Shown: positions 1 through 58,937 of the stretch, one piece after another
Numbering within the stretch: position 1 is the stretch's first letter
Layout of the letters: every line of letters starts with the position of its first letter
Source of the DNA: a virus
Direction: 5' to 3' (one strand)
Virus record (IMG/VR): IMGVR_UViG_3300029258_004661
Location: 1 to 58,937 of that record
DNA: 58,937 nucleotides
The notes under the pieces: generated by a model
Database searches by the model: none
What the model was told of the DNA's origin: nothing
What the model saw: the letters and a program-made list of their open reading frames with translations, nothing else
Translations under genes and position numbers: made by a program

Positions 1-525
1 CGCAAAGCACCCTAAATGAATTGCCATACCATTAGCATTTATTAATGCTCTCCATTTTTTATTTCCATTTTCCCACCACACACCTTTAAATCCAGAAGAG
101 TTATTACTACTCAAGCCAACATTCCTTGAATTCTCCAGCTTAGTGCAAACTCTAAGATTTTCCTTTCTATTGTTTAGTTTATTGTTATCAATATGATCAG
201 TGTCATAATTATAGAAAGTATTATTTATAAGTCTATGCAATCTTTTTCCATCCCAAGTAACAACATACCCTTGTGGCGATAAACACCACTTATATTTTTT
301 GATTTTTCTATAATCTTCTTTATCTATTATTCCATACCCAACCACTTCATTTTTATGATTATATAATTCTATCTTACAAATATTCTTTTCAAAAATAAAC
401 CTATTTGGATCACGCCTTGTTCTTTTTAAAATTTTTCCATATCTTTTTAATTGTAAATAATGCCTTTTGCAATATCCCCTCCCGTGATGTTTTTTATCAC
501 AATTTTTTATCTTACATGTTCTCAT
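1..525 (-). CDS. HNH endonuclease with C-terminal AP2 domain (3' end cut by window edge)
   Basis: Reading the minus strand from an ATG at 525 gives 175 codons without a stop, running off the left edge. Seen: an N-terminal zinc-binding module (CKIKNCDKKHHGRGYCKRH), then an HNH core with the DHIDNNKLNNRKENLR segment, then the start of an AP2 domain (FKGVWW, KWRALI, IHLG). Such HNH-AP2 proteins are free-standing homing endonucleases common in phages; they cleave DNA at an intron-less or intron-containing allele and bind through AP2. It follows the glycosyltransferase at 538 after a 12-base gap, so it is probably co-transcribed. The family assignment is firm. Whether it is an intact gene cannot be told because the end is missing. 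Confidence 0.88.
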   Translation of the reverse strand, partial: MRTCKIKNCDKKHHGRGYCKRHYLQLKRYGKILKRTRRDPNRFIFEKNICKIELYNHKNEVVGYGIIDKEDYRKIKKYKWCLSPQGYVVTWDGKRLHRLINNTFYNYDTDHIDNNKLNNRKENLRVCTKLENSRNVGLSSNNSSGFKGVWWENGNKKWRALINANGMAIHLGCFA

Positions 526-537
526 TTATCACTCCGC

Positions 538-1218
538 TCATACAAACTTAGGCATTTTCCATGTAGGATCTAAAAATTTGCTCGGGTCAGTATAGCGACC
601 CGGCTGAAAATAATTGAAAAAACAATATAGGTTAGGGAGAAACTGAATATCATCCGGGTGTTGAAACTTCAGGCGCTCAGCGTAGTGGCCATCACTGTAA
701 GCATGATCGTACACATCAAAACGATACTTTCTGAATATTTCTCCCTTGATAATATACTGCATGATATCAATGTTGCCGTGGCGCACATCCCACGGTTCAG
801 CAATTCTTAGGGTAGTGGCATGGTGTGGCACCTCTCCCTTTCGATCAGGAACCGTATCACCACGGTACATTGAGAACATGAGAATCTTAGCTGTTTGCTG
901 GCGAATTACATCAAAGAAATTAGGGGAGTACATGTTATCATCGCACATGAAGCCATAATAATCATCGTCAACAATATGGCGCATCTCAATGAAGTCGTTA
1001 ATTTTCTTAAAGGCATTCATACCGGGAGCAAGCTTTGGAACAACTAACGGATGAATCCAATATTTTTGTTTTTTGTGGCCCTTAGCCTGCGCTACCGTAG
1101 GCCATCTTTCTTCAACCGTCACAATGGGATGCCATATTATTCCCATTGGCTCCAGGTAATGAATAAGTGTAGGAGCCAAATAGTCACGATAAAACGGTGT
1201 TAGGACATGAATGTCCAT
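538..1218 (-). CDS. Glycosyltransferase-like protein (GT-A type, probable)
   Basis: 226 residues. The N-terminus MDIHVLTPFYR is a typical first beta strand of a nucleotide-sugar-binding fold, and the acidic stretches VDDDYYGF and MCDDNMYSP near residues 83-97 resemble the DxD metal site of GT-A glycosyltransferases. It closes a cassette that also holds a GT2 (1941) and a GT9-like protein (2665), which supports a role in making or altering a glycan on the virion or the host surface. The start codon overlaps the stop of the small gene at 1218 (shared base), so translation is coupled. I do not recognise an exact family, and substrate is unknown. Confidence 0.6.
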   Translation of the reverse strand: MDIHVLTPFYRDYLAPTLIHYLEPMGIIWHPIVTVEERWPTVAQAKGHKKQKYWIHPLVVPKLAPGMNAFKKINDFIEMRHIVDDDYYGFMCDDNMYSPNFFDVIRQQTAKILMFSMYRGDTVPDRKGEVPHHATTLRIAEPWDVRHGNIDIMQYIIKGEIFRKYRFDVYDHAYSDGHYAERLKFQHPDDIQFLPNLYCFFNYFQPGRYTDPSKFLDPTWKMPKFV

Positions 1219-1433
1219 TACGGCTCCTCCTCCTTAATAGCAATTCCCTCAACGCCCCGCAGGCTGATAGTTGGGTCAACGCAAATCAGGATAGCCTCTA
1301 ATCTGTATCTAGTGATGTCAATGGATATTTTACGGACCTGAAGAGCAGAAGAAATATCGTTGCCATCAGAATCATAAATTTTCGTATCAATTGGGTTACC
1401 AGTATCGTTGACAATTTTTATTCCCTTATTCAT
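1218..1433 (-). CDS. Small conserved-looking phage protein of unknown function
   Basis: 71 residues from the ATG at 1433, chosen because GGAGGAAG lies 9 bases upstream; longer in-frame starts at 1439 and 1451 have poorer spacing. The protein has no Cys, signal peptide or membrane segment and reads as a small beta-rich domain (IKIVNDTGNPIDTKIYDSDG, then ISIDITRYRLEAIL). It overlaps the 3' end of the SpeD homologue by 8 bases and shares a base with the following glycosyltransferase, so it sits inside a tightly coupled cluster. I do not recognise the family. Confidence 0.65.
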   Translation of the reverse strand: MNKGIKIVNDTGNPIDTKIYDSDGNDISSALQVRKISIDITRYRLEAILICVDPTISLRGVEGIAIKEEEP

Positions 1434-1965
1434 TATCATCTTCCTCCACAAACCTGTTAATGTAATGCACGCTTTGTTTTTTATGTGGAATCTCCTTCAA
1501 TAAATACCCTACCGCGGCGCGGGCAATCGCATTACGACCACAGACAAAAATATCTATGGCAATAAGGCCGTCCTCCTGATAAGTGTGACAGGTGACATGG
1601 CTTTCATCAAGGCCAACGTATACGCTGATGCCGTCAGGAGTCTTCTTTGCGGCAGGGTGCAGGCTGGGAGGACCACCTAGCCGGTAACTTACCACCTTCA
1701 TGATTGTTGCCTGTGCTTTGTTGGCTGCTTCCCTCATGATACTGGTGAGTATTTCTTGGTCCCCGAGCAGGCCTGATGGACAGCCAGCAAGGTCCACAAT
1801 TGCGTGCAGGCCACGGGCCTTAACTGTTGTTTCCATACCAAATGCTCCTTTTCTTTTCAAAAGTTTAACAAATAAATGTACGGCAAAATATACCGCACCG
1901 AACACCACAGTAACCGACAGTATAAATACAATTCCCCACCCTAACCAGTATTGCCATGTTGCCAT
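1426..1965 (-). CDS. speD: SpeD-type pyruvoyl decarboxylase homologue (AdoMet decarboxylase family) with N-terminal membrane anchor
   Basis: 179 residues. Residues 9-34 form one hydrophobic helix followed by KLLKRK, so the N-terminus should be membrane-anchored with the catalytic domain in the cytoplasm. Residues 44-170 match the SpeD fold: GLHAIVDLAGC at the start, then LDESHVTCHTYQEDG with the self-cleavage Ser at 122 (future pyruvoyl group), the processing His at 127, and the catalytic Cys at 142 in FVCG. In bacteria this family makes decarboxylated AdoMet for spermidine; relatives have been shown to act on ornithine or arginine instead. An internal ATG at 1836 has its own AAAGGAG site 8 bases upstream and would give a soluble 136-residue SpeD of normal length. 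It overlaps the upstream GT2 by 25 bases. Family call firm, substrate open. Confidence 0.85.
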   Translation of the reverse strand: MATWQYWLGWGIVFILSVTVVFGAVYFAVHLFVKLLKRKGAFGMETTVKARGLHAIVDLAGCPSGLLGDQEILTSIMREAANKAQATIMKVVSYRLGGPPSLHPAAKKTPDGISVYVGLDESHVTCHTYQEDGLIAIDIFVCGRNAIARAAVGYLLKEIPHKKQSVHYINRFVEEDDNE

Positions 1966-2660
1966 GTTTCATCCTCTTTGTGATAGTGTCTAACAATCAA
2001 GGGGTGGACCCAATGAGTAAAACCATGCCCTGTGGCTCTTCTACAGAATTCTTCATCCGAATGATAATGGGTTAATTCAACCTCCCTTGTACCGACTTTT
2101 TTTCTGCCAAGAGCCATTGGGCCAATTTTCTCTATGACTTTTCTTTTAATAAGCACGAAAGCGAAATTGCTCCATTCTGCTTCCCGCGGCTCTTTTATTT
2201 TATCTTTTTTGTGTGCTCCACCGCCATAAGCTCCGCTGCAATACACACTGTCATTACTCTGAAGCGTAACGGGCGTGACCGTGGCAATGGTCGGATCAGT
2301 TTTTGCAAAATTAATGAGGGTCTTAAATGTATTTGGAGTAACAACCTCGGTATCATTATTTACAAGGAAGATATATTCGTTGCTGCTTTTTCTTATGCCC
2401 TCATTAACCGAGCTTGTAAAAAAATGGTTCCATTTATTCAAATATATGCTAATTGCAGGAGAGTCATCATCAAAGTTCCTATTAAAAACATCACCAAGAT
2501 ATTCTCTCAATTCTAGATCCACTTCACCGGCAGTGCTGACAGAGTTGTCAATGATGACAAGTTCGTCGCACGGGCGCATTTGCCCAAGCATTGAATCAAC
2601 ACACGCCCTCAGCCTATGCAATTTGAAATACGATATCAGTATTACGGAGAATGGATCCAT
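1941..2660 (-). CDS. Glycosyltransferase family 2 protein
   Basis: 239 residues with a clear GT2 pattern: N-terminal FSVILISYFKLHRLRACVDSML (first strand and helix), VIIDNS, then the metal-binding acidic motif NNDTE near residues 100-104, and a C-terminal HSDEEFCRRA segment that corresponds to the ED motif. GT2 enzymes move a sugar from a nucleotide donor; soluble ones in phages usually decorate phage proteins, DNA bases or surface glycans. There is no membrane helix. It lies between a GT9-like gene and the SpeD homologue, with a 4-base gap upstream and a 25-base overlap downstream. Acceptor unknown. Confidence 0.85.
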   Translation of the reverse strand: MDPFSVILISYFKLHRLRACVDSMLGQMRPCDELVIIDNSVSTAGEVDLELREYLGDVFNRNFDDDSPAISIYLNKWNHFFTSSVNEGIRKSSNEYIFLVNNDTEVVTPNTFKTLINFAKTDPTIATVTPVTLQSNDSVYCSGAYGGGAHKKDKIKEPREAEWSNFAFVLIKRKVIEKIGPMALGRKKVGTREVELTHYHSDEEFCRRATGHGFTHWVHPLIVRHYHKEDETWQHGNTG

Positions 2661-2664
2661 GATG

Positions 2665-3588
2665 TCACCTCTTGATGAAATGTTCTACGCCATTAACTAT
2701 TTCCTCTGCTGTATAAATTGGCCGCATAATATGCTCACCGCCGTTACGGCGTAAAATATAGCAATCTTCTTCTGGAACATAGGGGCCGCTATTCCAATCG
2801 CCGGGCTGTATGTTATTTCTTGTTGATCTGTCCCTGAGCATGTGGGTTATATCACCCCATATGGCCACTATCTTCTTTTTCAACGCGCTGGCCGCATGGG
2901 TCATGCCTGTATCACCCCCGACGTAAATATCACCCCTGGATATCACTGAGATAGACCTAGACGGCGTTAAATCATATTGGGTTAGGTCAATTATGTTCTT
3001 GAAATCACCCCTCAGAAGTCCATTCTCAGCATCCATACGGCCTATTCGGATAAACAGCCAATCAGGGTACTTTCTGGCCAGCATTTTAATGGCCGCGGCG
3101 TGGTGTTTAAAGTTGTGGTTGCGGCTCCTACTGTAAGGGGCATCTGTAAGAATATGCCACACAACTATACCGGCAGGCGGTCCAACTGCGAAACGGCAAT
3201 AGTGACGCCAGACCATTTCATCAAATTCCGTATCAAGCCATTGCTTGTAGCGATCAGGAATTTCAAGAGTAGGGTAGCGCCCCGTTTTTCTGATCATGTT
3301 CGGGGCATAAACAAACAGATTCCCCCAAGTTGGATAAAGAACCCTGTAGCCAGTTTTATTTTCGGCATCAAGGCAACTGCGGTATCCATCTTCAGGGTAA
3401 AGAAACCCGGCAAATAAATCAGGAGCCCAAAGCTCCATATCAAAGCCTTTTACGGAAGGGTATTTAAAACTCTGGAAGGCGTATAGCTCAAATTCTGGAA
3501 ATTCTGTTTTTACATTTTCTGCAAAATATTTAACAATAATGCGGTCGCCAAGTCTTTCATTAAAGCATACTATCTTCTTGTTTTCCAT
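2665..3588 (-). CDS. GT9-like (heptosyltransferase-type) glycosyltransferase
   Basis: 307 residues from the ATG at 3588, preceded by AAGGGA; the family's first strand (KKIVCFNERLGD) begins directly after this Met. A start at 3606 is also possible. The C-terminal half carries the donor-site signature of ADP-heptose type GT9 enzymes, DIYVGGDTGMTHAASALKKK followed by VAIWG, in a GT-B fold. GT9 proteins usually build lipopolysaccharide core, so here the role may be glycan change on the host or use of a host-like donor. The gene begins inside the 3' end of the radical-SAM-like gene (29-base overlap) and is followed 4 bases later by the GT2, so the three are one coupled unit. Confidence 0.8.
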   Translation of the reverse strand: MENKKIVCFNERLGDRIIVKYFAENVKTEFPEFELYAFQSFKYPSVKGFDMELWAPDLFAGFLYPEDGYRSCLDAENKTGYRVLYPTWGNLFVYAPNMIRKTGRYPTLEIPDRYKQWLDTEFDEMVWRHYCRFAVGPPAGIVVWHILTDAPYSRSRNHNFKHHAAAIKMLARKYPDWLFIRIGRMDAENGLLRGDFKNIIDLTQYDLTPSRSISVISRGDIYVGGDTGMTHAASALKKKIVAIWGDITHMLRDRSTRNNIQPGDWNSGPYVPEEDCYILRRNGGEHIMRPIYTAEEIVNGVEHFIKR

Positions 3589-4534
3589 TGTTGTTTCCCT
3601 TACCATTATTAGAGCCCCTTCTATCTTGGTACTTGGCATCCTTGCGGACAATAACCCGCATGCCGGTTTCAGATGCAATCTGGCTCTTAAGTTCTGAAAC
3701 CTCCTCTTGGCTTGATGCTCCGATTGGGTTAATGAAGACCTCTCTAGCTCCCAACCTTATTAACTCTTTATATAGCGGAAGCTTAACTTCTGATATAACA
3801 TCATTAAAGCCAAAAAGCAAGTTTTTATTGGCCATAACTTTACCTATATCTAATGCTCTTTGCTCGTTAAAGGTAAAGGTTGTGTCACCAAAAAAGAAAT
3901 TTTTTATTCCATATTTATTAACAACTCCAACAACCTCGTTCTTTATTCTGTTGATGCTGAACAGCTTTAATTTTTTACATAGCCATGTAGGGCCAAAAGG
4001 ACTTCCCCGGCTACCCATGATCATTGTGGCTCTCATGCCATCAAGCCTTCGGGCATAGGTATTCATTTCAACAAGATTGCGGGCTGGAAATGGTAAACGA
4101 TTTACATTCCTAACCTCTTCGCTATACACATGCTGAACGCTGTCAACATCGTGGATTATATCCGTAAGAAAATTGGCAACCGAAAGCTCTGCCTCTCCTT
4201 TTATAACAACATTGAAACTTCTTGTGTTTGCATATTTTCCAGTATACTTGCTGGGACCACTACCGCAAACAATAATGGCAGACTTGTTGTTTATTTCCCT
4301 GCACATTCTGGATATTTCAACCGCTACGCTGTAGCTGTTTATGTCGGCATATATAACGTATAGCGGACAACTTCCAAAGCCCCAATGATTCCTGTTAATA
4401 CCATTAAGGTCGTTAACCCTGACGGCATAATTTTCCTTTTGGAATATCGGGGCAATCTGTAGCAAAAACAGCGGCGGATCAAGTCTACTTGAAATATTAT
4501 CGGTAAAAGGAATGTTAATAAGTTCAACTCTCAT
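3560..4534 (-). CDS. B12-binding/radical-SAM-like protein lacking the iron-sulphur cysteines
   Basis: 324 residues from the ATG at 4534 (GAGGCGAG upstream). Residues 1-130 match the cobalamin-binding Rossmann domain of BchE-type proteins (PPLFLLQIAPIFQKENYAVRVNDLN, then IIVCGSGPSKYTGKYA and VVIKGEAELSVANFL). Residues 145-270 match the start of a radical SAM barrel: LPFPARNLVEMNTY, GSRGSPFGPTWLC, KYGIKNFFFGDTTFT. In active enzymes the GSRG is followed by CxxxCxxC; here those positions are Ser178, Pro182 and Leu185, so no 4Fe-4S cluster can form in the usual way. The domain is also short and ends in an Asn/Gly-rich tail. It sits in the glycosyltransferase cassette. It may be a non-redox binding protein, a scaffold or a decaying gene. 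Confidence 0.75.
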   Translation of the reverse strand: MRVELINIPFTDNISSRLDPPLFLLQIAPIFQKENYAVRVNDLNGINRNHWGFGSCPLYVIYADINSYSVAVEISRMCREINNKSAIIVCGSGPSKYTGKYANTRSFNVVIKGEAELSVANFLTDIIHDVDSVQHVYSEEVRNVNRLPFPARNLVEMNTYARRLDGMRATMIMGSRGSPFGPTWLCKKLKLFSINRIKNEVVGVVNKYGIKNFFFGDTTFTFNEQRALDIGKVMANKNLLFGFNDVISEVKLPLYKELIRLGAREVFINPIGASSQEEVSELKSQIASETGMRVIVRKDAKYQDRRGSNNGKGNNNGKQEDSML

Positions 4535-4548
4535 TCTGTATTCTCGCC

Positions 4549-4818
4549 TCAAACATAAATTATTTTTTCGCCCGTATTTTTCTTTGACCCCCTGCCGATA
4601 ATTTTAGCTGTTTCCTTATTGCCAGTAACCATGCTAATGTTGACCCGTTCGTTTCTCTTAAAGGTCATGTCTGTTGAATTGATTGCACTCTTTTTTATTG
4701 CCCCGGTTCTCATGATAATATTATAGGTTCCATCAGGGTTGCGGGAATGTATTGTAGCATCCTGAATATTATCAACTTGGGCCTTCTTTGATATCTCCTT
4801 TATTATCTTAAGCATCAT
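4549..4818 (-). CDS. Small OB-fold-like protein, possibly baseplate/tail associated
   Basis: 89 residues, no Cys. After a helical N-terminus (LKIIKEISKKAQVD) it shows alternating strands (DATIHSRNPDGTYNIIMRTG, FKRNERVNISMVTGNKETAKIIGRG) with the pattern of small beta barrels used as hub or spike pieces in phage tails. Its start overlaps the stop of the 4815 gene by 4 bases (ATGA-type coupling). Position at the end of the tail/receptor operon supports a virion role, but no family is recognised. Confidence 0.5.
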   Translation of the reverse strand: MMLKIIKEISKKAQVDNIQDATIHSRNPDGTYNIIMRTGAIKKSAINSTDMTFKRNERVNISMVTGNKETAKIIGRGSKKNTGEKIIYV

Positions 4819-5126
4819 TCGCCCTCCTCATGCTGCTCAACATTAATTTCGGCCCAAATGCCTTCATTGCTAATGGTGAAACTGTAATCGGTGGCTATAT
4901 GGACATCAACAATATCCAGAAGGCTTTCATATACGTTTAATTTCTGGTTAATGAAAATGCCATCCTTGTAGGGAACTCGCAGAGTGCGCTTAGATCGCTT
5001 ATACCAATTTTCATTAATGAAATTGGTTCCGCGAACCTTCGCAATATATTCGCTATTAATGAGGGGGTCATTAATTTCGGGGGCTTCTTTGTCGCCAGCA
5101 CCACGAATGCAAACAATATCAATCAT
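4815..5126 (-). CDS. Hypothetical protein, tail-region
   Basis: 103 residues, acidic C-terminus (EQHEEGE), one Cys, no membrane segment. It overlaps the preceding zinc-finger gene by 8 bases and the following gene by 4 bases, so it is translationally coupled in the operon. Composition (many aromatic and Asn residues, predicted strands such as RTLRVPYKDGIFINQKLNVYESLLD) suggests a beta-rich structural or assembly protein. I do not recognise it. Confidence 0.6.
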   Translation of the reverse strand: MIDIVCIRGAGDKEAPEINDPLINSEYIAKVRGTNFINENWYKRSKRTLRVPYKDGIFINQKLNVYESLLDIVDVHIATDYSFTISNEGIWAEINVEQHEEGE

Positions 5127-5610
5127 TATTCTCTTTCCCTTCCTTAATTGGGTTTACTTTGATTTTAGCTCTAAACCCACACTTCGGGCAAATAATGGTG
5201 TGCATATCTTTTCCGCAACATGGTCTTGTTATAACCATTTTTATCTTCTCGCCTTTGCTGTTGCACAGTTTGCAATATGGCAAATCCATCTCATTGATCA
5301 TTGCAGGATCAATCTTCCTGTAATCTTTTGGCGGCATTAATTCGGGGTTAGGTCTGTTCTGAATAACCCTTTCAGCCCGTTGCGGGGGCGAAGACATCAT
5401 ATCAACAAGCATAGCGTTTATTCTATTCAGCCACACACTATTGATTCTTTTATTTAATAGGTCGACCTTTGGTATAACATCTTCATCAAATACCTCTATT
5501 GTTATAGAAGATATTCTACCATTAGTAAACTTGTATGTTGTTTTAACTTCTCCATTGTCAAAATACTTTTCCCCCTCTGTAATTGGAGAGCGATTTGTTT
5601 TCTCAGTCAT
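5119..5610 (-). CDS. Zinc-ribbon protein of unknown function
   Basis: 163 residues from the ATG at 5610, which has TAGGAGA 8 bases upstream; the longer reading from 5640 would start inside the upstream gene without a good site. The C-terminal third holds a clear metal site: CKLCNSKGEKIKMV, then PCCGKDMHTIICPKCGF (paired CxxC knuckles plus CC and His). The N-terminal part is helical and basic. Possible roles are nucleic-acid binding or stabilising a virion protein; context (receptor-side operon) favours a structural or assembly job. Family not recognised. Confidence 0.65.
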   Translation of the reverse strand: MTEKTNRSPITEGEKYFDNGEVKTTYKFTNGRISSITIEVFDEDVIPKVDLLNKRINSVWLNRINAMLVDMMSSPPQRAERVIQNRPNPELMPPKDYRKIDPAMINEMDLPYCKLCNSKGEKIKMVITRPCCGKDMHTIICPKCGFRAKIKVNPIKEGKENND

Positions 5611-5629
5611 ACCAAATTCTCCTATTAAA

Positions 5630-8023
5630 TTATGGCTCATAAATTAAAAAATCTATACCATTACTGCATTTATCTACACTGATGAGATCTTCAAAAACGG
5701 GGCTATCAGGGTTAATTGGCCTAATTTTTCCATCTACAAGCTCCCATCCGTTATACCCTTTTATCTGGTTTACTTTTCCTCCTGGGTAAGTTGCATACAA
5801 TAGAAATCCATTCCCCTGATCGTTGATCAGTGCCCCACCCCTAGTAGCGTCATAAAGATTACTTATATCATTTTCAAGACTTTCATGCAATTGATAATTG
5901 TATCCACCAAAATATTCCGTTGTTGATAAAAGATCTTCTTTGCTCTCACCACACCCTCCTGTTATATCTATTGGATACAATATATAATCCGGAAAACCAA
6001 TTGGGTCTGTTTTTCCAATTATAAAATTCTCTCCCCCATTTAGCCCTGTAAACAACCCATACCCTTCTGGCGGGTAATAGGAGTTAACCCCCAAGCCTTT
6101 AAATTCCTCTTCATCACTAAGAACAACAAGCCTCTCACTAAGCTCAATTATCCTCTGTTTACAGAAAACCTTTCCATCGCCCAATGTATACACGGGCCAC
6201 CCTCTCATGACATATACATTTGATGGCATATAATATATCCAGCCGGGAAACATTTGGTTTGGAATTATCTGCTCAGCACAGTTATACCATTGTTGCGGGA
6301 AACTAGGGCTTGCTGGTTCGCTAAGTTTGCATGGGTCTACAATGGACCCATATAAATCTACACACTGATCACTCCAAATTGGGTTATAATCAACATGATA
6401 GCCCCAATACTCAAGATCTACATCTCTTATTTTTTGGTGTAATGGCTCCGAAAAAACCTCATCTGAACTTTCCATTGTACTAACCGGGGTTTGGAAAACT
6501 GTTATTGAAAATGACCCGTCATCATACTCATTATATGGACCCATAACAGTTTCACTTTGGGTACTGGTATCTGTTAAATCTGGGTTGCAATCTTTTCCCC
6601 CATATTCGCAAGTATCATCGTTTGGGTCTGCACAATTATCATGGCAATCGCATGTCCACGGCCACACATAATCATACCCAACGCATTCAACTTGACTAAC
6701 CCCATAGCCCCTGCCATAAAACTTTCCTTTGCAATAATAGTAAATATCTTGAGTTACGGTTGGAAGCCCATACTCTGGTACATCGTAATAATAACTATTT
6801 TCACTTATGCGGGTTCTCTCAATATGAAAATCCAATGGGGACCACCACCTCCCCGCTGTTTTATTTTCAGCACACCATGGACCTCTTCCCCAAATATATT
6901 GATCTCCAACTTTATGTTTATCGTGCGTATATTGCAATTCATTTTCTTTTTGCGCGTTCATGGATATTATTTTACTAAAGGTTCCACCAACAGTTATTTT
7001 TGTTTCAGCATATTGGGAAACGTGCATGCCAGCATTTTTGTATACCATTGGTTGATTCCAATAACACGTTGGCTCATTTGGATACGAATGCTCCATCCTT
7101 TTTTGGGAATATTTTGTTTCATCATTTATCCAATTATTGCCATATTCGTCTGGGCCATATGAACTTGAAAGATCGCAGGTCTTACTAAAAGAACAAATGT
7201 CTTTTTCATCACAATGGGCTGTAAAGCCAACCCCACGGCAACCAGTACCATGAGGGTTTCCAACCTCACCATTTTCATTTCTGACTGCCATTATTTCATC
7301 ATAACTCGATAATAAGGCAACAGGAGACGTATATATCGATGGGTCTAAAATCGGGGTGTAGTCGGAAATGGTTATCTCTTTTGTGGTTTGTGAAATTGAG
7401 TATTCAATATATAAATGAGTATATATATAATCATCAACATTTGGGTCTGAAAGAGCGCTCCATGGCAAAGCCCTTATTTCAATCAACACTCCAATTTTAA
7501 ATGGGTAATTTTCGGCAAACCTAACAGAGTCTATTCCGCGGTATGATACTGCTTCATCCCATAAATCGTGCATTATCTTAGCGGCATCTTCTGAACACTT
7601 ACGGTAATTTCTCGGTGTTTCTAATTCATCTCCAGTCCCCTCGTCATAAAAAACAAGTATTGCAGAGGAACCATCAGCATCAACGTATAGGTTGTTATTT
7701 CTTTCCTCAGCAATCCAATATTTCCCAAGGCAATTTTTTGCACCATCTGCATGGCCAATGGCCTTCAGCGGAACCCCCTCTTTATTAAACTCAACAATTA
7801 TTAAATCGTTTTCCGAAAAAACAATGTCTGGCGATGAAGGGTGGTTGTCTTCACCAGAACCGCAATTATAGTGCCAATCTATCTCATATAAGCCTTCATC
7901 GTATTCAACCCTAACATAGTAGCCCTGAAACCCATCGCCATTAACAACAGAGCCTTTGTAAACTGCTTGGCGAAATAAAACTTCGCAGGGGGTTTGTGTG
8001 CCTTCCAAGTTATACTTGCTCAT
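5630..8023 (-). CDS. Large Cys- and Tyr-rich secreted-surface-type protein, probable receptor-binding/tail-tip protein
   Basis: 797 residues. Very rich in Tyr, Trp, Gly, Pro and Cys, with repeated beta-type segments; the stretch around residues 455-490 (WTCDCHDNC, then DDTCEYGGKDCNPD) looks like a disulphide- or metal-stabilised loop region, unusual for a cytoplasmically assembled phage protein. No signal peptide, coiled coil or enzymatic motif is evident. It follows the FN3-like protein at 8028 by 4 bases and its 3' end overlaps the site that starts the zinc-ribbon gene. Placement at the end of the tail operon suggests a host-contact protein. I do not recognise its family. Confidence 0.6.
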   Translation of the reverse strand: MSKYNLEGTQTPCEVLFRQAVYKGSVVNGDGFQGYYVRVEYDEGLYEIDWHYNCGSGEDNHPSSPDIVFSENDLIIVEFNKEGVPLKAIGHADGAKNCLGKYWIAEERNNNLYVDADGSSAILVFYDEGTGDELETPRNYRKCSEDAAKIMHDLWDEAVSYRGIDSVRFAENYPFKIGVLIEIRALPWSALSDPNVDDYIYTHLYIEYSISQTTKEITISDYTPILDPSIYTSPVALLSSYDEIMAVRNENGEVGNPHGTGCRGVGFTAHCDEKDICSFSKTCDLSSSYGPDEYGNNWINDETKYSQKRMEHSYPNEPTCYWNQPMVYKNAGMHVSQYAETKITVGGTFSKIISMNAQKENELQYTHDKHKVGDQYIWGRGPWCAENKTAGRWWSPLDFHIERTRISENSYYYDVPEYGLPTVTQDIYYYCKGKFYGRGYGVSQVECVGYDYVWPWTCDCHDNCADPNDDTCEYGGKDCNPDLTDTSTQSETVMGPYNEYDDGSFSITVFQTPVSTMESSDEVFSEPLHQKIRDVDLEYWGYHVDYNPIWSDQCVDLYGSIVDPCKLSEPASPSFPQQWYNCAEQIIPNQMFPGWIYYMPSNVYVMRGWPVYTLGDGKVFCKQRIIELSERLVVLSDEEEFKGLGVNSYYPPEGYGLFTGLNGGENFIIGKTDPIGFPDYILYPIDITGGCGESKEDLLSTTEYFGGYNYQLHESLENDISNLYDATRGGALINDQGNGFLLYATYPGGKVNQIKGYNGWELVDGKIRPINPDSPVFEDLISVDKCSNGIDFLIYEP

Positions 8024-8027
8024 GCCG

Positions 8028-8927
8028 TTATCCTAATTGCTGGTATGGGGCTATGAATAGCTCTTCTGTTTCCTGGACACTATCGCTTGTTATTGTTTGA
8101 TCGTTATAAAATTCGCCGGGGAAATCTGTGCCAGTCTTAACGAGCATTACAGCATTATCAACTTCCCACTCGTGGCGATCAACAGTATAAAGATCACGCT
8201 CAGCATAATTTACCCCCGGCATTATTTCAATATCAGCAATGTTTGTTGAATCCCCCTGCCAATAATAACCAACGGTATACATGGGCGGCTCATCTTGGAC
8301 CTTGGCCTTAATAACCCCACTGGTTAGGCCAGTGGTTTGATAAACAACCATTGCAAGGTCTACGGGGTTTGTAACGCCACCGCAACTGCCGTCTCTGAAG
8401 TAGCCAACGACCTTATATAGTGTTCCAGGAGTAAGATCATTAACCGCGTGGAGGGTTTCATTTGCTGCCTCATGGGAAGGGCCCCCTTCGCCGCCTATGC
8501 CGCAGCCATGGCAATAGCTGTTATTTCTACTGTCCCCATCGGGGTAAACAGGTAGGTTTGGATCGCCAACTCTTTGGTGAATATATTTGGTAGCATCAGC
8601 TTCCCAATCGGAAACCCTTATTAACCGAATTTCTTGTAGGACACAATTATCAGGGTTTCGCCAACTTATATTTATAGTGCAATGGCCGGTGTCATACCAG
8701 CCAAGATTATCTACAGAATAATCACATTCGCAATCTTCGCCAACGGGGCATATTTTAACGGCAACGGTAAGGCCGTCGTGACATTCACTACCTTGCGGGC
8801 AAATAAAAACAGTAACAACATTGTTGCCATCATCATCTTGAGCAACAGATATTGCCTCCCGTCCCAAATCATATTTGACTGCGCTGTCCCTTATTTCCTC
8901 GGGGCAGAGGCCAATTGTAAATCTCAT
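8028..8927 (-). CDS. FN3-like domain tail protein
   Basis: 299 residues, start supported by AGGTGATA 4-10 bases upstream. Residues about 85-200 read as a fibronectin type III domain (CTINISWRNPDNCVLQEIRL, then the NDLTPGTLYKVVGYF strand with the usual LTPGTxY turn). The N-terminus (residues 1-80) is Cys-rich, CPQGSECHDGL and CPVGEDCECDY, with closely spaced cysteines that could bind metal or form disulphides. FN3 domains are frequent surface add-ons of phage tail tip and fibre proteins and bind carbohydrates or proteins weakly. Neighbours are other tail-tip proteins. Confidence 0.6.
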   Translation of the reverse strand: MRFTIGLCPEEIRDSAVKYDLGREAISVAQDDDGNNVVTVFICPQGSECHDGLTVAVKICPVGEDCECDYSVDNLGWYDTGHCTINISWRNPDNCVLQEIRLIRVSDWEADATKYIHQRVGDPNLPVYPDGDSRNNSYCHGCGIGGEGGPSHEAANETLHAVNDLTPGTLYKVVGYFRDGSCGGVTNPVDLAMVVYQTTGLTSGVIKAKVQDEPPMYTVGYYWQGDSTNIADIEIMPGVNYAERDLYTVDRHEWEVDNAVMLVKTGTDFPGEFYNDQTITSDSVQETEELFIAPYQQLG

Positions 8928-8938
8928 GTTATCACCTA

Positions 8939-9718
8939 CTAAGAGCTTGAAACTACAAACTCGTCATTACCAAGTAAATCATTATCGGAATCAGTATAGC
9001 CCGGCGCTGTAGTTCTTATCTGATGGGAGCCGCCAGCAAGCAAGCCTGCATATACCGTTCCATTTACATCTGTCGTACCAACAAAGTTTCTGTCTATAAC
9101 TACACTCGCCCCTGATATTACATTTCCAGTTACAAAATCTTTAACAACGATTGTAACCTCATTGGCCTCTTCAGCGCAAGTTTCATCAATATCAAGGGTT
9201 AAACTTGCTGAGGGGTAATCTCCATTGGAATCAACACAATTGCCTGTTCCTATGGCGTAAACAATAACATCACCAGCAACAGGGCTTTTATACTCCCATC
9301 TATCAAAGGCTGTAATATATGTTAATTCAAGAACACCATAGCCATCTGCCATGCTTTCATCCGCAACAAGGCTTTCGCTGCCCCTTTCCCAGCGAATTGC
9401 CCCAAGGCTTATGCCATTCCAGTTATAGCTTGTAATCTCATGAATTGGCTTTTCAGTGCTCCCACGCCAATTGTTGAAATCAACATATTCTGTAATTTCT
9501 TGTGGAATGCCAGATGCAAATATTCTCGCATTACCAAGCGTGGCTTTAACAGTATATGTCTTTCTGCAAAATACCCGAACATATATTGGATCATTCGGGG
9601 CAAAGCAACTTCTACCATCGTTATATTCCTCGTCAAGCTCTATTGCAATATCGCAAGATAAAGCTTCACATAACTCTTCAATGGTTACTGTCTGGGAGCC
9701 TTGGGTTTTATCAGCCAT
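8939..9718 (-). CDS. Tail-tip protein with shared beta domain and C-terminal PEGA/carboxypeptidase-regulatory-like domain
   Basis: 259 residues; GAGGAGA lies 9 bases before the ATG. Residues 1-165 resemble the whole of the 10864 protein and the C-terminal part of the 9711 protein (MADKTQGSQTVTIE against MADRTTGSLTVTIE, the GYGVLELTYITAF strand, the AGDVIVYA strand), so the three are paralogous. Residues 175-255 (TIVVKDFVTGNVISGASVVID, then TTDVNGTVYAGLLAGGSHQI) match the small beta sandwich found in carboxypeptidase-regulatory/PEGA domains, a usual surface-binding module. Starts 8 bases before the upstream gene stops. Confidence 0.6.
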   Translation of the reverse strand: MADKTQGSQTVTIEELCEALSCDIAIELDEEYNDGRSCFAPNDPIYVRVFCRKTYTVKATLGNARIFASGIPQEITEYVDFNNWRGSTEKPIHEITSYNWNGISLGAIRWERGSESLVADESMADGYGVLELTYITAFDRWEYKSPVAGDVIVYAIGTGNCVDSNGDYPSASLTLDIDETCAEEANEVTIVVKDFVTGNVISGASVVIDRNFVGTTDVNGTVYAGLLAGGSHQIRTTAPGYTDSDNDLLGNDEFVVSSS

Positions 9719-10847
9719 CTTCTAAGTTCTCCTCTGCGAAAACAATTGCCCCGCCAGACTCATTAATAATCACACCATAAAGGGTGTATTTGGCCGTATA
9801 TGATATTTCAAGAACACCAAATGTTTCCTCGGCAGTAATTATGCTGTCGAAGCCAGCCGTATATGTTATGGCACCGAGGTCATCTCCATGCCAATCAGCA
9901 TTTTGGACCGAATAAATTGGGTATTGTGTATTCCCAGCCCCATCGGTGAAAAATATGGTTTCAGAATGTTGCTCGGTATACTCCCCTATATGAAAAAAGG
10001 TTCCTATGGTCGTATCAAAAGTGTAATCAAGATTTGTAGGAGATGTATATACTTTTACCCTGAATTCCTGCCCCGGCTCAATACAGCCTGTATCAACTCT
10101 CTCAATCTTTATACTTTTATCAGCATCTTCGGCGAGTTCATCGTAGCCAGTGACGCGAACCTTATTATAGCCAGGAGGAATCACTACCTCTTCATCAACC
10201 TGAATAATTTCATCAACATCTGTATACTCTTCAGATGGATCATCAGCGACGAAGTTCGTTGAAAACTCTTTATAGTCAATAATCAAATTACCATCTCTTC
10301 CACTCCTTACTCTCCCACCTGGGACTTTTGCAAGCCTGTTTATTATATCAATAGGGACTTCATTCTCAACACTGAAGGCTTCGGGGTAAACAGTGAAATC
10401 GTCAATCCGGAAATCAACAGTAATGCCGGTTCCCGTCAGAAGGTAATTAATTATTGAGGATGCCCTCATGTTTGCCGTTTGCCACGGATTGCTCTCGGTT
10501 TCATCATCCGTAATTGGTAAGGAATAGTATTGATCTAACGTAGCCGCTTTTGACCGACCCCAAACATAAAACTTTCTTTCTTCGGCATCAGCTCTTGAAA
10601 TTCTCTTCTCTAATAAAAATTTATGTTCAACACTGTTGACGGTAACAACAATGCGCTCTTGGCCAGCATTCACATGGGGGTTACAGAGGGTCTTAAAAAG
10701 ATCCCACCCATGCTTGTTGAAATTAATGGTAATATCGTTGCAGTAGCTTTCCTCACTCATAAGCACCGTGAGGCTCTCCATATAGCTATGCACCTTTACC
10801 CCATCAATTTCAACCGTGACAGTATATTCAATTTCATTTTCGTACAT
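9711..10847 (-). CDS. Baseplate-hub-like tail protein with C-terminal shared beta domain
   Basis: 378 residues. The first 240 residues read like a distal tail hub or late-control-D-type protein: EYTVTVEIDGVKVHSYMESLTV, a SYCNDITINF strand, ASSIINYLLTGTGI and IDIINRLAKVPGGRVRSGRDG, the last being the usual helix-strand that leads into the hub core. Residues about 260-350 (FRVKVYTSPTNLDYTFDTTI, then ITYTAGFDSI and GVLEISYTAKY) are the domain shared with the genes on either side. It would form the ring at the tail tip through which the tape measure and DNA pass. Hub assignment is by pattern only. Confidence 0.5.
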   Translation of the reverse strand: MYENEIEYTVTVEIDGVKVHSYMESLTVLMSEESYCNDITINFNKHGWDLFKTLCNPHVNAGQERIVVTVNSVEHKFLLEKRISRADAEERKFYVWGRSKAATLDQYYSLPITDDETESNPWQTANMRASSIINYLLTGTGITVDFRIDDFTVYPEAFSVENEVPIDIINRLAKVPGGRVRSGRDGNLIIDYKEFSTNFVADDPSEEYTDVDEIIQVDEEVVIPPGYNKVRVTGYDELAEDADKSIKIERVDTGCIEPGQEFRVKVYTSPTNLDYTFDTTIGTFFHIGEYTEQHSETIFFTDGAGNTQYPIYSVQNADWHGDDLGAITYTAGFDSIITAEETFGVLEISYTAKYTLYGVIINESGGAIVFAEENLEDG

Positions 10848-10863
10848 TACAATGGGCTCTTAA

Positions 10864-11394
10864 TTAATCATTGGCATAAGCGTAAACAATGACATCCCCC
10901 GGTTCAGAAACATTAAGCACAAGGCTCCTGTAATCAGAGGTATAATCAACATCCAAAACGCCATAGGTTATTTCGCAGGTATCATCACCAAGAGGGCTTC
11001 CACTGCAATTTTCAGTAGGGCACAGTAGTTGCGTATAGCCTGCTGTAAAAGTAACGCTTGCAGCAGGACAAGGAGCATTACCATGCCACTCCTTACTTGA
11101 AATGGCCTTTATGGGATACCCGGCATTTCCCTCGCCATCCTGCACGGTAATGCTTTCTTCATGACTGGAAACACCCCCGCCCACAATGCTAATGCTGCCA
11201 AGAGTGACAGCAAGGGTTAAATCAAGATCTGTTGGCGAAGTATATAGCCTCAAATAAATATCCTGATTTGGCTCAAAGCAAGTTCGCCCGCCGTTCAAAT
11301 CTTCATCAAGCTCAATGCGGATAAGTTCTGCCGCATCAGCGGCACAACTTGCCTCAATGGTTACGGTTAAACTTCCGGTGGTTCTGTCAGCCAT
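10864..11394 (-). CDS. Stand-alone copy of the shared tail-tip beta domain
   Basis: 176 residues from the ATG at 11394, chosen because GGAGGG is 6 bases upstream and the alignment with the 8939 protein begins at MADRTTGSLTVTIE. It contains ELDEDLNGGRTCFEPNQDIYL, YTSPTDLDLTLAVTLGS, a VTFTAGYTQL strand and a final EPGDVIVYAYAND, all with counterparts in the two downstream genes. Likely a surface or adaptor domain of the tail tip. The start overlaps nothing; 16 bases separate it from the repeat-rich 11411 gene's stop. Confidence 0.6.
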   Translation of the reverse strand: MADRTTGSLTVTIEASCAADAAELIRIELDEDLNGGRTCFEPNQDIYLRLYTSPTDLDLTLAVTLGSISIVGGGVSSHEESITVQDGEGNAGYPIKAISSKEWHGNAPCPAASVTFTAGYTQLLCPTENCSGSPLGDDTCEITYGVLDVDYTSDYRSLVLNVSEPGDVIVYAYAND

Positions 11395-11410
11395 AGCTAG
11401 ACCCTCCGTA

Positions 11411-14400
11411 TTATACGAATTTAATCTTATACCGTCGTACTGACCCCAAGAGCGCATTCCTTACTATTAGATCCTTTTGCACAGGATCATACTCAAGAAT
11501 ATTATTTCTTATGATTGTATCTTTACTGGTTTCCTGCATAAGTTTATTATCAAGAATTATGTCTTTGTTGACGGTGTTAAATGGAATTACAAGCACAACA
11601 TCTTGCTCAATTCGGATTGCATATTTAATGCCAATATCATTAGCAACTTGAGAATCAATTTTCCAGCGAGCAATTATATCTTTGTCAATTACGTCGTTTA
11701 GAGAGTTAACGACGGCAATATCATTTGATACAAAAACAGCATTGCGAAGTACAACATCACTCCATATACTGGAATCAATATTGTATTTTGCAATAATGTC
11801 TTTATTTATAGGCGAGCGAAGGGAGTTTATCAGCCCGACATCAGTGGAAACAAAAATATTATTTATCGCAACAATATCTTTCCAAATGCGAGAGCTGATC
11901 TCGTTTCTTAAAATAAGGTCTCGCGAAACAACAGGGTTTAAAGAGTTATTGAGAATAAGATCGTTTGTAACAAAGATATTATTCTTTATTCCAACATCAC
12001 TGTATACACTGGAGTCAATCATGTTCCTGATAATAAAATCAGCACTTATTGGACCCATTATACCAAAGTCAAGAACGGTATCCGTTTCAATTACAATTGG
12101 AATCTTCAGCCCAAGATTTCTCCAAATATACTCAATCAGGGAGAAATTAATGCCAATGTCATTTGAAAGAATTAACTGCCAGCGTAAAATAAAGTCTGAA
12201 TCAAAATATGTAGTCAACGGCCAGTTGAGTATTTGATCCTTATTAATTTGCTCAAGAATTTTCCAAGAAAGACCACTATCGGCACTAACTATAATATTCC
12301 AAGGGATAATTAAATCACCCTCAACATATGTTGTAAGTGGCCAGCGTAGGGTTGTATCTTGATTAATTCTGGTCGTCAAGGGCCAGTTAAGAATAAAGTC
12401 TTGATATAGAAACGGGGCAATGTTGAAAAGAATTATATTATCCTGATCTATTTTTTGATCAGTAATAGTAAAGCGGGTAATGTTATCCTTAAAAATATAA
12501 TCATTTAACGACCAATTAAGTACATTGTCATTATCAACGGGAATAAGTACTGGCGGACCACCAACAAGCTGTAGCCCGTAAAACATGCCGCCCGTATCTG
12601 AAAGTTCTGTGAGTTCATCACTGCTATTGACAGTATAAGATTTCCCAATAATATTTGTTGCGCCATCCCCTTCGCATAATCCTTGGTTAGCATAGCTTGC
12701 AGAGTCTGAGTTGTGGTTATAATAAAAATACCACGTCGAGCCTGTATCAATGACATCAGCCCTGAAAACAAAAATATAATCTGTATTAGGCTGAACCAAT
12801 GGTAAATCAGAAAATCTGAATAATACCATTGGTGGAAACTGACCAGTATCAGTGTCGGTGTGAGTGGCATTATGGTCTAGCGTGTCAGAAGTGCCATTGC
12901 TTATTAGCTCGCCAAGGGCATCCCCGTCTGCTTCATAAATTTCAACCCATACATTACCCTCTGCCTCGCCGTAGGCTCTGGCTATAACGCCAAGCCCTTC
13001 TATTTTCATTGCCTCGGAAATATTTGGTATTCTTATTTTTTGTGCAACATATTTATCGGTATTATCGTAAAAAGATCTCTGTCTGTCATTTGGAGAAGGA
13101 AAGAAGCGATCACAACGGGGATCTAGAATTGTTATTTTATATTCACTAGAGCCAATAAACCGTATGTGATAATAGTCGGACTCATAGGTCCAACTAGAGC
13201 CATCTGCACTGTACGCAGAGCACTTGCTGTCATCATCAGGCAAGACACCAATCATCCCCATACCAAATAAATCGCCGTCCCCATAAATCCTATAATAGCG
13301 ATCCGTGGTAGGGGTTCCATCGAAATAGAACACGGCCCAATATTTAATGTACGGAGTTAACTCCAGGGTGCTTCCGCACGGAATGACAGCTTCGGTTCCA
13401 GTTATATGAACATAATCTTCAATTTCGCCAATATCAAGAAGCTCGTCCCCAATTTCACCACTGGTTGAGTCGGCAGCATGAATTTTTAAATGCAACGGCG
13501 TTGAAATTGGCCGATAGTGCTTAACAAGAGTTGCCCTGATTTCTTTAAGTGTGCAGTTCGATATATTAGTCGTAAAAGCAACTGCAAAATATTTATTCCC
13601 AGCGGCATAGCCAATGTTTTCATACCCGCCACCAGGATTAGGCCATAATGGAGAAAATAAAATCGGGTCTTGAGTGTACTCAGGATCAATGGCAACTTCT
13701 GTGCCGTGTATATTGAAAAGGGAAATATTTTCCCCAACATTTTCAGTTATTGAGTTGTCCCAACCAATGGTAAAGAGGCTGGCGTTTTCACAACAGGTTG
13801 TATCATCAAACAAAGCATATGCTCTGTTACTAAAATTTGCGGTAATTCCAAGGTAATAGTCAGTGTCCGGTTCAAGAATGGGCTTTCTTTTTTCTTTAAT
13901 TTCAAGAGCGCTTGTTGTCCCCGGCGTAACACTACCGCAATAAAAATCCTTTACGCCAAACACCCCTCCATCGCCAACGGGAATTAGCTCGGAAAAATCA
14001 GTTGTGTCAGAATACTCAAAAAAGTTAAACCGAACTTGCCTATAATACTCGTCATCATCAATTTGTAAATGTGCTGATAGGCCATGGACTTGCCACTTTC
14101 CGCTTGCGCTTGGCGTTCTGAATTTTTGCAATACCCCCTGTTCGCTTGAGCCATCTTCCCAAAAAATTCCCTTATAATTTGCAGGGTCTTGATCACCATT
14201 CCAGCCAACAATTGTCTGGTAGCTGGCTTTTGTAGCGCTTATTTGGCACTGGAAATAATAACTGCTGGAAGTATACCAAGCAGAGCCATTGCCGCGGCAA
14301 CGACTCCATACATTGCTAACACCATACCCCATTGCGAATGGAGCATTCGTATTCTCAACCGCCCTTAAGTGCCAATAATCAGAGCCATCATATACATTGG

Positions 14401-14758
14401 TATAAAATATCAACCAATACTTCGTGTTCTTTGAGAGCGTTATGTTTTGGCCAGATAAATCAATAGTTACCTCAGAGTAGCTAGCCCCAACGCCAGAGGT
14501 ATCAACTGTTACAACCCCTAACTCACTGCCCGGCTTCCATTCATCATCATTCTCGGCATCCCATATGGCACAATAGACAGTTGTCGTCGGGGAGTTATTC
14601 TTCTTCATGAAGACCTTAACTTCCCCAACGACAACACCATCTATGGGAGTGAGAAAAGCAACGCCTGTATGTTGTAATAACTCAGTATTACCGCCAAATT
14701 GGCAGTCTGAATAGGCCGCACCAGTCCAGGCAGTAGAATGTATTGTAAGAGTGCCCAT
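11411..14758 (-). CDS. Large tail-tip protein: four jelly-roll-like domains followed by a 27-unit short repeat
   Basis: 1115 residues. Residues about 20-740 are four copies of one beta domain, each with a conserved end strand: YWLIFYTNVYDGSDYWHLR, YYLGITANFSNRAYALF, YWAVFYFDGTPTTDRYYRI, YIFVFRADVIDTGSTWYFY. These look like the carbohydrate-binding-type sandwich seen in surface proteins. From residue about 740 to the end are roughly 27 tandem units of 13-14 residues with the plan (K/Q/S)D-hydrophobic-x-hydrophobic-x-(W/N)-x-hydrophobic, for example QDFILNWPLTTRIN and KDIIAKYNIDSSIW. Such regular strands suggest a long beta-structured shaft. The architecture fits a receptor-binding tail fibre or tip protein. 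No enzyme motif seen. Confidence 0.65.
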   Translation of the reverse strand: MGTLTIHSTAWTGAAYSDCQFGGNTELLQHTGVAFLTPIDGVVVGEVKVFMKKNNSPTTTVYCAIWDAENDDEWKPGSELGVVTVDTSGVGASYSEVTIDLSGQNITLSKNTKYWLIFYTNVYDGSDYWHLRAVENTNAPFAMGYGVSNVWSRCRGNGSAWYTSSSYYFQCQISATKASYQTIVGWNGDQDPANYKGIFWEDGSSEQGVLQKFRTPSASGKWQVHGLSAHLQIDDDEYYRQVRFNFFEYSDTTDFSELIPVGDGGVFGVKDFYCGSVTPGTTSALEIKEKRKPILEPDTDYYLGITANFSNRAYALFDDTTCCENASLFTIGWDNSITENVGENISLFNIHGTEVAIDPEYTQDPILFSPLWPNPGGGYENIGYAAGNKYFAVAFTTNISNCTLKEIRATLVKHYRPISTPLHLKIHAADSTSGEIGDELLDIGEIEDYVHITGTEAVIPCGSTLELTPYIKYWAVFYFDGTPTTDRYYRIYGDGDLFGMGMIGVLPDDDSKCSAYSADGSSWTYESDYYHIRFIGSSEYKITILDPRCDRFFPSPNDRQRSFYDNTDKYVAQKIRIPNISEAMKIEGLGVIARAYGEAEGNVWVEIYEADGDALGELISNGTSDTLDHNATHTDTDTGQFPPMVLFRFSDLPLVQPNTDYIFVFRADVIDTGSTWYFYYNHNSDSASYANQGLCEGDGATNIIGKSYTVNSSDELTELSDTGGMFYGLQLVGGPPVLIPVDNDNVLNWSLNDYIFKDNITRFTITDQKIDQDNIILFNIAPFLYQDFILNWPLTTRINQDTTLRWPLTTYVEGDLIIPWNIIVSADSGLSWKILEQINKDQILNWPLTTYFDSDFILRWQLILSNDIGINFSLIEYIWRNLGLKIPIVIETDTVLDFGIMGPISADFIIRNMIDSSVYSDVGIKNNIFVTNDLILNNSLNPVVSRDLILRNEISSRIWKDIVAINNIFVSTDVGLINSLRSPINKDIIAKYNIDSSIWSDVVLRNAVFVSNDIAVVNSLNDVIDKDIIARWKIDSQVANDIGIKYAIRIEQDVVLVIPFNTVNKDIILDNKLMQETSKDTIIRNNILEYDPVQKDLIVRNALLGSVRRYKIKFV
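11420..12541 (-). repeat. Protein-level tandem repeat of 13-14 residues, about 27 units
   Basis: The 3' third of the 11411 gene encodes about 27 consecutive units beginning with an Asp preceded by Lys, Gln, Ser or Asn. Early units keep a Trp (FILNWPLTT, TTLRWPLTT, QILNWPLTT, FILRWQLIL); later units replace it by Asn or Tyr. In the 3' half the units alternate in pairs (KDIIAKYNIDSSIW then SDVVLRNAVFVSN), giving a higher-order period near 27 residues. The DNA has diverged, so the repeat is old and kept at protein level. Confidence 0.75.
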
Positions 14759-14794
14759 TAAGCCACTTCCTTACCAAATAATGTTTACAGCAAA

Positions 14795-15781
14795 CTACGC
14801 ACTTTCCCCACTCATGCGTATATACGGATTGTTATTGCTGTAGCTGGAAGTAGAAGCAGGCACGACCTCCTTCGCCCAAATAGCCTTGGCCGCATGATGC
14901 GTGCTGAAGTTCAGCTTATCGCCTTCTACCCAGCTTCCACCAAAGGCCAGCGCCTGGATTCTGAAGTAATACCCTTGCGTGCCACTGACATTCGGATTAC
15001 TGGGCTTGAACTCGCTGGCAATGTTCTGGCTGGAAGTGAGCTCGCCAGTGTTGGTGCCAGTGCAGGTGTAGGTAGTGTCTCCGGCATTGATTTCAATTTC
15101 CCAATCATCCTCGACAGTGCCCTGATTATAGGTATTGATTTTGTCTTCATCGAAAGTGCCGCTGCCAGTAATGGAGATACTATCAACGCTGCTGGTTGTG
15201 TCGCTAAGCTCAAGAACTCCGCCGTAGCGAACAGGCGCACTCGGAGTATGGGCAGCGTATTCATAGCTCAGGCCACTGGACAGGGTGATGGTCGCAACAT
15301 TTACAGACCAGCTAACCCCGGCGACCTCAACAAACTCCTCATTGGTGCCATCACTGAGCCAACCGGCGTCGCCAGTCTGAACACCGCTGTTGGTTTCAAA
15401 CAGAACATCAATGCTGGTGGCATCAATGCTAGCCGGGGCATTCAGCGTGCCGCACCCCAACCATTCGGTGTAATCGTCGGCTTCGCTCTGGACATCCTCA
15501 TTGGTGCCCTCCTTGATTTGGATGTAATCACCGGCAGGGGTTTCAATCCGAATCCACACCTTGTGGTTGTAGAGTACCTCATTCCCATCGTCATGCAATT
15601 TACAGAACGCCTTCCGATAGCGGGTGAGGCCAGCAGTGCGCTCTGCCTGCGTAACGTTTGGGAACAGATTCGTGGCTTGATTGCTGACAACCTCGTTGTA
15701 GCTCATCCGGCCACCGTTAGAGTCGGCGTCATTGACCACCGCGCTCTTATACATTTTTAAATCAGTAGCTTCAATTGCCAT
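14795..15781 (-). CDS. Tail structural protein, unknown family
   Basis: 328 residues, Ser/Thr/Gly-rich and acidic, with no membrane helix. N-terminal part MAIEATDLKMYKSAVVNDADSNGG, then RMSYNEVVSNQATNLFPNV and RTAGLTRYRKAFCKLHDDGNEVLY; the same kind of N-terminus is seen in minor structural proteins of Mu-like and siphovirus-like phages. Base composition is clearly richer in G+C than in the neighbouring 11411 gene. It starts 1 base before the membrane-protein gene stops. Its place between the tape measure region and the tail-tip genes suggests a tail-tip or distal-tail part. Confidence 0.5.
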   Translation of the reverse strand: MAIEATDLKMYKSAVVNDADSNGGRMSYNEVVSNQATNLFPNVTQAERTAGLTRYRKAFCKLHDDGNEVLYNHKVWIRIETPAGDYIQIKEGTNEDVQSEADDYTEWLGCGTLNAPASIDATSIDVLFETNSGVQTGDAGWLSDGTNEEFVEVAGVSWSVNVATITLSSGLSYEYAAHTPSAPVRYGGVLELSDTTSSVDSISITGSGTFDEDKINTYNQGTVEDDWEIEINAGDTTYTCTGTNTGELTSSQNIASEFKPSNPNVSGTQGYYFRIQALAFGGSWVEGDKLNFSTHHAAKAIWAKEVVPASTSSYSNNNPYIRMSGESA

Positions 15782-15782
15782 C

Positions 15783-16157
15783 TCACTTTTCCTCCGTTTC
15801 TTTTACGGTTAAATCAATCAACCATCGGTTTATTCTGTACTCCTGTATTATATCAAAAACGAGATTCCAAATATTTGAAATCCTGTGAACAATGAGGGTG
15901 GCCGTCAGTGTTAACAAGATATTGCTGGCAGTAATATTTCCTCCTGTTTTGATGTAAAAATAAGGAAAAGTAAGCGTAGCCGCCGCCCACACGCTTATGC
16001 AATATTTACAAGCCCATAATTCTGATAGAAATGGGATATTCTTTTCAACTACCCACTCCCGCGGCTTCTTGAAAAGGCTTCCACTGCCAATGACCTGAGT
16101 GAGTGCTTCGCAGGCGATTGGTAGCATGAAGAAAAACATTAGGATGTCATCAATCAT
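15783..16157 (-). CDS. Small membrane protein (DUF1360-like)
   Basis: 124 residues with three hydrophobic segments (about residues 4-22, 48-68 and 77-95). The central ELWACKYCISVWAA matches the CPYC..W signature of DUF1360-type membrane proteins, found in Bacillus and in several phages; function unknown. Start ATG has AGGAA directly upstream and follows the 47-residue zinc ribbon by 3 bases. A membrane protein inside a tail operon might act in injection, superinfection exclusion or lysis, but nothing in the sequence decides between these. Confidence 0.6.
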   Translation of the reverse strand: MIDDILMFFFMLPIACEALTQVIGSGSLFKKPREWVVEKNIPFLSELWACKYCISVWAAATLTFPYFYIKTGGNITASNILLTLTATLIVHRISNIWNLVFDIIQEYRINRWLIDLTVKETEEK

Positions 16158-16160
16158 TTC

Positions 16161-16304
16161 CTATTTCTCCCTTACAATATAGCTTCGCTTGCACCCCGCG
16201 CACCGAAAAACATTGCTGTACTCTCTGCCTCCACAGCATCCCCGCTGAACCTGCTTCATGCGGCGTTTGCACTTTGGGCATAGGGTTGTGTTCGTGTGGG
16301 TCAC
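16161..16304 (-). CDS. 47-residue zinc-ribbon protein (GTG start)
   Basis: A small gene below usual length cut-offs. GTG at 16304 overlaps the TGA of the upstream gene (GTGA) and has GGAGG 5 bases upstream, so expression by coupling is convincing. The protein begins MTHTNTTLCPKCKRRMK, continues with GCCGG and ends near FRCAGCKRSY: two CxxC knuckles about 24 residues apart, i.e. a zinc ribbon. Size and charge suggest nucleic-acid or protein binding. Family not named. Confidence 0.75.
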   Translation of the reverse strand: MTHTNTTLCPKCKRRMKQVQRGCCGGREYSNVFRCAGCKRSYIVREK

Positions 16305-16720
16305 ATTTCCTCCAATATGATTTTATATGTCATCGTGTTGCTTCGCCACTCTTCTTCGTAATCAATAACAGCAACCTGATAACTTGGAACATAACGGTAA
16401 ATGGTCTCGCCGCTAATGGTTTCGGTCGAAAGCAACTCGTGTACTGTTCGGGTAATTTCAATTCGCTCAGAAATTGGAATGAAATCTATAAGCTCTATAT
16501 TCATGTCAAGCGCGGCGCGCTTCTGAATTTCCTCAAATTGGCTTTGAGTAATGCCTGATATGGTAAACAGGTATTTCTTGGCTGTCTCCTGTAACACTAG
16601 GTTTGCAGCGGTTGTGCGACTATTACTGCCAAAAACCTTTCGACCCTTTACGAAGGTCTCAGGGTTAACCTCTAAGACCAACCCGGCTATTGACACATTG
16701 CTGGAAAACTCTGTCGCCAT
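16301..16720 (-). CDS. Small tail protein, probable tail tip/connector component
   Basis: 139 residues without Cys, all predicted strands and one helix (SQFEEIQKRAALDM). MATEFSSNVSIAGLVLEVNPE at the N-terminus and YQVAVIDYEEEWRSNTMTYKIILEEM at the C-terminus are typical of small beta-rich tail proteins located just after the tape measure in siphophage operons. Gap of 9 bases to the upstream gene. No specific family. Confidence 0.5.
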   Translation of the reverse strand: MATEFSSNVSIAGLVLEVNPETFVKGRKVFGSNSRTTAANLVLQETAKKYLFTISGITQSQFEEIQKRAALDMNIELIDFIPISERIEITRTVHELLSTETISGETIYRYVPSYQVAVIDYEEEWRSNTMTYKIILEEM

Positions 16721-16729
16721 AATGGCTCC

Positions 16730-17881
16730 TTAAAATTGGAACATTATTACAGGATGCTCATAACTATACCAAGGGGAAATATCATCAATGATTAAATCGT
16801 CATCTAAGAAGTGGCTTGGTGTATTAATGCGAACATTGTTAAAGTTAAAAATCATCTTATAGTTTCCTCTTGGTATTACTATTCCAAAATGACGACGATC
16901 ATCTTCCTCGTACTGGCGAACATGATCCGGATCATCGTCTAGCCAAGCCAGAGTACCATAGGTGGATGTACTTTTCAAGAAATAATTCTGCGCCCTTCCT
17001 GAAAACATAAAGCTGGGAGCCTCAAGCTCGTTTCCTATGGTAATGTAAAATTGTTCCAAGTACTCGTGTTCAAAATTTGAAAAAATCTGTATATCGCCTA
17101 CGCCAACCATGTCGTTATCGTCAACAGTTTCCAGATCCTCTAAGCCAACATTATTGGTGGAGTCTGCCCCTAGAAATTTAATGTGTGTTTTAATTACTTC
17201 GCCGGGGCGAAAATTAAAAGTCATTTCCTGTATTTTCACTCCGCTATAGGCATCAATTTCATTGCCTCTATCAATGACTGTGGTCAAACTGGTGGGCAAA
17301 TGGCAAAACGGGCCGGTTTTTACCCTATGGCACATGACAATTGACCGCGAAATAGCCGCTGAGAGGCCCCAGATTGCGTCTGAAGCCGCGTGCGCCCTTG
17401 GGGTAGTACCTTGGGCACCCCTGACACAAGAAAGCGTCAGATTGGCTGAGATTGAGCCTATTTCTATCATTTCATCGTTAATAATGACTGCATCAACCCC
17501 ATCAAAGGCCGTAGAGTCCTCAGCAGTGATTTGAAATGTGGTTGAATCAATAGAAAGAGCATTTGTAAGAGTACCGGCAAGCACCCCCCAAGAGTTATTC
17601 GCCGGGGCAAACTCATAGCCAGAAATTTCCAACCGTTCGCCAAATGCCGCCCCACACAAATAAGACCAAGCAACATTATCAAATGTCAATTCTGCAATTA
17701 CTTCTCCTCTTACAGTTTGTCGCTCAGATATACGGCTATGGTAATGGGCAGTCATGGCCTGCGCCCGCGGCGCATAATTCATAAGCTTTTGCACTTGCTC
17801 ATTGGAAACATCAAACACATATGAGCGACCAAAATTAGGGGAGTTAAAACTACCCTCTATGTCGAAGTGGAAAATTCCCAT
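16730..17881 (-). CDS. Distal-tail or tube-like structural protein
   Basis: 383 residues. It begins MGIFHFDIEGSFNSPNFGRS and includes an inserted small beta motif, VIINDEMIEIGSI then LSCVRGAQGTTPRAHAA, which is a recurrent element in phage structural proteins (the VRGxxGTT..AHA stretch). The start codon overlaps the last base of the tape measure gene. By position (first gene after the tape measure) it should be the distal tail protein that joins tube to tip, but sequence alone does not prove it. Confidence 0.5.
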   Translation of the reverse strand: MGIFHFDIEGSFNSPNFGRSYVFDVSNEQVQKLMNYAPRAQAMTAHYHSRISERQTVRGEVIAELTFDNVAWSYLCGAAFGERLEISGYEFAPANNSWGVLAGTLTNALSIDSTTFQITAEDSTAFDGVDAVIINDEMIEIGSISANLTLSCVRGAQGTTPRAHAASDAIWGLSAAISRSIVMCHRVKTGPFCHLPTSLTTVIDRGNEIDAYSGVKIQEMTFNFRPGEVIKTHIKFLGADSTNNVGLEDLETVDDNDMVGVGDIQIFSNFEHEYLEQFYITIGNELEAPSFMFSGRAQNYFLKSTSTYGTLAWLDDDPDHVRQYEEDDRRHFGIVIPRGNYKMIFNFNNVRINTPSHFLDDDLIIDDISPWYSYEHPVIMFQF

Positions 17882-20800
17882 TAATTAAGCCTCGTCATTT
17901 TTTCACGCTCAAGGGTATTTTTGATTTCGTTAATATTTGCCCTATCCCCGTAAAGCGGGTAAGTCTTTTTCTGCCCACCTACATCAAGGGTGAGGTTGAA
18001 AACGGCAACCTCTTCTTTCATTTCTTCAATAGGGGCAATATCTGTAAAATCATTTTCATCACTGGCCACTACGCCACCAGCCTGATAACCAGGAAGACTC
18101 TTGCTATCATTAATGCTTTGCCGCAGAGCATCCATTCCCCTTTGGCTAAGAACAAAAGAGCCAGTTGGCAAAATAGTTTTGATCTTGTCAATGCCCCTTG
18201 GCCCATCAAACCTGCCTATGGGAATAGCGCCGCCGGTCGGAACAGCCGCCCCAGCATTCAACGCCCGAAGCATAGAAAGATTCTTCTTGGTAAACTCTGG
18301 CGGTATATATCCCTCCCCGGCCGTCACCCTGATTGGCACCCCACTGGCAATACCGCCATAATACATACCCTCTGGCGGGCTACCTGACCTTGTATAGTTT
18401 ACACGAATATCAATTACTGAATTATCTAAGGAAGCAATTTTGTTTTTAAGTTTATCCAACTCCATTTCCGCGGCAATAACTTCTCTATCTTCAATTGGAA
18501 TTGTTATATCTAACAAGCCAAACTCTTTCATAGCCATTGCAACGGTGTCTGCATTGGCTTGCAACTGATCTATGGAATCATAGGCGGTTAAACCAAAATC
18601 TTCTATAGCCATTGCAGCAGTGTCTGCATCAGCCTGTAAACGGGCTAATGAATCAGAAGCGGTTAAGCCAAACTCTTTCATAGCTATTGCGGCAGTGTCT
18701 GCATTAACTTGTAACTGACTTATAGAATCAGAGGCAGTTAAGCCAATTCTAGACATGAAACCCTCAATAGTGTCTGCTTCAGCTTGCAGTTCCGACAACC
18801 CAGCAGTTAAAAAATTTATTTTTTCTGAACTAAACGTTTCCGAAAGATCAATTTCCGGTTTTATTTTTGGCTTAAAAAGATCAGGATTGGCTATATACTC
18901 ACGGTGGATCCTTTCAACCTCCTCAAAGGCCGCAGGATCTAGTTTGGGAGTAAGGTCAAACGCCTCCTTAGATTCTTCTTTTGCTCTTCTATATTCTTCA
19001 GCCAATCTCGCTGTTTCTTCTTTAATTGCATTTACGGCATTCTTATTAGCCTCCAACCTTTTAGCCGCCTCCGCGGTTAGATTATTAACTTTTGCCTGCT
19101 CCTCAAACTCTCTCGCTTTCTCTTCGGCGGCGGCTCTGTTTTTATTAGCTACTTCACCCATAAGCTTACTGTATAGGCTTACGCTCATGGAAAACCTTTT
19201 GCCTTTCTCTGTGTTTAAAACTATTTGATCGCCAATTATTTTTGTTGCTTCTCCGCCTTTCTGTAGAGCAGCAAAAATTTCAGCTATTTTTGATTTATAT
19301 AATTCAAGATCGTTTTCAAAGCCAGCATCAAAGCCCGGAATACCGGCCCCACCAATAGCAAACCCATCAGCTGCCGCACCCCACTGCTTACCAAATTCAC
19401 TAATTCCAGATATCATTCCCTCTATTTCTCTTTGCGATAGTTTAAAGTTTTCAATTATTTTTGCAGATTTTTTATTGTTATTTCCAATTATATTCTCACT
19501 GCTTGCCAATTTCGTATTAATCCGATCTAAATGCTTTTCCCACAAATCCATTGTTAATGCATACCTTTTGCCACTTTCATCCATTACCTCCATGTGGCCA
19601 TTAACTTCTACAAGTGTTTTTCGGTGTTTTTGGAAGGCATCAACAATAGTCTTAATATGGCCTTCGTATTCCCCGGTGGCAGAAATTACAGGCATGAAAT
19701 CACCAAGAGCTTCATCAAATATACCAGCCCAATGCGCCCCTGCATCTTTAGTGGCCTTTATCATCTTTTCTGTTTGCTCACTAACCCCCAAAGAAGATTT
19801 TTCATTAGCCGCTGCAAATTTATCCATTGAATCACTTATGGCACTGCTTTCTTTGTTGGCTCTCGCAAGCTCATTTGCAAGTTTCTCTGCCGCCGTTGCC
19901 GCGCCTGTAATATTATTTGTCGCAAGCATGTCTCCCTTAGCTGCGATATCAGATACCCCAAACATATCCTCAGTGGGAGCACCGGAAGCACCTTCGCTCA
20001 ACATTTCCCTTATAGCTTCCCTTGTTGCTTCAACCTTTTCTTTTGATCTATCTAGCCGCCTCAGAAGACCATCAAGCAATGGGCCAGCTTTATCCCCAGC
20101 CAAAAGCGTAATGAAAATAACCACGGCTTCTGTCATGCGGTTCATAGCTTCATTAAGATCATTAAGTATATCAAGCTGCTTTAATCTTTGATCTCTTAGC
20201 TCTTGCTGGCGCTTAACTTCATTATTAATCAGTTTCCTCTGGGTATTTTCTAGATCATTATAAACTGATTCAAGTTGCTTTTTATAATCCCAATATAACT
20301 TTGCCTTTTCATCTCTTCCTTCCACTTCAGATTTTAACCCAGCCGCTACAGCCAGATCAATAATTTGAACCTCTTTATCTGCTGCCTTCTGAATAAAACC
20401 TAATTGTTTTTCAAGAAGAGCTTTTTGCTTTTCAAGCGCCCCCGCCCTTACATTAAAATTATCTCCAGCTTGCGCCGCAATTTCTCGTTCAGCAACTAGG
20501 TTCTTTTCTATTTGCGCGGTGGTATCCTTATAGCCCTTAAGGGTTCCCTCAAGCAATACAATATTTTCACCATATAAGGCTTGCACTTGGCGAATCAATC
20601 CCTGCTGGCGGACCAGTAATTTATTATACTGGCGCTGAGTCATATTTGAACGATTTTGAAGCTTGTCAAGCTGATCCATCTTCTTTTGGTATTTTGCATA
20701 CTCTTTTGGATCATATGAAAATCTTCCAACGTCAAAATCGCCAAGTTTATCTTTTAGGCCAGCAGCCTTAAGCTTTAATTTATCGAGCTTTTCTCTGTTT

Positions 20801-23800
20801 TTTTCAATCTCCTTGCCCATCTTTGTTAAAGCGCTTGTACCAATATCGAAGGTTTCCCTTAGCTTAAGCAGCCCTTCAAATTTGGTCGCGGCCATTTCTT
20901 GTAACTCTTCTTTTAAACCCCGAACCTTTCTTTCGGATTCAATTATTGCAGTATTAAGCTCTTCAATTTTACCAATAACTGCACTGATAGCCGCACCACC
21001 TTCACTCTGGAAGGTGTTCCACATCTCAAAGGCCCGGCCAACAGTGAGCTCCCCTTTTGTGGCCATTTCTCTAAACAACTTATCCCAACTGGCTAGGGTA
21101 TTGGCAGTTGTCTTATGTGTTTCATTTATCCATTCCTGATTAAAGTCCTCTCTTGCTTTTTCCAATTTAGCAAATGATTCAATTCCCTTATTGGACAACT
21201 GCTCATAGAGTCCAATAAATTGAGACTCTTCAATTCCCTTGGCAATACTAAGGGCTTGATCGTTGATAACCTTATAGAGCTTCATCTCTTTATCGAGAAG
21301 ATCGTTGTGGTCCTTTTGTGACTGATTAGCTTTTTTCAGGAGTTTAAGGTACTCTTCCATCTTGCCATCAATTAAATCATGGTTGTTAAGATTTTGCTCG
21401 TCTGCTTCTGCCCTTTTTCTTGAGTCTTCAAGTATTGCCTTGTTGACAGCATACTGTTTGCCAAACTCTTTAGTGATTCCGTAAGCACTTTGGCTGATGT
21501 TGGCAAATATTAAATCAAAAGCCTCAGTCTTTTTACCAAAAATGGTTTTATCAAGATCTTGTAATTCTGGAATCCTGATACCAAAAAGAAGCGGCTCTGA
21601 TTGTATAATGGCTTCTGCCTCGTTTCTTATTTTCTCAAGATGCTTAATTGCATCCTCTTCCCCCTTGATTTTGCGCCCTATTTCAAGCTCTTGAAAAACA
21701 TCAAACCCAATCAAATCTTTAAATAACTTAGACCACCACTTTACAGCATATGTTATTCTGTCGGTAATGGCAGCAAAATTTCTATTAAAATTATTTTGCA
21801 AAGACTTTGCCCAGATAATAAGCTCTTTAATTCCAGAAATAGCCCAACGAACACTTTCTACAATAGCAAAGCCAAGAGCCTCCCAAACAGTTGTTCCTTC
21901 AGCGCCAACCTCTTTAATGCGCTCGTTATAAGCCTTGAGCGCTAACTCCGCCTGCTGTATTCTATACCTGCCTTCATTTAAGGTTTGTAAGGATTTCTTT
22001 CTTGCTTCATTGGTTGCGTTTTCAGAATTCCTTAGCCTCTCAAGAAACTTAGTATTATCTTTTAACTGCTTAATTGTTCCCCTCAGGGCAACGCCCATGT
22101 CTGTATTAACCTCTAGGGCGTTAAAGACCCGGCGGGAGTAGAAATCAAGATCTAGCCCAACACTGCGAACTATTCTGCCTTGCGCTTCAATGGCTTCATC
22201 TTGTATTTTTGTTTTTAATTCTTTGCTGGCGTCTCCTACCTTTTGGAAGGATTCATTAAACTTAATTATATTTCGGTCAGATTTCCTCATGGCCCCATCA
22301 AGCCTTGACAGGCCAAACACCATTGCGGCAAAAGCTAAAACTGCAATCGTAGTCCCAGCAACAAAAGCCAATACTAACTGTGTTACCGTGGCAACAGTAG
22401 CGCCAAAAGCTATCATGGCGGTATTTGAAAACGCAAACAGCCCGGTCATAGTCCCCATTTGAATCCCAGCCGCACTGATCGCCACCGCTAATTCGTGAAA
22501 ATATGCCACGGGGATTAGGGCCGTTGCCTTTATATTTCTTGCAATCAGTAGCATTGTAGTCGCAAACCCTGCGGCTGCTTTAGTAACCTGATGGTAGGCT
22601 GTTCTCATTGCCCTTAAAGAGAAATTATATGCCGTATTTAAAACAGTACCACTTTTAATGGCCGTATTAAGCTTTATCATAGATAGACGATAAAGTGCCG
22701 CAACTCTTTTGGCAATATCTATGCTCTTTTTAAGCTTTCCAAAGCCAAGAATTAAAGCACCAAGGGTTATGGTCCCTATACCAAGATCAACAAACCGCTG
22801 GACCAGAATAGGTAGAGAACTATACAGATCGTAAACAGAACGAAATGCCAGATTTACAACTTTAATCAGGCCAAAAAATGTTTTAATTATTGGATCAAGA
22901 GAAATTCTAATAATTTGAACAAGCGCCTGATATAACCTGTCAAGGGCCGCGGCCGGGCGATCCAGCATAATATCTGCCATTGTCTCGGCAGCCCCAGTAA
23001 CATCATGTGTCAAATCTTGTATATTTTTTTGCACATCATTAAAATGCTGAATAAGGGTAATAAATGTTTTGGCACCACGAAGACCAGTGCGCTTAAAAGC
23101 TTCACCAAGCTGTTCAACTGTCCAAACACCACGGTTTAATTGCTCATGTAGTTGTTCAAAAAGATTTAAAACATTAAGGGGCTGATCTGCTGGAAGTTCA
23201 ATATGAAACGCTTTAGCAAAATCTACCGGGCTTTTAACTATTCTCGATAACATAGACTGAAACGAACGGCCTGCAACACCCGCTTTAACCATGTGGTCGT
23301 TGAGGGTAGCAAGAACGCCTACCAACTCTGTATATGTTACACCGGCAATACTGGCTGTGGCTATACTATAGCGAAGACCATCATTTAACTCTGACATTTC
23401 TATCTGGTGGTCACGGAAGGCGGCAACCAAAACGTCATTAATAGCGGCAAAGCCCTTTGATAGATCTGTATTTCTCTTTAATCCTTGCGCTTGTGCATCT
23501 AGGGCATTGACAAACTGAATGGAGCCATCAGCCGCCTCATACATTTGGTTTCCGAGGTTATTATAAATTCCAGCAATAGTTTTGGTAATTGCCGTAACGT
23601 CGGCTTCTGTACCGACAATAACATCCATTGTTGAGCGAAGGGCGGCAACTGCCTCTTCCGCTGTAAGGCCAGCAGAACCTAACTGATAAAGAACCTCTGA
23701 TACGTCTTGAGCGCCCTTTCCTGTTCTAACCATCTCATCGTTCATGGCAGAAAAGGCTTCAGCCGTAACCTTTGCCATGTCTTCCATATCACCCGACGCA

Positions 23801-25029
23801 GGGCGAAGAACGCGAACTGTTCTTGCAAATTCATCCTGAACAGCAACAGCATCCCTTAATGCACTTGTAAAAAGAGCTATTGGGGCCAACAACAAGGTAA
23901 ACCCAATCATCCACATTGCTTGGCCAACAAGCATTTCCTTAAACCCGGCAACAGACATTCTTGAAAGCCTGCCTACAGCCTTTTGGGTTTTATTTGCAGA
24001 GTCCGCAACCTGCTGGTTGGCCCCCGCCATAGCTTGAGCCGCTTTTTTGTTTTCATTTGCGGCACCGGTTCCCTTTTTGGTTTCTTCCGTTAGCCCCGAT
24101 GTACCCTTAGCGGCAGAAAGAAGGGTGCTGGCAAGCCCCTTCAAACTTGAATTTGTACTAGAAGCTATTGCACTAAACCCCTGTACTGAGGAGGCGGTTT
24201 GGGAATAGACCCTATTTACTTGGAGAGCTCCCCTGCCAATGCCACGAAGAGTATCCAGCATAACATTGCCAGTGGAAACAAAACCCTTACTTGCAGCGGC
24301 AGTTCCCTTTATTCCTTTAGATATTTTTGCAAGAGCAGCATGGGATTTTCTTGCGCCCGTCGTGGTAGCGGCAGTCATATTGATGTGTGCAGTGGTGGTA
24401 GTTTTAAGGCCATTCGCCAGTCCGCGGAATGTAGACTGGAGGCCCTTAAAAGCGGCTTCTCCTGATTTAACTTGCCCAACAGTTAAACCAAGAGCATTAG
24501 ACATTTTAGTGTATTCATCTGCCGTTTGTTTTGCACTGGCTCCTTGTTTTTTTGTGGCCGACCCTAAAGCACCAATGGCTTTCATGGCTGCGCTAAAAGC
24601 TCGTTCGAGGCGAACTATGGCCCTTTCAATCTCGCCAATTGCCCCCTTAAGGCTGGCAATCATAGACGACAAAGATAGCTGCAACTGCGACCCTGCCATG
24701 CCCGCACCGATAGTGGCGATAGCATTATTCACTTCTTTCACTTGTTCTGGAATTGTTTTGAGGGCCGTGTTAATTTTTCCAATTTCCCCCGACAGTTTAG
24801 CAAATTTAAAATTATCTAGCTTTATATAAGACTTACGTATAGACTTATATACACCAAGAACTTTCAGCATCTGCTTGTGCAGATGACTAAACTGCTGTTT
24901 AACCTCACCAAGCTTGACCCTGTTTAATTCGGAAGAGGCACTCTTTACCGCATCAATGTCTTTGATTACCTGATTGAGGGTAGCGCTTGCCTCATTGACA
25001 ATTTTAAAAGAAAGCTTAAAGTCTTTCAT
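17881..25029 (-). CDS. Tail tape measure protein
   Basis: 2382 residues, the largest gene. Residues about 1-360 are Ala/Ser/Lys-rich coiled-coil; residues about 390-760 match the TP901-type tape measure core (RDHQIEMSELNDGLRYSIA, GVAGRSFQSMLSRIVKSP, TGLRGAKTFITLIQHF); hydrophobic helices follow near residues 720-930, then long coiled coils, a four-copy 25-residue repeat near 2100-2210, and a Gly-rich C-terminus. The protein sets tail length and is ejected with DNA. With the usual 0.15 nm per residue rule the tail would be about 350 nm. TTTTTTGGAG precedes the start at a 9-base spacing. It follows the chaperone genes as expected. Confidence 0.93.
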   Translation of the reverse strand: MKDFKLSFKIVNEASATLNQVIKDIDAVKSASSELNRVKLGEVKQQFSHLHKQMLKVLGVYKSIRKSYIKLDNFKFAKLSGEIGKINTALKTIPEQVKEVNNAIATIGAGMAGSQLQLSLSSMIASLKGAIGEIERAIVRLERAFSAAMKAIGALGSATKKQGASAKQTADEYTKMSNALGLTVGQVKSGEAAFKGLQSTFRGLANGLKTTTTAHINMTAATTTGARKSHAALAKISKGIKGTAAASKGFVSTGNVMLDTLRGIGRGALQVNRVYSQTASSVQGFSAIASSTNSSLKGLASTLLSAAKGTSGLTEETKKGTGAANENKKAAQAMAGANQQVADSANKTQKAVGRLSRMSVAGFKEMLVGQAMWMIGFTLLLAPIALFTSALRDAVAVQDEFARTVRVLRPASGDMEDMAKVTAEAFSAMNDEMVRTGKGAQDVSEVLYQLGSAGLTAEEAVAALRSTMDVIVGTEADVTAITKTIAGIYNNLGNQMYEAADGSIQFVNALDAQAQGLKRNTDLSKGFAAINDVLVAAFRDHQIEMSELNDGLRYSIATASIAGVTYTELVGVLATLNDHMVKAGVAGRSFQSMLSRIVKSPVDFAKAFHIELPADQPLNVLNLFEQLHEQLNRGVWTVEQLGEAFKRTGLRGAKTFITLIQHFNDVQKNIQDLTHDVTGAAETMADIMLDRPAAALDRLYQALVQIIRISLDPIIKTFFGLIKVVNLAFRSVYDLYSSLPILVQRFVDLGIGTITLGALILGFGKLKKSIDIAKRVAALYRLSMIKLNTAIKSGTVLNTAYNFSLRAMRTAYHQVTKAAAGFATTMLLIARNIKATALIPVAYFHELAVAISAAGIQMGTMTGLFAFSNTAMIAFGATVATVTQLVLAFVAGTTIAVLAFAAMVFGLSRLDGAMRKSDRNIIKFNESFQKVGDASKELKTKIQDEAIEAQGRIVRSVGLDLDFYSRRVFNALEVNTDMGVALRGTIKQLKDNTKFLERLRNSENATNEARKKSLQTLNEGRYRIQQAELALKAYNERIKEVGAEGTTVWEALGFAIVESVRWAISGIKELIIWAKSLQNNFNRNFAAITDRITYAVKWWSKLFKDLIGFDVFQELEIGRKIKGEEDAIKHLEKIRNEAEAIIQSEPLLFGIRIPELQDLDKTIFGKKTEAFDLIFANISQSAYGITKEFGKQYAVNKAILEDSRKRAEADEQNLNNHDLIDGKMEEYLKLLKKANQSQKDHNDLLDKEMKLYKVINDQALSIAKGIEESQFIGLYEQLSNKGIESFAKLEKAREDFNQEWINETHKTTANTLASWDKLFREMATKGELTVGRAFEMWNTFQSEGGAAISAVIGKIEELNTAIIESERKVRGLKEELQEMAATKFEGLLKLRETFDIGTSALTKMGKEIEKNREKLDKLKLKAAGLKDKLGDFDVGRFSYDPKEYAKYQKKMDQLDKLQNRSNMTQRQYNKLLVRQQGLIRQVQALYGENIVLLEGTLKGYKDTTAQIEKNLVAEREIAAQAGDNFNVRAGALEKQKALLEKQLGFIQKAADKEVQIIDLAVAAGLKSEVEGRDEKAKLYWDYKKQLESVYNDLENTQRKLINNEVKRQQELRDQRLKQLDILNDLNEAMNRMTEAVVIFITLLAGDKAGPLLDGLLRRLDRSKEKVEATREAIREMLSEGASGAPTEDMFGVSDIAAKGDMLATNNITGAATAAEKLANELARANKESSAISDSMDKFAAANEKSSLGVSEQTEKMIKATKDAGAHWAGIFDEALGDFMPVISATGEYEGHIKTIVDAFQKHRKTLVEVNGHMEVMDESGKRYALTMDLWEKHLDRINTKLASSENIIGNNNKKSAKIIENFKLSQREIEGMISGISEFGKQWGAAADGFAIGGAGIPGFDAGFENDLELYKSKIAEIFAALQKGGEATKIIGDQIVLNTEKGKRFSMSVSLYSKLMGEVANKNRAAAEEKAREFEEQAKVNNLTAEAAKRLEANKNAVNAIKEETARLAEEYRRAKEESKEAFDLTPKLDPAAFEEVERIHREYIANPDLFKPKIKPEIDLSETFSSEKINFLTAGLSELQAEADTIEGFMSRIGLTASDSISQLQVNADTAAIAMKEFGLTASDSLARLQADADTAAMAIEDFGLTAYDSIDQLQANADTVAMAMKEFGLLDITIPIEDREVIAAEMELDKLKNKIASLDNSVIDIRVNYTRSGSPPEGMYYGGIASGVPIRVTAGEGYIPPEFTKKNLSMLRALNAGAAVPTGGAIPIGRFDGPRGIDKIKTILPTGSFVLSQRGMDALRQSINDSKSLPGYQAGGVVASDENDFTDIAPIEEMKEEVAVFNLTLDVGGQKKTYPLYGDRANINEIKNTLEREKMTRLN
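18500..18800 (-). repeat. 75-bp tandem repeat within the tape measure gene
   Basis: Three clear copies and one diverged copy of a 75-bp (25-codon) unit whose protein form begins GLTASDSISQLQ and ends AIAMKEF. Equivalent bases recur at 18531, 18606 and 18681. The repeat is predicted helical (Ala, Asp, Gln heptad-like spacing). Tape measure repeats are a known way to alter tail length by unequal recombination. Confidence 0.8.
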
Positions 25030-25041
25030 TTATCAAGCTCC

Positions 25042-25090
25042 AAAAAAGAAAACAGGGTTAACGCCTCTTTCGGGGGCGGGAACCCTGTTT
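25042..25090 (-). terminator. Terminator-like hairpin directly before the tape measure start
   Basis: AAACAGGGTT (25081-25090 on the minus strand reading) pairs perfectly with AACCCTGTTT (25050-25059), a 10-bp stem with a GC-rich interior, followed by TCTTTTTT and then the GGAG ribosome binding site of the tape measure gene. Fits an intrinsic terminator by shape, yet it sits within a late operon; transcription must read through it. Confidence 0.6.
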
Positions 25091-25567
25091 ACTTTTGCGT
25101 GCATCGCTTGGTTGTTTCTTTTCCATTTCCTCACGAGCAGTTCTTTGCTCGTTTAAAACGAAATTGCGAATTTCAAAAAACAAATTACTTTCATCGTATA
25201 GCGGCAGGCCAGAGGGTGTTTGGTGCATGGCCTCTGACCAGTTAACCATTTGTATTAGGTGAATGGCCGAATGGTCAATCTCCAATACCGGGCACCGCCA
25301 TATCCAAAAAGTCTTACCAAGTTGGAGCTTAAAGGGCATTTCAACGGGTTTTTCGCAAGCCGGACAAACGGCCTGCCCTTTATCATTGATAATGAGGTCT
25401 TCAAACTCAAAATAGCCATGACCTCCCCGTTTGCAATACCCTGTTAAATCTCCGTCGCAATTTCTTTGCTTCTGTAATCCCTTAGACTCACAATACACGC
25501 AATTGTAAGAGTCAGACTTCCCCTTGTTAACCTCTAAATAAACTGCCCAGCGGATCGCAAGCCGCAA
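25058..25567 (-). CDS. Downstream tail assembly chaperone (GT-type), probably made by -1 frameshift
   Basis: 169 residues if started at the TTG at 25567. It holds a zinc-knuckle pair, NCVYCESKG with RNCDGDLTGYC and a later CPACEKP, and a basic Lys/Arg C-terminus. Position between tail tube and tape measure is that of the lambda GT chaperone. The reading frame stays open upstream to 25624, overlapping the preceding gene by 49 bases in the -1 frame, and the TTG start has no close ribosome site (GGGGGAAG is about 15 bases away; no other early start exists). Both facts favour a fusion protein made by frameshifting at the run of five G near 25584-25588. Confidence 0.6.
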   Translation of the reverse strand: MRLAIRWAVYLEVNKGKSDSYNCVYCESKGLQKQRNCDGDLTGYCKRGGHGYFEFEDLIINDKGQAVCPACEKPVEMPFKLQLGKTFWIWRCPVLEIDHSAIHLIQMVNWSEAMHQTPSGLPLYDESNLFFEIRNFVLNEQRTAREEMEKKQPSDARKSKQGSRPRKRR

Positions 25568-25575
25568 GGCTTGGG

Positions 25576-26202
25576 TTAATCTTCCCCCAACCGCGACTCC
25601 CCTCGGATGTAATCCGCCAATTCGTTACGGATCTCCGGGGGAATTTTGTTCAGATTTGAATCCATGATTCTGTCACGGTCGGCGGCATCCCTTCCCCTAT
25701 TGGGGTCTTCCCACTCGACAGGGGTTTTATCGGAATAGTTGAAATTTTTCCACCCAACAAGCCCTTTTCGGAGCGCCAACATGGCCTGTTTACCAAGCAG
25801 AAATTTTTCTTCCCGCTTCTTGCCCATGCCGCTCGACTTAAAGAGCTCATCCTGAATGTCGGCATATTCTCTGACGGTCAAAAACTTCACCTGCCATGTA
25901 ACAAGCTCGTCCTCAGGGTCATCTTTTTGGGTTTGGGAAATGTAAGGAATCGCCTCATCCGCCCGTACACCGTGAATAGCTGCCATTTCTTGTCTCCTTT
26001 GTTCTACCAGTTCGTTCAGTTCTTCTTTTCCATATATGTATTCAAAAACCTTCCAGAGCCATTTGGCAATTTGCATTGCCTCGGCTCGGAACGTACCATT
26101 GTAAACAAATGCATAAAAATGGCATAGCCGCATTAAGCGCAAGAGTGATCTGGTTAATAGCATAAATGGCAAAAAAATTAACCATACTACATAATACTCC
26201 AA
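25576..26202 (-). CDS. Tail assembly chaperone (G-type)
   Basis: The core, from the ATG at 25986 (AAAGGAGA 6 bases upstream), is 136 residues: MAAIHGVRADEAIPYI, then EDELVTWQVKFLTVREYADIQ, of the size and style of siphophage tail chaperones. The frame is open a further 72 codons to a TTG at 26202, preceded by AAGGGGGTGAGC; that extension is hydrophobic at first (VVWLIFLPFMLLT) and then amphipathic, and would otherwise leave a 290-base gap. I list the long form but regard the 25986 start as likely used, perhaps both. A tail chaperone coats the tape measure before tube assembly. Confidence 0.6.
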   Translation of the reverse strand: MEYYVVWLIFLPFMLLTRSLLRLMRLCHFYAFVYNGTFRAEAMQIAKWLWKVFEYIYGKEELNELVEQRRQEMAAIHGVRADEAIPYISQTQKDDPEDELVTWQVKFLTVREYADIQDELFKSSGMGKKREEKFLLGKQAMLALRKGLVGWKNFNYSDKTPVEWEDPNRGRDAADRDRIMDSNLNKIPPEIRNELADYIRGESRLGED

Positions 26203-26225
26203 GCACGCTCACCCCCTTAAAGGAG

Positions 26226-26263
26226 AGTGGCAGGGGCGGTGGATGAAGCCGCCCCTGCCATAG
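26226..26263 (-). other. Strong GC stem-loop between tail tube and chaperone genes
   Basis: On the minus strand TGGCAGGGGCGG pairs with the CCGCCCCTGCCA about 8 bases later, a 12-bp stem. It is followed by CTCTCC and then TTTAAGGGGGTGAGC, so it lacks a clean U tract and is a weak terminator or an mRNA-processing/stability hairpin after the highly expressed tail tube gene. Confidence 0.55.
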
Positions 26264-26280
26264 TGAACCCCTGCACGCGG

Positions 26281-28278
26281 CTAAATACAGGGAGTGTTGT
26301 TAACCAGCGTGATCCGCAGATCAGGCACGCTGTCGGCATGGAGGCTGGTGTAGGGCATCTCAACCTCAATGATGCCTTCATCCTCAATAACCGGCGTGGT
26401 GCCATCATAGCGAATCTTCGGCTGCCTGACGGTAAGGGAATAATTTGTCTTGGAATTACCAAGCGCCGAGTAATCCTGATTGGCGATGTAATCATCATGC
26501 GTGAACACAATGATCAGGTTCCCCTCGGTGTTGTTGACAAACCGGCGATAAAGATCAAGGTTGTCAAACTCAACCGTCATGGTGCCCTCGGTCGTGCGGC
26601 GCTGCTCGGGCAATGCTGCCCGCTGCCGTGAACCGAGATCATACTTGTCGGCATAGATGTTGTTGTTCAGTGTGCAATTCCATGCCATGACCGGTTGGGC
26701 ACTGCCATCAATGGTCAATGCACCGTCAAACCCGGCAAATGGATCAAGCTCGCTGTACGTTGCGGAATCAGCAAGCTTGAAGGTTTCAATGGTCCACTGG
26801 TCGCCACTCTGAAGTGCCGTGTTATCCGGGAAGAAAACGGTGAAGCCAGTGTTCACATTGCTTGCGATGCGAGCCTCGGTAGGTACGGTGGCGCTGGTGG
26901 TGAAGGTATCACCCCATGTACTGCCGCCATCACCACTGAACCGGATGGTTGCCACGCCAGGAGCCCCTGCGCCAACAATATCACACAGGATTTCAACACT
27001 GGTGCCGGAATCCTCACCGATATAATCGCCCCATGTTACAGGCTGGCTGGCAACATCGGTGGTGTCAAAATTCAACCACGTTTCCGCGATAATGCTGACG
27101 GGACCAACATCCAGCAGATAGCTGGAATCAGCATCAAGGTCCGTGTAGTTGGCAATAAAGGCCGTGATGTAGCTCAGGCTGTTAAGATAGCTGACAAGAC
27201 CACCAATGGTATCGACATTGTAGACCATGCCCGTTGCAGGATCAACATAGGGAATGCTGATATCAAGGATGATATCCTCGTCATCATCATCGCTGTCAAT
27301 AATGAACTGGTGATTGGCCTTGTCAATCTCAACAGTGCAGGCAGCTTCTTCTCCTGCATAAATCAGCCGAAGCGCATTTTTGGCATTGCCCGTGTTGCCA
27401 CTTGCGGCAACGGCTCGGCTGGCTGTGGTTGCTCCCTTAGCCATCATGCCGAAAGTGCCGGTGAGAATCTCACCGGTTTCAGCAGTGATGTTCATGGTGT
27501 CAACCTTGGCACCGGCATAGGTAAACGCGGCAATGTCTCTTCCGATTTCAAGTGTCAGCCCGGCAGGCAGAGTGGGCGCAGCATCAATCACATGCTGATA
27601 CACTCCCCAGCCAAAGCATACAAGGAAATCCTTGGTTGCGCCGGGGCCACCGATAAGCTCGATGTCCGTAACACCTTCAAGCAGGTTACTCGCATCGGTT
27701 CCATCGGCATAATCCGCGGCCAGTAGGGTTTCCCCTGTGCCACCACCGGCATAACTGGTGGGACTGTATGCCGCCAACCCTGTGCCGCCTGCGTTGATTG
27801 CAGCCATAAGCTCTGCAATGGTATCGGCGGTGGTATCGGAAATGGCTTGGTCAATTCCTGACCCTGTTCCACCCGTAAGGGCAACGGCAAAGTTTGTGGC
27901 GTATCCGCTTGCGTCTGTGGTAATGGTGAGGACAGCACTCGTGACGCTGCCATCGGTTACTTTCAGAACAAAAGCGGAATCAAGCCGTGTGGTTTCAACT
28001 TGACCAAGAGCATGCTTGAACATGGTGCCAAGCCCCTCGGCCGTGACTTCAACATTGATGTCTCCGCCAGCGGATTCAATGCCGCGGATACTTTTGTGGA
28101 TCGCCCGATCAGCACGAAGCGAATTGGAAATCAGGGAGCCAAGCTCGCTGACAACCCCCTCGCCGGTCATCTCAATAAAGGCAGTTGGGGCAGGTTGCTT
28201 TTTTCCCCATGCACCTTCCTGAGAGATACCAACTTGGCCCCTCGCACCAACGGCAGGTCCAACGGCTGTTACGCTCAT
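26281..28278 (-). CDS. Major tail tube protein, enlarged
   Basis: 665 residues, about twice the usual size. The N-terminus (GARGQVGISQEGAWG, then RADRAIHKSIRGIESAGGDINVEV and GLGTMFKHALG) and C-terminus (GTMTVEFDNLDLYRRFVNN, FTHDDYIANQDYSAL, LRITLVNNTPCI) together make a classical tail tube fold. Between them lie two extra beta-rich inserts (about residues 110-220 and 310-520, the latter with TIRFSGDGGSTWGDTF), which would stick out from the tube. G+C is higher than in flanking genes, in keeping with high expression. Upstream genes are tail terminator and completion proteins, as expected. Confidence 0.8.
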   Translation of the reverse strand: MSVTAVGPAVGARGQVGISQEGAWGKKQPAPTAFIEMTGEGVVSELGSLISNSLRADRAIHKSIRGIESAGGDINVEVTAEGLGTMFKHALGQVETTRLDSAFVLKVTDGSVTSAVLTITTDASGYATNFAVALTGGTGSGIDQAISDTTADTIAELMAAINAGGTGLAAYSPTSYAGGGTGETLLAADYADGTDASNLLEGVTDIELIGGPGATKDFLVCFGWGVYQHVIDAAPTLPAGLTLEIGRDIAAFTYAGAKVDTMNITAETGEILTGTFGMMAKGATTASRAVAASGNTGNAKNALRLIYAGEEAACTVEIDKANHQFIIDSDDDDEDIILDISIPYVDPATGMVYNVDTIGGLVSYLNSLSYITAFIANYTDLDADSSYLLDVGPVSIIAETWLNFDTTDVASQPVTWGDYIGEDSGTSVEILCDIVGAGAPGVATIRFSGDGGSTWGDTFTTSATVPTEARIASNVNTGFTVFFPDNTALQSGDQWTIETFKLADSATYSELDPFAGFDGALTIDGSAQPVMAWNCTLNNNIYADKYDLGSRQRAALPEQRRTTEGTMTVEFDNLDLYRRFVNNTEGNLIIVFTHDDYIANQDYSALGNSKTNYSLTVRQPKIRYDGTTPVIEDEGIIEVEMPYTSLHADSVPDLRITLVNNTPCI

Positions 28279-28293
28279 TTATGGCACCTCCTT

Positions 28294-28779
28294 CTAATCA
28301 ATATCAGTTACAGTATGAAGCTTTCTCAGTGTTACTCGTACCAATCCCGCCGACATTATATTATTGTTAATTTGCCGACGAACATATTCAGACCCCGTAA
28401 CCGTACTACCCAATCTATCACAAAAGCCATTAAGGGTATTATGCTTTAGAAGAATTTGGCATATTCCCCAAATGATCTTTTGAACCTCTTTTTTTCTTGC
28501 ATCATTCTCCGGCTGCTCGTGATAGTAAATAATGTTAAAATTCATAACTATTGTGAAATTTCTTTTCTGTCTTCCAATCCAAGAACGAAGCTGATGCTCG
28601 TGGTTATCAAGTACAATAGCCAATGAGTGCGAGCGAGGGTTTGGTTCGTCCTCAGTGTATATCCTGGAAAAACGAACACCTGCCTCGTCTTTCCCGTATT
28701 GCTGAAAAACCTCTTTAATATTTCTGGCGGCGTTATCAAAAACATTATCAAGTCCGCCGAGGTCAATATCTCTTGCCAT
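28294..28779 (-). CDS. Tail terminator-like protein
   Basis: 161 residues. Helix-strand pattern with LDNHEHQLRSWIGRQKRNFTI, FNIIYYHEQPENDARKKEVQKI and IMSAGLVRVTLRKLHTVTDID fits tail terminator (lambda gpU class) or minor tail proteins that cap the tube. Placed immediately before the tail tube gene and overlapping the preceding gene by one base, the standard order in siphophages. Function inferred from position. Confidence 0.6.
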   Translation of the reverse strand: MARDIDLGGLDNVFDNAARNIKEVFQQYGKDEAGVRFSRIYTEDEPNPRSHSLAIVLDNHEHQLRSWIGRQKRNFTIVMNFNIIYYHEQPENDARKKEVQKIIWGICQILLKHNTLNGFCDRLGSTVTGSEYVRRQINNNIMSAGLVRVTLRKLHTVTDID

Positions 28780-29249
28780 TATTTTGAAACCCTTGCAATT
28801 TGAAGTCCCATTTCAACTATAAATGTTGAAACAAGCTCTTCTATATCGTAGGGGGTCATATCAACAAGATCGTGGCCTGCCTTTCTAGCTAACCAGAGAT
28901 GGAAATATAGCGGGCTACTCTTATTGATATTGGGATTAATCTCCCATTCGGCCTTGGAGATTCTCGGACCAATAATAATTGATTTATTGAGTCCACCTTT
29001 TCTGATATTTGCTTTCAGCGCCCCACTTTTCTCGCCAACCTGTTTGCCTTCCAGATCTTTACGGCGCCGATAGTTATCGCTAAGAAGAGGCCTATATACC
29101 TCGAAGGAATCAAACCGTTCATTCATAAGCTCCTTCATTCGCCCCTGAACCTTCGTTAGCGGCCGAGTAAACATAAGCTCGTTATTTTGGAGCTTCTTGA
29201 TGCGATTAATCGCGGCAGCTTTGTTGAAGCGAGTTTTAAAGCCTATCAT
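28779..29249 (-). CDS. Neck/tail completion protein (HK97 gp10-like)
   Basis: 156 residues, strongly basic at the N-terminus (FKTRFNKAAAINRIKKLQNN) with a central TRPLTKVQGRMKELMNERFDSF and DLEGKQVGEKSGALKANIRKGG, reminiscent of HK97 gp10 and virion-morphogenesis proteins that complete the head-tail joint. Its start overlaps the upstream adaptor gene by 4 bases. Position between adaptor and terminator genes supports the role. Confidence 0.6.
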   Translation of the reverse strand: MIGFKTRFNKAAAINRIKKLQNNELMFTRPLTKVQGRMKELMNERFDSFEVYRPLLSDNYRRRKDLEGKQVGEKSGALKANIRKGGLNKSIIIGPRISKAEWEINPNINKSSPLYFHLWLARKAGHDLVDMTPYDIEELVSTFIVEMGLQIARVSK

Positions 29250-30004
29250 CGGTTATAGGTCCTGTCTTCCTCAACGAGGTCGGTCAAGTACTCTTTGTCA
29301 TACGGGCTTCCATCAACCCCCAGCGTGTTCGCAAGAATCTGGCGACTTTTCCAGCGAGGAACACTCTGTATGCCCTCGTTATCTCTGTTGGCTATGTAAA
29401 GCTTAATAGCAGATTCAGCCGTTGAGCGCCACTGCGTAACGGGGCTTCCATCAAGCTCAGCACCGGCATAAACAGAAATAAATATGTAAAATGCCGACCG
29501 GTATGTGCAAGCATATTTAAGAATCTCCGGCTGCTCTGCGCCTAGATCTTCTTCCCACTCGAGATTGGTGGTGTCGCCAAAAGTCTTTCCGATATAGTTG
29601 TTGATATAAATGCTTTGATCAAGAATGAATTCATTAGCATCATCGACGCTAATGTTGGAGTTACTGACAAAATAAACAATATCGCCCTCTTCAGGAGTGC
29701 CCTCCCACTGCAAAGGAGAAATGGTGAAATATTGACACGAAAACTCCGAGCCTATATTGCCACTCCCAAGGTATCCAATGTCTTCGCCAGTTACCTCGAA
29801 ATTGGTTGAATCAGCCTGAAAAATAATCTCAAAGCGCTCAACCCCAACATAACTGTCAAGGAAAGACACGGCAGTAAGCCGCACTGTGCCACTATTGTTC
29901 GTGTCGTAGCCAAGATCCCGATAAGCCTCAGAAGTCTTAACCTTCTTGGCGGCTGTCCTCAGTAGGCGTTTAACATCAACAAGTTCACAGTACGGCCTAG
30001 CCAT
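29246..30004 (-). CDS. Head-tail adaptor (connector) protein
   Basis: 252 residues. The N-terminus MARPYCELVDVKRLL, the ILDQSIYINNYIGKTFGD stretch and the C-terminal helix-rich ESAIKLYIANRDNEG match the plan of DUF1320/gp6-like adaptors that extend the portal ring, here with an inserted beta domain (VSFLDSYVGVERFEIIFQ to EGDIVYFVS, residues 45-115). It directly follows the capsid genes, as expected for an adaptor. Confidence 0.6.
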   Translation of the reverse strand: MARPYCELVDVKRLLRTAAKKVKTSEAYRDLGYDTNNSGTVRLTAVSFLDSYVGVERFEIIFQADSTNFEVTGEDIGYLGSGNIGSEFSCQYFTISPLQWEGTPEEGDIVYFVSNSNISVDDANEFILDQSIYINNYIGKTFGDTTNLEWEEDLGAEQPEILKYACTYRSAFYIFISVYAGAELDGSPVTQWRSTAESAIKLYIANRDNEGIQSVPRWKSRQILANTLGVDGSPYDKEYLTDLVEEDRTYNR

Positions 30005-30029
30005 TTATACTATCCCCCACAAGGTTGCC

Positions 30030-30338
30030 CTATGCCGCCTTTTTTTTCTTCTTTTTCTTCTTTTTCTTAGGCGGCTCGGACTCTGGCTCGTCATCTTCTT
30101 CCGGATCATCGCCTTCATCTTCATCTTCATCCGGATCATCGTCAGGTTCTGGAGCAGCGGCCTTCTTTTTTCTGCCGGGAAGAGCAGATTCCAACTCGCC
30201 GGGCAAAACAACATTACCCGCTGCGATTTCACTTTCGGCCATTTCGTCGGGCAAATCAATCTCCTCACCCTGTTCAGGGTAAATATACCCACTGCCATCG
30301 TGAAACTTTCCAGCCTCCAACATTACGATAACCCTCAT
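30030..30338 (-). CDS. Small head-region protein with acidic linker and polylysine tail
   Basis: 102 residues. Residues 1-50 form a small domain (VIVMLEAGKFHDGSGYIYPEQGEEIDLPDEMAESEIAAG) of a type common next to phage capsid genes. Residues 65-88 are nearly all Asp/Glu/Pro, and residues 90-100 are lysines, ending KKAA. The strong charge separation is striking; the tail could contact packaged DNA or the acidic capsid interior. The opposite strand also shows an open frame here, explained by low complexity. Real gene judged from the N-terminal domain and position. Confidence 0.65.
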   Translation of the reverse strand: MRVIVMLEAGKFHDGSGYIYPEQGEEIDLPDEMAESEIAAGNVVLPGELESALPGRKKKAAAPEPDDDPDEDEDEGDDPEEDDEPESEPPKKKKKKKKKKAA

Positions 30339-30371
30339 ACCAAGCTCCTTCTAAAGTGAAACCTTCTGTTG

Positions 30372-30563
30372 TTATGAAGAGGTTGTGACCTCAACGTAGT
30401 TGGTGCCATCCTCGCACAGTTGTAATTTACCGTCTGCATCCCGGTAGAGTCTACCGGGGTAGGCATCAGGGGCAGAAGACTGTGCAACAAGATCAATGTA
30501 ATTGGTGACATGAATCTTGTTGGTCTTTGTGGTTCCCCACAAATAACGTGTTTTTTCACTCAT
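30372..30563 (-). CDS. Small head-region protein, unknown
   Basis: 63 residues, MSEKTRYLWGTTKTNKIHV then a DLVAQSSAPDAYPGRLYRD turn and CEDGTNYVEVTTS. AAGGAGAA precedes the start. Found between major capsid protein and connector genes. Similar short beta proteins with a PGRLY-type turn sit beside capsid genes of many phages, but I cannot name the family. Confidence 0.55.
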   Translation of the reverse strand: MSEKTRYLWGTTKTNKIHVTNYIDLVAQSSAPDAYPGRLYRDADGKLQLCEDGTNYVEVTTSS

Positions 30564-30603
30564 GAGTCGCTTCTCCTTATCGCATTACACCGTTGCGCCA
30601 TAC

Positions 30604-30630
30604 GGGGCAGCAGCCCTACGCCACTGCCCC
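30604..30630 (-). other. Stem-loop after the major capsid gene
   Basis: GGGGCAG (minus strand 30630-30624) pairs with CTGCCCC (30610-30604) across a 13-base loop. No U tract follows, so it is better read as an mRNA-stabilising or partial-termination hairpin behind the highly expressed capsid gene. The 100 bases between genes here hold nothing else I can support. Confidence 0.45.
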
Positions 30631-30665
30631 TATGACAGAGTGTTGAGTGTTAACACCCGCCCCGG

Positions 30666-31592
30666 TTAGGGATTGGTGCCATTCGTGAACAGGTAGCCCG
30701 CGGCCAGCGTGGTGATTTTGGGCGCGTAAACCTTGTTCAGCTTAATGAACTCACCTTCCCGGTCTTCATCCCGCCAGCGTGCAACCTTGAATTTCTTGGA
30801 AACAAAGGTTCTGCCAAGCGTCAACTGGTGCCCGGTATTGACATAGGCACACACAATGTTGTCGCTCAGGATGTACTCATAACTGGCGGTCAGGCCCTCG
30901 TCAGCCTCATTGGCCAGCGCGTCCGTGATGATGATTTTCATGGAGCGCAGGCTGCCGGGCAGCCCCATACCGGTGATCATGTCGGTGCTGTGATGCTTCA
31001 GGATTTCCATGATCTTGTCATCCTGGGCAACGGCCTCGGCAATATCGGTGGTAAAGGAAATCTGGTTGGGGCGCTTGCCAATACGCTTGGCAATGGTCTT
31101 GATGGCAGTGGAGAGGTCGCCGAGAATATCAGGGGCGGTCCCGCCATCCCACGCGGTGGCAGCAGTCAGGTCCGTCTTGTAGGTAGCCTGATTCAAGCCC
31201 TGCGTGCCGACAATAAGGAGCCACTGATCCAGCTCCTGTGAGAGCATGACCTTTTCAGTCAGAAACTCCACGGTATCGGCCTTCGGCTTGATGGGGGCGT
31301 CGGCATGCTGCATGGCCCGATCGGTGACAATATCCTTGATGGCCCGTTCGTAGCAAGAGTAAGTCGCCTCATCGTAGCTGAGCGTGGCCTCTTCGGTGAT
31401 CGCACCGTCGGCCTTTTTGGGCGCACCCTTGAACCAGCCATCCCGGTTGTAGATCTTGTACTTACCGGTTTCCTTTGCGACACCCATTTCCGGGAGCCAC
31501 ATATTGCCGGTGTACTCGGCATTCTCATATTTGATGCTCAAGGCTGTGAGGACCTTGTCATCATGAATATAACCCATTTGTCGGTTATACAT
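30666..31592 (-). CDS. Major capsid protein
   Basis: 308 residues, HK97-fold type by size and pattern: an N-terminal arm, AIKDIVTDRAMQHADAPIKP, the long spine-helix region TEKVMLSQELDQWLLIVG, the A-domain segment RIGKRPNQISFTTDIAEAVA and the C-terminal KFKVARWRDEDREGEF strand. Codon use is visibly richer in G+C than in fibre genes, typical for the most expressed virion protein. It follows the protease/scaffold and decoration genes in the classical order. Confidence 0.85.
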   Translation of the reverse strand: MYNRQMGYIHDDKVLTALSIKYENAEYTGNMWLPEMGVAKETGKYKIYNRDGWFKGAPKKADGAITEEATLSYDEATYSCYERAIKDIVTDRAMQHADAPIKPKADTVEFLTEKVMLSQELDQWLLIVGTQGLNQATYKTDLTAATAWDGGTAPDILGDLSTAIKTIAKRIGKRPNQISFTTDIAEAVAQDDKIMEILKHHSTDMITGMGLPGSLRSMKIIITDALANEADEGLTASYEYILSDNIVCAYVNTGHQLTLGRTFVSKKFKVARWRDEDREGEFIKLNKVYAPKITTLAAGYLFTNGTNP

Positions 31593-31641
31593 TTAATTAA
31601 CCTCCTTCGGAAAGTTACAAGGTTATGCTTAAAACCATATC

Positions 31642-31661
31642 AAAATGCCCCTCAGAGGGCA
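31642..31661 (-). terminator. Weak terminator-like hairpin between decoration and capsid genes
   Basis: On the minus strand TGCCCTC...GGGGCA folds into a 6-7 bp stem with a tiny loop followed by TTTT. It could reduce upstream transcript flow or protect the 5' end of capsid mRNA. Shape only. Confidence 0.35.
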
Positions 31662-31673
31662 CCAGGATGGACT

Positions 31674-32105
31674 CTAAGCGTTTGAAATGATACCCGGCAT
31701 GGAACACAGCACCGGAACCAGTTCGCCTGCCTCATCGCCCGTTTCAAGCGCAATACCCAGCGCGCCATAAAGGGTTTCACCGTCAGCAAACGCCTGACTG
31801 GCACACTGGCCAGCCGTGGCGGCGGACGGAATCACCACTTCCCCACGGGTAATGTTGCCGTCGGAAATAACTTTCCGGATGGGCGCATTGCACACGACCG
31901 TGATTTCTTCACCATCGGCGGCATCGGAATGGGCAACACCCAGGATGGCGACAGTCTGCGTGGTGGTATGGGGTTTTGCCTGCCGCCCCGCAGTACCTAA
32001 TTCCAGGATCTGGTTGTTGGAGATGGCACCCTCCGCGGTGAAGGTGTGGAGAAAACCATCAACCTGATTCCCCCATGTGTATCTGTTGTCGGTTTGGTCA
32101 GCCAT
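31674..32105 (-). CDS. Capsid decoration protein (DUF2190-like)
   Basis: 143 residues, no Cys to speak of except two, almost all beta and Ala/Gly/Thr-rich: DGFLHTFTAEGAISNNQILE, TQTVAILGVAHSDAADGEEI, VCNAPIRKVISDGNITRGEV and GALGIALETGDEAGELV. This set of strands is the DUF2190 decoration fold, trimeric on capsid three-fold axes. It lies between protease and capsid protein, as in Mu-like and lambda-like capsid operons. Confidence 0.8.
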   Translation of the reverse strand: MADQTDNRYTWGNQVDGFLHTFTAEGAISNNQILELGTAGRQAKPHTTTQTVAILGVAHSDAADGEEITVVCNAPIRKVISDGNITRGEVVIPSAATAGQCASQAFADGETLYGALGIALETGDEAGELVPVLCSMPGIISNA

Positions 32106-32202
32106 TTTATATTATACCTCCTTCATTCGTATTAAGAGTTTACCGTGTTTAGCCCTGCCTGTTGATCGTTACCCTTACCATGTGCGCGTCAGAGGAGGTT
32201 AG

Positions 32203-33873
32203 CTAAACATTGCCGCCAAGATCAATGCGGTCCTTGTACTTCGGATCCATTGAGAGCTCAACCAGCGTTTCACCATAGGATTTTTCTCTTTCCTTGGCGA
32301 TGCCTTCGATTTCCTCAACGGAAAGCATTTTGTTCTCGCCCGGCTTTTCGCCGCCAGCGCCCTTGGTGTTCTCGCTCAGGTTCACACGCCCTTCCTCGGG
32401 AATCGCGGAGAGAATTCGGCGAATGATATCCTGGAGACTGAGTTTGCTTTCGACCTTTTCGGTCTTCTTCTCGTCGCCCTCGCCGGTGGTAACATCTTCG
32501 GAGAGGGTAACGACGGTGGTGCCACGGCCCTCATAGGCGTGAAGGACAGCGGAACACTCTTCGACGACGCTGGGCCAGAGACCATCGGCGGAAAGCTCCT
32601 TCTTGAAGGCTTCGATACTGCCCTCATAAATCCGCTTGTCATTGGCCTCGTTTTTTTTCTGGAGGGCCTTGATGCTCTCGCCAAGCTCCTTCACGGAGCC
32701 GTTCAACTTCTCAACATCCTCGGAAAGCTTGGCGTTCGTGGCCTTCAGGGCCTCGTTCTCTTCTGAGAGGGGTTTGTTGTCACCGTCGGTCTTTTCCTTG
32801 AGCTCCAGTTTCTCGAAGCGACCTTCCAGCTTCTTGAGGTACTTTTCGACACCGGCAATGCTCTCAGCATCTTTGACTTCGCTGATCTGCTCGCCAAGCT
32901 TCTTGACGCTTTCGCCAAGCGCTTCCAGCTTCTCAGCGGCATCGCTGTTCTCTTCGGCCTTCAGGTCTTCGGGCTTGATTGCCGCAAATTCCTGCTCAAC
33001 CTCGTTGAAGCTGTCTGTCGCCGCGGTCAGGTCTTCCTTTGTCACATCGCCCTCTGAAAGCTTCTTCAGGCTCTCGCCAAGGGCTTGCAACTTTTTCATG
33101 AGTTCTTTTAACATTGGATCTGAAACCTCCTTTCGGTCCTCACTCAAAGGTGAGAATTCCTGTTCCGTTCCATCCTCTGAAAGAAGTACGGGGTCCATGT
33201 CTTTAATGAAGGGTCTGTTTGTCAGGCCACCGCCCAAAATACAAGGGCCGTGTTTCGTACCAGTTTCGTAATCTTGATACTCGTCAGTGAATTCGGTTGA
33301 AAAATAAATAAACTCCCTTTCCTTTAAACTCTTATATCCTCGTGGCGTAAGCTCCACGGTTGCAAAGAATTTGTCTCCACTCGAATGAAACTTCTTGACC
33401 CAAGCCGCAGCCCCCCAGTCCGGCCGGTGCTTGAAATCATAAGCGATATGCTCTTGTGGGATGTTCAGGTTAAAATTTCGGATAAATTTGCGAAACTTCT
33501 TTTGGTTAAATTCCAACTTCCCATACATCGGGTGTTCCCATTTGCCTTCCCGCATAATTTGAATCTTTACGGTTTTCTCTTTTTCAAAGTCGTCTTCGGC
33601 GAGTTTGACAGGAAGGGTAACGCAGGTTGAAAGGGCTCTTGATGGCATCTTGAATTTTCGATCATACTTCTGTATATCTTTTCCCATTATTTCTTCCTCC
33701 CTATCAAGGAAATCATCAAGGAGCGCCTTCTCCTCCACTGAAAGTTCTTCATGGCGCTGTGGCGGTTTGCCGTGCTTCTTTTTATACTGGGCCGTACAAA
33801 TAGCGTAAGCGGAATCCTTAGGGGTTCCGCTTTTGATCAAGCTCGCCACACAGTCAGTCCACTCTTTCGGCAT
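32203..33873 (-). CDS. Mu gpI-like prohead protease fused to scaffold domain
   Basis: 556 residues. Residues 1-45 (MPKEWTDCVASLIKSGTPKD...) form a small helical lead. Residues about 75-240 match Mu-type capsid protease: HIAYDFKHRPDWGAAAWV, KKFHSSGDKFFATVELTPRG and EFIYFSTEFTDEY, then GGGLTNRPFI. Residues about 255-480 are a long Lys/Glu coiled coil with repeats of ALGESVKKLGEQ type, typical of scaffold. In this family an internal start often yields free scaffold; the Met at DPMLKELMKKL (around 33110) is a candidate. The product cuts scaffold from the prohead. Confidence 0.8.
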   Translation of the reverse strand: MPKEWTDCVASLIKSGTPKDSAYAICTAQYKKKHGKPPQRHEELSVEEKALLDDFLDREEEIMGKDIQKYDRKFKMPSRALSTCVTLPVKLAEDDFEKEKTVKIQIMREGKWEHPMYGKLEFNQKKFRKFIRNFNLNIPQEHIAYDFKHRPDWGAAAWVKKFHSSGDKFFATVELTPRGYKSLKEREFIYFSTEFTDEYQDYETGTKHGPCILGGGLTNRPFIKDMDPVLLSEDGTEQEFSPLSEDRKEVSDPMLKELMKKLQALGESLKKLSEGDVTKEDLTAATDSFNEVEQEFAAIKPEDLKAEENSDAAEKLEALGESVKKLGEQISEVKDAESIAGVEKYLKKLEGRFEKLELKEKTDGDNKPLSEENEALKATNAKLSEDVEKLNGSVKELGESIKALQKKNEANDKRIYEGSIEAFKKELSADGLWPSVVEECSAVLHAYEGRGTTVVTLSEDVTTGEGDEKKTEKVESKLSLQDIIRRILSAIPEEGRVNLSENTKGAGGEKPGENKMLSVEEIEGIAKEREKSYGETLVELSMDPKYKDRIDLGGNV

Positions 33874-33916
33874 TGCAACTCCTTAACAGTATTAAATCCT
33901 GTCTGTTACTGATCTA

Positions 33917-34384
33917 TCACAGGTAATTTTGTTTGTCAACTAAATATTTAATAACATCCACAAACACCATTTTAGCACCTCCCCTTTTAATGGGGCGAAC
34001 TTTTATGAATGCGTTCTGGTTGATGGCATCCTGAATAGTGCGGGTATTACTGCCGCCACCACTGGCACCAATGGAAAGCAATTCAGTAGCGCAAAACTCA
34101 ACATGGTATGCTCGGCCATTGTCGTTAACGTAAAACACAAGGCAACCGAGGGAAGGGTTATTCACCTTGCAGCCAATCATGAGGTTCATTAAACCGTCAG
34201 CGGTATAATCGGCCCTGCGGGGAAGGGCACCAACAGCCTTTATTAGCTCAATGACAAAGCCGCTACAGTCAAAACCGCTAGGGTCATCCCCGCCCCATTT
34301 ATAAAATTTACCAAGAAACTGAATGGCGTATTGCAACATTGCGCCGCGCAAATCACCTTGCTGGGCATCTGTTAATGCAATCAT
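33917..34384 (-). CDS. NlpC/P60 peptidoglycan peptidase (endolysin)
   Basis: 155 residues, a single catalytic domain. Catalytic Cys40 in GFDCSGFV and His94 in RAYHVEFC are in the usual NlpC/P60 order; an upstream FYKWGGDDP loop is also typical. The enzyme cleaves peptide stems of peptidoglycan (commonly the gamma-D-Glu-diamino acid bond). There is no signal peptide, so release needs a holin, for which the adjacent gene (sharing one base) is the candidate. A tail-associated role is possible, but the lack of other domains and the neighbour favour lysis. Confidence 0.8.
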   Translation of the reverse strand: MIALTDAQQGDLRGAMLQYAIQFLGKFYKWGGDDPSGFDCSGFVIELIKAVGALPRRADYTADGLMNLMIGCKVNNPSLGCLVFYVNDNGRAYHVEFCATELLSIGASGGGSNTRTIQDAINQNAFIKVRPIKRGGAKMVFVDVIKYLVDKQNYL

Positions 34385-34902
34385 TATCTTTTTACCCCAT
34401 TCCCATTGTCAATAGCCTTGGCCAAAATGACTATTTCAGATTTGGTTGATTTAATTTCTTCTTTCATATTATCCATTTCGCCAGAAATCGCAATGGCAAT
34501 ACGCTCAACTTTATCCCCAACATCATTTGTAGCCTTCATTTGGGCTTGATGCTTTAACTCTTGGTTTTCCGAAAGTTGTTTATGGTAAGTCTTACAATGA
34601 TCTTGCTGAACAAAGCGCCCAATGGCATCGAAAAGAGATAAGCAGCCGTTTGGGTTTGATGTGCTACCTTGCTGATGGCTGGTAACACCCCCACTGCCCC
34701 CGCTGCTCCCACCATTCCCATTTCTCTTTTCGACATACCAACTCTTTGCTCCACGAAAAGCAAAATAGGAAATTGTACCAACAAAAGCACCAGCCGCCCC
34801 AAATACACTGCTATACGCCCCAGACGAAACGCCGCCGGTTGAACGAACCGCGCGGACTATTTCCGCTAATGTGTCCGGGGAAATGACATTGGGGTCTGGC
34901 AT
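34384..34902 (-). CDS. One-helix membrane protein, candidate holin or lysis partner
   Basis: 172 residues. One hydrophobic segment at about residues 28-50 (SVFGAAGAFVGTISYFAF), then a Gly/Ser-rich linker (GNGGSSGGSGG) and a C-terminal coiled coil (NDVGDKVERIAIAISGEMDNMKEE). It shares its last base with the first base of the endolysin gene. Single-helix holins and pinholins exist, and a soluble coiled coil is unusual for them, so it may instead be a release regulator. Call rests on the pairing with the endolysin. Confidence 0.45.
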   Translation of the reverse strand: MPDPNVISPDTLAEIVRAVRSTGGVSSGAYSSVFGAAGAFVGTISYFAFRGAKSWYVEKRNGNGGSSGGSGGVTSHQQGSTSNPNGCLSLFDAIGRFVQQDHCKTYHKQLSENQELKHQAQMKATNDVGDKVERIAIAISGEMDNMKEEIKSTKSEIVILAKAIDNGNGVKR

Positions 34903-34920
34903 ATTGCACCTCCTATGTTC

Positions 34921-35460
34921 TTATTTTTTATCTGGCTCAATAACCTCAATGCCATCAATAATCGGCATAATGGCTTCGATTTGCTCCGTGCTTGCATCTT
35001 CTGGCAAATCATCATACGGCAGCGGAATGTATAAAATCGTTACCTCGCTATCAAGTAGCTCATTGAAGCACCTCTTGTTCTCTTCAAGTTCATCAAGAGC
35101 TTCCTTGTGTTTTTTGCGAAGCACTTTCTGTTCATCGGAAAACTCTACTAAATTGCCAACAATGGAGAAATTTCCTTTTTCGTCAACAATAGGCTTCCCG
35201 TTTTCATCCTTATCACAGAATTTTCGACACAAAATAGCATATTCAGAATCATAATCTTTAATGCCGGAAGGGGTCTTATTATACTCCTCAAGGGCCATCA
35301 ACTCGTCCCTAATGTAGATCCTATTTCTTGCGATCTTAAACTTAAGGTAGTTGTTGTCCTTTAGGACCGGCATGTCTTTGAAGGCCCGAAGGGCGGCGCT
35401 GATTTCACTTACCCTTCTCATCTTCAACGTTGTCTCTTTTACTGTAAATTTCTGTGTCAT
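34921..35460 (-). CDS. Helical protein of unknown function
   Basis: 179 residues, highly charged and helical (EISAALRAFKDMPVLKDNNYLKFK, EEYNKTPSGIKDYDSEYAIL, QKVLRKKHKEALDELEENKR). Ends with a Pro/Asp-rich stretch (YIPLPYDDLPEDAS). This plan recalls DUF1617-type phage proteins found near tail and lysis genes. No catalytic motif. It sits between a fibre gene and the lysis pair. Confidence 0.5.
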   Translation of the reverse strand: MTQKFTVKETTLKMRRVSEISAALRAFKDMPVLKDNNYLKFKIARNRIYIRDELMALEEYNKTPSGIKDYDSEYAILCRKFCDKDENGKPIVDEKGNFSIVGNLVEFSDEQKVLRKKHKEALDELEENKRCFNELLDSEVTILYIPLPYDDLPEDASTEQIEAIMPIIDGIEVIEPDKK

Positions 35461-35503
35461 ACCAAAGTTACCTCCTTACCAAATTAAAATTTTACAACAC
35501 CTA

Positions 35504-38224
35504 TTACAGAACGTTCACGACTGCTGGGCCACCAATTTCCCAATTTGTAGAATCGTTTCCAATATGATTGATATAAAATACAGTCTCGTATTCGGAGCCT
35601 GTCCACTTTTGGAAGTTTAAATAGCCTCCGGTTTGAACTAAGCGTGTTCCTTCGTTGCTAAAATATATCATTGGTGTCGAGTTATAAAACTCTATATTTC
35701 CGTTCAGCAAAAGCTTGACAAGATCTTTTGCCTCAGACTCTTCACTCACGCCGAGGTTAAGCATATCACTGAGATAATTCGTACTGTCCCCGGCTGTTTG
35801 ATTAATATTGCCAGTATGGACATGACCTATAGCGGCGTAATCAGAATCGTGATTATGAGTGGCATCGGCATAATTGGTATTACAAAATGTTGCAACTGCC
35901 TTTGAGGTTGGGGCCTCGTCATCGCTTGTACTCAGAAGGGTTGTTGAAAACTTGTTAATACCTGTGCCTTGCTCAAGGGTAACCTTTGAGTCTCCACCAA
36001 TGGCAAAAGCCGTGGTATAAGAAACTTCGCCAGTTTTTACATGGCGAATATCAAACTCAGAGCCACGCCCATCGCCGCTGTAACTTTCTGTGGCCCTCAT
36101 GCGGAGAACACCTGTTAGACGCCCCTGACCATTATCAAAGCCAGCATATACAACCTCGCCCAATGAATGCCCGTCGGCAGTGTAGCTTGGGCCATTGATT
36201 GCATTTCCAGCATGGAATAAATACAATGTTCCGCAATCAGTGGCGGTGTCACTGTATGAAAAAGCCCCGAGCATTGCAGCGGATTCTTTGACCGCCGATA
36301 TATGCCCATAGACCGGCCCATATTGCATATGGAGTGCCACTGCGCTCGGATTATCGGTAATAATCATGCATGGATCTGTAACCGTAGAAGAAATAAAACC
36401 TGCCCAAGTATCATTAACGGTAAAGCTGATTCGGCCATATGTTATTTCGGCTGAATCAACAACCTGCACCTTCGAGTTGCCTTCTGAGATTTCATCATGC
36501 GTATGGGTGCTGTCTGCATAGACCCCGGCATGGGTATGATCCGCTGTGGCATAATCAGAGTCATGATTATGGAAAGTATTCTCGAAAGTATTCCACTCGC
36601 CGTCATAATACTGGAGGGCACTTCCAGTCCAGCGAATCATGCCGCCAGAAACATTTGTGCCATCATAATTACCCGGCTTAATGCTGCTCGTAAAAGTTGC
36701 CCGATAATCATTCTCAAGCGTTAACGCCGCACTGAAAGGGGCTCCCGCCCCAGCATTCGGCGTTACACATATCATAAGCTTTGTACCAACGCCGCTACCG
36801 TTCCAGCTCTCAGTTGCTTGCGAGTACATACCAGCAGAGGCAACATACCCGGCCACGCTATGATAGCCGGAGATTATATATGCCCCAATCGTGTTGTCAA
36901 CTTCAATTTCGGAAGGTTCTTCCGCTGTGCCCTTGCTTCTGCCAACAGCCATGTAGGCATGATTATAACTCCCATCATCATGGCCAACAATAGCTGCCGC
37001 GGCCTGTCCATCATAATCAAGATGAAAATTATAAACAGGGTCAATACCAACTCCGAGCTTGCCACCACTAAAACGGGCAACCTCGGTGCCATTTTCCTTT
37101 ATGATAAATGGCGAGTTAGAGCTAAAGCCGTCAGCATAAATATCCCCATCAACATGGAGATCCTCATTAGTTGTATCCCAATAAAGCTTTGAACTCGAAG
37201 CATGCGCGGAGCTGCCATCGCTAAACTGAATTTCTCCCTCGTCGCCAGAAACAGCATAGTTAGAGTGTATGTGATCTGATGCAGCATAATCAGAGTCATG
37301 ATCGTGGTCGGTGTTTTCAAATGTCTTCCACTCGCCGTCATAATACTGGAGGGCACTTCCAGTCCACTGTATGGTGCCATCGTTAGTGCTATCAGCAGCA
37401 CCAAGCTGAACAGCCCCGGACACACGAAGCTTTTCATCCCCAAAAGTTGAATCGCCAACAACAACCTTTCCATTCCCGCCAATACCGAGAGCTGCAACGG
37501 CAGTTGGCGAGCCATTAGGGGTTGAGGAAATAATAAGTTCTGAGCCATGAGATTCGCTGTCCCAGTCTTCCGTTGCATACCCAATCATGGTTATGCCAGA
37601 TGGAAGCGTGGCCCCATCAAAGGCACCAAAGCTTATCATTCCAATGTAATCGTCATTCTGAATAGGGTCGGGGGAATCAATACTCCCCCTGATGTGGCCA
37701 AGACTTAACATTCCAGAGGCATAAAATGCATCGCTATACCCAATAGCGGCCAAGGGGGCATGGGCTCCATCAATAACAAGCTGGAGGTTTCCAAATACAG
37801 GAGCCAATGGGTTGTTTCCAAACCTGACCCCGCTAGCATCAATGGTTCCCCACTGAGTATTATCCGCTTTAAACTTAATTGCGCCACCACTGCCAGTATC
37901 TACTATCTCTACGCTGGTATCGCCCTCGGAGATAATATCATGGCTGTGAGCCGCATCAAAAACAGTTTGCCAAGCAACACCGTCGTCAATATATGTGTTG
38001 CCAGTACTATCGCCGGAATTAACATGAAAAATTCTCCCGGCAGCACCAGCCGCGGGCCTGCTGGCCAATGCCCCCACCTTCACAGAGCCGATAACGTGAT
38101 GGTTTGCGCCGTCACCAACAAAAATCTCTTTTGTATCTGTGGTGAAACCAGCCTCCCCGGCAGCTAGGGTAATCCCTCCAAGCTCTGACTCTGTCCCTCT
38201 TCTCAACTGTATTGTGTTAGACAT
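35504..38224 (-). CDS. Tail fibre protein with HxHD repeats
   Basis: 906 residues. The N-terminus (NTIQLRRGTESELGGITLAAG then EAGFTTDTKEIFVGDG) is the phage fibre attachment domain that recurs at 38306. The body has at least three modules ending WTGSALQYYDGEW followed by HDHDSDYA or HNHDSDYA, that is, HxHDSDYA motifs which in trimeric fibres line up to bind metal ions. Beta-strand and Gly/Asp-rich throughout, so probably a trimeric fibre with receptor-binding tip. No chaperone domain is seen at the C-terminus (ends GGPAVVNVL). Confidence 0.75.
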   Translation of the reverse strand: MSNTIQLRRGTESELGGITLAAGEAGFTTDTKEIFVGDGANHHVIGSVKVGALASRPAAGAAGRIFHVNSGDSTGNTYIDDGVAWQTVFDAAHSHDIISEGDTSVEIVDTGSGGAIKFKADNTQWGTIDASGVRFGNNPLAPVFGNLQLVIDGAHAPLAAIGYSDAFYASGMLSLGHIRGSIDSPDPIQNDDYIGMISFGAFDGATLPSGITMIGYATEDWDSESHGSELIISSTPNGSPTAVAALGIGGNGKVVVGDSTFGDEKLRVSGAVQLGAADSTNDGTIQWTGSALQYYDGEWKTFENTDHDHDSDYAASDHIHSNYAVSGDEGEIQFSDGSSAHASSSKLYWDTTNEDLHVDGDIYADGFSSNSPFIIKENGTEVARFSGGKLGVGIDPVYNFHLDYDGQAAAAIVGHDDGSYNHAYMAVGRSKGTAEEPSEIEVDNTIGAYIISGYHSVAGYVASAGMYSQATESWNGSGVGTKLMICVTPNAGAGAPFSAALTLENDYRATFTSSIKPGNYDGTNVSGGMIRWTGSALQYYDGEWNTFENTFHNHDSDYATADHTHAGVYADSTHTHDEISEGNSKVQVVDSAEITYGRISFTVNDTWAGFISSTVTDPCMIITDNPSAVALHMQYGPVYGHISAVKESAAMLGAFSYSDTATDCGTLYLFHAGNAINGPSYTADGHSLGEVVYAGFDNGQGRLTGVLRMRATESYSGDGRGSEFDIRHVKTGEVSYTTAFAIGGDSKVTLEQGTGINKFSTTLLSTSDDEAPTSKAVATFCNTNYADATHNHDSDYAAIGHVHTGNINQTAGDSTNYLSDMLNLGVSEESEAKDLVKLLLNGNIEFYNSTPMIYFSNEGTRLVQTGGYLNFQKWTGSEYETVFYINHIGNDSTNWEIGGPAVVNVL

Positions 38225-38305
38225 CACATTATCCTTCCAAAAAGGGTTGGCCCTAGCGGGGCTAAATATTTAAACCCCGCTAAGGATTATTAAACCCCCG
38301 AAAAA

Positions 38306-39562
38306 CTAAACGAAGGAGCCGCCGTCAATATCGCCAACCTCAAGCACACCATTGGAATGCTTAATGGTGCTGTTGTCCACTTCAACCCCGGCCCCGTCAG
38401 CGCCCACTGCCAAGGGGGCAATGGTATCGCCAGTGCTGGTATCCGCTTTGATTTCAATGCCATGATTGGAGCCATCAAACTGCAAACCGCCATCCGCTTC
38501 AAGGTTAATGCGAATGTCATTTGAATTTTCCTCAAGACCATAGTCGGTATCAATGAAATCGGTAACATCAACGGCAATATCATCGGAATCAACATCAACG
38601 CCGTCCCCTGCCCCGACGTGAAGAATACTGCCATCTTTGGTCAGGCCGTTGCCAGCCGTTATTCCGGCCAAGCCACCAAATTCATCCCAGGAGGAACCAT
38701 CCCACCGTTGCCATGTGCCGCTATCACGGTCCCAGCAAAGTGCGCCTTCCCCCTCCTCAGAGACATCGTAGGCAACCTCAAAAGAATCGCCATCATATTC
38801 AACAATGTCATTACCCTCAAGCCCATCAATTGAGCCAAAATTGGCATGGGCATTTGTTGAGTCCGTCATGATGTAGCGGGCACCGGTATCCGGGGAACCA
38901 CCAGGATCAAGGGTATCATCCACCTGAATATCAAGCACATCCGCCTGGATATCAAGCCCCGCAATTGCGAGGTCAATGGTGTTCTGGATTTTCTGTGCCG
39001 ACCAGAGATCCGTTGAGCTGCTGCCAGCATCGCTGACCTTTACACCAGAATCATCAAGGCCGCCGGTAGTATCGGCAAAGGTGGCAATGTTGCCAACAGC
39101 ACTTGAGGCCGGATGCTCTTGATGGATTGAGTCATCATCAAGATGCCCCCGTACATCAGATGCCGTGGCCACATTTGCCCCATCATTTACCTGCGTGACA
39201 TAGCCGCTTTCATCAACCTCGGAAGCCGCAACCCGCTGATAGCTGGTGCCATCATCAATATCGTCCAGGTCTCCACTGAGGTCTCCAATGTTGGAAACGC
39301 CAATTTTAACCCACTGTGCCCCATCATCAAGAAATGTATCCCCGGCATCATCGCCGTCTGTTTGGTGAAAAATTCTCCCGGCAACGCCAGCCGCGGGCTT
39401 ATTGGCGACAACATCAACCTTGACAGAGCCAATCAGGTTATTGCTGGCTCCGTCACCAATGTAAACCTCCTTGGTGTCTGTGGTGAAACCCAACTCACCA
39501 GCCGCCAAAGTAATGCCATTGAGCTCCGCCTTTGTACCTCTTTTTACTTGAAAAACCGGCAT
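38306..39562 (-). CDS. Second tail fibre protein
   Basis: 418 residues. The first 90 residues align with those of the 35504 fibre (LNGITLAAGELGFTTDTKEV against LGGITLAAGEAGFTTDTKEI; KPAAGVAGRIFHQTDGDDAG against RPAAGAAGRIFHVNSGDSTG). The remainder is acidic and Asp-rich with DNA-level repeats of short strands (DGSILHVGAGDGVDVDSDDI). Ends DGGSFV, close to the end of the 39604 protein (DMGSFV), hinting at a common C-terminal assembly tag. Likely partner or alternative fibre. Confidence 0.7.
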   Translation of the reverse strand: MPVFQVKRGTKAELNGITLAAGELGFTTDTKEVYIGDGASNNLIGSVKVDVVANKPAAGVAGRIFHQTDGDDAGDTFLDDGAQWVKIGVSNIGDLSGDLDDIDDGTSYQRVAASEVDESGYVTQVNDGANVATASDVRGHLDDDSIHQEHPASSAVGNIATFADTTGGLDDSGVKVSDAGSSSTDLWSAQKIQNTIDLAIAGLDIQADVLDIQVDDTLDPGGSPDTGARYIMTDSTNAHANFGSIDGLEGNDIVEYDGDSFEVAYDVSEEGEGALCWDRDSGTWQRWDGSSWDEFGGLAGITAGNGLTKDGSILHVGAGDGVDVDSDDIAVDVTDFIDTDYGLEENSNDIRINLEADGGLQFDGSNHGIEIKADTSTGDTIAPLAVGADGAGVEVDNSTIKHSNGVLEVGDIDGGSFV

Positions 39563-39603
39563 AATTTTAACCCCCTATTGAAGATTAATAAGTTAATAAA
39601 AAC

Positions 39604-39912
39604 TCATACAAAAGAACCCATATCTAAATTATCAGGAATGGTAGCTTCAGACCAAGAGCCATCCCCGCGAAAAAATTTATCCGTTTCTCCGGTAAGCTTC
39701 GGCATCAAACCATGCGCCGACACAGATACATCAAGATTCGTACTGTCATCTGGCACAGCAAGAGCATCAAGCTTTAAGGGGTCACTCCCACCATTTGCAT
39801 GCCCTGTGGAATGAAAAATGAGGGCATATCTTGAGTCATGATTGTGGTTCAGCGGAGCATAAGAACCGCCGCCACCGCTTCCAAAATAATTGACCGGCTT
39901 AACTCTTGCCAT
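39604..39912 (-). CDS. Short fibre protein with HNHD motif
   Basis: 102 residues. It contains YAPLNHNHDSRYA, one HxHDSxYA unit as in the large fibre, and ends NLDMGSFV, matching the tail of the 38306 protein. Small enough to be a fibre tip or adaptor, or a remnant fibre made by recombination. Ribosome site GGAGG is in front of the start. Confidence 0.6.
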   Translation of the reverse strand: MARVKPVNYFGSGGGGSYAPLNHNHDSRYALIFHSTGHANGGSDPLKLDALAVPDDSTNLDVSVSAHGLMPKLTGETDKFFRGDGSWSEATIPDNLDMGSFV

Positions 39913-39926
39913 GATATACCTCCATA

Positions 39927-40397
39927 TTAATCAACGGTTTCAAACGCGATTTCCATTGTGACATCGCCAATGGGGTTGACGGCATCATTATTCCTAAACC
40001 AGGCATAAAACATATTATCAGGGATGTCGTCAGCGTTTCTCACAACGAGGTCCATTAGCCAGCTATCTGACATTGACAATACCTCGCCCTCATAGGCAAT
40101 AATTTCGTTGATAGTATCAAGGCATGTCATGTCGCCGCGGTTGAGAATGCTGAAATCGAAATCTTCAGAATTACATGACAAAGAGATTTTGAGAAATTTC
40201 ATAACATCTGCATTTCCAGCATAATCACGATCTTCATCCGTAACCGATGTTTTAAGGTTTGAAATTTCAAATCTGACAAGCTCCGAACTCTCGCCGGTGG
40301 CATCAACGCTTGGGTTAAATGTGTATGCCTGTATCACTCGGCTAATCTCTGCCATATAATTATCTGAAACGTGATGGATTACGGTGGCCGTGATCAT
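39927..40397 (-). CDS. Structural-cassette protein, unknown
   Basis: 156 residues, mostly strands (TATVIHHVSDNYMAEISRVI, ELVRFEISNLKTSV, PIGDVTMEIAFETVD), three Cys. It lies between fibre genes, with 12 bases to the neighbour, and has a clear AAGGAGG ahead of its start. Most likely a virion surface or fibre-adaptor protein. Family not recognised. Confidence 0.5.
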   Translation of the reverse strand: MITATVIHHVSDNYMAEISRVIQAYTFNPSVDATGESSELVRFEISNLKTSVTDEDRDYAGNADVMKFLKISLSCNSEDFDFSILNRGDMTCLDTINEIIAYEGEVLSMSDSWLMDLVVRNADDIPDNMFYAWFRNNDAVNPIGDVTMEIAFETVD

Positions 40398-40409
40398 GGC
40401 AAAACCTCC

Positions 40410-40808
40410 TTATAATAATGTTGAGAGCATTATAACAATGTCATCGCAAATGTCAAGCAATTCCGCAATATCGGAAGTGGAATCACCACCGGAAGAGAAA
40501 AACCCTTCCGGTACAACTTCATAATTCATACTCTTTCCATAGGGGAAATAATCATCGTGGACAACATTTGCGATCCACTCGCCAAGCTGGTCAGGAGTAA
40601 AGCTTAGCGTATAGAAGCCAGTGCCTACACCCTTTTCCTGAATAGACCAATCAACAGCGCCCGTACCATCAACTCTGCCATCACCATCAGGATCAAGAAT
40701 AGTGACAGCAAAGCTTGTAGAGTCAATTCCGCCTACCATATTGAACGTAGCCCGGTCTACAACCGGAAAGCTATCGTGTATTTCATTATTAATCAGTGCA
40801 TAGTTCAT
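40410..40808 (-). CDS. Structural-cassette protein, unknown
   Basis: 132 residues. N-terminus MNYALINNEIHDSFPVVDRATF, then a possible Ig-like segment (FAVTILDPDGDGRVDG, GTGFYTLSFTPDQLGEWIANVVHD) which resembles a domain seen in phage minor structural proteins. C-terminus is a hydrophobic helix ending ILLDICDDIVIMLSTLL-like. No family name given. Confidence 0.45.
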   Translation of the reverse strand: MNYALINNEIHDSFPVVDRATFNMVGGIDSTSFAVTILDPDGDGRVDGTGAVDWSIQEKGVGTGFYTLSFTPDQLGEWIANVVHDDYFPYGKSMNYEVVPEGFFSSGGDSTSDIAELLDICDDIVIMLSTLL

Positions 40809-40827
40809 TAATTAAGCCCACTATGTG

Positions 40828-41730
40828 TTATGCAGTTCTCAATCTACTCATTGATAGGCCAAGTTTAAACTCCCAAGCATGGTCTGGCAAACCAGTCTTC
40901 ATGGTTATTTTTAATCTCATTCCATGCCCCCACAAATCTTCATCCTCAGTTGATAGAAGACAACCGCTGCAATTACCCATCAAAGGCCAATCATTTGCAA
41001 AGCGATGAAAAACATATTCATATATGAAAATATTATAACGACCATCTCCGGCAGGAGCAGGTGTTATATTTTCAAATTTTTTCGTCACGCTATTCCATTC
41101 CGCATTCCAAAAAGCAACAGGAGATAGATAAGATCCATCAGTTTGCTGAACATCGGGCATATAAACTAAACCACCGTCATGCTCTGAAAGATCTGAAAGT
41201 ATTTCTACCTCTCCAGTACTATCAATTGCTGGAATAACCATAATGCCAGCATAAAGTTTATAGTCTGTGTTGGTTCCATCCATAGATATTTGTGTGGCCC
41301 GCGAAACTATTTCAACAGACCCACAATCTTCATTTTGGCAATTACTGTGTGATTCATACCCTTCATTTATACTGGTGGTGTTTGCAATGGTATTAAAATC
41401 AACATAAATAGTGGCTTCAGTACTATCGCCAAGCTCGTGCTTGTAATATATTCTTTGACCATTTCCAACATCATCAACATCCGAAGGATCATCGCCGCGG
41501 CCAGTAAAGTTGGTAGTGAGTCCTGGCAATTTTGAACTTGAATGAGACCTCACCTTACCCGTAACGGAATCAACCGGAACAACCTCTTTCACCTCCCCAA
41601 TGATAACGGACTTTAAAGGGTCAATCTCATGGATGTTATTGTTGGGGCAAACGGTGGGCACCTCCGGGCTCCATGTCTCGATGTAGCCGCCCTCGGTGTT
41701 GCAATAAACCCGCCAGTTATAAACAGTCAT
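40828..41730 (-). CDS. Structural-cassette protein with N-terminal Cys pair
   Basis: 300 residues. Starts MTVYNWRVYCNTEGGYIETW and CPNNNIHEID; this opening (aromatic strand, Cys, acidic turn, CPNxxxH) resembles short domains at the start of other phage virion proteins. The rest is beta with GDSTEATIYVDFNTIANTTSIN and a C-terminal LKITMKTGLPDHAWEFKLGLSM strand pair. Likely exterior virion protein. Confidence 0.5.
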   Translation of the reverse strand: MTVYNWRVYCNTEGGYIETWSPEVPTVCPNNNIHEIDPLKSVIIGEVKEVVPVDSVTGKVRSHSSSKLPGLTTNFTGRGDDPSDVDDVGNGQRIYYKHELGDSTEATIYVDFNTIANTTSINEGYESHSNCQNEDCGSVEIVSRATQISMDGTNTDYKLYAGIMVIPAIDSTGEVEILSDLSEHDGGLVYMPDVQQTDGSYLSPVAFWNAEWNSVTKKFENITPAPAGDGRYNIFIYEYVFHRFANDWPLMGNCSGCLLSTEDEDLWGHGMRLKITMKTGLPDHAWEFKLGLSMSRLRTA

Positions 41731-41747
41731 GGCCTGCCACCCTCTCG

Positions 41748-42902
41748 TTAAAATACAAGGTTCATTGAGGATAAATACACCTTGCCCCCAGCATTTTCAG
41801 CCTTCGCCTGCAACTCAAAAACAGACTCCCCCGAAGGAAGGTTGGCAAGGGAATTATCTGTTACTATTTTCCAGTTGGCACCATTTGGGAATTGCCAAAG
41901 ATAGCCAACCTTTGTCATAGAGGCCACAACGTTACTGCCGTGCGTCAGGTCCACTAATTGAAAGTGTCCAGTTTGATTAAACGGTATTTTCACCGCCACC
42001 TTAAAGGCCGTTGGCGCCCATATATTATTAGTGCCCCGAAAGATAAACTGGCGAACCGACTTCCAAGATGTAGCCTCTATTTCCTGATATGGGTTGGAGC
42101 CGTCAGAGATTGCAAAATTTATCTCATGCGGGAACTTGTCATTGTAGGCTTTGGCGCTCTGCTGGGTAATCAGGGCGGTGGCGCTGTCCGATGACATATT
42201 ATCCTGATCCAGCACTGACCTGATCTTATTTCCATCACCGGCAAAAACAAAGTAGCCAGAGCCATCATGCCCCACCCGGAAATACTCTGTTGGGGTCAAG
42301 CCAGCAAGAAACAAAAGCTCTTTTCGTATTTTGTGAACCCCGTCACCGAATATTCCAAGTAACTGTCCATCCCCGCTATCAGAGATAACAACATACTGGT
42401 CAGAGGTAGAGCCGCCAAGCTGCGTCACCTGCTTCATGAGGTTAAGGTACAGAGCCCTGGCATCTGTGCCATAAACAGATATACTGGCATTACCGCTGCT
42501 TCTTTGAATAACCACATAGCCAGTGCCAGCAACATTTCGGAGAATGAGGGTGCCGTTTTTTAAATCAAGATCATCCCCCTCAACCTTTGGTGTAATGACA
42601 CCGCCTTCCCGGTCAAATTTTGAATCACCAGCAAGATCTTGATAGGGCGATTCATAACTTATGTGGGAAATTCCATCAGTAGTATCAAGGTAGTTTGTCC
42701 CATCGCTACTTACGCTAAGGGTTGTGTTTTCGACAAGATCTTTTAAGTCGTTGGAATCAAAAATCTTTGATATGGGAAACAAACTATCTATGCTGTCTTC
42801 ACATAGCACTAGTTGCTCAGAGGGTTGGATTGACAACCCCAAATCGTCAATCCAAACCTCTGTGCTATCATTGTTCAGTACAACTACAAGCGGATTTGCC
42901 AT
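41748..42902 (-). CDS. Virion surface protein, paralogue of the 42922 product
   Basis: 384 residues. N-terminal 85 residues align with those of the next gene upstream (VVVLNNDSTEVWIDDLGLSI against VIIKNNDSTDIEIPDLGIIG; LKDLVENTTLSVSSDGTNYL against LRTLVENGDLVVNDGSDDLS), so both carry the same attachment domain with different distal parts. The rest is beta-rich (GTLILRNVAGTGYVVIQRSS, YFRVGHDGSGYFVFAGDG). Probably an alternative or accessory fibre. Confidence 0.6.
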   Translation of the reverse strand: MANPLVVVLNNDSTEVWIDDLGLSIQPSEQLVLCEDSIDSLFPISKIFDSNDLKDLVENTTLSVSSDGTNYLDTTDGISHISYESPYQDLAGDSKFDREGGVITPKVEGDDLDLKNGTLILRNVAGTGYVVIQRSSGNASISVYGTDARALYLNLMKQVTQLGGSTSDQYVVISDSGDGQLLGIFGDGVHKIRKELLFLAGLTPTEYFRVGHDGSGYFVFAGDGNKIRSVLDQDNMSSDSATALITQQSAKAYNDKFPHEINFAISDGSNPYQEIEATSWKSVRQFIFRGTNNIWAPTAFKVAVKIPFNQTGHFQLVDLTHGSNVVASMTKVGYLWQFPNGANWKIVTDNSLANLPSGESVFELQAKAENAGGKVYLSSMNLVF

Positions 42903-42921
42903 TACATTCCTACCACATTAT

Positions 42922-44334
42922 TTATTTCTTTTCGTACGCATACCATATGGTCACGACCGGGTTTCTCGGCGTAACACTGCTTGTCAGGCCACACTGTAAA
43001 AAACTCCCTGCATCAATAGATTCATCAATGGTATCGTCGTGATCGCCCTGCGCGGAAGAAATGGCCAGCGTAAAAAGGTTTATGGCAACATCATCCTTTC
43101 TTACAATAAGGGTGCCTGTACTGACATTGCTTAATTGACAGCTAATGCCGGTAATGCATACATCCTTATGGAATCTTGGGCCAGATTGATTGGCAGGAAC
43201 TTCACCAGAAAGCAAATAGGCGTTTGCACTGTTGCCTTGCCTGCTGAAGCTCATTGTCATTCTGGCCTTTGAGAGCCATTTGCCTCTTGTGCCATCATAG
43301 ACATATTCAATACCGTCAGCATCAACATGGACCTGACCATTGGCAAGGCTAACGCTGGGGAACGTGGCGTTAGGAACAAGCCTGAAACCAGCTTGCGTAC
43401 CACCGCCGTTGTCAATCTCAACGGGGCCGGAATCTGCCGTAATGGCGCGGCCTGCACCAGCACCGCCTTCATCATACGCCTCATCCAACGTATTGCTTTC
43501 CGCGGCACTGGTAATTGCATCGCTGAGCTCGCTAATGGCCGTCTCAGCATCACACGGAGAGCTTGGTACATTCGGATACGTACCTTCAACATCAATTTCG
43601 CTGGCATCGTGCTTGCCGGCTCCACCGTCAAAGTGGCCGCTGTAATCAATGTCGCCCATTTTCAGCCATGTATCGGTGGGGCCATCATACACATACTGGG
43701 CGTCATTGCCATCGCCGTCATCATTGACGTTAACAAGGGTCTGGTCAGCAGATTCCGTGGTGTCGGCCCATGCACCACTATCAAATACATGGATATTTTC
43801 GGTGGCATGATCCAGGTTAATAACCCGGTCGCCCTCGGCAACATCCCCATCATCAACCCATGCGGCCCCATTCCATTTGTAGTATTTGTCATCGTCGGTA
43901 TCAACATAAACATCGCCAACATTTGAGGCCGTGGCATCGCTGGCAATGTCAAGAACACGATATAAGACAGGCGCAACAAAACTTGGATCCCCAAAGGCCG
44001 GTTTGTTCGTCAAATTATTCCAATGGATTTCTGCCTGCCCAGAGCCCTGAAGCTGTGCTCTTGTATAGAACGTGTCCATGAGGTATTGCTGGCGAACAAT
44101 AGTTAAATACAGAACGCCATCTGCGGCACTCAGGTCGTCTGAGCCATCATTCACAACAAGATCGCCATTTTCAACCAATGTGCGGAGATCATCACTACCA
44201 GCAATTTCAGGATATGTTTCCTGATTACTTAGCGTTATTTGATCTCCAGCGGGGACACCAATGATTCCAAGATCAGGTATTTCAATGTCCGTGGAATCAT
44301 TGTTTTTAATAATGACAGTATGCATTATGGCCAT
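42922..44334 (-). CDS. Virion surface/fibre protein
   Basis: 470 residues, AAAGGAG at proper spacing. It has three parts: the N-terminal attachment domain shared with 41748; a middle with repeated DVYVDTDDDKYYKWNGAAWV-type strands, as seen in many fibres; and a C-terminal domain (IEYVYDGTRGKWLSKARMTM, then GEVPANQSGPRFHKDVCITG) that is shared with the whole of the 44350 protein. Asp-rich and trimer-like. Role in adsorption inferred. Confidence 0.65.
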   Translation of the reverse strand: MAIMHTVIIKNNDSTDIEIPDLGIIGVPAGDQITLSNQETYPEIAGSDDLRTLVENGDLVVNDGSDDLSAADGVLYLTIVRQQYLMDTFYTRAQLQGSGQAEIHWNNLTNKPAFGDPSFVAPVLYRVLDIASDATASNVGDVYVDTDDDKYYKWNGAAWVDDGDVAEGDRVINLDHATENIHVFDSGAWADTTESADQTLVNVNDDGDGNDAQYVYDGPTDTWLKMGDIDYSGHFDGGAGKHDASEIDVEGTYPNVPSSPCDAETAISELSDAITSAAESNTLDEAYDEGGAGAGRAITADSGPVEIDNGGGTQAGFRLVPNATFPSVSLANGQVHVDADGIEYVYDGTRGKWLSKARMTMSFSRQGNSANAYLLSGEVPANQSGPRFHKDVCITGISCQLSNVSTGTLIVRKDDVAINLFTLAISSAQGDHDDTIDESIDAGSFLQCGLTSSVTPRNPVVTIWYAYEKK

Positions 44335-44349
44335 ATCAATTTCTCCTTT

Positions 44350-44796
44350 CTAATTTTCTCGCCACGCTACCGTGGCTTGCAAGACCGGAAAATCTACATT
44401 TCCAGAAATCGGCTCACAATTACAGCCAAGCCAATCATCTTCAGAAAGCAAATCACTCAGGTTTTCGAGCTTACCAAAATTAACACCAGATAAAACAATT
44501 TGACGTACCAAGGAATCGTTATTTTTATAAAGATTAAAATTTGCATTTGCATTGTTTTGACAGCGAACAGAAAGAGAAACTAATATTCCATTTTTTTCTA
44601 CTAGCGGCCCATTGACATTAGTGTGTAACTCGGCAATGAATTGCATTGCTGTAGCGCAACCTATATTTCTATGGTCAATGGCAAAGGTGTAGGTCCGCAT
44701 ATTGACACTAAGCCATAATGCCCTAGTTGGGTCATACAAGTAAGGAAGGCCGTCAATGCGGCGAACCAAATCAGGATTTATATTATCCTGTAACAT
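44350..44796 (-). CDS. Stand-alone copy of the fibre C-terminal domain
   Basis: 148 residues. PYLYDPTRALWLSVNMRTYTF aligns with VYDGTRGKWLSKARMTMSF of the next gene, and NVNGPLVEKNGILVSLSVRC with NQSGPRFHKDVCITGISCQL. It therefore represents the same jelly-roll-like domain without the shaft. Could decorate the capsid or baseplate. Overlaps the upstream 79-residue gene by one base. Confidence 0.6.
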   Translation of the reverse strand: MLQDNINPDLVRRIDGLPYLYDPTRALWLSVNMRTYTFAIDHRNIGCATAMQFIAELHTNVNGPLVEKNGILVSLSVRCQNNANANFNLYKNNDSLVRQIVLSGVNFGKLENLSDLLSEDDWLGCNCEPISGNVDFPVLQATVAWREN

Positions 44797-45035
44797 TAAT
44801 ATACTTCCTCTGATGACATGCTTGTGATTTTGCCATTGCCATCCCGTGTAAAGGTAATGCGTTTTGCATAGTCAGTATCCTGATAAAGCAGGGTCTCAAT
44901 CAGCCTTCCATTGGCATCTCGGGTAAACGTGGCGTTATGAAGCGTGAAAATTTTCGTTATTGCCTGAAAATTTACCTTGCGCCTCGTCCTTGTATTTCCA
45001 TCCGGACCTACCCGAATTTCTTTTGATATGCTCAA
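44796..45035 (-). CDS. Small hypothetical protein
   Basis: 79 residues. Two internal repeats of a strand-turn-strand pattern (FTLHNATFTRDANGRLIETLLY and RITFTRDGNGKITSMSSEEVY), each with TRDxNG; this resembles small beta domains attached to fibre proteins. Two bases separate it from the portal gene. No family recognised. Confidence 0.5.
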   Translation of the reverse strand: MSISKEIRVGPDGNTRTRRKVNFQAITKIFTLHNATFTRDANGRLIETLLYQDTDYAKRITFTRDGNGKITSMSSEEVY

Positions 45036-45037
45036 GG

Positions 45038-47023
45038 CTATTCTCCAACATCAGAAAGTTTACGAATCATGGCCTCTTGCAAAAGGTCAATGGCAAAGTC
45101 TGGAAGCGGAACAATGTGGCGAATAACATCCATGTTATCCATAAACTCAAAATTGGGAATGATGTCCATGCTTGATATTGCCCTGTAGCGCATCAACCCC
45201 TTCTTGATCTCTTTGAGTCCATCATCTGTTAGCGCCTGCATTATCAGTTTAAAGCGAAGTTTCTCGCTTGAGGGTATGGCCCCATCTTCATCGGGCTGGG
45301 GACCATACATTTCCGTAAGAAGGTCTATCATATCAGCATCGGGCTCTGACAATCTCTTTTCAGCCTCACTCATTTTTGCCCGTCGCTGTTCGGCACGCTT
45401 ACCACCGGGGCGAAGATCCTTCCTGTCAACATCCCGGGTGCCTGTGCTGCTTTCCCGCTTCGGCCTACGAGGAACGGCCCTGCTTTTAGCCCCATCAATA
45501 GGGATTACATTGGTAGGAGCTTTTTCGCCCGGGAGCTGGCTGGGAGCCTCCGTTTCATCAACCTCATCTTTAAGGGTAGAAACGGGAATTTGCAGAACCT
45601 TGGCGAGCTCTTCAATATCAGGGTATATTTTTGGACGCAAGCCAATTTGAACCATATTGTCAACATTGCGGAGCATTTCAATGAAAATCTCTTTAAGAGC
45701 CAACTTGCGGTTAAAATCAAGGTTCTCCATTTCAAAGTAGCAATCGCACCACTCGCTACGTTTGAAGTTGCCCTGCACCAATATGGGTACAAGCTGCGTA
45801 TTAACCGCCAATTCAATATCGGTAACGAGCCCCTTCTCGCTCATGAGAAACAAATCAGCATGAACAGAAGATGAACTATAAGAGCCACCCTCCGTTACCG
45901 TGTTGTCGGGCAGGAAGATTCCATGCAGAATGGCCTTGTCAATATGGTTAATGGCCTCAATGAACATCTCGCCACGCTTGTCGTCAAGCAAGTACTCCAG
46001 GCCCCACATATTTTCGTTTGTATTGCGGTTGCTTTGGTAGGGCAGGGCAGCAACGCTGTTGCTCAGAAGGCTTGAGGCAAGGTCTAAGGCCACATCAAGG
46101 TTGTCACGCCTTGTTGTACCGTCAGAATCAGTTGACCGCCCCATTGGGGCCGTAGCCACTACAGGCGGGCTTCCGCGGCGCTCAAAATACATGAGCATGA
46201 ACTGGTACATGATTTCTTTCCAGTACCAGTATTTATATACCGACTCAAGACGGGACATTCCATACAGGTTCCCAAACTCGTAGTCGTTTGTAAACAGGAA
46301 GCTCTTATTCTTATCAATGGTGACGTCTCCCTTTCCCATCATTGATTGGGTAATGCTGGAGAAGTCATCAAACTTGTTCACGTTGATTGTTATTGAATCT
46401 GGGTAATGGGGTTTAATTTTCTTATAGGTCAGGGCTGGTCCCTTAAAAAAGGTTTTCTTCTTACCAGTTTTGTTTTCTGACCGAACATGGATGTCCCTTA
46501 GGGCGTAAACTTTCTCGTGGCTGGCAAACCCATATTCAACCGCCGTGAGAACACTCTTTAGGGTAGACCTCCATATGGGTTTAATAATATACTCAACCGT
46601 TTTAGCGATTTTATCATTTTCGCATTGTATGCGCCACGGCAGACTCATGATTGGCAATTTAACAAAAGCAAGTGCGGCAGCAATTTGCGGATCCTTCTTC
46701 ATCTTCTTGAAGGTATCAATGGTAATTTCGGAAGGGTTGTAAATGCCGTAATCTTTACCAAAGGCCATGCCGGATACATTTGGGTTGTCTATGCGGGTAA
46801 GCTCTTTCAGGTTAATAACAGGAACCTCATCCTCGTCGGCCTTTCTGCCCCCTTTTCTGCCCTTCAGCTTAGCTTCCCCCTTAAGGAAACTGCTGAATTC
46901 ATCCTGGAGCTCCCGGCTGAAATGCTTCTCTGTGAAATCTTCAAGTCCCTTGCGGTCCCTTCTTGACATGATTGGACCGCTGGTCTTTTTAACAACCGCT
47001 CTCCGCTTCTTTTTCTTAGCCAT
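45038..47023 (-). CDS. Portal protein (DUF935/Mu gp29-like)
   Basis: 661 residues from the ATG at 47023 (GAAGGGA upstream; a longer in-frame start at 47062 overlaps the terminase). Basic N-terminus MAKKKKRRAVVKK. The core matches DUF935-type portals: ITIDTFKKMKKDPQIAAALAF and LPIMSLPWRIQCENDKIAK, FGNLYGMSRLESVYKYWYWK and later TEGGSYSSSSVHADLFLMSEK. The portal ring is the DNA entry and exit of the capsid. A Lys/Arg-rich linker and helical end (residues 560-661) are longer than in Mu. Context directly after terminase is classical. Confidence 0.85.
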   Translation of the reverse strand: MAKKKKRRAVVKKTSGPIMSRRDRKGLEDFTEKHFSRELQDEFSSFLKGEAKLKGRKGGRKADEDEVPVINLKELTRIDNPNVSGMAFGKDYGIYNPSEITIDTFKKMKKDPQIAAALAFVKLPIMSLPWRIQCENDKIAKTVEYIIKPIWRSTLKSVLTAVEYGFASHEKVYALRDIHVRSENKTGKKKTFFKGPALTYKKIKPHYPDSITINVNKFDDFSSITQSMMGKGDVTIDKNKSFLFTNDYEFGNLYGMSRLESVYKYWYWKEIMYQFMLMYFERRGSPPVVATAPMGRSTDSDGTTRRDNLDVALDLASSLLSNSVAALPYQSNRNTNENMWGLEYLLDDKRGEMFIEAINHIDKAILHGIFLPDNTVTEGGSYSSSSVHADLFLMSEKGLVTDIELAVNTQLVPILVQGNFKRSEWCDCYFEMENLDFNRKLALKEIFIEMLRNVDNMVQIGLRPKIYPDIEELAKVLQIPVSTLKDEVDETEAPSQLPGEKAPTNVIPIDGAKSRAVPRRPKRESSTGTRDVDRKDLRPGGKRAEQRRAKMSEAEKRLSEPDADMIDLLTEMYGPQPDEDGAIPSSEKLRFKLIMQALTDDGLKEIKKGLMRYRAISSMDIIPNFEFMDNMDVIRHIVPLPDFAIDLLQEAMIRKLSDVGE

Positions 47024-47039
47024 CAGAAAGTCCCTTCCA

Positions 47040-48887
47040 TTAATGAGGCGGCAAAACCCCAAAAGATGGACCAGTGTGTCTTGCTATGGGAACACTGGTT
47101 GTCTTTTTGTTAAACAATCTCTTTTTTGGTCTTGAAACAATATTCTCTGGAACGGCCCTGTCAACTTTCTTCTTTGACACGCTCAAGCTACCAATTTCAT
47201 CAGGGCGAAGCTCTTCAACCGCAAGGGCCGTAGCCCAAACAATATCGCCATGATGCTCCTTATTCTTTTCCGCGTCAAAGCGGAGGTTTCCATGATCTGT
47301 GACCATTCGCTTAATACTGTGAAACTGGCCTCTGACATCCCGGTCATCAGGCAGGGCCAAATTTTGCGTTTCCATTAGCCTGCGAGTATGACTGGCATTA
47401 AGCTCTTTCCAAGAGTTAGTAAAATTAATTGGAATACAAACTCCCGGATATTTCTTTTCCATGTTCTCGCCAAGCTGAATACCGGGGCCAGTTTCATCAA
47501 TACCCATACGCTCAAGACCAAGCCAATCAATTGCTCGGCCAAGTTCAGCCTCCTGCGCTTCAAAATCTACATTGTTGAACTTAATTCTTCCGCGAAGGGC
47601 AACAGGGCCGCGTGGCACATCCTCAACAATTATAAGCTCCGCGTTGTGTTTACGCCGTCCAACGTCGAAGCCAGCAGAAAGCGATCCCTTAAACTCCCCT
47701 GCCCGCTTAGCGGCGGCAAGGTCATCAAGGGCGGTATAATAATTAAATTTAACCTCTGGGTACGAAGTCTCAACAGGAAAACTTTTAGCATCTTCAGCAT
47801 ATTCATCTTCCTCAAGGTAAATTTTGTCCTTTATTACGCTATAGGTGCAGCGCTTAATAAGATCAAGAGGAAAAAAGGAAACACTCTCGTCAATATGTAA
47901 AAGCTCATATTCCTGCTGAAAGGATTCAAGATCCATACTCAGGAATATGCTAATAAGCTTGTCACTGCCATATTTGTCTACGCGCTCGGCAGTTGACATC
48001 TTATTAGCCTTCTTGTTGGCCTCCTTAAACTTCCCCTTTTGGACAAAATCAATACAATGCCACCAGAAAACCCGCTGGTATCTGTATATACGTCTGAATT
48101 CTGGCTTATCAGCAATGTCCCAGTGAATGCCGCTTTTTCCAAGCGGTGTGCTTCCTATGGTGATACCACCCTTTCCCCTAGTGGTAATAGGCAGGGCGGC
48201 AGTGTAAATCTGGTTTCCGAAAATATAATGTGCGGCCTCGTCAAGAACAACCTCTGTGTTACCGCCCTTCCCACGGGGCTCCCTTTGTGCGTGGCTGATT
48301 ATGCGGGTACGGGTTGTACGGCCTCGCCACTTGCCCTCGAACTCCAAACACTTGCGGTTGTCCACCACCAACTTCTTTTTCCACGCCAGCGGCATACTGT
48401 CATACATGGCGCGGGCGTAGGTGATCTTCTCATTGGCTTCATCTTGGTTGATGGAAATAAAAATTTTCGTGTACTTGTGCATCAGATGGGACTTAGCCAG
48501 CCCCTCGGCAGCAAACACATAACTGAAGCCAGTCTGCCTCGCCTTGTCTATATGCCAAAAGGAAACTTTTCGGTTCAAATACTTTACCTGATACCCATAA
48601 AGACGAGTAGGGTTAAATTCCGTTTCGGTTAGCCCCTCAATAAAACCGGGAACCGTTGACAACCAGTTGGCAAGCTCCTCTTCAGTGGGTTGTTTTTTTA
48701 CCACTGTAAGGGGAGCAGCTTTTCGTTGCGGCTTCTTTTTGCTAACCACCACTGCGGCCCGGCGCTTATTATCAGCTGGCTTTGAGCTTAGCTCCTCACT
48801 GGCCTCACTAACAAAAGAACCGACATCCAATTGTCGGCTCTTTTTCACCTTCTTTTTCCTCTTCTTTTTGGAAACCATCAAACTCAT
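47040..48887 (-). CDS. terL: Terminase large subunit
   Basis: 615 residues. Lys/Arg-rich N-terminus (KKKRKKKVKKSR). ATPase domain: adenine/Walker A region KARQTGFS at 115-122 and Walker B EVVLDEAAH at 212-220. Nuclease domain: Asp408 in GFDVGRRKH, Asp464 in GIDETGPG and the late HHGDIVWATALA, the three acidic positions of the RNase-H-like fold. It cuts and pumps DNA into the prohead; style is close to Mu gp28. The start has no strong ribosome site, and a second ATG 3 codons on is possible. It follows the small subunit by 3 bases. Confidence 0.92.
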   Translation of the reverse strand: MSLMVSKKKRKKKVKKSRQLDVGSFVSEASEELSSKPADNKRRAAVVVSKKKPQRKAAPLTVVKKQPTEEELANWLSTVPGFIEGLTETEFNPTRLYGYQVKYLNRKVSFWHIDKARQTGFSYVFAAEGLAKSHLMHKYTKIFISINQDEANEKITYARAMYDSMPLAWKKKLVVDNRKCLEFEGKWRGRTTRTRIISHAQREPRGKGGNTEVVLDEAAHYIFGNQIYTAALPITTRGKGGITIGSTPLGKSGIHWDIADKPEFRRIYRYQRVFWWHCIDFVQKGKFKEANKKANKMSTAERVDKYGSDKLISIFLSMDLESFQQEYELLHIDESVSFFPLDLIKRCTYSVIKDKIYLEEDEYAEDAKSFPVETSYPEVKFNYYTALDDLAAAKRAGEFKGSLSAGFDVGRRKHNAELIIVEDVPRGPVALRGRIKFNNVDFEAQEAELGRAIDWLGLERMGIDETGPGIQLGENMEKKYPGVCIPINFTNSWKELNASHTRRLMETQNLALPDDRDVRGQFHSIKRMVTDHGNLRFDAEKNKEHHGDIVWATALAVEELRPDEIGSLSVSKKKVDRAVPENIVSRPKKRLFNKKTTSVPIARHTGPSFGVLPPH

Positions 48888-48890
48888 GGG

Positions 48891-49388
48891 TTACTTCTTT
48901 CTATGGTCATCCAGGTTTGACACCCTTTTCTCTTTCTTCATTTTCTTCCCAGAGCAACTCTTGTTGTAGCGGTCGGCAAGCTTATTGGTTGACAAATGGC
49001 CTACCTTTTGGGTTACGTCCCCGTCGGTGTCAAGGCGGGCCTCATGCTGTAGGCCAATAATGAGCTGTCGCAAATCGGTGTCACGCATATGCTCTAAGCA
49101 GGCGGGGTCAACAGCCACCCTGCGAAACAGTTCATTATATAGGAATGGGAGCACCGTAGACGCCTGCTGCTTCCTAAATTCCTTCCCTTCCTCATTCACC
49201 TTGAGGAAGCGTTCAGCGTAGCGTCTGACCTCATCCTGAAAGGCCGGGTCATCAAGCCATGTGTTCACCATTCTTGTACTCTGGCCAACCTTGATTGCGA
49301 TTTCCCGCGTGGAAAGGTTTTCCGTTGCGAACATCATCGCCGCTTTCATCTTCGCAAACTGCAATGTATCTCTTTTATTTCTCTTCAT
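48891..49388 (-). CDS. terS: Terminase small subunit
   Basis: 165 residues from the ATG at 49388, chosen because GGAGG lies 5 bases upstream (an earlier in-frame ATG at 49400 overlaps that site). An N-terminal HTH, ENLSTREIAIKVGQSTRMVNTWLDDPAFQDEV at residues about 24-54, is followed by helices for oligomerisation and a basic end. It binds the packaging site and recruits the large subunit. First gene of the late operon, directly downstream of a strong promoter. Confidence 0.8.
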   Translation of the reverse strand: MKRNKRDTLQFAKMKAAMMFATENLSTREIAIKVGQSTRMVNTWLDDPAFQDEVRRYAERFLKVNEEGKEFRKQQASTVLPFLYNELFRRVAVDPACLEHMRDTDLRQLIIGLQHEARLDTDGDVTQKVGHLSTNKLADRYNKSCSGKKMKKEKRVSNLDDHRKK

Positions 49389-49410
49389 AACGACCTCCAT
49401 TATTTAGTTT

Positions 49411-49440
49411 TAAGTAGCATATGTGGACGCATTGTGTCAA
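49411..49440 (-). promoter_or_regulatory. Sigma-70 promoter of the late (structural) operon
   Basis: Minus strand TTGACA (49440-49435), 18-bp spacer, TACTTA (49416-49411) with a TGC just before it (extended -10). It lies after the terminator at 49453 and 20 bases before the terminase small-subunit ribosome site. It is the only candidate seen for the whole 49-kb structural block. Confidence 0.7.
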
Positions 49441-49452
49441 ATCAGAAAACAA

Positions 49453-49486
49453 CAAAAAAAAGCCCGTTGGCAATGCCAGCGGGCTT
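49453..49486 (-). terminator. Intrinsic terminator at the end of the SpeD2 operon
   Basis: A 13-base stem, AAGCCCGCTGGCA pairing with TGCCAACGGGCTT in minus reading (one G-U), followed by TTTTTTTT. It ends the early/middle transcript just after the SpeD2 stop and before the late promoter. Confidence 0.85.
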
Positions 49487-49514
49487 GAAGGGTACTGCTA
49501 TCGCAGGGAGGAAC

Positions 49515-49859
49515 CTACGATGGTACTGAAACCATGCTGTCCCTATCTAAAACTCTTGATGAAACAATCTTGCAATTAAGTTTTTCAGGAATGGCTCCCA
49601 GCATTCTATCAATAGCACTGGTATCGCCACAACAAAAGAAATCGAGTTGTAAATCATGTTTCTCTGGCCACGTGCTAAGAATAATATGGCTCTCTGCCAA
49701 TATGGCAACGGCGGTTATGCCGTCTGGGAAAAACTCATATGAAATCGCCCTGCGAACATGCAACCCGCAATGTTCAATAAGGTCAAACATTGCACTTTCG
49801 AAAGCCTTACTGGTTAAATGGAAAACACCAATGCTTGCCCGAACATGAAGTGACCGCAT
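49515..49859 (-). CDS. Second SpeD-type pyruvoyl decarboxylase homologue
   Basis: 114 residues from the ATG at 49859 (GGGGGAG 6 bases upstream; a start 5 codons earlier exists). Overall length and order match single-domain bacterial SpeD: LHVRASIGV, SYEFFPDGITAVAILAESH, STWPEKHDLQLDFFCCGD. Self-cleavage Ser57 (in AESH) and catalytic Cys77 are kept, but the processing histidine that normally stands five residues after the cleavage Ser is Ser62 (ESHIILSTW instead of ESHISIHTW). So cleavage to the pyruvoyl form may be slow or absent. It is the last gene before the terminator. A separate copy with the His lies at 1426. Substrate unknown. Confidence 0.82.
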   Translation of the reverse strand: MRSLHVRASIGVFHLTSKAFESAMFDLIEHCGLHVRRAISYEFFPDGITAVAILAESHIILSTWPEKHDLQLDFFCCGDTSAIDRMLGAIPEKLNCKIVSSRVLDRDSMVSVPS

Positions 49860-49881
49860 GCAACACTCCCCCATAGGGCAC

Positions 49882-50808
49882 TCAACATTCCCTCAAGAAT
49901 TTAATCGGTTTAAGTTGCCGCAACACGCTTTGATCTTGCTCCCTTTGGAAACTGACCATCTTGAACTTATTTAATAGCACATTAAGCTTTTTCATGTCAA
50001 GGCGTCCGTGGCGGCAAGCAAGCACAACCCGCTGATCAGCCGACAATTCTATTAGGGATATGTTTCGCTTATATATTTCATAATCTTCTTTACTTATTGT
50101 CTTTTTAATTCTTTTTTCGGTTATAAGTTTAACAGCCGTTTTTGGCCCCACCCCTTTTACGCCGGGAATGTCATCAATGCTGTCCCCAACAAGGGCAAGG
50201 TATTTTACAAATTGTCTCGGGCTAAGGCCAAATTTTTCTTTTAATTTTTTTCGGTCCATGATTACATCTTTGCGCTTATGGCAAAATACTCGAAACCCAT
50301 TTTTCGGACCATGTATGAGTTGATGGAAGTCTTTGTCATCAGAGTAAATAATGACATCGGTATTGGTGTCCTGCCTGCGAAGCCACACTTCGTTAGAAAC
50401 ATGGGCCACAACATCATCCGCCTCATAAAGCGGACTGGCATACGTAACAGTTATTGGCAGGCAATTGAGGAATCGGTCAAGGAGCTTCTTTCCGCGGGCT
50501 ATTTCAATCTTCAGTGGGCCTCTGCTACTCTTGTAGTCTTCAAATACATCAACCCTTGGTAGAAGATCTCTGGCAACAACCGGCTTTCTAGCATGCTGTT
50601 TGACACTCATTGGTGCCACGCCACTGTCGAAAACAACACAAGTCCTTAAGAATTGATAATGCTTGTTAAGCCTGACAATGGCCTTTAGAAAACCATAAGG
50701 GATGCCGGTGTGAACAACTTCTCCCTTAACTTTGGTCTTCAGGCTTCCATGAACGCCTTGGCTCTTGTGTAACAGGAGGTTTCCATCAATTATCAGATAC
50801 CTCTTCAT
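49882..50808 (-). CDS. 5'-3' exonuclease / flap endonuclease (PIN-like, Pol I N-domain family)
   Basis: 308 residues from the ATG at 50808 (AAGGGAGAG upstream). MKRYLIIDGNLLLHK holds the first metal Asp; CVVFDSG, YEADDVVAHV and IIYSDDKDFHQLI supply the other acidic residues; GDSIDDIPGVKGVGPKTAVKL is the helix-hairpin-helix. It removes 5' flaps or RNA primers, or degrades DNA 5'-3'. It is the only replication/repair enzyme in the window. Longer in-frame readings begin at Met codons inside a 27-bp tandem duplication just upstream. The start overlaps the preceding gene by 23 bases. Confidence 0.9.
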   Translation of the reverse strand: MKRYLIIDGNLLLHKSQGVHGSLKTKVKGEVVHTGIPYGFLKAIVRLNKHYQFLRTCVVFDSGVAPMSVKQHARKPVVARDLLPRVDVFEDYKSSRGPLKIEIARGKKLLDRFLNCLPITVTYASPLYEADDVVAHVSNEVWLRRQDTNTDVIIYSDDKDFHQLIHGPKNGFRVFCHKRKDVIMDRKKLKEKFGLSPRQFVKYLALVGDSIDDIPGVKGVGPKTAVKLITEKRIKKTISKEDYEIYKRNISLIELSADQRVVLACRHGRLDMKKLNVLLNKFKMVSFQREQDQSVLRQLKPIKFLREC

Positions 50809-51136
50809 CTCTCCCTTCACTTTCTCCATCTTCTTCTCTCCCTTCACTTTCTCCATCTTCTTCTCCCCATTCGTCTGATAGAACAAAGGCTGTTGCATTC
50901 TGACTTTTATCTATCATCTTTTGGAAAACGTTAAATGCGGTCTCTTTCTTTTCTTCCCCAAGCAAATCCTTAAGGTTGAACTTCATGATTGGCTTTGAAT
51001 GAAGGCTCATTGTGCGCGGGAATCGCTTGCGCCTACGCATATAAACCTCCACCTCTACCCCGTCTCTATTTGGGTGTAGAAATTTAACAAGAAAATCATC
51101 TGTGCGGAATTCCTTCATCGTGTTTCTATGGTTCAT
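50786..51136 (-). CDS. Hypothetical acidic-tail protein
   Basis: 116 residues: MKEFRTDDFLVKFLHPNRDG, a basic YMRRRKRFPRTMSL segment, FNLKDLLGEEKKETAFNVFQKMI, then an acidic duplicated C-terminus (EEDGESEGREEDGESEGRDEE) encoded by the 27-bp tandem repeat. No family recognised. Starts directly after the stop of the 51137 gene. Confidence 0.65.
   Translation of the reverse strand: MNHRNTMKEFRTDDFLVKFLHPNRDGVEVEVYMRRRKRFPRTMSLHSKPIMKFNLKDLLGEEKKETAFNVFQKMIDKSQNATAFVLSDEWGEEDGESEGREEDGESEGRDEEVSDN
50810..50863 (-). repeat. 27-bp perfect tandem duplication carrying a ribosome site and ATG
   Basis: Two perfect copies, 50810-50836 and 50837-50863. In the 50786 frame they encode EEDGESEGR twice; in the exonuclease frame they encode GEKKMEKVK twice. 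Each copy contains AAGGGAGAG and an ATG, so the exonuclease start site and upstream alternatives are duplicated. Confidence 0.9.
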
Positions 51137-51409
51137 TTAAAACCTCGTGCTCTTCGTTGTTACCTGCGTAAACCTGCTTAAAAGATCATCCCTAATCATT
51201 ATTAAATTTCTTATTCTTTTATCAAGCCTTTGTAGGTCGTAAAGATAATCAGCGTGTTCGGCATCATTGTAGTAATAACAGCGCTCTTTCGGCACTTGGG
51301 TTTTACCATTGACAGGCTCGTCAAAAATTAAACTCTTCTTTGCGATGCGAACACAATTGCGGATATACACCCTGTTTTTATCTTCTGATAATACGAGAAA
51401 CTTAGCCAC
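51137..51409 (-). CDS. Small hypothetical protein (GTG start)
   Basis: 90 residues from the GTG at 51409, with AGGGGG 9 bases upstream. Two halves: strands with VYIRNCVRIAKKSLIFDEP, then a long basic helix (LYDLQRLDKRIRNLIMIRDDL). No motif of known function. Lies within the middle operon that ends with SpeD2. Confidence 0.6.
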   Translation of the reverse strand: MAKFLVLSEDKNRVYIRNCVRIAKKSLIFDEPVNGKTQVPKERCYYYNDAEHADYLYDLQRLDKRIRNLIMIRDDLLSRFTQVTTKSTRF

Positions 51410-51422
51410 CCTTCAGTACCCC

Positions 51423-51749
51423 CTAAAAGTAGTTTAAATTATTATCATAGTGTAATATTCTTTTCAAGTGCCGGTATTGCATCCTTCTGCTGAATCGCAC
51501 ATAAACTGTTTGTCCGTTAACACCACATGCGTTTTTATCGTAATTCGGGCACTTCCCCGCCATACAGCGGCATCCCAATGAGGCATTTGCAAAAGCAAAA
51601 CACATGGCTTTTCTGCGCTTTGTTTCAGTAGGGAGTGGACTTGGGCAGGGATCTTCATTGGGGTTTGTGCTTAATGGAATTCTCTTTTCTACGACAATAA
51701 CAGCACGTCTTACAACTGCCTTTCTCTTTTTGCCGTTTATCTTCTTCAT
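51423..51749 (-). CDS. Small basic Cys-rich protein
   Basis: 108 residues from the ATG at 51749 (AGGTGA upstream). Lys/Arg-rich N-terminus (MKKINGKKRKAVVRRAV), a Pro-rich segment and a Cys set, AMCFAFANASLGCRCMAGKCPNYDKNACG, which could bind zinc or an iron-sulphur cluster. Not recognised; a nucleic-acid role is plausible from charge. Confidence 0.6.
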   Translation of the reverse strand: MKKINGKKRKAVVRRAVIVVEKRIPLSTNPNEDPCPSPLPTETKRRKAMCFAFANASLGCRCMAGKCPNYDKNACGVNGQTVYVRFSRRMQYRHLKRILHYDNNLNYF

Positions 51750-51775
51750 AGCAATCACCTGTTGGGGCATATACA

Positions 51776-52108
51776 TTAGTTTTTCTTAGTGTGGCTCCTT
51801 CTTTCTTCTACTACCTTCGGAAAAACACCCTCTGATAGCTTGTCAGCCTTATAGGCGTGAAGCTCGCTCTGGTTAACATTTCTGAGAAGGTTGAAGGTTT
51901 CTTCTTTGATATTGGTGAGGATCTCAATAATGCTTTGGATCTTAAACCCTTCGGTTAGCAGGCGCTCCGTGTCAAGTACGAAGTCCCGGCTTATTGAGTC
52001 TATGGCCCTTGCTTTTTCTATAATTACTTTGGCATATTGATTGACAGTGGCCATGTGGAGGTTTATTTCATTAGTGCTTTCCGCTAACGTTTTTTCTTTT
52101 TGCTCCAT
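51776..52108 (-). CDS. Helical coiled-coil protein, unknown
   Basis: 110 residues from the ATG at 52108 (GGGGG at 8-base spacing; longer frame to 52141 runs into a hairpin). All helix: EINLHMATVNQYAKVIIEKARAID, LTEGFKIQSIIEILTNIKEE; basic end RRSHTKKN. It is the first gene after a promoter and a candidate operator, so it heads the middle operon. No family recognised. Confidence 0.6.
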   Translation of the reverse strand: MEQKEKTLAESTNEINLHMATVNQYAKVIIEKARAIDSISRDFVLDTERLLTEGFKIQSIIEILTNIKEETFNLLRNVNQSELHAYKADKLSEGVFPKVVEERRSHTKKN

Positions 52109-52118
52109 AAAATGCCCC

Positions 52119-52139
52119 CATGGCAAGAGTTCCCTTGCC
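52119..52139 (-). other. Stem-loop just before the first middle-operon gene
   Basis: TGGCAAG pairs with CTTGCCA across a 6-base loop, followed by TGGGGGCATTTTATGG, which includes the ribosome site and start. It lacks a U tract; it may affect translation or partial termination. Confidence 0.5.
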
Positions 52140-52187
52140 AATAAGCGCTAAGATATTAATATTGCTTTTAAACATTCTTCCCAAGGC

Positions 52188-52205
52188 ATTGCCTGAACAG
52201 GCAAT
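52188..52205 (-). promoter_or_regulatory. Candidate operator palindrome at the start of transcription
   Basis: ATTGCCTGAACAGGCAAT: two perfect 8-bp arms around a 2-bp centre. It covers the predicted +1 of the promoter at 52212-52240, where a dimeric repressor would block RNA polymerase. No second copy was noticed elsewhere in the window. Confidence 0.55.
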
Positions 52206-52211
52206 TGCACC

Positions 52212-52240
52212 CTTTTAGCAATAACTTAGCATATTGTCAA
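52212..52240 (-). promoter_or_regulatory. Sigma-70 promoter of the middle operon
   Basis: Minus strand TTGACA (52240-52235), 17-bp spacer, TAAAAG (52217-52212) with TGC ahead (extended -10). It would drive the genes from 52108 down to the terminator at 49453. Confidence 0.65.
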
Positions 52241-52270
52241 GGCTAAAATAACTATTTAAATTACACCCCC

Positions 52271-52678
52271 TTACATTCCAGTATAAAAATATTTTACTTC
52301 TGGTTTCTGAAAAACTAAGGTCCAGCGGTGGCCATGTACCTTCTGGTCATTGCCCCAATTATTCCAAAGCCAAATGTCCTTGCAAAGAAACTCAATCTCA
52401 TAATCACTCGGAAAAATACCGGTTGTCGTTTTGTAGTGGCGACGGGCAATGGCAAAAAACACGCTGGCCTTTTTATCCCCGCCAAGCTTGCAGCCATGTA
52501 CCGAATAATATAGGCTGGAAAACCTCTTAGTTAGTTTCTCAACATGAAAATATAAATTGTTGCCATATTTGCATAGCCATAGCTCGTGGCGTGCCCACAT
52601 TATGAAGAAAAAACAAAGACGTCCAAGTTTATGGATAAAAAAATTTTCTACTATCTTGTTAACTTGTGTCCCAATCAT
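52271..52678 (-). CDS. Hypothetical protein, aromatic-rich
   Basis: 135 residues, start ATG at 52678 behind AAGGGGGTGAGC; another ATG two bases away opens only a 7-codon frame. Very rich in aromatic and basic residues (FFIHKLGRLCFFFIMWARHELWLCKYG, DIWLWNNWGNDQKVHGHRWTL), with possible helix at residues 8-30. Function unknown. It is placed after a terminator, so expression probably needs read-through. Confidence 0.55.
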   Translation of the reverse strand: MIGTQVNKIVENFFIHKLGRLCFFFIMWARHELWLCKYGNNLYFHVEKLTKRFSSLYYSVHGCKLGGDKKASVFFAIARRHYKTTTGIFPSDYEIEFLCKDIWLWNNWGNDQKVHGHRWTLVFQKPEVKYFYTGM

Positions 52679-52693
52679 TCATGCTCACCCCCT

Positions 52694-52744
52694 TAAAAAA
52701 AACTGCCCCGTGGCAAGGCGGAGTTATCTTCTCACCACGGGGCA
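52694..52744 (-). terminator. Intrinsic terminator directly before the 52271 gene
   Basis: TGCCCCGTGG pairs with CCACGGGGCA (10 bp perfect) and is followed by GTTTTTTTT, then immediately AAGGGGGTGAGC and the start of the next gene. The loop contains CTCCGCCTTG. It ends the 52829 transcript unless antiterminated. Confidence 0.85.
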
Positions 52745-52787
52745 TACGCCAATGTGAAACCCAGCACCCTTACCTGAGTTAAACCAT

Positions 52788-52812
52788 ATTATATCCCTAA
52801 ATTGTTTGTCAA
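52788..52812 (-). promoter_or_regulatory. Possible promoter, poor spacing
   Basis: TTGACA (52812-52807) and a perfect TATAAT (52793-52788) occur but only 13 bp apart; TAATAT two bases on gives 15 bp. The elements may not work together as a normal sigma-70 promoter. A transcript from here would meet the terminator at 52694 after about 40-90 bases. Confidence 0.35.
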
Positions 52813-52828
52813 ATAGGAAAACAACTTT

Positions 52829-53179
52829 TTAATGGGACCACTGCCCTGATACATCTTTGCCCTTGTAGAGGCCGTAGATTTTATAGTCATCCATATACCG
52901 ATACTCGCCGGGAACGGCAAAGGCCGCTACGAAGTGGGATTTTTCAACCCCCTTCATTTTCTCCATCAGTCCCGGCCCCCCGTTCTGCCTAATCCACTCT
53001 GTTGAGGGGTAATGCACAAACAGCTTCTTTCTGGCAAAAGCAAAGGTTGCATTCACCAAGGCATCAGCCAAGCTTACCGCCTGGACAACAATTCGGACTT
53101 CAACATCATCAACCATTGCCGCCACTAAATACGGCCTACTCTCTAACTCGCCTCTGGCTTCCTTAACGCCGGCTTCCAT
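52829..53179 (-). CDS. Hypothetical protein
   Basis: 116 residues from the ATG at 53179, which has GGAGGAAAC upstream (the in-frame ATG at 53194 is part of that site). Sequence: MEAGVKEARGELESRPYLVAAMVDD, strands VEVRIVVQAVSLADALVNATFAF, then PGEYRYMDDYKIYGLYKGKD. Fold looks like a small alpha-beta domain with internal dimer strands. Not recognised. Confidence 0.6.
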   Translation of the reverse strand: MEAGVKEARGELESRPYLVAAMVDDVEVRIVVQAVSLADALVNATFAFARKKLFVHYPSTEWIRQNGGPGLMEKMKGVEKSHFVAAFAVPGEYRYMDDYKIYGLYKGKDVSGQWSH

Positions 53180-53194
53180 AATTGTTTCCTCCAT

Positions 53195-53238
53195 AAAAAA
53201 TGCCCCGCGCTATCCTCATGGAGTTAACAGCGCGGGGC
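53195..53238 (-). terminator. Intrinsic terminator between promoter and the 52829 gene
   Basis: AGCGCGGGGC (minus reading of 53211-53202) pairs with GCCCCGCGCT (53238-53229), then ATTTTTT and straight into ATGGAGG, the ribosome site of the next gene. It is about 35 bases after the predicted start of transcription, so it acts as an attenuator or small-RNA end. Confidence 0.85.
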
Positions 53239-53278
53239 GTGGGTAATGAAACAACAAACAAAGGCTATAAGTAAAAAT

Positions 53279-53307
53279 ATTATGCCACAATGGAAGGGCC
53301 ATGTCAA
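53279..53307 (-). promoter_or_regulatory. Strong sigma-70 promoter
   Basis: TTGACA (53307-53302), 17-bp spacer, CATAAT (53284-53279) with TGG ahead. It overlaps the last codons of the 53304 gene and faces the terminator at 53195. Confidence 0.75.
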
Positions 53308-53564
53308 CCCCCATGTGATCCATACGGCCTCGTTTTAGCAATTATCCTTTGGGTTATTTTTACATCTTCCATGAGTAGCCTTGGGGAGAACTGGTCACAC
53401 TGCAACTCTTCAAGTTTAAGGCCGTCTCTGTCTTGATCGCCGCGGTAGGCAAGCCCAAGGCTCTTGTTGAAATACAAAAATATCCATTCAAGTTCCTTGG
53501 CTGTAAACCGCACTGATTCATATTGCGTTTGAACTGCTTCCGGTTCCGATTTTTCTTCTTTCAT
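53304..53564 (-). CDS. Hypothetical protein
   Basis: 86 residues from the ATG at 53564 (GAGGGA upstream); the frame is open further up but there it overlaps the HTH gene. RFTAKELEWIFLYFNKSLGLAY and RLLMEDVKITQRIIAKTRPYG suggest two helices. Overlaps the HTH gene by 47 bases, so the pair is coupled. Unknown function. Confidence 0.5.
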   Translation of the reverse strand: MKEEKSEPEAVQTQYESVRFTAKELEWIFLYFNKSLGLAYRGDQDRDGLKLEELQCDQFSPRLLMEDVKITQRIIAKTRPYGSHGG

Positions 53565-53784
53565 TTTCCCTCGCCCTTTTCGCCTTATCTCGGTCGGATA
53601 AAACTTTCTTGCAAAAATCAACAATATCTTTTTGCTTGAACTGCCAATACCGACCAATTTTCTCCGCCTTTAACCTTCCAGCTCTGGCGTAATCAAGAAG
53701 ATCATCCGGGCTGACGTCTTCTCCTATGGCATGGCTGAACACGTGGGCAGCTTCTTTTGTTCTGAGGAAAACTTCTTTTGGCAT
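53518..53784 (-). CDS. Excisionase-type HTH DNA-binding protein
   Basis: 88 residues with FLRTKEAAHVFSHAIGEDVSPDDLLDYARAGRLKAEKIGRYWQFKQKDIVDFC: the winged-helix HTH_17/excisionase pattern (recognition helix, then YWQFKQKDI wing). Such proteins bind DNA in excision or as small regulators. No integrase is in view, so a regulatory role is more likely here. Start has GGAGG. Confidence 0.75.
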   Translation of the reverse strand: MPKEVFLRTKEAAHVFSHAIGEDVSPDDLLDYARAGRLKAEKIGRYWQFKQKDIVDFCKKVLSDRDKAKRARENERRKIGTGSSSNAI

Positions 53785-53786
53785 GA

Positions 53787-54020
53787 TTAGCCTCCTTTGT
53801 CTTCATTGTTTCCTTTTTTGGTGGGAATATTCAGGAACGCACAAAGGTCTTCCGCAAAACTTTTTGCTTTATCAATCGGCAGGGTTATTTTACTCAACAT
53901 AGTGTCGAATTTTTTAAACCGAATCTGAACATCATCAACACCGGGGCTTGGATTGGCAGAGCTAATTTCGTGCGTTATATCTTCTGGCTTTTCCCTTTTT
54001 GTGAACTTCCTTCTTGCCAT
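53787..54020 (-). CDS. Small hypothetical protein
   Basis: 77 residues from the ATG at 54020 (GAGGAAG upstream). Basic N-terminus (MARRKFTKREKPED), then IRFKKFDTMLSKITLPIDKAKSFAEDLCAFL helix. Overlaps the 53962 gene by 59 bases. Unknown. Confidence 0.5.
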   Translation of the reverse strand: MARRKFTKREKPEDITHEISSANPSPGVDDVQIRFKKFDTMLSKITLPIDKAKSFAEDLCAFLNIPTKKGNNEDKGG

Positions 54021-54321
54021 TTTCTTCCTCGTTATTCTCGGTGAATATACTGGCAATATTAAACTTGTTTAGAAGCTCCTGCGCCTCAAGCACGAACTGT
54101 TTAAACTCTTCATTTTTTAAGCCACAGTTTAACTCCTTATTGAATTCAGCAAGATGCTCAGATGCAAAATCAAACACTAGCTTTCCACCTTCATCAATAT
54201 ACTTCCTGAGAAGCTTTCTGTCAACGCCTAAAACGTCCATAACCCGGTAGGGGCATTCATCTCGCATGGGGCAATAAATGCTTAAAAAAATCTTAATCAG
54301 CTTCACAATCAGGTGGCTCAT
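53962..54321 (-). CDS. Hypothetical protein with Cys-containing N-terminus
   Basis: 119 residues. IVKLIKIFLSIYCPMRDECPYRVMDVLGVDRKLL then helices (EHLAEFNKELNCGLKNEEFKQFVLEAQELLN) and a charged tail. The start may be later than 54321. Long overlaps on both sides indicate compact early genes. Not recognised. Confidence 0.5.
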   Translation of the reverse strand: MSHLIVKLIKIFLSIYCPMRDECPYRVMDVLGVDRKLLRKYIDEGGKLVFDFASEHLAEFNKELNCGLKNEEFKQFVLEAQELLNKFNIASIFTENNEEENGKKEVHKKGKARRYNARN

Positions 54322-54568
54322 ATTTTCCTCCGCTTTTAAGTTTCTTAAGTCTGTTAATATATAACTTTAAAAGATTCAATCTGTTAAACTCGCGAAGAGT
54401 CTCATCCGTATAGTATCCCTTAACGGCTACAACAGCCCCAAGGCTGGCTGGGTCTGGGTAAACATCAACGACTACCGGGGTGTTGAAATACTCAAAAAGA
54501 GAACGCATCTCATCGGCAAGGGTATTCCCCTCATAGCGGGTTATTAAATAATAGCCTCTAAGGCGCAT
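54293..54568 (-). CDS. Hypothetical protein
   Basis: 91 residues from the ATG at 54568 (GGGGGAT upstream). YYLITRYEGNTLADEMRSLFEYF, VVVDVYPDPASLGAVVAV, ending PPDCEAD; a ferredoxin-like alpha-beta plan is possible. Overlaps the previous gene by 11 bases. Unknown. Confidence 0.55.
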   Translation of the reverse strand: MRLRGYYLITRYEGNTLADEMRSLFEYFNTPVVVDVYPDPASLGAVVAVKGYYTDETLREFNRLNLLKLYINRLKKLKSGGKYEPPDCEAD

Positions 54569-54995
54569 CAGGATCCCCCGTAAGCCACTTTTCCATTGAG
54601 CTAGGGGAAACCTCAATAAGCAGCCTTAAAACGTCATCTAGGGGCATCTGGGCAAGCATTTTAATGGTTTTTTTCACTATTCCATTGAGGTCACTGTTCA
54701 GCGCCCCCATTACAGGGTATTCTTTCCTGATTTCGTTGGCAAGATCCATAACACTCGTGTGCTCTTTCTGTTTTACAGTAACTCCCATGTAATTATCCCT
54801 TTCAAAGTGTTTGCAATTTTGTGGTCTGTCAGGAGGCAAGTATGCCTCTTGTGGTGGCGACTCTTTTACTGACTTTCTAGCAAAGCACTCCACAAGCTTA
54901 AAAGCAATGCCGTTTTCATTTTCCCCAAAAAGAAAAATCGGTTCAAGGTCAGCGTGAATGCAGTTAAAGCAACATATAGAGTTTTCGTCAACCAT
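54558..54995 (-). CDS. Cys-rich hypothetical protein
   Basis: 145 residues from the ATG at 54995 just after the TAA of the 55-residue gene; an ATG at 55007 is an alternative. N-terminal Cys set MVDENSICCFNCIHADLEPI with VECFARKSV and QNCKHFERD probably binds zinc; the C-terminal half is helical (VMDLANEIRKEYPVMGAL, LRLLIEVSPSSMEKWL). The CCFNCxH...C...NCKHF layout is a recurrent phage zinc motif. Function unknown. Confidence 0.6.
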   Translation of the reverse strand: MVDENSICCFNCIHADLEPIFLFGENENGIAFKLVECFARKSVKESPPQEAYLPPDRPQNCKHFERDNYMGVTVKQKEHTSVMDLANEIRKEYPVMGALNSDLNGIVKKTIKMLAQMPLDDVLRLLIEVSPSSMEKWLTGDPDAP

Positions 54996-54996
54996 T

Positions 54997-55164
54997 TTAC
55001 TCTTCATCTTCGTTTATAATATCATTAATCAGGTCGTTTCCAAAGAAGCCAATTACACTCTTTGACATATCACCAAGCTCGTCATGGTCTTCAATATGGA
55101 CAGTTGCAAGGCGCAGTATGTTTTCGAGAACCTCTATTGGAATAACAAATGGTATTTTGCTCAT
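54997..55164 (-). CDS. 55-residue hypothetical protein
   Basis: Below normal length limits. ATG at 55164 with TAGGAG 8 bases upstream; MSKIPFVIPIEVLENILRLATVH then EDHDELGDMSKSVIGFFGND and an acidic end (INDEDEE). Stop is directly followed by the next gene's ATG. It comes right after the terminator that closes the structured RNA, so its expression may be under that element's control. Confidence 0.65.
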   Translation of the reverse strand: MSKIPFVIPIEVLENILRLATVHIEDHDELGDMSKSVIGFFGNDLINDIINEDEE

Positions 55165-55175
55165 GTGATTCTCCT

Positions 55176-55385
55176 AAAAAAAATTGCTTGCTGCGCGGTC
55201 CGCACAATGGGTTTAAGGGATCAGCAGTTGTGGCCAAGCAACAAAAGATCCCGCTATGGGTTAACTTAACTGGTGCCTCGCCAGAACCCCAATTCCATAG
55301 GGGTGTTTTTGCCATAGCTACCATTAAGCCGGGTACGGTCCGGCGGGTCAGGCTAACCACTTCATTCCCACCGCACAGCAAGCAA
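55176..55385 (-). ncRNA. Predicted 202-nt structured RNA closed by a 15-bp stem and followed by U8
   Basis: Minus-strand RNA begins TTGCTTGCTGTGCGG (55385-55371) and ends CCGCGCAGCAAGCAA (55198-55184); these pair over 15 bases with one G-U, plus one more A-U inside. Eight U follow, so the closing stem is also a terminator. Inner helices visible by eye: GCTATGG/CCATAGC (55253-59 with 55312-18), GGGATC/GATCCC (55218-23 with 55246-51) enclosing GTTG/CAAC, ACCCC/GGGGT, CTGG/CCAG. A competing short terminator, TTGTGCG/CGCAGCAA near 55184-55206, uses the 3' strand alone. No known class is matched; no reverse transcriptase is present. The next gene's ribosome site starts immediately after the U tract. 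Confidence 0.65.
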
Positions 55386-55391
55386 ACTGTT

Positions 55392-55493
55392 TCAGTTCTC
55401 AACATCAAGGCTTACACAAGATATTCCATGATATGTATAGCACACCACGCCGGTTTCATGATCGTAGTGGGCGCAGTCAACGCAGCGAATCAT
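55392..55493 (-). CDS. 33-residue protein of the CYT-ISCVSL type
   Basis: Below normal length limits. ATG at 55493 overlaps the TGA of the upstream gene (ATGA). MIRCVDCAHYDHETGVVCYT and HGISCVSLDVEN; the last part aligns with the C-terminus of the 55715 protein (YDQELGVACYT, AISCVSLM). Contains a CxxC pair. Similar short proteins are frequent in phage early regions; function unknown. Confidence 0.65.
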   Translation of the reverse strand: MIRCVDCAHYDHETGVVCYTYHGISCVSLDVEN

Positions 55494-55702
55494 TTAAAGC
55501 CGACCGTAACTTTAATGCCAGTAAATATCTCGTTACCCTGATACTCTTCAGTTTGAAACTCGGAAGACTTAATGCGTATCCTCTTAGGGTCGTGCCCCGC
55601 CTTGGCAAAGCGGCTTATGACCTCGGCTGTTACGGCATCAAACACCTCTTCCTTGCTCAACATGACGGGGATCAGGTTTTCCGTTGTTTTTGGTTGCGCC
55701 AT
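55490..55702 (-). CDS. Small hypothetical protein
   Basis: 70 residues, GGAG at proper spacing. MAQPKTTENLIPVMLSKEEVFDAVTAEVISRFAKAG followed by strands RIRIKSSEFQTEEYQGNEIFTGIKVTV. A small alpha-beta domain; unknown. Second gene of the transcript from the promoter at 55994. Confidence 0.6.
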   Translation of the reverse strand: MAQPKTTENLIPVMLSKEEVFDAVTAEVISRFAKAGHDPKRIRIKSSEFQTEEYQGNEIFTGIKVTVGFK

Positions 55703-55714
55703 TTTAATTCTCCT

Positions 55715-55963
55715 TTACATCAGGCTTACGCAGGAAATAGCCCGCACGCTTGTATAGCAGGCAACACCAAGCTCTTGATCGTAGACCCTAAATAGCCCCT
55801 TTGCAATTTCTTTGTCCTCAAGCATGACCCCCTCGGCTACTGGGTGATACGATCCCCAAACCGACGAAGAAATAAAGCTGGCTATGCTGAAGAAAATAAT
55901 AGCGATAACAAGAGCTATAGTAACATTCCCAAAAAACCCAACAAACCCAACAGGCTCTTTCAT
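55715..55963 (-). CDS. Small membrane-anchored protein with CYT-ISCVSL end
   Basis: 82 residues. Residues about 8-33 form one membrane helix (FGNVTIALVIAIIFFSIASF), and the outer or cytoplasmic part ends FRVYDQELGVACYT and AISCVSLM. The ending is the same as that of the 33-residue protein three genes on. GGAGG precedes the start. First gene after the promoter at 55994. Unknown function. Confidence 0.65.
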   Translation of the reverse strand: MKEPVGFVGFFGNVTIALVIAIIFFSIASFISSSVWGSYHPVAEGVMLEDKEIAKGLFRVYDQELGVACYTSVRAISCVSLM

Positions 55964-55993
55964 ACCAAAACCTCCTTTATTAAGGGAAGGGCT

Positions 55994-56022
55994 ATTATAA
56001 CAAACTATTTCAGTTTTGGCAA
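55994..56022 (-). promoter_or_regulatory. Strong sigma-70 promoter
   Basis: TTGCCA (56022-56017), 17-bp spacer, TATAAT (55999-55994). It precedes the 55715 gene by about 30 bases and drives 55715, 55490, 55392 and the structured RNA. Confidence 0.75.
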
Positions 56023-56081
56023 TTAACAGTATTTTAAGATTTTAATATTTTTTCTTAACCTTATTTACTCCCCCGCCTGGT

Positions 56082-56201
56082 TTACTCCCCCCGCCTGTCT
56101 AGGCTGCCCTCTTCAACAAGAGCCTTCATATGTTCCTCTACATCAAGCAGGGCTTCCAGAATCGCTTTCCTCTTTTCTTTATTCAACCGTACAATTTTCA
56201 T
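56082..56201 (-). CDS. 39-residue helical protein
   Basis: Below normal length limits. ATG at 56201 with GGAGAGG upstream. MKIVRLNKEKRKAILEALLD then VEEHMKALVEEGSLDRRGE: one or two charged helices, an operon-type small protein. The stop is followed by a near-repeat of its last bases (ACTCCCCC). Confidence 0.6.
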   Translation of the reverse strand: MKIVRLNKEKRKAILEALLDVEEHMKALVEEGSLDRRGE

Positions 56202-56218
56202 AATAACAACCTCTCCTT

Positions 56219-56395
56219 TTAGCAGAGTTCTTCCCATACTTCCTCTAGTACTTCATAGAGTCGTTTCGCACAAAGATATTTCGCCCTGTCAATTCGCTTA
56301 TGCTCGGCATTTATTTCTTTAATCGTATTCGTCCCACCAGGAGTCAAATTTTCACTCTCAATTTCTGACGCAATAATTCCACATCCGCTATCCAT
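56219..56395 (-). CDS. Small hypothetical protein (start uncertain)
   Basis: 58 residues if from the ATG at 56395; the frame is open to 56458 but that part looks like a shadow of the upstream gene. A TTG near 56346 after the upstream stop is another choice. The confident part is TIKEINAEHKRIDRAKYLCAKRLYEVLEEVW, a charged helix. Overlaps the upstream gene's end. Confidence 0.4.
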   Translation of the reverse strand: MDSGCGIIASEIESENLTPGGTNTIKEINAEHKRIDRAKYLCAKRLYEVLEEVWEELC

Positions 56396-56613
56396 AATTC
56401 CGCAAGGACAAGCAGAGCAAATTCCAGCATGCGCCTGACAAAACGAGCACGGTGCCACCCTTCACCCTTCCACATACTGCGGCGAATGTGCATAAACTCG
56501 AAAGCCACCCAAATCTCGCTCTCCAACTTCCCAATCCACCTCCCGCTGTAATACTTAACCAGCAGATCCCTCATTTTCTCTGTAATCTCCGGCACAAAAA
56601 ATCTCTTTCTCAT
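56344..56613 (-). CDS. Small helical hypothetical protein
   Basis: 89 residues, AGGAG upstream. MRKRFFVPEITEKMRDLLVKYYSG, WVAFEFMHIRRSMWKGEGWHRAR, LEFALLVLAELWIADVELL. Mixed basic and aromatic; C-terminal part hydrophobic but interrupted. First gene after the promoter at 56695. Unknown. Confidence 0.55.
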   Translation of the reverse strand: MRKRFFVPEITEKMRDLLVKYYSGRWIGKLESEIWVAFEFMHIRRSMWKGEGWHRARFVRRMLEFALLVLAELWIADVELLRQKLRVKI

Positions 56614-56694
56614 ACTCGTTTCTCCTTTATCAAATTTCTCTTTAACTAAACCTTCTCTTTACATACCTTCCCAGCGCACCTTTAATGAGGTTAC

Positions 56695-56723
56695 AATATA
56701 AAATACTTAAAAATCGGTGTCAA
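56695..56723 (-). promoter_or_regulatory. Strong sigma-70 promoter
   Basis: TTGACA (56723-56718), 17-bp spacer, TATATT (56700-56695). It lies between the PAPS-reductase-like gene and the 56344 gene and starts the next early transcript. Confidence 0.75.
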
Positions 56724-56749
56724 GAAAAAAGGGGTCGTTTAAGGAAGGA

Positions 56750-57964
56750 TTAAACTATTACGGCTTTACTCTTTTTAAGGACAAATTTAATACAAGCTTT
56801 ATTGTAGGCGTTTGTTTTCTCTAAGACCTTCTTATTACATATATACATACCGGAAACCCTACCTTCCGCGTCTATATACCTGTTTAGCTCTTTACCAAGG
56901 TAACGGCAATCTTTACAAAACCCAACCTTATAGTTTACACCTATCGCTTCAAGTACCTTTCCCATACCAAGCTTTTCTATACAATACCAATAATGTTTTG
57001 GGTGAGTATGATACAGTCGCTGAAATCTATTTTCTCCATACTCAAGATGCACGCCGAAGGCACAAAATATACAACCTGTATTAGCATACCCCATATCGTA
57101 TATTTCCGAGTAATCAAGATTAAATCTATTAATATACTCTACAACATCCTGCTCCACCCAAAAAGCAATAGGGGTACTGGTAGGTCTGTAGTTACGGTAA
57201 ACATTACATCCATTCATCAGATAGTTAGTAGTCCTCAGGCGAGAGTCATCCGCCATCGTCCCGATTATACCCGCCCTGTTATTCTCCTTAATATACTTCA
57301 TAATCGGAGCCTTCTTCATTACCATACAACACCTATCTGATATCTTAAAATCTGCATCAATTAAATACTTCCACTTCTCCGGTAGCCGACCCCGACCAAA
57401 CTTATCCCCATACAACCTTTTCTTAAGTACCTTCTCGCTACGAGTATTCTGAATATCATACAACTTAGCAGCACTCTCCTTACTAATAATCGGATACCCA
57501 TATTTCTCTATAACCTCAAAGAAAGGCATCTTCGGCCTCAACCACGTTACGTTCTCTACTCGTTTAACAAATTTTCTTATTTCAGGAAATTCCAGTCCAG
57601 TATCTACAAACACCGCCGGGACCTCAGGATACATACTTCTTACTAAATGTAACAAGGCCGTACTATCCTTACCCCCAGAGAACGATACATAAATGCGCCC
57701 GTTCCAATGCCTATACCACTCTTCTATACGATCCTTACTCATTCTTATCTTAATCTCTAACGGCAACCCCTGCCGCTCTTTCAATTCCCACCTCTTATCC
57801 TCTGCATCTTTTATATTTCCACCTCTAACCTCTCCCGGCAACCGCCTATTCTTATCCAGCTTCATTTTCCTCTTATCTCTCCTCTTCATAAACTCCCTAA
57901 CCACCCTATCTTCTTCTCTCCCCTTATCTACAACTTCCTTTCTCTTTCTCTTCTCTTTCTCCAC
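56750..57964 (-). CDS. Phosphoadenosine-phosphosulphate-reductase-family PP-loop protein
   Basis: 404 residues from the GTG at 57964 (GGAGGAG upstream); a GTG 7 codons earlier is possible. Basic, charged N-terminal arm to residue about 75, then the PP-loop SFSGGKDS at 94-101, FVDTGLEFPE, and Cys groups ISDRCCMVMKK and NTGCIFCAFG, which in this family hold a 4Fe-4S cluster. ADDSRLR and IAFWVEQDVVEYI are also standard. A late CKDCRYLGK adds two more Cys. Phage members are linked to sulphur chemistry, including nucleobase or DNA modification, but no dnd or tRNA partner genes are visible. Nearest gene to the repeat-rich right end and first transcribed from 58028. Confidence 0.85.
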   Translation of the reverse strand: MEKEKRKRKEVVDKGREEDRVVREFMKRRDKRKMKLDKNRRLPGEVRGGNIKDAEDKRWELKERQGLPLEIKIRMSKDRIEEWYRHWNGRIYVSFSGGKDSTALLHLVRSMYPEVPAVFVDTGLEFPEIRKFVKRVENVTWLRPKMPFFEVIEKYGYPIISKESAAKLYDIQNTRSEKVLKKRLYGDKFGRGRLPEKWKYLIDADFKISDRCCMVMKKAPIMKYIKENNRAGIIGTMADDSRLRTTNYLMNGCNVYRNYRPTSTPIAFWVEQDVVEYINRFNLDYSEIYDMGYANTGCIFCAFGVHLEYGENRFQRLYHTHPKHYWYCIEKLGMGKVLEAIGVNYKVGFCKDCRYLGKELNRYIDAEGRVSGMYICNKKVLEKTNAYNKACIKFVLKKSKAVIV

Positions 57965-58027
57965 GAAACTCTCCTCCGCAAACACAACTTCCAGGGCGCA
58001 TTAAATATATGTCTGTAATAATGAAAT

Positions 58028-58057
58028 ATAATACCCGTAAATTGGACGGCTTGTCAA
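58028..58057 (-). promoter_or_regulatory. Sigma-70 promoter of the first early gene
   Basis: TTGACA (58057-58052), 18-bp spacer, TATTAT (58033-58028). Directly upstream lie the 11-bp repeats at 58080-58122. Confidence 0.7.
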
Positions 58058-58079
58058 ATAAATAAGTCTTTGATAATTG

Positions 58080-58122
58080 GTCCATAATTAGTCCATAATT
58101 AGTCCATAATTAGTCCATAATA
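58080..58122. repeat. 11-bp tandem repeat GTCCATAATTA, about 3.7 copies
   Basis: Copies start at 58080, 58091, 58102 and 58113 (last one broken off). AT-rich and in step with the DNA helix, 23 bp upstream of the -35 of the 58028 promoter. Fits an activator/repressor array, an UP-element-like sequence or origin iterons. Confidence 0.85.
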
Positions 58123-58145
58123 AATGAAACAAAAGGGAGATAGGG

Positions 58146-58167
58146 TGGGGGTATGTGGGGGTATGTG
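58146..58167. repeat. 10-bp direct repeat TGGGGGTATG, two copies
   Basis: Copies at 58146-58155 and 58156-58165, perfect. G-rich on the plus strand like the rest of this end. Role unknown. Confidence 0.8.
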
Positions 58168-58241
58168 AAATCTTTTAACATCCACTTATTAATGGACACA
58201 TTGCGTCATAAATGCGCTAGGGGTTTAAAAAGGGGACAAAC

Positions 58242-58278
58242 ATTTCACATCATTCACACCAATTTCACATCATTCACA
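58242..58278. repeat. 17-bp direct repeat at 20-bp spacing
   Basis: ATTTCACATCATTCACA occurs perfectly at 58242-58258 and 58262-58278. A 20-bp step is close to two helical turns, so both copies face the same side. Likely protein-binding sites. Confidence 0.85.
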
Positions 58279-58337
58279 TCATAGGACATTTATAAAGTTA
58301 TTTAGGGGGTATTTAGGCGTGTTTTGTTAGGGGTAAT

Positions 58338-58506
58338 ACTCGGGGGATATTGAAAAAATTGGGACGGTTTTTTTGCAGACAGGTACTTACTTTGGGGAGA
58401 ATATAGTGTGTTTTGGCGAGGTTTTGGCGAGTTTGTTAAGCTCGTGGGATATTGAAAAGAGACTCGTGGGATATTGAAAAGAGACTCGTGGGATATTGAA
58501 AAGAGA
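58338..58506. repeat. 22-bp tandem repeat, three perfect copies plus one diverged
   Basis: Perfect copies 58441-58462, 58463-58484, 58485-58506, each beginning CTCGTGGGATATTG; a diverged copy begins at 58338 (CTCGGGGGATATTGAAAA). Between them is GTTTTGGCGAG twice at 58410-58431. An open reading frame on the minus strand here is only the repeat translated. The unit length equals two helical turns. Confidence 0.9.
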
Positions 58507-58604
58507 AGAGCGATTATTTGTGAGGAGGGACACATCACAGCCATGCCCATTTTGGCTATGCGCATATATTAATGTGACAATTTTTTCCCATATTGAGAAT
58601 CAAA

Positions 58605-58637
58605 TTGACACTTTGACACTTTGACGCAACGCGTCAA
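58605..58637. repeat. 8-bp iterons TTGACACT followed by a TTGACGC palindrome
   Basis: TTGACACT at 58605 and 58613, TTGACGCA at 58621, then TTGACGC-AAC-GCGTCAA (58621-58637) makes a 7-bp inverted repeat. Iteron plus palindrome is a usual plan of replication-initiator or regulator sites. Confidence 0.7.
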
Positions 58638-58665
58638 AAGGTGTTAACCAGTGAAAGCTGTCAAG

Positions 58666-58937
58666 CTGGTGCCGTGCTGGTGGCAAGGCAGGGGGCGTGC
58701 TGGTGGCAAGCCTGGTGGCGTGCAGGGGGCGTGCTGGTGGCAAGCCTGGTGGCAAGGCAGGGGGCGTGCTGGTGGCAAGCCTGGTGGCGTGCAGGGGGCG
58801 TGCAGGGGGCGTGCTGGTGCCGTGCTGGTGGCGTGCTGGTGGCGTGCTGGTGGCGTGCTGGTGGCCGTGCTGGTGCCGTGCTGGTGGCCGTGCTGGTGGC
58901 GTGCTGGTGGCGTGCTGGTGGCGTGCTGGTGGCGTGC
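58666..58937. repeat. GTGCTGGTGGC minisatellite holding 13 Chi octamers, open at the window edge
   Basis: About 272 bp made of units close to GTGCTGGTGGC, GCCTGGTGGC and GTGCAGGGGGC. GCTGGTGG occurs exactly 13 times on the plus strand (first at 58676, 58699, 58733, 58768, then nine between 58823 and the end) and not on the minus strand of this block. The block runs off the window, so its true length is unknown. Confidence 0.9.

Follow-up and report, generated by a model that had tools for sequence, protein, structure and literature searches.

A phage gene joining a predicted N-terminal membrane helix to a SpeD-fold domain with marks of SpeD-derived arginine decarboxylases

Introduction

T. 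maritima AdoMetDC (1TLU, 1VR7), with its residues S63, H68 and C83 and its TWPE motif, provides the structural reference for the gene described here. Every described SpeD-fold enzyme that we could find is small and soluble, and the literature searched yielded no paper on a membrane-anchored SpeD. A pyruvoyl decarboxylase that does work at the membrane is phosphatidylserine decarboxylase, the fold of which is unrelated to that of the protein considered here.

The AdoMetDC fold has also given rise to SpeDA, the pyruvoyl L-arginine decarboxylase of the Gimesia maris type. According to the study on such enzymes (PMC10407285), a Pro that is completely conserved in bona fide AdoMetDC, but not in SpeDA, discriminates between the two; proven arginine decarboxylases, including that of G. 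maris, are laid out in synteny with speY and speB; the SpeDC ornithine decarboxylase has diagnostic Gln, Thr, Phe and Tyr positions; and H68 is reported to be essential for self-processing. Phages carry class 1b SpeD homologues as auxiliary genes (AdoMetDC, ADC and ODC; HTVC201P pelagiphage, S-PM2), with products of about 110–130 aa devoid of a membrane helix, and phage AdoMetDCs unaccompanied by SpeE are both common and proven (PMC9992855). Finally, AdoMetDCs with a dead partner are known (PMC5201418; PMC10407285), namely trypanosome AdoMetDC with its prozyme and V. vadensis SpeD with its degraded SpeD2 half.

The gene termed SpeD1 here lies in a viral window, i.e., the whole stretch of 58,937 nt analyzed (IMGVR_UViG_3300029258_004661). 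It resembles SpeDA (PMC10407285) in fold, processing residues, the LDESH..HTY motif, Pro loss and loop insertion, and its phage likewise lacks a spermidine synthase partner. Unlike SpeDA, it has a fused membrane helix, a longer loop and Gln in place of Ala/Ser, and it is located in a phage glycan-type cluster without speY or speB. Compared with the known phage homologues, it differs by the helix and by the presence of two SpeDs per phage, one of them without His68; compared with T. maritima AdoMetDC, by the helix, the loop insertion and the loss of TWPE. Three features set the phage enzyme apart from the known kind: its predicted anchor, a probable change of substrate to arginine and a paralogue that is probably processing-dead.

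Results

SpeD1 is encoded by a single open reading frame, the elements of which are as follows (window coordinates):

1426–1965, minus strand: SpeD1 coding sequence, N-terminal membrane helix plus AdoMetDC/SpeD-fold domain; single ORF, 179 aa, ATG start
1837–1965, minus strand: codons 1–43, predicted transmembrane helix (residues 3–39) and basic linker KLLKRKGAFG, from hydropathy, codon score and AlphaFold2
1642–1677, minus strand: GGPPSLHPAAKK, 12 residues that AdoMetDC lacks, inserted where SpeDA-type proteins have a shorter insertion
1600–1602, minus strand: Ser122 (S63), expected self-cleavage and pyruvoyl site; S63 is conserved in 213 of 213 SpeDs
1585–1587, minus strand: His127 (H68), from alignment and motif counts
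1576–1578, minus strand: Gln130, replacing Pro P71 of TWPE, from motif counts
1540–1542, minus strand: Cys142 (C83), from alignment and motif counts

Residues 54–171 match the PF02675 profile (6e-25; 88 bits against a cut-off of 25), and the protein also scores above the cut-off of TIGR03330, the AdoMetDC equivalog. Ser122, His127 and Cys142, which the sequence-only reading had named as the catalytic set, are all at the positions it gave and align with S63, H68 and C83 of the T. maritima enzyme. A structure model (AlphaFold2 on a 58-row alignment, mean pLDDT 90) comprises a helix spanning residues 3–39, a low-confidence linker and, from about residue 52, a confident AdoMetDC fold that superimposes on 1VR7 with a Z score of 19.7 and an rmsd of 1.6 over 117 residues (Z 19.6–19.7 for 1TLU and 1VR7). 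As a second, longer assembly (96,332 bases) is 100% identical to the window DNA over 7965 bases, an error of a single assembly can be ruled out as the source of the fusion. In the viral, phage, plasmid and genome collections, the only close relatives were identical copies, all others showing at most 38% identity; with all copies being 100% identical, there is no variation by which selection on the helix could be measured.

The N-terminal part is more hydrophobic than expected by chance for an open frame: the best 19-residue Kyte–Doolittle mean within residues 1–43 is 2.44, a value reached in just 3 of 367 ATG-started open 43-codon stretches in non-coding frames. Codon use over this region favors the SpeD1 frame, which scores −0.7, the two alternative frames scoring −15.6 and −6.9. 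Residues 1–33 are free of Lys and Arg while four such residues occur between positions 34 and 39, for which reason an N-out/C-in topology with the enzyme domain facing the cytosol is to be expected; topology and membrane insertion are predictions. The strong hydrophobicity noted earlier was borne out, but the length of 43 residues then assigned to the helix was slightly generous, as about 37 residues of helix are followed by the basic linker. The further claim that ordinary SpeDs lack such a helix agrees with our survey of viral contigs, phages and bacterial/archaeal genomes, in which 268 distinct SpeD domains were collected and none of the other 267 has a comparable N-terminal helix: L057 displays only a weak hydrophobic stretch when read from a TTG upstream of the normal start, and L236–L239 are other fusions. 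A tblastn search of 50,697 phage records with the 43-aa segment gave no homologue, and a PHROGs search with the helix returned only chance-level matches to short proteins of no assigned function.

The question of which product or products are made hinges on two candidate starts within the same frame:

1972–1977, minus strand: Shine–Dalgarno (SD)-like AGAGGA before the ATG at 1965; duplex −5.8 kcal/mol
1845–1851, minus strand: internal SD-like AAAGGAG, 8 nt before the ATG at 1836; duplex −7.9 kcal/mol
1834–1836, minus strand: internal ATG, Met44, the usual SpeD start position, from alignment with SpeDs starting there

The internal AAAGGAG at 8-base spacing ahead of the usual SpeD Met is present as originally noticed, and its anti-SD duplex is near the median of phage gene starts (−8.4 kcal/mol) and stronger than that of the upstream site. 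Of 280 internal in-frame ATGs, 9 have a site as strong as AAAGGAG in front of them, and 2 have AAGGAG; among synonymous recodings of residues 34–43 (KLLKRKGAFG), 22% score as well as the native sequence. The internal SD is thus only mildly unusual and, taken alone, weak evidence. A second start at Met44 is plausible judging from the sequence context, and some soluble enzyme arising from it is conceivable, if on the doubtful side. Synthesis of the anchored form, on the other hand, we regard as probable.

One rival reading, the one put forward from the sequence alone, is a dual-start gene that yields anchored and soluble enzymes, both in functional amounts. Two well-spaced SDs and an internal Met exactly at the beginning of an ordinary SpeD would be in line with such an arrangement, but the ease with which synonymous codons recreate the internal SD and the lack of any relative with the same in-frame organization weaken it, and we consider it a tentative possibility that falls short of an even chance.

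Alternatively, the gene might start at Met44, in which case its sole product would be a soluble SpeD of 136 aa and the open frame ahead of it a fortuitous read-in through a stem-loop-bearing spacer. Beyond the stronger internal SD, this is suggested by all other SpeDs beginning near this position, by the helix having no database match and by a terminator-like stem at 1878–1898. The T tract of this stem is poor, however, and the start region folds no better than its shuffles (z −0.79), a value that also led to rejection of a structured leader RNA. With Met44 as the start, 104 bases following the upstream gene would be non-coding, which is possible but exceeds most gaps here. The rarity of such hydrophobicity in an open 43-codon frame, the codon score being best in the helix frame and the SD of the upstream ATG likewise argue against a Met44-only start, which we deem unlikely.

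One further point in its favor comes from the nearest viral relative of SpeD1 (L182, IMGVR_UViG_3300009285_007477; 34% identity, E 5e-20), which shares the C-terminal RF.EE and has a hydrophobic ORF out of frame with SpeD:

L182, 3831–4007: 58-aa ORF with hydrophobic start, in another frame than SpeD and immediately upstream of it
L182, 4013–4402: SpeD gene of the SpeDA type, starting at ATG 4013

The 58-aa ORF ends in AGGAGG, 8 nt before the SpeD ATG. Homologues in which the helix forms a separate gene in another frame had been named in the sequence-only reading as evidence against its proposal; L182 comes close to such a case by its arrangement, although no similarity between its 58-aa peptide and the SpeD1 helix was detectable by alignment. 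The comparison suggests that the SpeD1 anchor arose through the in-frame joining of a small upstream hydrophobic ORF, or leader, to a SpeD already equipped with an SD. The L182 SpeD is also preceded by APS-kinase-like and sulfotransferase-like genes.

As to the substrate, we infer that the discriminating Pro is P71 of TWPE. SpeD1, with Gln130 at this position, would then lack the residue that marks bona fide AdoMetDC, and it retains the processing residues, the combination seen in SpeDA. Its further SpeDA marks (LDESH, HTY, a Y-x-[FL]-G loop insertion and a C-terminal RF) are common to L100, L111, L142, L161, L182 and others. In a group of 12 proteins (L100, L111, L142, L161, L182, L187–L193) we found LDESH, [T/C/S]Y and, instead of Pro, Ala/Ser; their loops also carry an insertion where SpeD1 has its 12-residue one. 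SpeD1 departs from this clade by the greater length of the insertion and by its Gln. Four bacterial members adjoin deoxyhypusine-synthase-like (speY) and/or arginase-family (speB) genes. In a tree computed without the long CPR branches, SpeD1 was sister to this speY/speB-linked clade (support 92/89); with all rows included, the SpeDA grouping had no resolution, and upon removal of the catalytic block it was neither rejected (p-AU 0.66) nor demonstrated. Given the motif, the synteny of the relatives and a tree that varies with the row set, arginine is favored without being settled, and from these sequence marks we lean slightly towards it over AdoMet. The list of AdoMet, ornithine and arginine initially proposed as substrates to be assayed would accordingly narrow towards the last.

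A true AdoMetDC, diverged and anchored, that feeds a host spermidine synthase as in cyanophages, appears rather improbable to us. The TIGR03330 score and the proven phage AdoMetDCs without SpeE (PMC9992855) are compatible with it, but the Pro described as completely conserved among the proven enzymes (PMC10407285; P71 by our assignment) is lost, and both the SpeDA-like motif and the sisterhood in the reduced tree point elsewhere. No spermidine synthase was recognizable in the phage records, in line with an enzyme other than AdoMetDC; this is a limited argument, since many phages with a true AdoMetDC lack one as well. Against the arginine reading, no arginase-family gene was found in the 96 kb phage record, and no member of the speY, speB or aguA/aguB families among the scanned SpeD1 neighbors, such neighbors being a feature of bacterial/archaeal clusters that is not required of phage copies.

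The window also encodes a second homologue:

49515–49874, minus strand: SpeD2, 119 aa, or 114 aa from an ATG with better SD at 49859; PF02675 1.4e-18

Structure prediction and comparison indicate that SpeD2 retains the AdoMetDC fold. It has kept S63 and C83, but H68 is replaced with Ser, a loss found only in this protein among the 213 SpeDs compared. As H68 is reported to be essential for self-processing (PMC10407285), SpeD2 is probably unprocessed. By analogy, a prozyme-like role is possible, and SpeD1 and SpeD2 might then form a heterodimer with SpeD2 as the dead activator subunit, in the manner of the prozyme in trypanosomes or of the degraded part of the V. vadensis fusion. Its unique His loss on a preserved fold, the co-occurrence of both genes in two of the phage records and the known dead-partner systems would fit; yet the genes are 48 kb apart, with SpeD2 in the replication/packaging region, and identity between the two proteins is low (31% over 67 aa). 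Their association is putative, and unlike the trypanosome and V. vadensis systems it would join the products of two distant genes, so that we rate a heterodimer as quite unlikely. A phage with two SpeDs, only one of which has the processing His, would offer a natural prokaryotic case informing the origin of AdoMetDC pairs with one active site.

Discussion

The DNA itself shows that a hydrophobic helix is fused in frame to the domain, that the residues for processing and catalysis are intact and that the motif is SpeDA-like. Building on these features, we propose that SpeD1 is a membrane-anchored, cytosol-facing pyruvoyl decarboxylase with the AdoMetDC/SpeD fold that processes itself and probably acts on arginine, a reading that as a whole we give about an even chance. 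Its helix would insert as a single pass in N-out/C-in orientation, as the charge pattern implies. The conserved residues suggest that the domain would dimerize and cleave itself between Glu121 and Ser122, giving rise to a membrane-held beta chain (residues 1–121) and to an alpha chain on which the pyruvoyl group would reside. If the SpeDA marks are a reliable guide, the processed enzyme would then turn L-arginine into agmatine near the membrane. A SpeD at the inner membrane, if true, could provide a local supply of agmatine or polyamines, or act on a membrane-linked substrate, which is a testable idea. The more elaborate view of a tethered SpeD-derived arginine decarboxylase, in anchored and soluble forms, controlled by a processing-dead SpeD2 as a membrane-located phage analogue of the trypanosome prozyme, strikes us as very improbable.

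A related issue is the genomic setting of SpeD1, which follows glycosyltransferases of families 2 and 9:

1941–2660, minus strand: family-2 glycosyltransferase upstream of SpeD1; PF00535 3e-12; the 25 bases at its end are shared with the helix codons

Past the window start, the longer record carries radical SAM/SPASM proteins, methyltransferases and a family-1 glycosyltransferase. These surroundings resemble a surface-glycan or metabolite-modification cluster, and, speculatively, the decarboxylase may serve such a pathway rather than bulk polyamine supply.

Several observations were made in passing. SpeD1 lies amid a large gene cluster (window 538–4552 plus L246, 149–7015) made up of glycosyltransferases, methyltransferases and two radical SAM/SPASM proteins. 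Within it, window 538–1218 resembles L246, 149–808, with a similar N-terminus and a Pfam match in neither. An HNH/AP2 homing-endonuclease-like gene lies between the two similar glycan-cluster genes (L003, 7441–8058), and the far end of the window encodes a 411-aa protein with a PAPS-reductase domain (56750–57985, minus strand). SpeD domains are also found in other enlarged proteins: the SpeD of Bacillus phage vB_BcoS-136 is 357 aa long, with additional sequence at both its N- and C-terminal ends (L009, 1258–2331), and genomes from the same phylum as L132 (Patescibacteria group; L234–L241, L244) contain frames of ~440–480 aa with a SpeD-like domain. The latter represent a different fusion family, with the motif SNSN..HTWPE, in which E62 and H64 are replaced with N.
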